Part shown: piece by piece, positions 1 through 34,570 of the stretch | How positions within the stretch are numbered: position 1 is the first letter of the stretch | Layout: each line of letters starts with the position of its first letter | Source of the DNA: Chloroflexota bacterium | GTDB lineage: Bacteria; Chloroflexota; Chloroflexia; Thermobaculales; Thermobaculaceae | Length of the DNA: 34,570 nucleotides | Direction of reading: 5' to 3' | Assembly (NCBI GenBank): GCA_902810765.1 | Contig: CADDYR010000007.1 | Coordinates: 1 to 34,570, forward strand | The notes under the pieces: generated by a model | Told to the model about the DNA's origin: nothing | What the model saw: only the letters and a program-made list of their open reading frames with translations | Database searches by the model: none | Program-made: the position numbers and the translations under genes

Positions 1-1129
1 AGACGCGACCGATGAGGACCTCCGCGAGCAGAGCGCTCCCGGCGGGGCCGGCCATTATCCCGTGCCCGCTGTATCCGGTATTTACATAGAGCCCCTCGAC
101 CGGCGTGAGGCCTATCAGGGGGTGGTGGTCGGGCGTGAGCGCGTACTGTCCACACTGGAGCATCCACAGCGCGCTCGCCCGGTCCCACACACGTCTCCAG
201 AAGGGCGCGGTGCGGGCCACCGAGAGCGGGCTGGCGGGATCGAGCAGCCGGAAGGCGGCCGCGTGGTCGGGCGGTACGTCCTCGGTGGGAGGGGACGGAG
301 GAGTGGCGGGGTCGGAGTACAGCACGTAGGCCCCCTGGAGCGCGGGACGCCAGTGCACGCCGTTGTCGTCGTCTATCACGAACGGGGCGTCGGGCGGGAC
401 CTCCGGCACGGACGGCATCACCAGCTTCTGTCGAGCTACGGTCGTGATCGGGAGATCCACGCCCGCAAGCCTCGCGAGCTCGGCCGAGAAGGGCCCTGCG
501 GCGATCACGACCGTCTCCGTGCTCACGGTGCCCCACTGAGTGACCACCGCGCTCACCTTCCCGGACCGAAGCTCGAAGCCCATGACTCCGCAGGAGGTCA
601 GCACAGGCGCTCGGGAGCCGAGCGCGAGGCCGAGCGTGAGCGCCTTCGGATCGAGGAAGCCGTCGCCCTGCCGGAACCGCGCCTGCACGACGTCCCCGGA
701 TATCCACGGGAAGCGGCGGCGGACCTCGTCTCCGCTCAACAGCTCGACGTCGTCCAGCCCCCACCCGCGCTGCGCCCGAATGAGCTCGCGCTGCTGCTCC
801 GCGCGGCGCTCGTCGGTCGTGACCCACAGGTACCCCTGCCTGCGAACGCCGAGCTCGTACTCGCGCTGGCCCGTGACCTCCTCGAAGCTCAGGAAGAGTT
901 CCACCGACCTGCACACGACCTCGTACTCCTCGCGGTTGTCGAACTGAAGTCGGAAGGCTCCCGCGGAGGCAGGGGTGGTGAGAGTGCAAAGGCGTGGGCG
1001 GCGTTCGATGAGCAGCGGTCGGAGCCCCTGCCGCGCCGCGTGGAAGGCGGTGGCCGCTCCCACGATCCCTCCGCCGATCACGACGAGGTCGGCGGTACGA
1101 GGCAGGTCTGTGACGTAGCTCACGGGCAC
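1..1129 (-). CDS. FAD-dependent oxidoreductase, DAO family (C-terminus cut by window edge)
   Basis: Reading from a GTG at 1129 gives a D-amino-acid oxidase/sarcosine oxidase-type flavoprotein. The N-terminal Rossmann motif GGGIVG lies at about residues 19-24 and is followed by an acidic strand end (LLIERR). Near the C-terminus GYSGHGIMAGPAGS is the family's second FAD-binding signature, so only a short tail is missing. Enzymes of this family oxidise a C-N bond of a secondary or primary amine with FAD. The substrate cannot be read from sequence. A GAGGAG sits 9 nt before the GTG; a second in-frame GTG two codons later is less well spaced. The gene starts 16 nt after the DHDPS-family gene on the same strand, so the two are probably co-transcribed. 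That pairing recalls D-hydroxyproline catabolism, but this is an inference. Confidence 0.88.
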   Translation of the reverse strand, partial: MPVSYVTDLPRTADLVVIGGGIVGAATAFHAARQGLRPLLIERRPRLCTLTTPASAGAFRLQFDNREEYEVVCRSVELFLSFEEVTGQREYELGVRRQGYLWVTTDERRAEQQRELIRAQRGWGLDDVELLSGDEVRRRFPWISGDVVQARFRQGDGFLDPKALTLGLALGSRAPVLTSCGVMGFELRSGKVSAVVTQWGTVSTETVVIAAGPFSAELARLAGVDLPITTVARQKLVMPSVPEVPPDAPFVIDDDNGVHWRPALQGAYVLYSDPATPPSPPTEDVPPDHAAAFRLLDPASPLSVARTAPFWRRVWDRASALWMLQCGQYALTPDHHPLIGLTPVEGLYVNTGYSGHGIMAGPAGSALLAEVLIGRV

Positions 1130-1145
1130 GGCGCGGGGCTCCTCA

Positions 1146-2051
1146 CTATGCTTCGACCGCGAGCGGCTCGAGCGAGGGCGCGATGCCGAGGCGAGCGAGC
1201 AGGTGGTCGAGCTCTCCCATCGTCGCGGGGTCGAGCCCGGAGGCAAGACCGCGGGTTGCTGCGCACTCGATAGCTCCCCGCCTTCGGAGCACCTCCTTGC
1301 GGATCGCCAGCCCCACCATCGGCTGTCCCTCGAACTGTATGAGCGGGAGGTAGCGGTCGAACACGCGGGCAGCGCGGTCGAGCTCGCCTCGCTCCACGGC
1401 GATTCGGACCGCGGCGAGCACCTCCGGGTAGGCGAAGCCCGTCATCGTGCCGCACGCTCCGCGCCCGAGCTCGCTCAGCGCGGCGACGCCACCGAGCCCG
1501 CCGAACACGCGCAGCCCCGGCCTTTGGGAGAGCAGACGGGATATCTTCTGCGGGGTCGGTGGGTCCTCGAGCTTCACGGTATCCGAGCTGCAGGCGTCGA
1601 GGCACCTGAGGAGAGTGCTCACGGGCATCGTTACGCCCGTCGCGTTCGGCTCGTCCTGCACGACGATCGGCAGGTCTCCTGCCACGCGCGCGTAGAACTC
1701 CGGCAGGAGGTCGGTGTTGCGCATCAGCGGCGGCGCGGACACCATCGCCGCGACCGCGCCGAGGCTCCGCGCCTGCGAGATGAGGTCGCGCACACGGGAG
1801 ACACTCGCGCCCGAGCAGCCAACCGCGACCGGCACACGGCCTGCCGACGCCTCGAAGATCGCCTCGAGCGCCCGCGAGCGCTCCTCGTCCGAGAGCGCGG
1901 CCGCCTCGCTCATCACGCCCATCACGGTGAGGCCATCTATCCCCCAGTGGATGCTCGCGCCGACGAGCCTTCGCTGGCTCTCGAGGTCGAGCGAGCCGTC
2001 GGGGCGAAAGGGGGTGGGCACGACGTACCAGGTGCCGCGCATGTCGCTCAT
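1146..2051 (-). CDS. DHDPS-family (DapA-like) aldolase/dehydratase, non-canonical
   Basis: The 301-residue product has the length and layout of the dihydrodipicolinate synthase/N-acetylneuraminate lyase TIM-barrel family. The Schiff-base lysine is Lys160 in DTVKLEDP. Two hallmarks of true DapA are absent: the GTTGE segment reads GVMSE, and the YNxPxxTG tyrosine is replaced in VVQDEPNATG (Gln132). A glutamine-aspartate at this place is seen in sugar-acid dehydratases of the family, so lysine biosynthesis is unlikely. Plausible roles are a 2-keto-3-deoxy sugar acid dehydratase/aldolase or a pyrroline-4-hydroxy-2-carboxylate deaminase, the latter suggested by the oxidoreductase just downstream. 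ATG at 2051 follows a GGAG about 10 nt away; a second ATG three codons later is possible. Confidence 0.85.
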   Translation of the reverse strand: MSDMRGTWYVVPTPFRPDGSLDLESQRRLVGASIHWGIDGLTVMGVMSEAAALSDEERSRALEAIFEASAGRVPVAVGCSGASVSRVRDLISQARSLGAVAAMVSAPPLMRNTDLLPEFYARVAGDLPIVVQDEPNATGVTMPVSTLLRCLDACSSDTVKLEDPPTPQKISRLLSQRPGLRVFGGLGGVAALSELGRGACGTMTGFAYPEVLAAVRIAVERGELDRAARVFDRYLPLIQFEGQPMVGLAIRKEVLRRRGAIECAATRGLASGLDPATMGELDHLLARLGIAPSLEPLAVEA

Positions 2052-2152
2052 CGGTTGCTGCTCCGGTGCTTTCCGAGTCGTCGGCTATTGTGGCCGAGGC
2101 GGGACCTCGCGCGCAATATCCCCGAGCGGCTGCGCGGGAAGGGCGAGAGCTG

Positions 2153-2677
2153 CTACGCGCTCCCCTCCTCGCCGTGGAGGAGCGGGTCGCCGGCCTCCTG
2201 CGTCTCCATCGGCTCGGTGCTCATCTGCCCGTTGGTCTCCACGAGTGGGATCCCCCTCTCGCGGCAGTAGCGTGCCAGGCTCTCGTAGTCGGCGTAGTAT
2301 CCCTCCTGCGGGCGGTGCTCCTCTGGCACGAAGAGCTGTACCCGGCCGTCCTCCAGGTTCACCACCTTCGTGTCGGGGGAGATGTTGGGGGCGAAGAACA
2401 CGTTCACCCCCTGCGACTGCAGCTGATGAGGGGTCTCGACGCCGAAGTTGTTCTGGGCCCACTCGAACCTTTCCACCTGATCCCTCCGTTCGCTATGAGA
2501 GAGCCGCACTGATCCGCTGGACGCACAGGGAGCGCGCCTGCCCGGGTGGCGCGCGGCCCTCCGGATCTCCTCGATCTCTCGAGGCAGTTGGGTGGCTATG
2601 TCATCGCCCTCTCCGGGAGCGCTCTGCGCCTTCAACACGTGGAGCACCGCGGGCACTACCCGCTCCGCCTCGCTCAT
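2153..2677 (-). CDS. Hypothetical protein
   Basis: No family was recognised. The 174-residue reading starts at an ATG preceded by GAAGGGGA. The C-terminal 107 residues look well formed: an aromatic start (FEWAQNNFGVE), a segment FFAPNISPDTKVVNLEDG, then VQLFVPEE and a helix rich in Tyr (YYADYESLARYCRERG), ending in an acidic tail. An in-frame GTG at 2476 has a better ribosome-binding site (GGAGGGA, 4 nt spacing), and the segment just before it (residues about 45-67) is Arg/Ser-rich and looks like linker or untranslated sequence. The true protein may therefore be only 107 aa. It lies on the same strand as, and about 100 bp before, the DHDPS-family gene. Confidence 0.5.
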   Translation of the reverse strand: MSEAERVVPAVLHVLKAQSAPGEGDDIATQLPREIEEIRRAARHPGRRAPCASSGSVRLSHSERRDQVERFEWAQNNFGVETPHQLQSQGVNVFFAPNISPDTKVVNLEDGRVQLFVPEEHRPQEGYYADYESLARYCRERGIPLVETNGQMSTEPMETQEAGDPLLHGEEGSA

Positions 2678-2891
2678 CACAATCCCCTTCCGTGTCCGGA
2701 GCGCTCGATCCGGGATGGATGCCGCGATGCTCATCGTTGGCGGTGCAACCACCGTGCCAGGGTTGGCCGGGGGGATGGAGCTCGACAGGAGGCACCTCCG
2801 TACCTGAAAGGCAGGAGGTGTCCGGGAGACCGGTGAGCGCTCCAGGGGCGGCAGCTCTCCATGCCCCGCATTGGGGGATACGGGAAGCATG

Positions 2892-2921
2892 TACCCAAAC
2901 CCTTACAGGTAGGCTGCGAAC
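2892..2921 (-). repeat. Degenerate CRISPR repeat (trailer end)
   Basis: This 30-nt stretch aligns with the array repeat but differs at about 7 positions. The central CCCTTACAGGTAGGCT is intact. It lies 118 bp left of the first good repeat. Decayed repeats accumulate at the leader-distal end, so this supports a leader on the right side of the array. Confidence 0.7.
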
Positions 2922-2924
2922 TAG

Positions 2925-3018
2925 AGAAAACCGCCTGGCGGGACTGCCACCCCCCGCATCCCTTGTTGTGCCATACAGGCGTGTGTGTTGGCAGGTATCT
3001 CCACCTCAGGCGGTTTCT
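2925..3018. repeat. Inverted repeat flanking a decayed array segment
   Basis: AGAAAACCGCCTG (2925-2937) is matched in inverted orientation by CAGGCGGTTTCT (3007-3018), with one extra A in the left arm. The arms bracket about 70 bp between the degenerate repeat and the first good repeat. The interior holds CATCCCTT and ACAGG in the right order for another broken repeat. It could be a decayed unit, a small inserted element or a trailer structure. Confidence 0.4.
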
Positions 3019-3039
3019 AATGCAAGTATGCCACGGTTG

Positions 3040-4072
3040 AGTTCAATCCCTTACAGGTAGGCTCGGAACTCGGTCCGCCCGCCCGACTCCGCGAGCGCCA
3101 CAGCTAGTTTCAATCCCTTACAGGTAGGCTCGGAACGACGCCGAGGTCGGGCCGCTCGATCACCCACTCCTCAGTTTCAATCCCTTACAGGTAGGCTCGG
3201 AACTACCAGTCGGAGGATCACTACGCCTCGCCCCGCCTTGTTTCAATCCCTTACAGGTAGGCTCGGAACTCGGTATTACGTGTGACACCTGTCCGGCACA
3301 GGGGGAGTTTCAATCCCTTACAGGTAGGCTCGGAACCTGTGCGGGTGAGCAGAGTGGACCCACCGCCACGATGTGTTTCAATCCCTTACAGGTAGGCTCG
3401 GAACAGGGTGAGGTAATGGCCCCCTCACTCTACCTGCTCGGTTTCAATCCCTTACAGGTAGGCTCGGAACCTCGTGCCCGCGATCCAGTCGGCGATCATC
3501 CACGTCGTGTTTCAATCCCTTACAGGTAGGCTCGGAACTCGTTCCACCCGTGGGGCCTCGCGTACCTCCCCCGAGTTTCAATCCCTTACAGGTAGGCTCG
3601 GAACGGCGTAGGTCGTGCCGAGGTCGGCGTACAGCTTCCTGTTTCAATCCCTTACAGGTAGGCTCGGAACCCCTGCTGCACTTCGCGCGGCTCCTCGATC
3701 CCTCCTGGGTTTCAATCCCTTACAGGTAGGCTCGGAACCGGCGCACGCGGCGGTCGCGGCGCTGCCGAACCTCCAGTTTCAATCCCTTACAGGTAGGCTC
3801 GGAACGGGCACCGATACCGAGTTGATCACGCACTACACCTAGTTTCAATCCCTTACAGGTAGGCTCGGAACGAACGTGCGCGCCTGTATCACGGGCATCG
3901 CCGCCCTGTTTCAATCCCTTACAGGTAGGCTCGGAACCAGGCGCGGGATCGAGATAGGAGCACAGCAGTAATGGGTTTCAATCCCTTACAGGTAGGCTCG
4001 GAACCAGATGCTGAGATCTGAGCCCCAGATGCAGTCGTTCATGTTTCAATCCCTTACAGGTAGGCTCGGAAC
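3040..4072 (-). CRISPR. Type I-B CRISPR array, 16 repeats and 15 spacers
   Basis: The repeat is 30 nt. On the plus strand it begins GTTTCAATCCCTTACAGG and ends GCTCGGAAC. Repeats start at 3040, 3107, 3174, 3240, 3307, 3375, 3441, 3509, 3575, 3641, 3709, 3776, 3842, 3908, 3975 and 4043. Only the first differs (two mismatches in its first two bases). Spacers are 36-38 nt and no two look alike. The minus-strand repeat ends ATTGAAAC, the usual 8-nt 5' handle of crRNAs cut by Cas6, so the array is transcribed right to left, like the cas operon. Leader-proximal (newest) spacers are then those near 4042, and the variant and degenerate repeats at the left are the oldest part. Confidence 0.97.
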
Positions 4073-4243
4073 CAACCCAATCCTACACCAACCGGGGAGT
4101 TCGTGCAAGAGGGATGCGACGCGAATCCGGTGGGTGTGAACGGGCGTGAGGGGCGGAAGGGCAGGAGATACGCGGGATTGGTACTCAAGAGCGGGTGTGT
4201 CGAACCCCCGGGGGTTCGTGCGCTACCGGAGGTTGACGCACGC
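4073..4243 (-). promoter_or_regulatory. Probable CRISPR leader
   Basis: These 171 bp lie between the cas2 stop and the intact end of the array, on the side predicted to be leader from repeat polarity. A weak promoter-like pair, TTGCAC (4108-4103) and TAGGAT (4085-4080) with 17-nt spacing on the minus strand, would start transcription at about the first repeat. The segment is not A/T-rich, unlike many leaders. Transcription might also run through from cas2. Confidence 0.5.
4201..4218. repeat. Perfect 18-bp palindrome 3' of cas2
   Basis: CGAACCCCCGGGGGTTCG is a perfect 9+9 palindrome starting 26 bp beyond the cas2 stop, inside the leader region. No T-run follows on the minus strand, so it is not a standard intrinsic terminator. 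It could be a protein-binding site (for example for leader recognition) or a loopless hairpin at the operon's 3' end. Confidence 0.6.
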
Positions 4244-4507
4244 TCACAGGAAGCTGCCCTCGGGGCGGCGCGGTGTGCCGAGCTGGTCCACCCTGAGGTA
4301 CGCGTCCGTCCGCAGCACGTAGAACCGCACACTGTCGTGGCTCTCATCCATCACCTTGCCCAGCTCGTGACGCAGCGCCTTGTACTGGGCCTGCGACAGC
4401 TCTCCCTCGAGCACCGAGTTCTGAACGTGCGTCAGGTACTTCCTGCCCACCTTCAGCACCTTCGTCACCCGCTCCACGCCCACGTCGTACACCATCACCA
4501 CGTACAC
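4244..4507 (-). CDS. cas2: CRISPR-associated endonuclease Cas2
   Basis: The 87-residue product starts YVVMVYDVG after a GTG, the classic ferredoxin-like first strand of Cas2 with the conserved Asp8. The rest (KVGRKYLTHVQNSVLEGEL, then RFYVLR) matches the family layout and length. Cas2 forms the dimer core of the Cas1-Cas2 integrase that inserts new spacers. The gene begins 3 nt after the cas1 stop and is the last gene of the cas operon; the array leader follows directly. Confidence 0.95.
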   Translation of the reverse strand: MYVVMVYDVGVERVTKVLKVGRKYLTHVQNSVLEGELSQAQYKALRHELGKVMDESHDSVRFYVLRTDAYLRVDQLGTPRRPEGSFL

Positions 4508-4510
4508 ACC

Positions 4511-5503
4511 CTACCACCGGCTCACGTACGGCACGTACGGCTCGTCCTCGATGATGTGCTTCTCCAGCTTGTACAGCTCCAGACGTATCAGGCGCCGGTA
4601 CGAGACAGCCCGCCTGAGCTTCAGGTGCTGGATCGTGTCCTTCAGCCTCGCCTCGTAAGCCTCGACGAAAGCCTTGCGCCCCCGCTCGCTCAGGAACACG
4701 CCCGAGCCGTCCGAGCGGAAATCCCTGGCCTGCAGCTCGCCCCGGTTCACGAGGCTGAAGATCACGCGGTCGACGATGATCGGCTTGAAGATCTCGGCCA
4801 CGTCGAGGTTCAGGGTGTAGCGCCGCTGGTTCGTGGTGTGCAGGAACCCGATCCTCGGATCGAGGTGCGTGCGGTAGATCTCGCTCAGGACCGTGACGTA
4901 CATCAGGCTGTTGCCGAAGGAGAGCAGGGCGTTCGTGCGGTTCTGAGGTGGACGCCTTGTTCGCTGGTCGAACCGGAAGTCCTCGCTGCGGAAGATCGAG
5001 TCCCAGGCGCCGTAGTAGCGGTCGCGGCACTGCCCCTCCATCGCCATCAGCTCCTCGGGCGTGCCCGCCAGGTGCAGGCCGCCGAGCACGGCCGACATGC
5101 TCTCGGACACTCCGTCCAGATTCGCCCCCCGCCTGGAGTAGTAGGTCACCACCCGCAGCATGTTCTCGATCCCTCCCTGGACGAACGCGCGGGCGAGCGC
5201 CATTCGCTTGAGGGGGTCGAGGTAGTGCGCAGCCTGCTCGAGCGTCACGTATCCGGACACGTACTGCTCGCGCGGCATGTAGGATCCCGCCCAGTAGCCG
5301 TAGTAGTTGTAAACGTGCAGCGGAATGGCGCTCTGACTCAGGAAGTTGAGGAGCCGTGCGTTGAGGGTCACCTCCCCGAAGACGTGTATCTCGCTCGTGG
5401 TCTCGACCGGCACAAACCTGCGGCCCTCGGGCGTGCTGAACGCCAGGGTGTTCTGGTGGCGCTCGAGTGTGCCCGCGTTGAAGATGTAGATCGGCTTCCT
5501 CAT
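4511..5503 (-). CDS. cas1: CRISPR-associated endonuclease Cas1 (type I-B)
   Basis: The protein has 330 residues. Its start, MRKPIYIFNAGTLERHQNTL, is typical of I-B Cas1. The metal-binding catalytic residues are visible: Glu156 in MEGQCRDRYY, His222 in GFLH and Asp234 in LNLDVAE. Cas1 catalyses the transesterification that integrates new spacers at the leader-repeat junction with Cas2. The ATG overlaps the cas4 stop by 4 nt (ATGA), which fixes the start; the frame stays open upstream inside cas4, but that extension has no family resemblance. Confidence 0.96.
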   Translation of the reverse strand: MRKPIYIFNAGTLERHQNTLAFSTPEGRRFVPVETTSEIHVFGEVTLNARLLNFLSQSAIPLHVYNYYGYWAGSYMPREQYVSGYVTLEQAAHYLDPLKRMALARAFVQGGIENMLRVVTYYSRRGANLDGVSESMSAVLGGLHLAGTPEELMAMEGQCRDRYYGAWDSIFRSEDFRFDQRTRRPPQNRTNALLSFGNSLMYVTVLSEIYRTHLDPRIGFLHTTNQRRYTLNLDVAEIFKPIIVDRVIFSLVNRGELQARDFRSDGSGVFLSERGRKAFVEAYEARLKDTIQHLKLRRAVSYRRLIRLELYKLEKHIIEDEPYVPYVSRW

Positions 5504-5997
5504 GACCAGCAAAACTCCGCGTAGGCGCAGCTTCGGCAGAAGGGTATGCGCTTCGCCTGGGGTGCCCTCTCCCGCCTCATCAGCTCCTCGATCTCGCGCA
5601 CGGAGGTCTCCACCTCCGCCCTGAGCTCCGGCGTGAGCTCGACGACCATACGCTTGCGCTCCTCGGGCACGAGGATCTCTCCGGATGCCTCCACGCCCTC
5701 CCTCTCCAGCCTCCACAGGTAGTAGCCGAGCTGCAGCCTCGCGGCGGGCACGAACCGGGAGGACTTCTTCACCTCTGATACCACGAGTCTGCCGCGCTCG
5801 TAGCGGACCCGATCCAGTCGCATCCCCGGCACGCTGATCTCCTTGGGCGCCCGCTCGTAGTGGGCCTCCTGGTTCAGCCTGCCCTCGACGAGCAGGTCGA
5901 ACTCCCGCTCCGGCTCGATCTCGTGCGCCATCAGCCACGCCTCACGGGGGCAGATTGAGTAGTACCAGACCAGCGTCCCCGTCACCGTCGCGCTCAT
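5500..5997 (-). CDS. cas4: CRISPR-associated exonuclease Cas4
   Basis: This 165-residue RecB-family nuclease has the four Fe-S cysteines in the usual places: Cys16 in SICPREAWL, and Cys154, Cys157 and Cys163 in PFCRSCAYAEFC. Nuclease residues Asp62 (LDRV) and Glu75/Lys77 (SEVKK), plus a following Gln motif (QLGYYLW), are present. Cas4 trims prespacers and helps select the PAM-side orientation. The start overlaps the cas3 stop (ATGA) and the stop overlaps the cas1 start, so cas3-cas4-cas1 are translationally coupled. Confidence 0.94.
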   Translation of the reverse strand: MSATVTGTLVWYYSICPREAWLMAHEIEPEREFDLLVEGRLNQEAHYERAPKEISVPGMRLDRVRYERGRLVVSEVKKSSRFVPAARLQLGYYLWRLEREGVEASGEILVPEERKRMVVELTPELRAEVETSVREIEELMRRERAPQAKRIPFCRSCAYAEFCWS

Positions 5998-8396
5998 AGG
6001 AACTCCGCGCTCTCCGTCGCGCCCGCGCCGCACTCCACCAGAAGGTCTCCGAAGCCGGTTTCCTGGCTGTATTGCTCGAGATGTTTGCAGCGCAGGATTG
6101 CCTTTCCGTAGCTCTCCAGGCGGATTGCCTCCGCGACCTTCTCGGGGACCTGCACTACGAAGTTCTGGAGAAGGCCCATGAAGCGCTTGCGCTGCGTGAA
6201 GGTGAGCCGGGCCAGCCACCTGTCATCCACGTATAGCCCGTAAAGCTCCTCAGGAGTCGAGACGCCGAACGACTGCACGAGCTTCGTGCCTGTGCCGTCC
6301 AGCATCGCGGTGTCCAGGGGAACGAAGATCGGGACGCGCTTGTACTCGGCCCCGAACGGCTCTGTTCCGCCGAGCTCGCTCCACTTCCCGGCCGCCGCCT
6401 CGGCCAGCTTCTGGCAGGCGGTCACGTGGCGGTTGCGCGCGAACACCTCTGTGTAATAGTCGGAGACGGCCGATCTCAGCTCCGTCTCCGTGAGGCACAC
6501 GCCCGGCGCCAGCACCTGATCGCTCACCTCCCGCTGGTCCCTGTCGCGGTAGATGTACTCGCGCGTCGGCTGCTCGCCGCCCCGCGCGAAGTCGAACACG
6601 GTCACTCGTGCGAGATCCTCGCTCGCGTTCCTGTTCGCCCTCCCCGCCGCCTGCACCACCGACGGCAGGATCGGCCTGGCGCGAAACATGCGCTGGAAGC
6701 TCAGGTCCACCCCCGCCTCCAGGACCTGCGTGCTCGCCACGGCTACCGGCTCTCTCTGCTCGAGCGTCGCCCATATCTGTCTCAACACCCAGGCCTTGTG
6801 GACGGGGCACATCAGGCCGTGGACGTTGAACCTCGCAGCGTCGCCGTCCAGCCGTCTGTACACGAGCACGGCATCCGCGATCGTGTTCAGGATGGCCACG
6901 GCTCGGAGCCCTCCCGAGGCCACCGACTCCAACTCCCACGCGACATCTTCCTCCGACCACACGCCGCTCGCGGCCCCCACTGTATACCTGGGCGGCTGCT
7001 CGACCGACGCGCTCAGGCTCCGCGGGATGCTGTCCAGCCCGTGCTCCGTCGTCGGCAGGGTCGCGGTCACGAGCAGTACCTGCATCGAGTTGGCGCGAGC
7101 CATGGCCTCGAGAGACGTCAGGAACAGGTTCCAGACCCTGTGATCGAGTATCTGCGGCTCGTCCACTATCAGGAAGGCGCGCTCCAGCGCGGGGATCCTG
7201 AGGGTCTGCTGCGCCCTCCTCGGGAACAGCGCGCGGAAGAGCTGGTTGAAGGTCGTGGCTACGATGGGCGACTGCCAGGACTCCATCGCCAGGTACCCGA
7301 GATCGTCCATCTGCTCCTGCGTGTTCGTGGCCAGATGGTGATGCTCGAGCACCTCGGTTCCCGTGGCCTCGCGTACATCGCGAGCGGCCTGGGAGAGGAT
7401 CGCCAGGTAGGGGGCGACGTAGACCACGCGGCGGGTGTTGCCCCTCGCCACCGACTCCAGCCCGACCCGCAGCGCGGCCAGCGTCTTGCCCAGCCCGGTG
7501 GGCACATTCAGCTCGTAGAACACCTCGTCCGGATGCTCCGTATACAAGCGGGAGGCCGTTTCCTGCACCCGACCACGCTTGCCGGCTATCTCTCCAGCGC
7601 CCTCGGATTCGGCCTTCCGGGCCTTACGCGTGCACAGCTCGCTCAGCGTCTCCAGACCGGACCTCGCTGTCGCGACGTCCATCCGGACGTGGCTCAGCCC
7701 CGACGAGTGGAACCGGTCGGCAGCGATGAACCTGCCGGTGCTTCCCCGGATGCACCTGCCCGCCATGGCCCTCGGGTCGCGCTTGCCCTCGCGCAGGATA
7801 GGCGCCAGCTCCTGCACCGCCCACCGTTTCCACATCCTCCGCAGGTCCGAACAGAACTCCTCGACCCGCCGGGCATCACCCATCCAGGCTGGGTAGTCCG
7901 ATGGCACCCACCGGCACACGAGAGCGTTCAGCCCCGCCACGTCGGAGGACGAAAGCGCGTCCGACTGCCACGCGTACCACCAGGGAGGGTCTTCGTCCAG
8001 CCCGATATCCCCCAGGACGGAGTGGTGGTCGGCCACGTCGCGCGCGATCCACATCATCTCGACGAGGTGCTCGCTCCGCTCCCTGCCCTTCAGGCCGGAA
8101 GCCCCGATCAGGTGATGGGCGTACATGCAAACGAGCATCGAGCCCAGGAACGCGTGTGGCACCCGCAGCTCGCGTTTGCGCCTGGGATCGCGCTCCCGTA
8201 TGTACGCCTGCCACCTGCTCTGGGCCTTGCCCGCGTCGTGGAGCAGTCCACCCAGGAACCTCATCCGCTCCTTCAGATCCCCCTCGGGATCGCCCCAGCC
8301 GTGCGCGACGGCGACGAGGTGCTCTGCCAACGGGTGGCTGTGCGACCCGTCGTCAGGTCGCGCAATGCACTCCTCCAGAGGTATCACCACAGGCAT
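5994..8396 (-). CDS. cas3: CRISPR-associated helicase-nuclease Cas3 (HD-DExH fusion)
   Basis: The 800-residue product has an N-terminal HD nuclease (LLHDAGK with His53-Asp54, and VADHHS further on) followed by an SF2 helicase. Walker A is PTGLGKT at about residue 300, the DExH-type box reads VDEPQ at about 410, and LLVTATLP and the motif VI segment QAAGRANRN (about 585) follow. After Cascade opens the target, Cas3 nicks and unwinds the displaced strand. The ATG at 8396 lies 13 nt inside the end of cas5. A longer in-frame reading into cas5 has no Cas3 similarity. All key catalytic motifs look intact, so interference should be functional. Confidence 0.95.
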   Translation of the reverse strand: MPVVIPLEECIARPDDGSHSHPLAEHLVAVAHGWGDPEGDLKERMRFLGGLLHDAGKAQSRWQAYIRERDPRRKRELRVPHAFLGSMLVCMYAHHLIGASGLKGRERSEHLVEMMWIARDVADHHSVLGDIGLDEDPPWWYAWQSDALSSSDVAGLNALVCRWVPSDYPAWMGDARRVEEFCSDLRRMWKRWAVQELAPILREGKRDPRAMAGRCIRGSTGRFIAADRFHSSGLSHVRMDVATARSGLETLSELCTRKARKAESEGAGEIAGKRGRVQETASRLYTEHPDEVFYELNVPTGLGKTLAALRVGLESVARGNTRRVVYVAPYLAILSQAARDVREATGTEVLEHHHLATNTQEQMDDLGYLAMESWQSPIVATTFNQLFRALFPRRAQQTLRIPALERAFLIVDEPQILDHRVWNLFLTSLEAMARANSMQVLLVTATLPTTEHGLDSIPRSLSASVEQPPRYTVGAASGVWSEEDVAWELESVASGGLRAVAILNTIADAVLVYRRLDGDAARFNVHGLMCPVHKAWVLRQIWATLEQREPVAVASTQVLEAGVDLSFQRMFRARPILPSVVQAAGRANRNASEDLARVTVFDFARGGEQPTREYIYRDRDQREVSDQVLAPGVCLTETELRSAVSDYYTEVFARNRHVTACQKLAEAAAGKWSELGGTEPFGAEYKRVPIFVPLDTAMLDGTGTKLVQSFGVSTPEELYGLYVDDRWLARLTFTQRKRFMGLLQNFVVQVPEKVAEAIRLESYGKAILRCKHLEQYSQETGFGDLLVECGAGATESAEFL

Positions 8397-9085
8397 ACGT
8401 ACTCCTCCGAGGGCAGCCGCAGGAGCCTCACCGGCGGGTCGAGCGCGCCCGGGTTGGGACGGAACAGCACCGGCCGCCCGGAGTTCTCGTAGAGGAGGTT
8501 TACCGTTCCCCTGAAGCGCCGGTTGCCCAGGTGCTCGTACAGCATGCCGCCGCATCGCGCGAGCTGCTGTCCCTCCGCAAGCTCTATCCCCGACACGAAG
8601 TGGACCGGCACGACGCTCCTGGTGCTGACGATGCCTTCGGGCAGAGCTTCTACAACTTCGCCCTCCACCAGGTCGCCGAAACGCGGCACCGTGAGCGCGA
8701 AGGCGCTGCCGAGGTAGGTGGGATAGTGGCTCCACCGAGCGCGGATGCGCTCGGCAAGGACGTCCAGGTAGTCGCCGGAGTAGTAGATGCGGTAGTGGGG
8801 GTTGACGACCAGCTCGATGGATGTCGGCCGGTTGAAGTCCGAGCCACCGTCCCCCAGAAAGCCCTTGCCGAGCATGGACATCTGCTGGACGCGCGTGCGG
8901 ACCGGACTCAGGAGCTCGATCCCCACCCAGCTCTCGCCCCTGAACTCCTCCAGCCCCACCACCGACCCGACAAGCCCAAGCAGCGCGGTTCGCGTGATGA
9001 AAGGGTAGGTCGCCTGGGTAGCCAGTGTGTCCGGTCTTCGGAAGTGGCCTATGCTACCCCGGAGCTCGAAGACCAGCAGTCTCAT
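8384..9085 (-). CDS. cas5: Cascade subunit Cas5 (type I-B)
   Basis: The 233-residue RAMP-superfamily protein begins MRLLVFELRGSIGHFRRPDT, the typical Cas5 first strand and loop, followed by SFP-like Tyr-Pro-Phe and a Gly-rich helix (LLGLVGSVVGL). It should cap the crRNA 5' handle in the Cascade complex, next to Cas8 and Cas7. The gene starts 3 nt after the cas7 stop and overlaps cas3 by 13 nt. Confidence 0.92.
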   Translation of the reverse strand: MRLLVFELRGSIGHFRRPDTLATQATYPFITRTALLGLVGSVVGLEEFRGESWVGIELLSPVRTRVQQMSMLGKGFLGDGGSDFNRPTSIELVVNPHYRIYYSGDYLDVLAERIRARWSHYPTYLGSAFALTVPRFGDLVEGEVVEALPEGIVSTRSVVPVHFVSGIELAEGQQLARCGGMLYEHLGNRRFRGTVNLLYENSGRPVLFRPNPGALDPPVRLLRLPSEEYVCLW

Positions 9086-9088
9086 TGT

Positions 9089-10051
9089 TTACCACAGCTC
9101 CTGACGGCTGCCGGGGAGCTCGCCTCTCAGAGCCAGGTTCGGCTGCTGCCAGTACCGGATTCGCTCGATGGCGGGTGAGTACTGACGCAGTATCGCAGCG
9201 AGCGGCTCGATGTCCAGCTCGATGTCCTGCACGCTCGACGGCTGCTGTCCGTTCATCCAGGCGTCGCGCTCCGGCAGCAGCCGAACGTTGTCCTCCAGGT
9301 AGCCGATCCTGAAGAACGGGTCCCTGTACTCGACGTGCAGCAGGAACAGAGGCTGCTGAATACCACGGCCACGTGCCTGCCGGTGCTGCGTGCCTCGCCA
9401 AAGTCCTTCGATCATCAACTCGAGGTCGGTGTCCTGCATGCCCGTGAGCTGAGCCAGGCTCTGGTTGATGATGCCGCTGACCGCGAACACTGCGAACGGC
9501 TGGGTGTAGGTGCTCCAGATGGTGCCCTGAGACAGCCCTCGTTCTTCTCCGGCATCCGATACGCTGATGTCGGATTGCGGTATCACGGTCGTGCCTTGAG
9601 CGTAGCGGGTCACGACCGGATGAAGGGAGTGCGCCCAGCCGAGCTGCACCGGCCCGGTGAGCTTGAAGTTCTCTCCCTCGACGGAGTACACGATCCCGAA
9701 CACCCGGACGTCGAACGCGTGCTTCGCCAGGCGCTGCTGGAGCGAGCCATCACTCCCGGCGTTCGCTCGCTTGACGATCTCTTCCGCCAGGCTCTTGCGC
9801 CCCAGCAGGTTTCGGCCTCTCCTCTCCTCGCGCGCGAAGACGAAGTTGGCTTTCTCCTCACCACCGTCGGGGTACTTGGCCAGCACGTAGTCTCGCACGT
9901 CGCGCTTGATGCTGACGTCCGACAGCGAGATGCGCCCGTCGTCCTCTCCGAACAGGCGCCGGGCATCGCTGTCGGCCAGCGGGTCACGGTTGGGGATGCC
10001 ATCCTTCGCGGCTTTGACGAACAATATCTCTCCACTCTTAGCCACGGTCAT
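9089..10051 (-). CDS. cas7: Cascade backbone subunit Cas7 (Csh2-like)
   Basis: At 320 residues this matches Cas7/Csh2 length. The N-terminal NRDPLADSDARR corresponds to the family's Asn-Pro-Asp-Pro loop region, and residues 115-145 (FDVRVFGIVYS...LTGPVQLGW) form the conserved central strand and glycine turn. Several copies of Cas7 coat the crRNA spacer in Cascade. The gene sits between cas8b and cas5 in the usual I-B order, 32 bp after the cas8b stop. Confidence 0.93.
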   Translation of the reverse strand: MTVAKSGEILFVKAAKDGIPNRDPLADSDARRLFGEDDGRISLSDVSIKRDVRDYVLAKYPDGGEEKANFVFAREERRGRNLLGRKSLAEEIVKRANAGSDGSLQQRLAKHAFDVRVFGIVYSVEGENFKLTGPVQLGWAHSLHPVVTRYAQGTTVIPQSDISVSDAGEERGLSQGTIWSTYTQPFAVFAVSGIINQSLAQLTGMQDTDLELMIEGLWRGTQHRQARGRGIQQPLFLLHVEYRDPFFRIGYLEDNVRLLPERDAWMNGQQPSSVQDIELDIEPLAAILRQYSPAIERIRYWQQPNLALRGELPGSRQELW

Positions 10052-10083
10052 CGGTTATGCACTCCTTTCTGTTCTTGCAAGTA

Positions 10084-10524
10084 CTACACGGCTGCTGGCT
10101 GACTATCCTCCGCTGGCTGCGTCTGAGCGCCGTTCAGCCAGTAGCCGGACCAGAACGCCGCCATGAAGCTGTCGCGCGATCGCTGAACCTGGCCGCGCAT
10201 CGCCAGATAGCTGCTCAGCCAGATCCCCGCGCGCTGGCGCAGCGCGTTGGGGAGATGGGCGTTGACGCGCATCGCGTACTCCTCGAACTGGGATATCGCC
10301 TTGTACGCGATCAGGTCGGGCGTCAGAGAGCTCCCGAAGGACATCACCCGATGCTTCAGGAAGTCCTTGCCCTCTCTTCCCACCTTCGTCGCGGCCCAGT
10401 ACTGGCGCGCGAATTGTCTGACCAGGTAGCCCGCGGCGAAGCCCAGCTCCTCCACGGTCTCCAGCTCCAGCCGGTCCGGCGGCTGGTCCTCCAGAACCTC
10501 CTGCAGCTCCTGCCAGGATCTCAC
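10084..10524 (-). CDS. cas11: Predicted internal small subunit Cas11 within cas8b
   Basis: Codon 550 of cas8b is a GTG preceded by AAGGAG with 8-nt spacing, a strong ribosome-binding site inside a coding gene. Translation from it gives a 146-residue, mostly helical protein (starting with VRSWQELQEVLEDQ) that shares the Cas8b stop. It is known for I-B, I-C and I-D systems that Cas11 is made from an internal start in the large-subunit gene, and no separate cas11 is present here. Assignment to Cas11 is an inference from position, size and the ribosome-binding site. Confidence 0.6.
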   Translation of the reverse strand: MRSWQELQEVLEDQPPDRLELETVEELGFAAGYLVRQFARQYWAATKVGREGKDFLKHRVMSFGSSLTPDLIAYKAISQFEEYAMRVNAHLPNALRQRAGIWLSSYLAMRGQVQRSRDSFMAAFWSGYWLNGAQTQPAEDSQPAAV

Positions 10525-12171
10525 CGCTTCCTCTCCTTTCCCCGCGACGTCGGTGTTGTAGCGTCGCACGAACTCACGAAACACCAGAAAGAACAGCACC
10601 TCATGGCGCATATCGAAGCTGCTGTCGGGCAGACGGTGCGACAGCTCGGCCATTCGGTACGCGCTCGCCCTGACGAACCTGGAGAGTGACAGGGGCTGCC
10701 GATGCAACACCTCGGAGAGCGTCTGCCATAGGTAGGTGCTGCCGTAGGCCCTGCTCAGCAGACTCGGCAGGGAGGTTAGCCGGTCGCGTAAGAAGTCATC
10801 GTTGCCACGGGTATTCAGTCCGAGCCTCCGCGTCAGGGGGGCAATCACGGTCCGAAGCTCATCCAGCTCGTCGTTGATCGTGCTGGCCACGGACGGGACG
10901 ACGTCCTCGATCACGGCGCGAAGCGTGGGACTGCTGGCCTGTCCGACGGTGTAATAGAAGATGTCGAGCCTGTAGAGGTCGTCGTTGAGCTCGTCCGGCA
11001 GGACCTGTTCGAGGCCCGTGAGCGTCCTGAGGTGCAGCTCGTGGGGCCTCCCCGTCCGGGCCTGGCACATGTAGTCAATGTTCGAGGTGAACCGTTCCCG
11101 CGCGTAATCGTCGGCCGCCACGTCCTGTAGCACGGGAAGGACGAACGCGCTCCCCGAGATGGTTGCCGGAGAGCTGCCCCTGGAGCGCGTCCTGCGCCCC
11201 TCGGCACTGTCTATCGGCGAGAAGATCTCCTTCGTCAGCCAGGTAGGCATGTCGCGCTTCAGACGGTAGAAGACCTTGCTCCCATAGGTGAGGGCGCCGT
11301 AACACCTGGAGCAGAGCGCTATCCCCTCGACGAGCTGAGGTTTGGCCCCACGCCGCCTGAGCTCGTTCGACACGGGTCCCGTCCAGGTGGCGACCAGCCA
11401 CGGCCACGACTTGGAATAGGACGAGACCACCTCACCGGCCGCGCCGCACACGCTGCACGTCGCATAGTCGCCGTCCCTGCTGCCGTACTCTGCCCCTTCG
11501 TCCGCCTTGGCGCGCCAGAGCGCGTCCACGATACGCTCGAGGTTCGGAGATATCCACAGGTCCGGCCGTATGGCGCTCCTCGCGAGCCAGATCTGATCCG
11601 CCTGAGCGGAGTAGTGGTAGAAGCCGTCCTCCTCGACGACTGCGAGCACGACAATCCCAAGCTGCCTTGCTGAATCAGATGTGCGAGCGGCGGCAAAGCT
11701 TGCGTTCAGAAGGCGGACGATCTCTTCCATCTCGCATTCGTCGAGCCTCAAGCCGGACGTGCGCTGAAGCCGCCCTCTCAGGAACGCCCGGATGGCCTCG
11801 CCCCCATCAGTGCTCGCGAACTTCACCCACTGCTTCTCGTAGACCGGGTACACGGGTACTGCGTAATTGCCTTGGGGCTGGAGGGGGTTTCCGCCGGAGG
11901 GCAGCATCCACGGAGCGGAGACGGTGCGGCCAGGGTCCGGCGCAAAGACTTCCTTCCTCCCCTCGGTCTTGAAGTCTCCGAAGGCGTACATCGGGTGAGA
12001 GGCGATCCGAGTTGAAGACTGTGTTCGATCCGCCTCAATGACGAACACGTGCTGCCAGAAGTTCCGGGCCGTCGGATCTTCGATGCTGCTGATCTGGCGT
12101 ATGACCTCGTCCGCCGACTGCCCTCCCTCGACGTAGGGGCGGCCCAGCCTTATCAGGCTCTCGATTATCAC
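10084..12171 (-). CDS. cas8b: Cascade large subunit Cas8b (Csh1-like)
   Basis: The 695-residue protein is placed by position between cas6 and cas7 and by a zinc-ribbon pair, CSVCG and LCSRCY, about 45 residues apart in the middle, as in Csh1-type Cas8b. Cas8b recognises the PAM and recruits Cas3. The GTG start overlaps the cas6 stop (GTGA). An upstream extension in the same frame lies wholly within cas6 and is low-complexity, so it was discarded. The C-terminal 146 codons appear to be translated separately as Cas11 (see the internal feature). Confidence 0.9.
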   Translation of the reverse strand: MIIESLIRLGRPYVEGGQSADEVIRQISSIEDPTARNFWQHVFVIEADRTQSSTRIASHPMYAFGDFKTEGRKEVFAPDPGRTVSAPWMLPSGGNPLQPQGNYAVPVYPVYEKQWVKFASTDGGEAIRAFLRGRLQRTSGLRLDECEMEEIVRLLNASFAAARTSDSARQLGIVVLAVVEEDGFYHYSAQADQIWLARSAIRPDLWISPNLERIVDALWRAKADEGAEYGSRDGDYATCSVCGAAGEVVSSYSKSWPWLVATWTGPVSNELRRRGAKPQLVEGIALCSRCYGALTYGSKVFYRLKRDMPTWLTKEIFSPIDSAEGRRTRSRGSSPATISGSAFVLPVLQDVAADDYARERFTSNIDYMCQARTGRPHELHLRTLTGLEQVLPDELNDDLYRLDIFYYTVGQASSPTLRAVIEDVVPSVASTINDELDELRTVIAPLTRRLGLNTRGNDDFLRDRLTSLPSLLSRAYGSTYLWQTLSEVLHRQPLSLSRFVRASAYRMAELSHRLPDSSFDMRHEVLFFLVFREFVRRYNTDVAGKGEEAVRSWQELQEVLEDQPPDRLELETVEELGFAAGYLVRQFARQYWAATKVGREGKDFLKHRVMSFGSSLTPDLIAYKAISQFEEYAMRVNAHLPNALRQRAGIWLSSYLAMRGQVQRSRDSFMAAFWSGYWLNGAQTQPAEDSQPAAV

Positions 12172-12923
12172 CTCACCACCTCCACGAGACCGAAACCGGC
12201 GGGGTTCTTGGATCCGAGGCCGGAGTCGTAGGCGAGCCTGAGGTACCGCTCGGGCAGGCTCGCCTCGTACACCCCCGTCCATCCCTTGATCACGGTGCCC
12301 TTGTACCGCAGCACCTTCTGATCCTGTATCCGCACCCGATGCGGCCGCACGTAGGCCCCGCGAAGCTCCTCCTCGACGTCCCCCTCCCAGCCGAGGACGC
12401 GCGCCTTGCGCGCGAGGCTCGCCACGAGCGAGGCCGACCAGTCCCTCTCCTGCGGTGCGTAATAGTACGTCTTCCGCCTGCCGTCCGGGGCGGTGAGCGT
12501 GGTGTACGCCGTGATGGGCGACAGCGCCCGCAACAGCACGGGGCCGCTCGGGGCGATCTGGGGAAACGGCTCGACCACGACCTCCCCCACGCGGCACAGC
12601 TCGCGCCCGAGCAGGACCGCCGGACGCGTGAGCAGGTGCTCGGCGAGCGAGGCCAGCACCTCGTCGTCCACCGAGCTCATGCGAAAGGTGACCGGACCGC
12701 GAAAGGTGATCCGGCCGTCGTGAAACCGGGCGTCGCCCGTCAGCCTGCTGAACGTGAAGAGCTTGTACGGCCTGGCGGGCGGGCCGTGCCCGCGGTCGTG
12801 CAGCCGGGTGGATAGCGCTCGGTCCAGGTTATAGTAGATCAGCGCCTGGACGAGGTCGTTGTACTGGATGGGCAGCGTGATCTGCTCCGACTCGGCGGGC
12901 TCCAGGACTATCCGTAACCGCAT
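12168..12923 (-). CDS. cas6: CRISPR repeat endoribonuclease Cas6
   Basis: The 251-residue protein has the Cas6 C-terminal glycine-rich signature GLGSKNPAGFGLVEV. Candidate catalytic histidines are His42 and His46 in the N-terminal ferredoxin-like domain (LHDRGHGPP). Cas6 cuts the pre-crRNA in each repeat, leaving the ATTGAAAC handle predicted for this array. It is the first gene of the operon; GGAGGAGG ends a few bases before the ATG. Confidence 0.94.
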   Translation of the reverse strand: MRLRIVLEPAESEQITLPIQYNDLVQALIYYNLDRALSTRLHDRGHGPPARPYKLFTFSRLTGDARFHDGRITFRGPVTFRMSSVDDEVLASLAEHLLTRPAVLLGRELCRVGEVVVEPFPQIAPSGPVLLRALSPITAYTTLTAPDGRRKTYYYAPQERDWSASLVASLARKARVLGWEGDVEEELRGAYVRPHRVRIQDQKVLRYKGTVIKGWTGVYEASLPERYLRLAYDSGLGSKNPAGFGLVEVVR

Positions 12924-13032
12924 GGGCCTCCTCCGACCGACGCCGTATCCGGCGCCAGCTCTGCATTACGCCAGAACCAAGAGGTGCCGTGCGCGCCTGC
13001 GATGACGGTTTCGGTGGTCGCGCGAGATCAAC

Positions 13033-13053
13033 AAGGGGTGCCAGAAGGGGTGC
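13033..13053. repeat. Tandem AAGGGGTGC repeats near the cas transcription start
   Basis: AAGGGGTGC occurs at 13033-13041 and 13045-13053, a 12-bp period. An inverted AAGGGGT core lies at 13072-13078 inside the predicted promoter spacer. Their position around the predicted transcription start suggests an operator for the cas operon. Confidence 0.4.
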
Positions 13054-13064
13054 GTTCGATCAAC

Positions 13065-13093
13065 ATCGTATACCCCTTATGAGTACGCGTCAA
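13065..13093 (-). promoter_or_regulatory. Predicted promoter of the cas operon
   Basis: On the minus strand TTGACG (13093-13088) and TACGAT (13070-13065) are 17 nt apart, a good sigma-70-type pair. Transcription would start near 13058, leaving an untranslated leader of about 135 nt before cas6. No small ORF was seen in that leader. Confidence 0.5.
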
Positions 13094-13213
13094 TAGGACT
13101 TTGCTCCCAGAGCTCCGGCCAGGCTCGCCTCTCACCAGCCCGTCGAAGCCGTGGGATCGGTGTCGTAGACGTGACTCTCTGGTGGAGAATATATCACGAA
13201 CGATACAAGAGGT

Positions 13214-13242
13214 GGTTGAGGAACGGTTGAGAACAGGTTGAG
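13214..13242 (-). promoter_or_regulatory. Three 11-bp-phased heptamers upstream of the cas operon
   Basis: The heptamer CTCAACC (minus strand) occurs three times with an exact 11-bp period at 13236-13242, 13225-13231 and 13214-13220. Direct heptamers with 4-bp spacers are the usual binding pattern of OmpR/PhoB-family response regulators. A TATATT (13193-13188) lies 20 bp downstream. The sites are in the 3' gap after the MFS gene, so the cas operon is the only downstream gene on that strand. Confidence 0.35.
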
Positions 13243-13250
13243 ATGAGGGG

Positions 13251-14570
13251 TCAGGACAGGGCGGGACTGCGCTCCATCTCCAGGCCGAACAGCGCAGGCT
13301 CGCGCAGCACGATCGCCACGCTCAGGATCAGCGAGATCACCGCGCCCCCGGACAGGGCTATCGTGGGGGTGAGCAGCTGCGCAACACCCCCAGCGAGCAG
13401 GCTGCCTATGGGCATCAGCCCCATCACGACCAGGGACCATATGCTCATCACCCTGCCGCTCATCTCCTCCGGCACGATCACCTGGATCAGGGTGTTGCCC
13501 GTGGCCATGAACACGACGAGCGCGAAACCCACGAGCACGAGCATCGCGAGCGACAGCACCAGCCAGTGCGAGAAGGAGAACACGGCCACGCCGAGCGCGA
13601 ACGTCACCTGCATCGCGAGCATCAGCCTGCCCTTGCTTCCCACCTCCCCCTTGAACGCCAGCCCGATCGCGCCCACGAACGCGCCGAGCCCCACCGCCGC
13701 GAGGAGCAGGCCGTAGCCCCCCGCGTCCATGTGCAGAGTGTCCTTCGCGAAGATCGGCAGCAGCGTGCTGTACGGCACGAGGAACAGTGTCTGTACCGCG
13801 GCCATGAGCACGACCGTCCGGATCAGGCTGTGCTGGCGCACGTAGCGCATCGCGGGGCCCATCCCCGCGAAGAGCCCGCCGCGCAGCCCCGCCGTCTGCT
13901 TTCCCCGGTACTTCGGCCGCACCAGCACGAGCGCGCCCACGAGCGCCAGGTAGCTCACCGAGTTCAGGTAGTAGGCGCCCGCAATGCCGGTGACCTTGAT
14001 CAGGAAGCCCGCGATGGTCGGACCGATCGCGCGCGTCAGGTTGAAGCGCGCCGAGTTCAGCGCGATCGCGTTCAGGAGGTTCTTGCGGCCGACCAGCTCC
14101 GGCACTATCGTCTGAAACGCAGGCTGCGCGAGCGCCCCCATCGTGCCCGTCGCGAACGCCACGAGCATGATCTCCCATATCCGGACGCTCCCGGTGTGGA
14201 TCAGCACTCCGAGGATCAACACGAACACCGCGCTCATGCCCTGCGTGAACATGAGCACGTACCGCTTCTCGATCCGGTCCGCGAGCACCCCGCCGGGCAG
14301 GGAGAACAGCAGGCTGGGGATCATCGCGCAGAAGTTGACGAGGCCGAGCGCGAGCTCCGAGTCGGTGAGGGTCACGATCAGCCACCCCTGGGCCACAGCC
14401 TGCATCCAGAAGCCCACATTGCTGATCATCGCCCCGGCGTAGTACAGGCGGAAGTCGCGATTGTGAAGGGAGGACAGACCGGTAGGAGCGCCCTGCTCCT
14501 CGGGCGGCACGCTGGCCGTGGTCTCGGATGCCGCCTGATCGGGCGTCTGGTCGCACTGCTCGGACGTCAA
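13251..14570 (-). CDS. MFS transporter (MFS_3/EntS-like), copy 1
   Basis: The 439-residue membrane protein has the 12-helix layout of the DHA3/MFS_3 exporters. The loop 2-3 signature is seen as LPGGVLADRIEKR, and the first helix pair as NVGFWMQAVAQGWLIVTLT. A polar N-terminal tail of about 35 residues precedes helix 1. The substrate is unknown; relatives export siderophores, drugs or macrolides. The start is TTG at 14570 with a rather distant GAGGGG. A close paralogue ends 94 bp upstream on the same strand, so the pair arose by tandem duplication. Confidence 0.88.
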   Translation of the reverse strand: MTSEQCDQTPDQAASETTASVPPEEQGAPTGLSSLHNRDFRLYYAGAMISNVGFWMQAVAQGWLIVTLTDSELALGLVNFCAMIPSLLFSLPGGVLADRIEKRYVLMFTQGMSAVFVLILGVLIHTGSVRIWEIMLVAFATGTMGALAQPAFQTIVPELVGRKNLLNAIALNSARFNLTRAIGPTIAGFLIKVTGIAGAYYLNSVSYLALVGALVLVRPKYRGKQTAGLRGGLFAGMGPAMRYVRQHSLIRTVVLMAAVQTLFLVPYSTLLPIFAKDTLHMDAGGYGLLLAAVGLGAFVGAIGLAFKGEVGSKGRLMLAMQVTFALGVAVFSFSHWLVLSLAMLVLVGFALVVFMATGNTLIQVIVPEEMSGRVMSIWSLVVMGLMPIGSLLAGGVAQLLTPTIALSGGAVISLILSVAIVLREPALFGLEMERSPALS

Positions 14571-14664
14571 GGCGCGGAAGGTTCCCCTCGCTACAAAATG
14601 GCTGCCCTACTATCGTATCGCATATAGCGACACGCTCCCGGGGACGCGAGGATGTGCCTGCACC

Positions 14665-15990
14665 CTAACCCTGCTCCTCCGGAGGCACGTCGCGCACCAG
14701 CCTCATCAGCGCAGGGTTGCGCAGCACGATCAGCGACGACAGCACGAGCGTGAGCAGGGCTCCGGCCGTCAGGTCGAGCGAGGGGGACGTGGCCTCGGCC
14801 ACCGATCCCGCGAGCAGGCTGCCCAGGGGCAGGAAGCCCATCGCAACGAGCATCCACACGCTCATCACCCTCCCGCGCTTCTCGTTCGGCACGATCGTCT
14901 GCAGCAGCGTGTTGCCGACGGTCAGGAACGCGACGAGCGTGCACCCGACGACGAGGAGCGCGACGAGCGACAGCCACAGCCAGCGCGACCACGCGAAGCC
15001 GATGACGGCGACGGCGAACACTATCTGCGCAGCGAACATGATCCTCCCCTTGTACGGGATGCTCGCCCTGGAGGCGAGCAGCAGCGCCGCGGCGAACGCG
15101 CCCACCCCCACTGCACCCAGGAGCAGGCCGTACCCGCCGGCTCCCATGTGCAGCACGTTCTTCGCGAACGCGGGCAGCAACGAGGTGTACGGCGCGATGA
15201 ACACCGTCTGCACCATCGCCATCAGCAGCACCGGACGGATCAGCTCGTGCGAGGACACGTACCCGAGCGCGTCCGTCAGGCTGGCGAGCACGCGCTCGGA
15301 GCGGGCCCGGGGCCTCTGCACCGCGTGCTTCGGATGCACGAACAGCAGAGCGACGAAGAACAGCAGGTACGTCGCCGCGTTACAGTAGAACGCCCCCGCG
15401 ATGCTGACGTACTTGATCAGGAACCCCCCGATCGAGGGCCCCACGGCGCGCGTGAGGTTGAAGCGCGCTGAGTTCAGCGCGATCGCGTTCATCAGGTTCG
15501 CCCGCCCCACCAGCTCCGGCACTATTGCCTGGAACGAGGGCTGCGAGAGCGCCGCGAACGTGCCGTTGACGAACGCGATCAGCATGATCTGCCATATCTG
15601 CACCAGGTGCGCGACGACGAGCGTACCGAGGAGCGAGACGAAGAACACCGAGCCGAGCTGCGCCGACATCAGGACCAGGCGCTTGTTCGCGCGGTCGGCG
15701 ATCACCCCGCCGAACAGCGAGAACAGGAGCGTGGGCGCCATTCCGCAGAAGCTCACGAGACCCAGGTAGAACGGGGAGTTGGTGAGCGTGATGACCAGCC
15801 AGCCCTGCGCGACCGTCCTCATCCACAGACCGATGTTGCTGGTGAGCGCGCCGAAGTAGAACCAGCGGTAGTCCGGCTCGTGCAGCGCCGCGAACATCCC
15901 CCCTGGGGTCGGTACCTGAGCGGAGGGTCCCCCCTCCAGCCGCTCTTCGGCTACCTCTCCCTTCGCCTCATCTGTTCGCTGTGCCGTCAT
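14665..15990 (-). CDS. MFS transporter (MFS_3/EntS-like), copy 2
   Basis: The 441-residue protein aligns along its whole length with the following gene. Shared blocks include ALNSARFNLTRA, HMGAGGYGLLL (HMDAGGYGLLL in copy 1) and AQGWLxxTLT. The loop motif is FGGVIADRANKR. It is a secondary exporter of unknown substrate. The two copies could form a heteromer or export related compounds. ATG at 15990 has only a distant GAAGGGG. The 258 bp upstream, to the thioredoxin-NHL gene, hold no convincing gene. Confidence 0.88.
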   Translation of the reverse strand: MTAQRTDEAKGEVAEERLEGGPSAQVPTPGGMFAALHEPDYRWFYFGALTSNIGLWMRTVAQGWLVITLTNSPFYLGLVSFCGMAPTLLFSLFGGVIADRANKRLVLMSAQLGSVFFVSLLGTLVVAHLVQIWQIMLIAFVNGTFAALSQPSFQAIVPELVGRANLMNAIALNSARFNLTRAVGPSIGGFLIKYVSIAGAFYCNAATYLLFFVALLFVHPKHAVQRPRARSERVLASLTDALGYVSSHELIRPVLLMAMVQTVFIAPYTSLLPAFAKNVLHMGAGGYGLLLGAVGVGAFAAALLLASRASIPYKGRIMFAAQIVFAVAVIGFAWSRWLWLSLVALLVVGCTLVAFLTVGNTLLQTIVPNEKRGRVMSVWMLVAMGFLPLGSLLAGSVAEATSPSLDLTAGALLTLVLSSLIVLRNPALMRLVRDVPPEEQG

Positions 15991-16248
15991 CGAATGCCAG
16001 CCCCTTCCCGACTGCGCTCACAACCACTGCCACGCCCGACCCATCCGCTCCGGGCCATCACTGAGCTCGCGGCCACTGCTCCGTCGCCCTCTACCTGTCG
16101 TTCCGGGATCGCAGGCCGAAGAATCCGTCGAACCTCTTCGCGGGACTCTCCCTTCTGGACCTTCGCTCCGCCCAGGAAGACGGGCGTGAGTGGCTCCGGC
16201 CGACGCCCGGTGTCTTCGCTGTGTTGAGCCTCGCTGCTCGCTTCCTTC

Positions 16249-17733
16249 CTAGGCCCCTGCCAGCTCGAGCGTGGATACCCTGCCCGAGGACACCTCGGCG
16301 ACCCGTATCGCGTGGTTGTTGGTGTCGGCAATGAAGACGCGGCCGCGGACTGCCGAGAGACCACCGGGCTCGCTGAACTGGACCGCAGAGCCCGTGCCGT
16401 CCCCGAAGCCCGCGCGCCCCGATCCGAGCCAGCTCGCGCACCTGCGCGTGTCCGGATCCAGGCGCTTGACCTTCGAGTTGTACGTGTCCGCGACGTACAC
16501 GAGCCCGTCGAGCCAGCATACGCCGAGCGGGTGCTGCAGCCTGACCTGTTCACCCACCCCGTCCTCGTCGCCGAACTCGAACAGCCCGACGCCGACGAGC
16601 GTCTCCACCTTCCCGCTCGCGGGATCGAATGTCCGCACCGAGCTCGTCTCGCTGTCAGCAAAGTAGATCAGGACGCCGTCGGTCGTGAGGCCGCTCGGCT
16701 GGGCCAGCTGCGCACGGGATGCCGGGCCGTCCTCGAGTCCCTCGACCCCGCTGCCTGCGCAGGGGCGTATCAGGCCGCTCGACAGCTCCAGCGCCCAGAG
16801 CTGGTGCATCCCAGCCATCGCGATGTAGAGCACGTTCTCGAGCACGCACAGGTCCCACGGCGAGCTGAGCGCGGCCTCGCGGCCCCGCGCTCCCTCGCGC
16901 GCGTAGCCGTGCGCCTGCTCGCCCGTGCCGGCAACGGTCACGACGCGTCCGGTGCCGAGGTCGAGGCGTCGTATCGCGTGGTTCTCGGTGTCGGCGACGA
17001 AGAGCTGGTCGTCCTGGAGCGCCACGCCCTGCGGGTGATCGAAAGCCGCCGACTCCGCTTCCCCGTCCGCGAGCCCGGCCTCGCCCCTGCCCCAGACGCG
17101 GCTAACTCTGCCGTCGAGGCCCGCCTCCAGCACCCGGTTGTGGCCCGAGTCCGCGATGAACAGCCGGGCGGACGCCTCGTCGGCCAGCACCTTGCCGGGG
17201 TACGCCAGCGTTCCCTCCGGCCTGCGCTCGGGCTGGAAGTCGAGCCTGCGGCGGACGAGCAGCCCCTCCCGGTCGTACTCCTCCACCATCGCCGAGAGCA
17301 GCCTGTCGAGCTCCTCCGAGCTCAGCTCGCCCTCGTGCCGAGCGACTATCCTGCCCTTGGGATCGACGAAGTACAGGGTTGGCCAGGCGCGCACCGCGTA
17401 CTCCTGCCACACCCGAAAGTCGGCGTCGTTTACGACCGGGTGCTCCACCTCGTATCGGCGGACGGCGTTCCGGAGGCCGATCTCCGCGCGCTCGGCCATG
17501 AACTTCGCGGAGTGCACTCCGATCACGGTGAGTACGTCGGCGTACTTGCGCTCCATCTTCCGCAACTGCGGAAGCGTGTGCATGCAGTTGATTCAGCAGT
17601 AGGTCCAGAAGTCGAGGATGACGATCCGCCCGCGGAACTCCATGAGGCTGATCGGGTGGTCGGTGTTGAGCCACTGCAGGTCCGGGGGGAAATCGGGGGC
17701 CGTGACCGTGCCTGCGAACCTGGACTGCGGCAT
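16249..17733 (-). CDS. Thioredoxin-NHL repeat protein, predicted selenoprotein (Sec47)
   Basis: From the ATG at 17733 (AGGAGGT, 6-7 nt spacing) the frame reads a thioredoxin-like N-terminus, then an in-frame TGA at 17595-17593, then a beta-propeller of NHL repeats, 494 residues in all. Around the TGA the protein reads [19 protein letters not shown]2-like relatives have CCINC here, so the TGA replaces the first Cys of the redox CxxC motif and gives UxxC. Thioredoxin fold features continue after it ([14 protein letters not shown]). NHL blocks such as [37 protein letters not shown] and [13 protein letters not shown] follow. A hairpin fitting bacterial SECIS rules lies just after the TGA. A truncated product from Met51 would lack half the redox motif. 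The likely role is a cytoplasmic thiol or peroxide redox enzyme, substrate unknown. Confidence 0.85.
17557..17574 (-). promoter_or_regulatory. Predicted bacterial SECIS hairpin
   Basis: In the mRNA, CUUCCGC-AGUU-GCGGAAG forms a perfect 7-bp stem with a 4-nt loop. The loop's second base is G, 27 nt after the UGA. Bacterial SECIS elements need a small apical loop with G among its first two bases about 16-37 nt downstream of UGA, so this one fits. It would bind SelB to recode the UGA as selenocysteine. Confidence 0.75.
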
Positions 17734-17994
17734 CGCGTTACCTCCTGTCCGGTGTGCGATGGACGCCCTTCATTCTACCCCAGCCCGCCGTCGGGGAGCT
17801 ACCAGTACCGAGCTGACGTGATCGCCCCGTACACGATCCTGGTCCGAGCCCTCTATCGCCACCAAGTCTCCACGAAAGCTCAAGGAGTAATCACCCGTTC
17901 CCGCCTAGACTCGATGCTATGTTCAGCGGCAGGCTGCGCGCCGTATCTCGAAGATCGGCACCGCCCGGATCGCAGGGACTGCGAGGTGAATACC

Positions 17995-19206
17995 ATGACT
18001 AGACCGCTTGTGGCCTGGGCAGCGATGGTGGCCACATCCATGGTAGTTGTGCTGGCGCTGTCCCTCTTCCTGCAGTACGGGGGACCGATAGCGGCTCACT
18101 CGCACTCCGAGCACGAGGACCTCGCCGACGGTCCCGCCCAGAGCACGGCCTCTCGAAGCGCGGAGGCGCGCTCGAAGTCGCGGACCCGCGTGTACTACAT
18201 CGCGGCCGACACAGTGAAGTGGGACTATGCTCCCACAGGCAGGAACCAGATCACCGGCAGGCCCTTCGACGAGGTGGCCGACACCTACGTCAAGAACGGC
18301 CCTGATCGCATAGGCAGCATCTACTACAAGTCCCTGTATCGCGAGTACACCGATGCTTCCTTCAGGCACCTCAAGCCGAGGCCCAGGAGCGAGGCGTACC
18401 TGGGGCTGCTCGGTCCGGTGATACGGGCGGAGGTAGGGGACACCATCAAGGTCGTCTTCAGGAACAACACCCCGTACCCAGCGAGCGTCCATCCCCACGG
18501 AGTGTTCTACGGGAAGGACGCCGAGGGCGCGCCGTACAACGACGGCACGCGCGGCAGGAACAAGGACGACGATGCCGTCGCGCCGGGGAAGACACATACC
18601 TACATCTGGCAGGTGCCCGAGCGGGCGGGTCCGGGGCCGATGGACCCCAGCACCGTGCTTTGGATGTACCACGGGCATGTAGATGAGCCCAGGGATACGA
18701 ACAGCGGGCTCATCGGCCCGATGATCATCGGCAGACACGGCAGCCTCGGAGCCGACGGCACACCCAAAGGGGTGGACCGCGAGTTCATCGCGCTGTTCAC
18801 GGTCTTCAACGAGAACGAGAGCTGGTACCTGGACAGGAACATCCGAACGTTCACGCGGGACCCGAAGAGTGTGGATCCCGAGGACGAGGACTTCCAGGAG
18901 AGCAACCTGATGCACTCGATCAATGGGTACGTGTACGGCAACCAGCCCATGATGACCATGAAGAGGGGCGAGCGCGTGCGCTGGTACCTGATGGCGATAG
19001 GCACCGAGGTCGACCTGCACACCCCGCACTGGCACGGCAACACCGTCGTGATGAACGGTATGCGCACCGACGTCGCCGAGCTGCTGCCCATGAGCATGAA
19101 GGTGGCGGACATGGTGACCGACAATCCCGGCATCTGGCTCTTCCACTGCCACGTCAACGACCACATCGTGGCCGGAATGATCACGAGGTTCGAGGTAGAG
19201 GAGTAG
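17995..19206 (+). CDS. Membrane-anchored multicopper oxidase, ceruloplasmin-like
   Basis: The 403-residue protein has an N-terminal hydrophobic anchor or signal (residues 4-30) and then two cupredoxin domains. All four copper-binding His clusters are seen: HPHG (about 166-169), YHGH (about 225), HTPHWHG (about 342) and the type 1/type 3 motif HCHVNDHIVAGM (about 384). The opening YYIAADTVKWDYAPTG and the block LGLLGPVIRAEVGDTIKVVFRN resemble ceruloplasmin, hephaestin and coagulation factor A domains more than CotA or CueO. Members oxidise Cu(I), Fe(II) or phenols with O2 outside the membrane; a two-domain form may work as a trimer. ATG at 17995 has GAGGTGA upstream. It is divergent from the selenoprotein gene and followed at 5 nt by a small membrane protein. 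Confidence 0.9.
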   Translation: MTRPLVAWAAMVATSMVVVLALSLFLQYGGPIAAHSHSEHEDLADGPAQSTASRSAEARSKSRTRVYYIAADTVKWDYAPTGRNQITGRPFDEVADTYVKNGPDRIGSIYYKSLYREYTDASFRHLKPRPRSEAYLGLLGPVIRAEVGDTIKVVFRNNTPYPASVHPHGVFYGKDAEGAPYNDGTRGRNKDDDAVAPGKTHTYIWQVPERAGPGPMDPSTVLWMYHGHVDEPRDTNSGLIGPMIIGRHGSLGADGTPKGVDREFIALFTVFNENESWYLDRNIRTFTRDPKSVDPEDEDFQESNLMHSINGYVYGNQPMMTMKRGERVRWYLMAIGTEVDLHTPHWHGNTVVMNGMRTDVAELLPMSMKVADMVTDNPGIWLFHCHVNDHIVAGMITRFEVEE

Positions 19207-19211
19207 CGGGC

Positions 19212-19649
19212 GTGCGAGGGCTCACGACATCGGCTGGAATCACGGGGCGGCCGGACAAGCTGCTGTATCTGGCGGCGATCCTGTCGTGGGTCGCCGCTCT
19301 GATCCACGTGCTGGTGATGCCCGAGCACTTCCACGAGTGGTGGGGGTACGGCGCGTTCTTTCTCGTCGCCGGCCTCGCTCAGGCGGCCTTCGCGGTGGTG
19401 GTGGTCGGGTGGCCGAGGGAGCGCCTCCTGCTGCTGGGAATCCTCGGCAACCTCGCGATCGTCGCCCTGTGGGGCTGGACGCGCACTGTGGGGATACCGT
19501 TCGGACCCGGGGCCGGGGAGGTGGAGGCTGTGGGCGTGATGGATGCGGTCTGCTCCGCGACGGAGGCTGTGCTGGCGGTCGTGCTGATGATCGTGCTGTG
19601 GCAGGCTCGCGCCCGACATTCTCGAATCGGGGCCCGAAGCTCTTCGTGA
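19212..19649 (+). CDS. Small four-helix membrane protein
   Basis: No family was named with certainty. The 145-residue product has four predicted transmembrane helices (about 19-35, 45-65, 72-88 and 105-128), with His-rich loops in the first half (LIHVLVMPEHFHEWWGYG). It starts with GTG 5 nt after the multicopper oxidase stop, with GAGGAG inside that gene's end, so the two are co-translated. The His/Met-containing first loop and the neighbour suggest a copper- or oxidase-related membrane role, which is an inference. Confidence 0.75.
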   Translation: MRGLTTSAGITGRPDKLLYLAAILSWVAALIHVLVMPEHFHEWWGYGAFFLVAGLAQAAFAVVVVGWPRERLLLLGILGNLAIVALWGWTRTVGIPFGPGAGEVEAVGVMDAVCSATEAVLAVVLMIVLWQARARHSRIGARSSS

Positions 19650-19685
19650 CCACACACCCCTCCTGCAAGGTACTGTAGGAGCTGC

Positions 19686-19701
19686 AGCCCGCAAGAGGGC
19701 T
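19686..19701 (+). terminator. Weak intrinsic terminator after the multicopper oxidase operon
   Basis: AGCCC and GGGCT form a 5-bp stem with a 6-nt loop, followed by TTTC. The stem is short and the T-run poor, so this is tentative. Confidence 0.3.
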
Positions 19702-19770
19702 TTCGGCCTGCGGACGGTCACTAACGCAGGACAAAGGCTGCACGACCTCAAGCGTACCGTGTGCGGGGAT

Positions 19771-20337
19771 TCAGGTACTGTAGTCGTTGTCGGCGGGCGC
19801 GGCGGCTCCCGGCGTGGCGGAGGCGTCGGGGGTCGGCGTCGGTCCGATTGACTGCGCCCCAAGCCACAGGAACTCCCCCGTCCGAGCGTCCACAAATGCC
19901 GTCGCGCGCACCTCGTAGATGATGTCCTGCAGCGGCTTGGGGTTGCGCATGGACCCGGCGTTGCCCTCCATCACAGCCTTGTCGAAGTGCACGACCCATA
20001 CCGGGCGTCTGACCATGTACATGGGGTCTCTGGTGTTCGTCGTCGTCTCGACCGGGTTGGTGGCCAGCCAGTACTCCGCGGTCGGAGGGCTCAGCACCCT
20101 GTCGAACTCACGGGACGCGGTCCTGATGGCCTCGTCCCTGGTCACGCTCGGTGGAGAAACGGCTGGGAGCAATTCGATCCGGAAACCGGATGCCCGAACA
20201 ATGGACGCGGGCTGCGGAGTGGTTCCGACGCTCAGCGCGCTCCGGTGCCTGGCTTCGGTCTCGAGAACGATCGAGGCGGCCAGAGCTGCGCCGAGCACGA
20301 CCAGGATCAGGCCAACTGGTGATAGCGACCCTCTCAT
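19771..20337 (-). CDS. Exported or membrane-anchored protein of unknown function
   Basis: The 188-residue product has an N-terminal hydrophobic helix (residues 7-25) suggesting export or anchoring. The rest is extracytoplasmic-looking: a segment with DEAIRTASREFDRV, then MVRRPVWVVHFDK and VRATAFVDARTGEFLW, the last resembling the end of PepSY-like units (a strand followed by D-x-x-TGE). It ends in a Pro/Thr/Ala-rich tail. GGAGG precedes the ATG. It stands alone between ispF and the convergent multicopper oxidase operon. A PepSY-like domain is only a guess. Confidence 0.7.
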   Translation of the reverse strand: MRGSLSPVGLILVVLGAALAASIVLETEARHRSALSVGTTPQPASIVRASGFRIELLPAVSPPSVTRDEAIRTASREFDRVLSPPTAEYWLATNPVETTTNTRDPMYMVRRPVWVVHFDKAVMEGNAGSMRNPKPLQDIIYEVRATAFVDARTGEFLWLGAQSIGPTPTPDASATPGAAAPADNDYST

Positions 20338-20484
20338 GATCCCTGCCTCCTGAGCTACTTTCCACCCTTTCCTCTACCGGCCATCGTACAGCAAACGAGT
20401 ACGTGAAGTTGCAGGCTGAGCTGCAGCAATTCAAGGGATCGCCCGTCATCGCTACCAAAATGCCACCGACCCTGTTGGGCGGGG

Positions 20485-20961
20485 TCAGCCGGCTCGCTCG
20501 ATGAGGCAGACGGCGTGGGCGGCGATGCCCTCCTCCCGCCCCCAGGCGCCGAGCCGGTCGGTCGTCGTCGCCTTGACCCCGACCGCGCCACGATCCACGA
20601 GCAGGCACGACGCGATCCGAGCGGCCATCTCCACGGTGTACGGCGAGAGCCTGGGGGCCTGGGCCACGATCACCGAGTCCACGTTCACGACCCTCCACCC
20701 CGCCCCATCGAGCATCTCCCGCACCCGCTCGAGGAGCAGGAGGCTGCTCACTCCCTCGTACTCCGGATCGTCCGAGCCGAAGAACCTGCCGATGTCGCCG
20801 AGAGACGCCGCCCCAAGCAGGGCGTCCATGATCGCGTGCACGAGCGCGTCGGCGTCGGAGTGCCCCTCGAGCCCCAGCCGGTGCGGGATCGCCACGCCGC
20901 CGAGCACGAGCTCGCGCCCCTCGACCAGCCTGTGGGCGTCGTACCCAATGCCTACTCGCAT
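20485..20961 (-). CDS. ispF: 2-C-methyl-D-erythritol 2,4-cyclodiphosphate synthase
   Basis: The 158-residue protein is a normal-length IspF. Zinc ligands Asp8, His10 and His42 are in GYDAHR and DALVHAIMDALLGA, and the C-terminal signature KATTTDRLGAWGREEGIAA is complete. It cyclises CDP-methylerythritol 2-phosphate to MEcPP in the non-mevalonate isoprenoid pathway. It overlaps the end of ispD by 10 nt, the usual order, so it is co-translated. Isoprenoid supply also feeds the polyprenol carriers that GT-C enzymes like those at 28.7-31.8 kb would need. Confidence 0.97.
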   Translation of the reverse strand: MRVGIGYDAHRLVEGRELVLGGVAIPHRLGLEGHSDADALVHAIMDALLGAASLGDIGRFFGSDDPEYEGVSSLLLLERVREMLDGAGWRVVNVDSVIVAQAPRLSPYTVEMAARIASCLLVDRGAVGVKATTTDRLGAWGREEGIAAHAVCLIERAG

Positions 20962-21638
20962 CCCTCGCCTCCGTACAGCGCCCGGGCCAGCGACAGGTCC
21001 TCGGGTGTGGTGACCTTCAGGTTACGGTAGTCCCCCTCGTACACCCACACCACGTGCCCCGCGGCCTCCATCACCGCCGCGTCGTCTGTACACTCCACCC
21101 CCTCGACGGCCGCCCGGCGGTGCGCCTCCAGGAGCTCGTCGTACCGGAACACCTGCGGCGTCTGAGCCTCCCACAGCTCCTCCCGAGGGGGCGTCCCGAC
21201 GACCGCCCCGTCCTCCCGCACCCGCTTGATCGTGCTCTTGGCGCGCACGGCACACAGCGCGGAGCCGCGCTCGCGCGCCATCTGGATGCCGCGGCTCACC
21301 AGTTCCGGGGTGACGAGCGGCCTGGCACCGTCGTGCACCGCCACGACGTCGCAGGATCCCAGCGCCTCGAGCCCCAGCCGCACGCTCTCCTGACGGGTCA
21401 CGCCGCCGGGGCGTACGTCGCTCACCTTCGAGAAGCCGTGGCGGGCGCACAGAGCCTCCATGCGCGACACGCACTCGGGCAGCGTGACGAGGACGACGCG
21501 GCCGACGTCCGGGCAGGCCTGGAAGGCGACGATCGTTCGGGCGATGAGCGGTGCGCCGCACAGGTCGGCCCACAGCTTGTCGGTGCCGCGCATGCGCGAG
21601 CTCGAGCCCGCGGCGACGATCACGGCGCCAGCGCTCAT
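20952..21638 (-). CDS. ispD: 2-C-methyl-D-erythritol 4-phosphate cytidylyltransferase
   Basis: The 228-residue protein shows the nucleotidyltransferase motif IVAAGSSSRM, the substrate-binding VHDGARP, CTDDAAVME and the C-terminal GDYRNLKVTTPEDL. It transfers CMP from CTP to methylerythritol 4-phosphate. It lies between yacL and ispF, an order common in Gram-positive bacteria. The ATG at 21638 has no strong ribosome-binding site, so translation may depend on coupling to the upstream gene 76 bp away. Confidence 0.96.
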   Translation of the reverse strand: MSAGAVIVAAGSSSRMRGTDKLWADLCGAPLIARTIVAFQACPDVGRVVLVTLPECVSRMEALCARHGFSKVSDVRPGGVTRQESVRLGLEALGSCDVVAVHDGARPLVTPELVSRGIQMARERGSALCAVRAKSTIKRVREDGAVVGTPPREELWEAQTPQVFRYDELLEAHRRAAVEGVECTDDAAVMEAAGHVVWVYEGDYRNLKVTTPEDLSLARALYGGEGCE

Positions 21639-21714
21639 CCGGGCCGCCTGGCTGGGCGCGGAGCGCGCCCCAATCGGGTGTCGCAGGAGGTGGATCGGAG
21701 CACCGGCTGGACCC

Positions 21715-22794
21715 CTACGCTTCCTTCGACACGGCCCTGCGCTGCGATCCGTTGTTCACGAGCTGGGCGAAGATCATCCGTCCCGCGGTCGTCTGCAGCA
21801 GGCGCGTGACCTTGACCTCGACCTCGCTGTTCATGCTCGCCCGGCCGCCCTCCACCACGACCATCGTGCCGTCGTCGAGGTAGCCCACCCCCTGGTCGAG
21901 CTCCTTCCCCTCCTGGATGATGCGCACCGAGATGTCCTCACCGGGCAAGAGCACCGGGCGCAGGGCCTGGGCGAGCTCGTTGATGTTCAGGACCTTGATC
22001 CCCTGCAGGACCGCCACCTTGTTCAGATTGTAGTCGTTCGTGACGATCGGGTACGAGAACTCGCTGGCTATCGAGATGAGCTTGCCGTCCACGTCCTCGA
22101 CGCCCTCCAGGTCGAAGTCCACGACCTCGACGGACACGTACTGTCCGTTCTGGAGCTGCGAGAGGACGTCCAGCCCACGCCGGCCGCGGGCGCGCCGGAG
22201 CGCGTCGGGCGAGTCCGCGATCGACTGCAGCTCGCGGAGCACGAACCTCGGCACCAGCAAGCTCCCACGGAGGAAGCCGGTCGCGGCGACGTCGGCTATG
22301 CGTCCGTCTATGATCGCGCTGGTGTCGAGCAGGTACTTCTCGGAGCGCATCTCCTCGGCCGCCTCGGTGGTGACGACCCGGCGATGCGCGAAGTACTCGA
22401 GCAGCTCACGGTGTCTGGAGAGCGCGATGGAGATGCTGATGTAGCATATGACGACCGCGGCGAACAGCGGCGCGAAGCTTCCCAGGAAGGTGGGCAGCGC
22501 CCGCAGCGGGATCGTGACCAGGGCCGAGAGCACGAGGCCGACGATCAGGCCGACGGCGACGGCGATCAGGTCGCCCACGGCCATGGACGCGAGCCAGCGC
22601 CGCACGTGGTTGAAGGGCGCGATCGTGATGTGCGGCGTGAAGAGGAGCCCCACGATCACTCCAAGCCCGGCTCCGGAGAGCGTGAGCACGATGGTCAGCG
22701 TGTGGTACGTTTCCGACAGCCATCTGCCGAGCTGGTAGCCCGCGAGGCCGAACAGGATGGCGCCTAGCGCTCGTGCGGCGACTCGTACTTTCAT
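21715..22794 (-). CDS. yacL: PIN-TRAM domain membrane protein, YacL family
   Basis: The 359-residue protein has four hydrophobic helices in the first 130 residues, then a PIN nuclease domain opening at YLLDTSAIIDGRI and continuing with VLRELQ and IVTNDYNLNKVA, then a C-terminal TRAM domain (about 280-345, GVGYLDDGTMVVVEGG). The PIN acidic residues are present. The family is widely conserved in Gram-positive bacteria next to ispD-ispF; a membrane-tethered RNase or RNA-binding role is presumed, not proven. No clear ribosome-binding site precedes the ATG. Confidence 0.92.
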   Translation of the reverse strand: MKVRVAARALGAILFGLAGYQLGRWLSETYHTLTIVLTLSGAGLGVIVGLLFTPHITIAPFNHVRRWLASMAVGDLIAVAVGLIVGLVLSALVTIPLRALPTFLGSFAPLFAAVVICYISISIALSRHRELLEYFAHRRVVTTEAAEEMRSEKYLLDTSAIIDGRIADVAATGFLRGSLLVPRFVLRELQSIADSPDALRRARGRRGLDVLSQLQNGQYVSVEVVDFDLEGVEDVDGKLISIASEFSYPIVTNDYNLNKVAVLQGIKVLNINELAQALRPVLLPGEDISVRIIQEGKELDQGVGYLDDGTMVVVEGGRASMNSEVEVKVTRLLQTTAGRMIFAQLVNNGSQRRAVSKEA

Positions 22795-22828
22795 AGTTTA
22801 TGTTCAGGCGTCCAGTTGGCGCCAGTCG

Positions 22829-23701
22829 TCAGGCCAGCGCGGTGGTGCCGGTCAGCAGGCCCTCGCGCCACCGCCTGTGCCGTTCGCGCAGACCGTGCAG
22901 CACGGCCCGCGGCACGTAGATGCTGCCCAGCGGAGGCTCCCGCATTGACGGCACTCCGTGGTAGTCGCTCCCGCCGCTGGGCGAAAGTCCGAACGTACGC
23001 GCGAGCCGAAGAAGGCTCGCGCGAGTTGCGGGAGTGTAACTGGTGTAGTATACCTCAAGCCCGTCCAGGCCCGCCCGCGCGAGGCCGGCGACGGTGCGGG
23101 TCAGATCGTGCACGAACGTGGGATGGGCCAGGATCGCGATGCCCCCAGCCCCGTGGATCGTGCGCACCGCGTCCCGCGGCAGCAGCTTGTGCCTGGGCAC
23201 GTAGGCCCTGCCGCCGTGGCCGATGTACTCCTCCGTGAAGGCGTCCTCGAAGCGCTCGATGTACCCCTCCTCGAGCATCGCGCGGGCGATCGCGGGCCTG
23301 CCGATCGTGGCCTGCCCCGCGAGCTCCTCGACTCGCTCCCATCGCAGCCGGCCCAGACCCATTGCGCGCAGCTTCTCGACCATCTGCCGGGCCGCGGCGT
23401 CGCGCCCGCCCTTCAGGTTGCGCGTGAGCTCGAGCAGCCCGGGGTCGGAGGGCTCGATCCACAGGCCGACCATGTGTATCTCCCCCTGCTCGACGGTCGT
23501 GCTCAGCTCGACGCCGGGAACGACCTCGACGCCAAGCTCCCGCCCGGCCTCGAGCGCGGCGGGGACGCCCGCGACGGTGTCGTGGTCCGTGACCGCGAGC
23601 GTCTCGATGCCTGCCTCGGCGGCGAGGCGTACCAGCACGGGCGGGGGATGCTGGCCGTCCGACTGGTCCGTATGGGTGTGCAGATCTATGGTACGGCGGA
23701 T
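22829..23701 (-). CDS. PHP-domain metal-dependent phosphoesterase, non-canonical start
   Basis: The protein is a short PHP phosphoesterase of about 290 residues: IDLHTHTDQSDG near the N-terminus, TDHDT around residue 40, GVELS, then ILAHPTF and GGSDYHG near the end, the full set of metal ligands. Relatives hydrolyse nucleoside 3',5'-bisphosphate or short RNA. The in-frame ATG/GTG/TTG codons are missing where the protein should begin. The best start is ATC at 23701, 9 nt after AGGAG, which gives MRRTIDLHTHT. The nearest upstream ATG (23797) would overlap spoVS by 79 nt and add 32 unrelated residues. The gene follows spoVS at 17 nt. Confidence 0.85.
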   Translation of the reverse strand: MRRTIDLHTHTDQSDGQHPPPVLVRLAAEAGIETLAVTDHDTVAGVPAALEAGRELGVEVVPGVELSTTVEQGEIHMVGLWIEPSDPGLLELTRNLKGGRDAAARQMVEKLRAMGLGRLRWERVEELAGQATIGRPAIARAMLEEGYIERFEDAFTEEYIGHGGRAYVPRHKLLPRDAVRTIHGAGGIAILAHPTFVHDLTRTVAGLARAGLDGLEVYYTSYTPATRASLLRLARTFGLSPSGGSDYHGVPSMREPPLGSIYVPRAVLHGLRERHRRWREGLLTGTTALA

Positions 23702-23718
23702 CGGATCTATCTCCTGGT

Positions 23719-24069
23719 CTAGCGTGGCTCGACGTACACAAAGATAGCGGTGCGCTGCCTGCCCTCGATCTCCACCTCGGCGAAGGCGGGTGTGCATATT
23801 ATATCTATACCGTCGGCGAGCAGGTAGTTGCGTGCGGTGGCGATGGCCTTGACCGTCTGATTGACGGCTCCCGCCCCGATGGCCTGGAGCTGGACGCACT
23901 TGCCCGAGCGGATCAGCCCGGCGATCGCGCCCGCCACCAGGCTGGGCTGGGACTTGGAGGAGACCTTCAGCCCCTCCGCATCACTCGGACCGGGCTGCGA
24001 CTCGCCGTACCCCGGCAGCGGTTGTTCGTTCTCGGTTGCGTGTTCGTGACTCCAAGCAGGATTCCGCAT
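23719..24069 (-). CDS. spoVS: Stage V sporulation protein S (SpoVS) family
   Basis: The C-terminal 85 residues match SpoVS closely: LKVSSKSQPSLVAGAIAGLIRSG, then QAIGAGAVNQTVKAIATAR and the ending AFAEVEIEGRQRTAI. An extra N-terminal tail of about 32 polar residues is not usual in the family. SpoVS is a small Alba-like, probably nucleic-acid-binding protein. It occurs in many non-sporulating bacteria, so it does not by itself show sporulation. The ATG directly follows the ymdB stop and is preceded by GGGGAG. Confidence 0.93.
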   Translation of the reverse strand: MRNPAWSHEHATENEQPLPGYGESQPGPSDAEGLKVSSKSQPSLVAGAIAGLIRSGKCVQLQAIGAGAVNQTVKAIATARNYLLADGIDIICTPAFAEVEIEGRQRTAIFVYVEPR

Positions 24070-24882
24070 CTACTCTCCCCTTCGCCATCCCGGTCTGGCC
24101 TCATGCTCCAGGTCGAGCCTCCGAATCGAAACCCCTCGCCCGCTCGATGGCTCGATCTCGAGGATCACCGAGTTGAACGTCACCGGACCCCTGACTTCCC
24201 TTGACTTGGGTGGGCGCACGGGGATCTGGCGTACGAAGCGCTGGACCATGGAATCCACGTCGGCACCTATCACGGAGTCTCGCGGACCGACCATTCCCAC
24301 GTCGGTGAGGAACAGCGTGCCGCCCGGCAGCTGGCGCGCGTCGGCCGTCGGGACGTGCGTGTGGGTGCCGATCACCGCGCTGGCCCTCCCATCCAGGTAG
24401 TGCGCCAGCGCCGCCTTCTCGCTGGTGGCCTCGGCGTGCACGTCCACGATCCTCACCTTGCCTTCGACCGAGGCCAGCGCCGCATCCGCGCCGCGGAAAG
24501 GGCTGTCTATGGGTTCCATGAACGTTCGCCCCATCACACTCAGAATTGCAATTTCCGTGCCCTGTCGGCCCCGCACGACGATCATCCCCTTGCCCGGAGT
24601 GCCGGGCGGGTAGTTCAGTGGGCGGATGACGGGCGCTTCCGAGTCCAGGTAGGGGATGATCTCCCGCTGGGCCCACGTGTGGTTCCCTAAAGTAATAACG
24701 TCCACGCCGGCCGAAAGTAGCTCCTCGGCGGTCGGACGGGTCAGCCCGAACCCTCCGGCCGCGTTCTCGCCGTTGGCGACGACCAGCTCGAAGTCGTGCG
24801 AGGCTCTCAGGCCCGGCAGGAGCGCCGCGACGCACTCCCTCCCCGCCCGTCCGACCACGTCTCCAATGAACAGGACCTTCAT
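24070..24882 (-). CDS. ymdB: YmdB-type metallophosphoesterase
   Basis: The 270-residue protein is a calcineurin-like phosphoesterase of the YmdB family: VLFIGDVVGRAG at the start, VVANGENAAGG, ITLGNHTW, and GTHTHVPTAD at the metal centre. The family has 2',3'-cAMP phosphodiesterase activity in Bacillus and is usually encoded next to rny, as here. The start at ATG 24882 is set by GGAGGGG. The first base of the mRNA stretch before it is only 16 nt beyond a strong terminator (see that feature), which suggests regulated read-through. Confidence 0.95.
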   Translation of the reverse strand: MKVLFIGDVVGRAGRECVAALLPGLRASHDFELVVANGENAAGGFGLTRPTAEELLSAGVDVITLGNHTWAQREIIPYLDSEAPVIRPLNYPPGTPGKGMIVVRGRQGTEIAILSVMGRTFMEPIDSPFRGADAALASVEGKVRIVDVHAEATSEKAALAHYLDGRASAVIGTHTHVPTADARQLPGGTLFLTDVGMVGPRDSVIGADVDSMVQRFVRQIPVRPPKSREVRGPVTFNSVILEIEPSSGRGVSIRRLDLEHEARPGWRRGE

Positions 24883-24883
24883 C

Positions 24884-24937
24884 GCGCCCCTCCGGAAGGC
24901 AAAAAGAAAGCAGGGGCGCTCACGCGAGCGCCCCTGC
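24884..24937 (-). terminator. Intrinsic terminator between rny and ymdB, possible attenuator
   Basis: A perfect 12-bp stem (GCAGGGGCGCTC and GAGCGCCCCTGC, 24937-24910) with a 4-nt loop is followed on the minus strand by TTTCTTTTTG (24909-24900), a textbook intrinsic terminator for rny. The 3' arm segment GCGCCCCT can instead pair with AGGGGCGC at 24891-24884, which contains part of the ymdB ribosome-binding site. The two pairings exclude each other. Confidence 0.85.
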
Positions 24938-24958
24938 AACCGAGCAAGAAGGATTCCG

Positions 24959-26488
24959 CTATCTGGCGTAGGCCACGTTGCGGGTCTCCCGGATGACCGT
25001 GACCTTGATCTGGCCGGGGTACTGCAGGCTCTCCTCGATCTTGCGCACGACGTTGCGCGCGAGCTTGTTCGCCTGCAGGTCGTCCACGTCCTCCGGCCTG
25101 ACGATGATGCGGACCTCGCGGCCCGCCTGGATCGCGTAGGACTTCTCTACACCCTCGAAGGAGTTGGCGACTTCCTCGAGGGCCTGGAGCCGCTTTATGT
25201 AGTGCTCGACGCTCTCGCGCCTCGCGCCGGGACGGCTGCCGGAGATCGCGTCCGCCGTGGCCACGATCACGGCCTCGATCGTCTGCGGCTCTTCCTCCTC
25301 GTGGTGCGCGGCGATCGCGTGGACGATCTTGGGCGAGCGGCCCAGCCTGCGCGCGATCTCGGCGCCGATCAGAGCGTGTGGCCCCTCGACCTCGTGGCTG
25401 ACGGCCTTGCCGATGTCGTGGAGCAGCGCCCCGGTCTTGGCGACGTTCACGTCTGCGCCGAGGTCGGCGGCCAGCGCCGCCGCGATGAGCGAGGTCTCGA
25501 CCGCGTGGCTGAGCTGGTTCTGTCCGTAGCTGGTGCGGTACTTCAGCCTGCCGAGCAGCTTGATGAGGTCGGGGTGCAGACCCTGGACGCCGGCGTCGAG
25601 CGCGGCGCGCTCGCCCGCCTCGCGGATCTCGCCCTCCACCTCCTGCTGAGCCTTCGCCACCAGCTCCTCGATCCTCGCCGGGTGTATCCGGCCGTCGCTT
25701 ACGAGCCTGGTCAGCGCCCTGCGCGCGACCTCGCGCCGTACGGGATCGAAGGCCGAGAGGGTGATCGCGTCCGGCGTGTCGTCTATGATGACGTCCACCC
25801 CGGTGATCTGCTCGAAGGCCCGTATGTTACGGCCCTCCTTGCCGATGATCCGCCCCTTCATGTCCTCGCTCGGGAGCGGCACGGACGCGACGCTCATCTC
25901 GGAGGCGGTCTCGGTGCCCAGTCTCTGGATGGCGTAGGCGATGATTTTCTGTGCCCGCTTGTCCGCCTCGGCCTGGGCCTCCTCCTCGACGCTCCGGATG
26001 AGCCTGAGCGCGTCGTCCCGCGCCTCCTGCTCCACCTGCTTCATCAGCAGGTCCCTCGCATCGCTCGAGGACATGCCGGCACGGCGCTCGAGCTCTCCGG
26101 TGAGCTGGACCTTTACCTGCTCGGCCTCCCTGTAGAGCCTCTCGGTCTCCTGCTCCCTGGCCTGGATGCGCTGTTCGCGCCTCTCCAGAGCGTCCGCCTT
26201 GCGGTCGAGGTTCTCCTCTTTCTGCTGGAGCCGGCGCTCCGCCCTGGTCAGGTCGCCCCTTCGCTCCCTGGCCTCCGCCTCGGCCTCGTTCCGGATGCGT
26301 ATCGCCTCTGCCTGAGCCTCGAGGAGGACCTGCTTCTGCTTCGACTCAGCCTCCTCACGGAGCAGAGCGGAGCGAGCTTCCGCCTCCCGCATGCTGCCCT
26401 CAGCACGCGAGCGCAGGTAGAGGTAAGCAGCACCGGCGCCTATCAAGAAGCCGACGATCAGAGCAGGTAGCCAGTAAAGGTGTGGCAT
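24959..26488 (-). CDS. rny: Ribonuclease Y
   Basis: The 509-residue protein has the full RNase Y layout: one N-terminal transmembrane helix (about 5-25), a long Arg/Glu-rich coiled coil (about 30-190), a KH domain ([15 protein letters not shown]) and an HD domain ([14 protein letters not shown], His-Asp at about 355). It starts mRNA decay at the inner face of the membrane. ATG has AGGAGG upstream with 8-nt spacing, and a strong promoter lies about 100 bp before it. Confidence 0.98.
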
Positions 26489-26584
26489 GCTGCTTTCCTC
26501 CTATTCTGTTGTTAAGGTTCGTTTGACGCCGGCCCGCGCTCAGGGCAGGGGCCGACGAACGAAGAACTTTGTTTCCTTCATAGA

Positions 26585-26614
26585 ATCATAGCCGCGGAAA
26601 TGTAAGTGTGTCAA
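26585..26614 (-). promoter_or_regulatory. Strong promoter of rny
   Basis: On the minus strand TTGACA (26614-26609) and TATGAT (26590-26585) are 18 nt apart, close to the sigma-70 consensus. The predicted start is near 26578, giving a 5' UTR of about 90 nt. Confidence 0.75.
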
Positions 26615-26676
26615 GCATTTTGGCCGAGGCGAGGGCCGCGACCCAGGCCGGCTTCGGCCAGCAGCATCCCAAAGAC

Positions 26677-26709
26677 GAGGGTGCCGTCGCCTCGGGCGAC
26701 GGCACCCTC
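26677..26709 (-). terminator. Terminator hairpin after the mycoredoxin-like gene
   Basis: GAGGGTGCCGTCGCC and its perfect complement form a 15-bp stem with a 3-nt loop, 28 bp beyond the gene's stop. GTCTTTGGG follows on the minus strand, so the T-run is weak. It separates the upstream redox genes from the rny promoter. Confidence 0.65.
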
Positions 26710-26736
26710 ACCCCGCACTCCCCCTCCCGGCTCCCG

Positions 26737-26991
26737 TCAGGCCACCTGCTCCCTCAGCCTCGCGAGCAGCTGGTCGTTCGTGGGCTCGACCAGCACCGAG
26801 CCGTCCGGGAAGATCAGCGTCGGGACCCTCATTATCCCGCCGTTCAGCTCGAGCATCCTCTCGGACGCTCCCTCGACCTCCTCGATATTGACCCACTCAT
26901 AGCCCACGCCCAGGTCGTCGAGCAGCGCCTTCGCGCGGTGGCAGTCCCCGCACCACGTGGTGCCGTACATTACGATCGCCTCGCCGGACAT
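26737..26991 (-). CDS. Mycoredoxin-like glutaredoxin
   Basis: The 84-residue protein opens MSGEAIVMYGTTWCGDCHRA with a CGDC redox centre after the first strand, and has the cis-proline RVPTLIFPDGS. Length and sequence layout fit mycoredoxin-1/NrdH-like glutaredoxins, which reduce mixed disulfides with low-molecular-weight thiols. A start 11 codons further upstream (ATG 27024) is possible, but no ribosome-binding site precedes it and the extension is not family-like. Confidence 0.88.
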   Translation of the reverse strand: MSGEAIVMYGTTWCGDCHRAKALLDDLGVGYEWVNIEEVEGASERMLELNGGIMRVPTLIFPDGSVLVEPTNDQLLARLREQVA

Positions 26992-27084
26992 CCGTACCCC
27001 CAACCGATTGACTACTTCAACCATGATGCCACACGGCGCGCGAAAACGGCACCCCGCCCCACCGGCTCTCGGTAGCGCGACGGG

Positions 27085-27966
27085 TCACCGGAGGCTCGCG
27101 AGCACCCCACCCAGGGTGAGCCAGTAGTACACCACGTAAGCGCCCGCCACGAGGAGCAGCACGGCGCTCACCGGCTCGACGAACCGCGCGGCCATCCTCA
27201 CATTCGCGATCACAGCGTTCCTGACGACGGCGGCGCTGAGGGTGAGCGCGGAGAGCACAGCGCCCATCCCGAGCGCGTACAGCAGGAACTGGAGCGCGCC
27301 TGAGCGGAGGCTGCCCGTCGTCGTGGCGCTGCCCACCACCGTGAGGAAGATGGGAAGGGTGCAGCCGAGCGAGGCCGCGCCGTACGCCACGCCGTACAGG
27401 AGGTAACCTCCCGCGCCGATGCGCCGCGCGCTGGCGCCCACCCTGTCCGCGAACCGTGCGGCGAGGCCGGAGTACAGTCCGCCCCCCGCGATCATCCGCC
27501 CCCCGGCGACCACGAGCAGCGCGCCCACTACGAGCCCGACGAGCGGGAACAGCCGCGACAGCTCCGCGGTGAGCGCGCCCAGCACGAGGCCCGTCGCCCC
27601 GAAGAGCAGCACGAAGCCCAAGGTGACCGCGCCGCTGGCCCACAGCGCCCTGAGCAGTGCCCAGCCGCGCCCGCGCCCGGGGTCGCCCAGGTAGAGGGCG
27701 AAGTACACCGGGAGCAGCGCGAAGCCGCACGGGTTGACCGCCGCGAGCATGCCCGCGCCGAATGCATAGTACCGCACGGGAAGCCCCCGAGCTATCTCGC
27801 GCAGGAACGAGCCCGAGGCGAATGAGAGGGACTCCACCCCGCTCGTGAGACCGCCCGAGCCCGTGAGCAGGGCGGCCGCGACCGCCAGCGCGAGCGTCAG
27901 CCCAGCGATCCCGACGCCGAGCCTCTCCCTAGCCGTGCCCGTCGTGACGCGCGCCGTCCTGCTCAT
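27085..27966 (-). CDS. CcdA/DsbD-type thiol-disulfide transport membrane protein
   Basis: The 293-residue protein has about seven transmembrane helices after an N-terminal extension. The two redox cysteines of the CcdA family are seen: Cys in AAVNPCGFALLPVYF and Cys in AASLGCTLPIFL. Such proteins carry electrons from cytoplasmic thioredoxin to extracytoplasmic partners. The ATG overlaps the stop of the TlpA-like lipoprotein gene (ATGA), which is its likely partner. Confidence 0.9.
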   Translation of the reverse strand: MSRTARVTTGTARERLGVGIAGLTLALAVAAALLTGSGGLTSGVESLSFASGSFLREIARGLPVRYYAFGAGMLAAVNPCGFALLPVYFALYLGDPGRGRGWALLRALWASGAVTLGFVLLFGATGLVLGALTAELSRLFPLVGLVVGALLVVAGGRMIAGGGLYSGLAARFADRVGASARRIGAGGYLLYGVAYGAASLGCTLPIFLTVVGSATTTGSLRSGALQFLLYALGMGAVLSALTLSAAVVRNAVIANVRMAARFVEPVSAVLLLVAGAYVVYYWLTLGGVLASLR

Positions 27967-28535
27967 CCCAGCTTCCCGAGGAGCTGCCGCACCCCGGCCT
28001 CGAGCTGCTGCCGCGAGATCGAGCCGGAGTGTACCTCCACCACCCTGCCGTCCCGAGAGAGGAACACCGTGGTGGGCAGCGCCACGACGTCGAACACCTT
28101 GAGCGGGGCCGAGTCGACGGCGTATGCGGCCGGGTACGTTATGTGCAGCTGCCGCAGCAGCGTCCGCGCGTCGAGGTGGCTGCCGTAGCCCGTCAGGGGT
28201 CCGACGTCCACGCCGACGAATATCACCCTGCCCGCGTACTCCTTCGAGAGGCTCTCGAAGGCCGGCATCTCGGCCTTGCACGGAGGGCAGGTAGCGCCCC
28301 AGAAGTTGAGCACGACGGGCCTGCGGTTGCGGAAGACCTCCGAGAACCGCACCGTCCTCTTCCCGCCGAGCACGTCCCCGCCCTGGTACACCGAGATCCT
28401 GAAGTCCGGCGCGCGACCCTTCCGGCCCGTGGCGGCCGCGCCCGGCCCGGAGGTCGTCTGCTGGCCGTGGGAGGAGGCACCGCACCCGGCGAGCAGGATC
28501 GCGAGGGCGCAGAGCAGCCACAGACTCCGATGCAT
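27963..28535 (-). CDS. TlpA/ResA-like thioredoxin lipoprotein
   Basis: The 190-residue product has a lipoprotein signal (MHRSLWLLCALAILLAGCGA; lipobox LAGC) and a TlpA-type thioredoxin domain with CPPC in FWGATCPPCKAEMP at about residue 83 and cis-Pro in VALPTTVFL. It would reduce disulfides outside the membrane, fed by the CcdA-type protein encoded by the overlapping next gene. Targets could be cytochrome c apoproteins or copper-site proteins. GGGAGG precedes the ATG by 6 nt. Confidence 0.92.
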   Translation of the reverse strand: MHRSLWLLCALAILLAGCGASSHGQQTTSGPGAAATGRKGRAPDFRISVYQGGDVLGGKRTVRFSEVFRNRRPVVLNFWGATCPPCKAEMPAFESLSKEYAGRVIFVGVDVGPLTGYGSHLDARTLLRQLHITYPAAYAVDSAPLKVFDVVALPTTVFLSRDGRVVEVHSGSISRQQLEAGVRQLLGKLG

Positions 28536-28576
28536 CGAGTGCCTCCCGAGACCGTTCACACGATATTGTGCCATCT

Positions 28577-28618
28577 CCGCTCGCCGCCGTGCGGTTTGAC
28601 AGCCACGGCGGCGAGCGG
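28577..28618. repeat. 15-bp inverted repeat around the -35 box of the GT-C operon
   Basis: CCGCTCGCCGCCGTG (28577-28591) and its exact complement (28604-28618) flank a 12-bp centre that contains most of the -35 hexamer TTGACA. It lies in the divergent gap between the TlpA-like gene and the GT-C operon. It looks like an operator for a dimeric regulator. Confidence 0.7.
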
Positions 28619-28625
28619 CTATCAT
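28596..28625 (+). promoter_or_regulatory. Promoter of the GT-C/PAP2/larB gene row
   Basis: TTGACA (28596-28601) and TATCAT (28620-28625) with 18-nt spacing form a near-consensus promoter. The start would be near 28632, about 90 nt before the first gene. Confidence 0.7.
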
Positions 28626-28721
28626 CCGGTATCCGCGCAAAGGGCGTCACAGAACCCCGCGGCGTATTATTTAGATTGGGTGCGGGGACGCCCTGGACTA
28701 TGCTTATTTCGGAGTCACGCG

Positions 28722-30335
28722 TTGACCACTACGGAATGGAAGCGCGAGCCCGCCGGTCTCGTGGAGAGCGGACCCTTTCGCACGGCCTACGAGCTGTGCG
28801 CCGGCAGGCCGCTCGCGCTCGCGACGATCGCATCCTTCCTGCTTTACGTCGCGCTCTGCCTGATAGATCAGTCCCACAGCTTCCGCCTGACGCAGACGCT
28901 CACGTTCGACCTCTTCCCAGTCGTCGGCAGGGTAGCCTCGGTGCTCACGCCCGACAGGTTCATCCGTACCTCGTGGAAGGCTCCGAATGCGATCTACAAC
29001 GAGCTCATCTACCTGGTGATCGCGCTCGCGCTGATCGCGGTATGGATGTTCGCCCTCTGGCACTCCCGACCCGGAGCCCACCAGCTGCGCCTGCGGTGGG
29101 TGCTGATGCCGATAGCGCTCTTCGCGCTCCCGATGATCTGGGTGCCGGGGATGACCTCGGGCGACCTGTACCTGTACATGTTCTACGGCCGGGAGATCGC
29201 GAAGTACGGCGCGAATCCGATCGTGTACGCCCCCGACCACTTCTCCTCTGATCCGCACTTCCTGTGGGTAAACTGGCCGAACCTGCCCTCGGCCTACGGC
29301 CCCCTGTGGCTGATGCTCTCCGCCGGGCTCAGCGCGGTGGCGGGAGACGGGCTGTTCTCGAACATCCTCGCATACAAAGTGGCGGTGCTCGTGATGCACC
29401 TGCTCGCGACCGCGGCGGTGTACCTCTTCCTCAAGGAGGTCAGGCCGGAGCTCGCGACCTGGGGGGCGATCTTCTACGGCTGGAACCCGATGGTGATCTT
29501 CGAGACGATTGCGAGCGGGCACAACGACGTGATGATGGCGCTGTTCGTCGGGCTGAGCCTGATAGCCGCGATGAGGCGCAGGTGGCTGTTCGCGGTGGGC
29601 TTTCTCATGGCCGCGGTCATGGTGAAGGCGTCGGCGCTGCTGCTCCTGCCCCCGCTGCTGATCGTCTGGCTGCTGACGCTCGAGGGCTGGCGGCGGAGGG
29701 CGCGGGCGGCCGTCGTCGGCGCGGTCGTCGCGCTCGCGGTAGCGCTCGCGCTGTACGCTCCGCTGTGGGCGGGGGGCACACTCGTCGAGAACATACGCAC
29801 GAACCCCGCGGCCCGCGCCTACCAGAACACCCTCTGGCAGATGGTCGCGCTGCGCTTCGCGGTCGAGCCCAGCAACCGCACAGCTCGCACGATGGACGAG
29901 TTCTTGCGACAGCAGGCCGTGTACGACTCGGTGACGGCGAAGGTCGACGTCGCGCGGAACGTCGTGTTCGCCATCGCCGCGCTGTACGTGCTCTACAGGC
30001 TGGTCTACAAGAGGATGCGACTGGATGATGCCTGGATATGGCTGTGGTTCGCGTACTGTGCGACCCTGGCGTGGATATGGCCGTGGTACTTCGTCCTCGG
30101 CATGCCGCTGGCGGCGATTCGGGGGCCCGGCAGGACGGTGGCCTTGTCCGTCGGGATGACCGTGGGCGGGATGTTGTTCTGGCTCGGCTGGCCGCCCTAC
30201 GCCCTGCCGGCCGCGCCGTGGCTGTTCGGCTGGAGGGCGGCCCTCCTGATGTTCCCGCCGCTCGCGGTGGCCCTTCTGCCTTGGCTCAGCTCGGGAATCG
30301 AGCGCATCGTCGGTCGGGAAGCCGCGACGGGATGA
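28722..30335 (+). CDS. GT-C fold glycosyltransferase-like membrane protein 1
   Basis: The 537-residue polytopic protein (about 11-12 helices) resembles polyprenol-phosphate-mannose dependent alpha-mannosyltransferases of the MptB/GT87-like group. Seen are the acidic first-loop motif SGDLYLYMFYGREIAKYGANP, AYGPLW, and GWNPMVIFETIASGHNDVMM. Such enzymes add sugars from lipid-linked donors on the outer face of the membrane. TTG at 28722 has GGAG 8 nt upstream and is the only sensible start near the first helix. It overlaps the next gene by 4 nt (ATGA). The acceptor is unknown. Confidence 0.78.
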   Translation: MTTTEWKREPAGLVESGPFRTAYELCAGRPLALATIASFLLYVALCLIDQSHSFRLTQTLTFDLFPVVGRVASVLTPDRFIRTSWKAPNAIYNELIYLVIALALIAVWMFALWHSRPGAHQLRLRWVLMPIALFALPMIWVPGMTSGDLYLYMFYGREIAKYGANPIVYAPDHFSSDPHFLWVNWPNLPSAYGPLWLMLSAGLSAVAGDGLFSNILAYKVAVLVMHLLATAAVYLFLKEVRPELATWGAIFYGWNPMVIFETIASGHNDVMMALFVGLSLIAAMRRRWLFAVGFLMAAVMVKASALLLLPPLLIVWLLTLEGWRRRARAAVVGAVVALAVALALYAPLWAGGTLVENIRTNPAARAYQNTLWQMVALRFAVEPSNRTARTMDEFLRQQAVYDSVTAKVDVARNVVFAIAALYVLYRLVYKRMRLDDAWIWLWFAYCATLAWIWPWYFVLGMPLAAIRGPGRTVALSVGMTVGGMLFWLGWPPYALPAAPWLFGWRAALLMFPPLAVALLPWLSSGIERIVGREAATG

Positions 30336-31816
30336 TCGGGCGACGGCCCCCGCGGCCGAACCTACCGCTCGCGTATGTGTTGCTGCTCGCCGCGACGGTG
30401 GCCTTCGTCGTCGTGGGCCACGTGCACCTGCCCGCTTCAAGCGGGGTGCTGGTCGGCCTGCCGCTGCCCGTCGTGGTGAACATCGTGCTGTTCACCGTCA
30501 CGCTGGCCTCGCTGTTCGGCACCTATGCGTACGCGATCTACTCCCTCCGATCGGTGAAGGGCGGCTGGGGCGTGTGGACCATGCTCGTCCTGACGGCTCT
30601 GCTGACCGTGCCCGCCGCGGCCAGCCCCGACCTGTTGTCCAACGACGTGTACGGGTACGCCTTCTACGGGCGCATGGTGTGGCTGCACCACCTGAACCCG
30701 TACGTCGTCCGGCCGGCTGCCGTCAGGAACGATCCCTACCTGACCTACGTGGACTGGCGGGACATAGTGACGCCCTACGGCCCCATCTGGACGAGCTGGT
30801 CGGCGCTGTTGGGCAAGCTCGTGCCGGGCGGGATACAGGCGCAGATCGTCGCGTTCAAGCTCACGGCCGGCTTGACCCACCTGCTCAACACGCTGCTCGT
30901 GGGCGCGATCGCGCGGAAGGTGAGCCCGAGGCACACGGGACTGGCGATGGGCATCTACGGCTGGAATCCGCTGGCGATCTTCGAGTTCGCGGGCAACGCG
31001 CACAACGAGTCGCTGATGGTGTTCTGGGTGCTCCTCGCCCTGCTCGCGTTCGTGCGCCAGCGGGCGCTGCTCAGCGTGGCGCTGCTCGCGCTCGCGGTCG
31101 CGACGAAGTTCAGCGCGATGCTGTTCGCGCCCTTCCTCGTGATCGCGATCCTCCGGGGAGCCCGAGACCGACGCGAGCTGGCCCGCCAGGCCGTCGGCAT
31201 CGGAGCCGTCGGGGCGACGGTGTGGGTGGCCAGCTGGCTGCCGTACCTGAGCCACGGCGGATGGCACAGCATGGTGTCGCTGCCCGAGCCCTCCAAGTGG
31301 TACATGAACTCCCTGCCCACCACGGCGTACACCTTCGTCCGCGACGCGATCACGCTCCTGTGGGGCATGCCGCCGATCCACGCCGGGGACATCGCGGACC
31401 TGCTCGTGTCGGTGGCGAGCACGCTCGGCATCCTCCTGCTCGGCGTCAGGCTGGGGCTGAGGATGAGGAGGCAGGGCAACCTGGTCGAGATGTGGTTCTG
31501 GTTCGGATTCGCCTACCTGGTCATCGCCGCTTCCTACTTCCAGCCCTGGTACGTCACCGCGCTCATCCCCCTCGCGGCGCTGGCCCGACGGTGGTATATT
31601 TGGGCCCTCACCACCGCGCTCTCGCTGAGCGCAATGATGATGTACAGCTGCGACAAGTGTCAGACGTACCTGGTGAACAACACCGACTCGCCGTTCATCG
31701 GGCTGGTAGTGTTCCTGCTGCCGCTGACGGTGCTCGCGGCGATGGCCTGGCGAGACTACGCTCGCAGGTCGGTGGAGCGGACGGTACGGCGACCCGTCGT
31801 GGAAAGGACGCCGTAG
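30332..31816 (+). CDS. GT-C fold glycosyltransferase-like membrane protein 2
   Basis: The 494-residue protein is a divergent paralogue of the gene before it. Shared motifs are SNDVYGYAFYGRM, TPYGPIW and GWNPLAIFEFAGNAHNESLM, at the same spacing. About 12 helices are predicted. The ATG lies in the ATGA overlap with the previous stop. It is probably a second lipid-linked sugar transferase acting on the same or the next acceptor. A CDKC pair (SCDKCQTY) in a late outer loop is not in the first copy. Confidence 0.78.
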   Translation: MIGRRPPRPNLPLAYVLLLAATVAFVVVGHVHLPASSGVLVGLPLPVVVNIVLFTVTLASLFGTYAYAIYSLRSVKGGWGVWTMLVLTALLTVPAAASPDLLSNDVYGYAFYGRMVWLHHLNPYVVRPAAVRNDPYLTYVDWRDIVTPYGPIWTSWSALLGKLVPGGIQAQIVAFKLTAGLTHLLNTLLVGAIARKVSPRHTGLAMGIYGWNPLAIFEFAGNAHNESLMVFWVLLALLAFVRQRALLSVALLALAVATKFSAMLFAPFLVIAILRGARDRRELARQAVGIGAVGATVWVASWLPYLSHGGWHSMVSLPEPSKWYMNSLPTTAYTFVRDAITLLWGMPPIHAGDIADLLVSVASTLGILLLGVRLGLRMRRQGNLVEMWFWFGFAYLVIAASYFQPWYVTALIPLAALARRWYIWALTTALSLSAMMMYSCDKCQTYLVNNTDSPFIGLVVFLLPLTVLAAMAWRDYARRSVERTVRRPVVERTP

Positions 31817-31817
31817 G

Positions 31818-32795
31818 TTGAGAGAATACCGACGCAGAAGGGCGCCCAGAGCGCAGCCCACCGCGCCCGCGGTGATCGCGCGCTACCAGCACTACCTGGT
31901 CGCGGCGTTCCTGAGCTTCCTTTGCGTCGCGATGTTCTTCCGCGGCGGCTTCGTCGGCCCCGAGATCGTCCTGCTGGGCCTCCTGCTCGTCTCGATCTTC
32001 ATGGGCCAGGCGCTCAGGTTCATCCGCGACTGGATTCCGTTCATGGCCCTCTTCCTGAGCTGGCAGCTGCTGCGCGGCTACGCCGATGACTTCGCGGACG
32101 GCGCCGCCTTCCCGATCCACGCCGCCAGGCTCGTACAGTGGGACGAGGGTCTATTCCACGGCCACCTGCCCACGGTGGTGCTGCAGAGCGCGCTGTTCCA
32201 CCCGGGGCAGGTCGAGTGGTACGACCTGGCTGCCACGATGCTCTGGGCCTTCCAGTTCGCCATGCCCCTCGTCTTCGCCTACTTCCTGTGGCTGAAGCTC
32301 AAGCCCGTGTTCTGGACCTTCGTGTCTTCGCTGCTGCTGCTCGCCTACGGGACTTTCCTCACGGACGTGTTCTACCCCTCGGCCCCGCCGTGGCTGGCCT
32401 CCGACTGGGGCCACATCCGGAGCGAGGTCTACCTGATCAACGGGGACGTGCTGGCCAGCCTCAGCATCCCGCCGGGCAAGGACCTCTCCTGGACGATGTC
32501 GCACGCGAACCCCGACCTGGTCGCCTCGATGCCCTCGATGTACGCGGGCGTCGCGATGCTCGTGTTCTGGTTCAGCCTCTTCCACTGGCGGAAGGTCGCG
32601 CCGTTCGCGGGGGCGTACTGTCTGGCGCTGTGGTTCGGCCTGGTGTACACGGGCAATCACTACGCGGTGGACGTGATCGCTGGCGCCCTCTACGGCACCA
32701 CCTCGTATGTGCTGGTGCACCTGGCGCTCAGGCTCGTCTCCTGGCGCCGGTCGCGCGCGGTCGTGCGCCGCCTGCCGGCGAAGGAGGTAAGCTGA
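31818..32795 (+). CDS. PAP2-superfamily (Aur1-like) membrane protein lacking the motif histidine
   Basis: The 325-residue protein has about seven helices and the PAP2_3/Aur1-like layout: GxxPxxxxQ-type N-terminal helices with LLRGYADDFADG, then the C2 motif, then the C3 motif GNHYAVDVIAG (His281, Asp285). The C2 motif reads MPSMY, with Tyr242 where the family has His. Catalysis by the usual phosphohistidine mechanism should be altered, so this may be a pseudoenzyme or a partner of the next gene. TTG at 31818 is 1 nt after the previous stop. Aur1-like enzymes move phosphoinositol or similar head groups between lipids. Confidence 0.82.
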   Translation: MREYRRRRAPRAQPTAPAVIARYQHYLVAAFLSFLCVAMFFRGGFVGPEIVLLGLLLVSIFMGQALRFIRDWIPFMALFLSWQLLRGYADDFADGAAFPIHAARLVQWDEGLFHGHLPTVVLQSALFHPGQVEWYDLAATMLWAFQFAMPLVFAYFLWLKLKPVFWTFVSSLLLLAYGTFLTDVFYPSAPPWLASDWGHIRSEVYLINGDVLASLSIPPGKDLSWTMSHANPDLVASMPSMYAGVAMLVFWFSLFHWRKVAPFAGAYCLALWFGLVYTGNHYAVDVIAGALYGTTSYVLVHLALRLVSWRRSRAVVRRLPAKEVS

Positions 32796-32891
32796 GCCCC
32801 CAGCCGTCCGAGTCCTGATAAACTAACAGTGTGAGCCTCGCACGGTGCGCTCCGAACGTGCGGGCCGAGAACCGGGAGGAGTCATTTCGAC

Positions 32892-33893
32892 TTGGCGAAA
32901 AGCGAGCGAGCAGACAAGCAGATCGAGCGGCCCCAGAGGTACGTGCCGTTCACCCGCATCCGTGTCCCTACCGACAACTACACCCTCATAGGCGCGCTGA
33001 TATTCTTCGTCGCCGCTGGCGTCTACATGTTCCTGCACGGCGGCTTCATCGGGCCGGACACCTTCCTGCTCGGGCTGCTGCTGGTGGCCCTCCTGCTGGG
33101 CCAGCTGCTCAAGTTCCTGCGCGACTGGATACCGTTCGCGGTGATATTCTTCGGCTGGCAGCTGCTGCGCGGCTACGCGGACAACCTAGCGAAGGGCGGC
33201 GGCTTCCACATGCACATCACCGAGATGATCGACGCCGACCGCAGGCTGTTCGGCGGCCACATCCCCACGGTCTGGCTCCAGGATCGCCTGTACACGCCCG
33301 GCCACCTCCACTGGTACGACGTCGGCACCACGATGTTCTGGGCGTTCCACTTCGTGCTCCCGCTCGTGTTCGCGTTCTTCCTGTGGGTGAGGATGCGCGG
33401 AGTGTACTGGCGGTTCGTGACCTGCCTCGTGGTGCTGTCGTTCGCGGGCTTCGCGACCTACGTGATGTACCCGGCCGTGCCGCCGTGGATCGCCGCCTAC
33501 TGGCAGTACATCCCGCCCGTCCACCTGATCCGCGCCGAGGTGCTGCAGCAGCTCCAGATCGGCCCGGGCGTCTCGTGGGTGATGTCCCACGGCAGCCCGG
33601 ACGACTACGCCGCGATGCCCTCGCTGCACGCGTCGTACCCAACGCTCGTTTTCTGGTTCAGCCTGAAGTACTGGCGAAAGGTCGTGCCGCTCGCGATCGC
33701 CTACTGCCTGGGCCTGTGGTTCAGCATCGTGTACATCGGCGATCACTACGTGGTGGACGCCCTCGCCGGCATCGGCTACGCCACCGTCGTGTTCTGGGGC
33801 ATGCACCTCATCTTCCGCCTCGTGCTGCACTACTGGCGCGCGCGGGCGCGGAGGATCGAGGTGCGCGAGGAATCCTTCATAGGGCAGGCGTAA
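32892..33893 (+). CDS. PAP2-superfamily (Aur1-like) phosphatase/phosphotransferase
   Basis: The 333-residue protein is a full-length paralogue of the preceding gene (shared LRDWIPF, WQLLRGYAD, HWYDVGTTMFWAF versus EWYDLAATMLWAF). Here the C2 motif is intact, MPSLHAS with His246, and the C3 motif is GDHYVVDALAG (His285, Asp289). It should hydrolyse or transfer a lipid phosphate or phospho-head group on the outer membrane face. The TTG start has GGAGGAG 11 nt upstream. The 96-bp gap before it is the longest in this gene row. Confidence 0.88.
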   Translation: MAKSERADKQIERPQRYVPFTRIRVPTDNYTLIGALIFFVAAGVYMFLHGGFIGPDTFLLGLLLVALLLGQLLKFLRDWIPFAVIFFGWQLLRGYADNLAKGGGFHMHITEMIDADRRLFGGHIPTVWLQDRLYTPGHLHWYDVGTTMFWAFHFVLPLVFAFFLWVRMRGVYWRFVTCLVVLSFAGFATYVMYPAVPPWIAAYWQYIPPVHLIRAEVLQQLQIGPGVSWVMSHGSPDDYAAMPSLHASYPTLVFWFSLKYWRKVVPLAIAYCLGLWFSIVYIGDHYVVDALAGIGYATVVFWGMHLIFRLVLHYWRARARRIEVREESFIGQA

Positions 33894-34570
33894 GTGGACC
33901 CGTTCGCCGACCTCATCGCCGGACTCACCTCGGACCCGGAGCCAGCGACCGACGAGCTCGCGAGGTACGACCACGGCCGGCACGCGCGCAAGGGCGTGCC
34001 CGAGGTCATCTACGCCCCGGGCAAGACGCGCGAGACGGTAGAGCGGCTCGTGGCCGAGGTGCTCGACCGCTCCGGCAGGGTGATCGTGAGCCGTCCCGCG
34101 GACGACGCCCGCGCTTCTCTGGTCGCCCGCTACGCGGCCACCCATCGGCTGAGCGGTCGCTGGAGCCTGGCGATCGAGGACCCGGACCACCCGTCGCCCC
34201 CCACCGGAGGGAGGGTGGGGGTCATCACGGCGGGCACCTCCGACGCTCCGTACGCGGAAGAGGCGGTGCTCGTCGCCAGGCACATGGGCTGCGAGGTTCG
34301 GGAGGTGTACGACGTGGGAGTTGCCGGCCTGCACAGGCTCTTCCCGCCGCTTCGGGCCGTGCTCGAGAGCGACGTGGACACGATCGTGGTCGCGGCTGGG
34401 ATGGACGGCGCGCTGCCCTCGGTCGTCGCCGGGCTGGTGAGGGTGCCCGTGATCGGCCTGCCGACCTCCACGGGCTACGGCGCTGGCGGCAGGGGGGTCG
34501 CCGCCCTGCTCTCGATGCTGCAGACGTGTGCCCCGGGGCTGGCGGTGGTGAACATAGACAACGGCGTGGG
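33894..34570 (+). CDS. larB: Nickel-pincer cofactor biosynthesis protein LarB (C-terminus cut by window edge)
   Basis: The visible 225 codons match LarB: RYDHGRHARKGVPEVIYAPGK in the N-terminal part, then a PurE-like domain with VGVITAGTSDAPYAEEA, VVAAGMDGALPSVVAGL and STGYGAGGRG, and the closing NIDNG. LarB carboxylates and hydrolyses nicotinic acid adenine dinucleotide as the first step to the nickel-pincer cofactor of lactate racemase and related enzymes. GTG directly follows the stop of the PAP2 gene. No larC, larE or larA is in view; they may lie beyond the right edge. Confidence 0.93.
   Translation, partial: MDPFADLIAGLTSDPEPATDELARYDHGRHARKGVPEVIYAPGKTRETVERLVAEVLDRSGRVIVSRPADDARASLVARYAATHRLSGRWSLAIEDPDHPSPPTGGRVGVITAGTSDAPYAEEAVLVARHMGCEVREVYDVGVAGLHRLFPPLRAVLESDVDTIVVAAGMDGALPSVVAGLVRVPVIGLPTSTGYGAGGRGVAALLSMLQTCAPGLAVVNIDNGV

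Follow-up and report, generated by a model that had tools for sequence, protein, structure and literature searches.

The minus strand of the window, meaning the whole stretch of 34,570 nucleotides that was analysed, carries at positions 16249–17733 a gene of 494 codons that almost certainly encodes a selenoprotein, the UGA at codon 47 being decoded as selenocysteine (Sec). Sequence, domain and structure matches assign the product to the SOQ1/NHLRC2 family, in which a thioredoxin-like domain is joined to an NHL propeller, and the comparative data show that these Sec forms of NHLRC2/SOQ1 make up a true family of selenoproteins. A sequence-only reading of this DNA had proposed a probable unannotated selenoprotein with a UxxC motif; that proposal is now supported by the Sec genes of the same genome, the alternation of TGA with Cys codons only, a bacterial SECIS hairpin and the covariation of its stem.

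Reading frame and start site

The ATG of the predicted Sec gene (17733–17731, minus strand) is preceded at a distance of 7 nt by a Shine-Dalgarno sequence, AGGAGG (17741–17746), which is the near-perfect ribosome-binding site that had been reported for this upstream ATG. The TGA of codon 47 (17595–17593) is the sole in-frame stop, and the frame is then open to a TAG at 16249. Translation with readthrough gives FWTYC-U-INCMH around codon 47, which makes Sec the leading residue of the redox motif UxxC (residues 47–50), equivalent to the second Cys of CCINC. The thioredoxin-like domain, located by Pfam, structure matches and the model, spans approximately residues 7–161 (17250–17715), and a six-bladed NHL beta-propeller, located by Pfam, the model and Foldseek, spans approximately residues 175–494 (16252–17211).

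Mechanical ORF calling instead yields an ORF of 444 amino acids that starts at Met51 (16249–17583, minus strand) and lacks the redox centre, as the sequence-only reading had stated. Exactly this ORF is expected if the TGA is a real stop, in which case a 46-residue peptide would be followed by a separate NHL protein from Met51 and the gene would be split or decaying. Such a split is very improbable. Inspection of the letters upstream of the Met51 ATG found no Shine-Dalgarno-like sequence, and Met51 is not conserved, relatives having Leu, Ile, Ala or other residues there. A break at codon 47 would moreover cut the thioredoxin fold, whereas the TGA is common to 57 loci where the protein is intact both before and after it, and is followed by a hairpin that covaries. 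The open frame and an AlphaFold model that is unbroken at residue 47 agree with the earlier description of a thioredoxin-like domain continuous across the TGA.

Codon 47 in homologous genes

Alignment at position 47 was examined at 129 homologous loci with a readable codon there. The codon was TGA at 57 of these, TGC at 45 and TGT at 27 (72 Cys codons), and no other codon was found. The other residues of the CC(I/V)NC motif all match; the second Cys alone is replaced by Sec, giving CUINC. SOQ1 and NHLRC2 align through the TGA with CCINC, consistent with the earlier statement that relatives carry CCINC and that the second Cys is TGA here. One homologue, L075, has GCINC and thus lacks the first Cys of the motif, which may therefore be dispensable.

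The source assembly is fragmented (384 contigs), and the TGA could in principle be a TGC or TGT that was misread or misassembled, an outcome that the sequence-only reading had named as fatal to its proposal. The TGA is, however, conserved at the 57 loci, occurs in dozens of independent genomes, including the nearly closed genome G028 (2 contigs), and nearly always stands beside the hairpin. By these comparative data the error explanation is already refuted, and its remaining probability is negligible.

Selenocysteine machinery of the source genome

The source genome (3.98 Mb, 96% complete) was searched for selA, selB, selC and selD, whose absence would have told against Sec insertion; all four genes are present, each above the cut-off. 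The scores were 535 bits for selA, 333 bits for the main stretch of selB (359 bits with its neighbours in frame), 67 bits for selC (tRNA-Sec), which ARAGORN called as SeC with anticodon tca, and 362 bits for selD. The selD gene (L021; G000 C6:20309-21238) has an in-frame TGA of its own in the motif CAG-U-AAK and is therefore a selenoprotein gene too; UxxK is the Sec site given for SelD (PMC13188914).

Reassignment of UGA to Trp or Cys, or generic readthrough, would produce the same codon choice at position 47. UGA nevertheless terminates IspF, Cas6, Cas3 and further conserved genes of the window in the ordinary way, so the code is not reassigned genome-wide. A complete Sec pathway with a Sec codon in selD, and a site that alternates with Cys only and is tied to a SECIS, likewise argue for Sec, and insertion of any other residue is extremely improbable.

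SECIS hairpin

The putative bacterial SECIS lies downstream of the UGA at 17574–17557 (minus strand), where the sequence CUUCCGC-AGUU-GCGGAAG forms seven perfect pairs below an AGUU loop. The loop begins 25 nt past the UGA, its G (17566) lies 27 nt after the UGA, and the folding energy is −10.4 kcal/mol. Bacterial SECIS elements are defined by a loop of 3–9 nt, a stem of 4–16 bp, a G within the first two nucleotides of the loop, a distance of 16–37 nt from the UGA and an energy of at most −7.5 kcal/mol (PMC13188914). The window hairpin obeys all of these rules, and its letters confirm the geometry given in the sequence-only reading.

The same rules are satisfied at 51 of the 57 TGA loci versus 2 of the 72 Cys loci; the Fisher probability of 1.5e-26 overstates the certainty of this contrast, since loci of related genomes are not independent, but the contrast stands without it. 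Judged from their letters, most of the six TGA copies that fail the strict rule have one stem mismatch or fall marginally under the energy limit. When the window peptide was recoded synonymously 200,000 times, only 0.11% of the recodings contained an equally stable, rule-abiding hairpin, which indicates that the window hairpin is more than chance. Across 54 distinct sequences, 91.5% of stem cells were paired and 35 double changes were counted, compared with 11.3 in shuffles. The covariation score was 0.332 against 0.164 in shuffles, none of the 500 shuffles reached it, and controls with slid partners gave 0.139 or less. Folding of a 61-nt segment of the window against dinucleotide shuffles gave a z of only −1.1, weak as single-sequence evidence, and for this reason the SECIS claim rests on comparison. 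An Rfam search at the hairpin site returned no SECIS family match.

Fold and nearest relatives

The protein matches the Pfam families Thioredoxin_8 and NHL, and within the thioredoxin-like domain PF08534 scores just above its cut-off. Its nearest solved relatives are SOQ1 (7djj, 1.7e-128) and NHLRC2 (6gc1, 2.6e-110). An AlphaFold model built with 34 sequences (pLDDT 93.6, pTM 0.91) places residue 47 just before a helix at 48–63 and has six four-stranded blades. Foldseek aligned this model to SOQ1 and NHLRC2 with TM scores of 0.94 and 0.92, respectively.

Human NHLRC2, the FINCA disease protein, has the same thioredoxin-like domain and six-bladed NHL propeller, with its CCINC aligned and 41% identity in the structural alignment; the window protein differs in having Sec for the second CCINC Cys, in lacking a C-terminal beta domain and in being bacterial. 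The lumenal region of plant SOQ1 (7djj/7djk) shares the two domains and is the best match in both sequence and fold, but SOQ1, which is chloroplast-anchored, additionally has a C-terminal extension and a HAD domain, and it carries Cys where the window protein has the predicted Sec. Mycobacterial DipZ (2hyx, 5cyy) has a related thioredoxin-like domain with a CINC motif but is a membrane CcdA-type fusion in the Cys form, with no NHL propeller. The Trx-like and Prx-like UxxC selenoproteins of bacteria share the leading Sec of UxxC, the thioredoxin fold and a bacterial SECIS, whereas none of them is listed as an NHL-propeller fusion or as NHLRC2/SOQ1 (PMC13188914).

Predicted mechanism

With the SECIS hairpin, which lies 18 nt downstream, as a guide, SelB and Sec-tRNA(Sec) would decode UGA47 as Sec, and the product would be a two-domain member of the NHLRC2/SOQ1 family that looks cytoplasmic. 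Sec47 is predicted to lie at the start of helix alpha-1 and to face the cleft between the thioredoxin-like domain and the NHL propeller. The CCINC motif of NHLRC2 is turned towards the cleft with the propeller and exposes its first two Cys (PMC6107167), and it is on this ground that Sec47 is proposed as a nucleophile acting on a propeller-held partner. With the partner bound in the propeller cup, the Sec47 selenolate would attack one of its oxidised groups, such as a disulfide or a sulfenate, and the intermediate would be resolved by Cys50 or perhaps by the vicinal Cys46. The Cys forms found elsewhere presumably perform the same chemistry with a thiolate. This scheme is the one that we would favour, with some reserve. 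Since the insulin assay detected no reductase activity of human NHLRC2 (PMC6107167), generic thiol-disulfide exchange is not to be assumed for the family.

The natural occurrence of Sec likely marks the second CCINC Cys as the nucleophile. If the Sec form is the phylum-wide family described below, that Cys would be the catalytic nucleophile throughout the family, including human NHLRC2. NHLRC2 is essential in mammals, a fatal disease of childhood involves mutations in it, and in plants photoprotection is under the control of SOQ1; we know of no account of the chemistry of the CCINC motif common to the two. The placement of Sec at one of three motif cysteines can be regarded as evolution's own mutagenesis; as material for testing, the Sec forms may have the higher activity.

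Distribution and history

Strong matches to the protein were found in 84 of 400 sampled Chloroflexota genomes. By a count of the listed matches, about 58 of the 81 that cover the site contain one TGA, its exact position having been checked in the fetched loci rather than in all 58. Named records of the Sec form include Dehalococcoidia, SAR202, a Thermomicrobiaceae bacterium and Rokubacteria. On these sequences the Sec form is the common, majority form in Chloroflexota and is also found in Rokubacteria. The earlier description of a Sec member as unusual holds for the family as a whole but not for Chloroflexota.

On a tree from which the motif and SECIS columns were excluded and whose root is not fixed, the Sec and Cys states require 8 changes, compared with about 41 in shuffles. 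The window's family forms a clade (support 100) of two Sec forms and one Cys form, and the genome with the Cys form retains selA. Among 50 named genomes from across phyla, selA was detected in 14 of the 16 that have the TGA form and in 14 of the 34 that have the Cys form; within the class 60 of 63 relatives have selA, so co-occurrence is uninformative at that level. In three TGA genomes (G106, G114 and G007) no selA match passed the cut-off. Incompleteness is the likely cause in all three, as G007 has a completeness of 51% and G106 and G114 were assembled from metagenomes.

Footprint of the SECIS in the protein

The loop and 3' arm of the hairpin encode Q-L-R in 43 of the 57 TGA forms, and the corresponding residues are D-L-K in 54 of 60 ordinary Cys forms. 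The codon for the loop residue Leu57 is TTG in 56 of 57 TGA forms versus 8 of 72 Cys forms, and among the 49 Leu codons of the window gene no other is TTG. These patterns indicate that the putative SECIS RNA constrains the protein sequence.

Twelve Cys forms, the long-branched L125 and L075 among them, fall within or close to the part of the tree held by Sec forms; 10 of the 12 have QLR-like residues rather than D-L-K, and their hairpins are lost or broken. In such QLR-bearing Cys forms Sec appears to have been replaced by Cys, leaving a protein fossil of the SECIS, a direction of change that we infer on a tree with no fixed root. L143, L144, L145 and L152 are Cys forms that retain Q-L-R, and in these four the residues are probably fossils of a lost SECIS. 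The family would thus show an RNA element shaping a protein sequence, with fossils that remain after the loss of Sec.

Relation to known selenoprotein families

What is probably new is the Sec form of the known NHLRC2/SOQ1 family, a new selenoprotein family within a known class. The sequence-only reading had called it perhaps not described, and nothing in the searches contradicts this. Neither NHL nor NHLRC2 nor SOQ1 figures among the entries of a 2026 inventory covering 119 families of prokaryotic selenoproteins (PMC13188914), and the searchable literature, in which recent coverage is incomplete, contained no relevant report of an NHL or NHLRC2 selenoprotein. No NCBIfam model exceeded its cut-off for the window protein, and 33 relatives matched the same generic models or other short or distant families.

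A generic entry might already include the family, either "Redoxin family protein" (PF08534, UxxC, HEU0032618.1) or "Trx-like 1" (COG0526), which would affect only its novelty. The marginal PF08534 match is compatible with such a listing, inventories hold UxxC redoxin and Trx-like groups from short marine reads, and PGAP calls a distant Cys-form NHL fusion a "redoxin domain-containing protein". Prior listing is nevertheless unlikely, as neither inventory entries nor searchable papers name this architecture as a selenoprotein and no NCBIfam model captures it. The family is probably an undescribed, phylum-wide one, in which Sec is usual among Chloroflexota NHLRC2/SOQ1 proteins, has been exchanged with Cys several times and has left the QLR footprint of a lost SECIS in Cys copies within Sec clades. 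A widespread family would thereby be added to the prokaryotic selenoproteome, and the NCBIfam models suggest that current annotation would cut its members short in dozens of genomes.

Other genes of the window

No conserved operon or gene neighbour that would hint at a cellular function was found in the five Sec-form relatives examined, and other NHLRC2 homologues are likewise reported to be without a conserved operon (PMC6107167). In the window a multicopper oxidase gene (approximately 17995–19206, plus strand) is divergent from the selenoprotein gene. A thiol-redox cluster at 26738–28535 (minus strand) comprises a TlpA/ResA-like lipoprotein-like gene with CPPC, an overlapping CcdA/DsbD-like membrane gene and a glutaredoxin-like gene, all of them Cys forms. 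A second thioredoxin match with a TGA (27957–28334, minus strand) was considered as a selenoprotein and rejected; it is a TlpA-like gene of the ordinary CPPC type, and its TGA serves as a stop codon that overlaps the next start. Type I CRISPR-cas genes for Cas3, Cas7, a Cas_TM1802-type protein and Cas6 occupy 5994–12923 (minus strand), and an Rfam "skipping-rope" RNA match lies at 2930–3014 (minus strand), with a score of 45.6 bits, above the gathering score.
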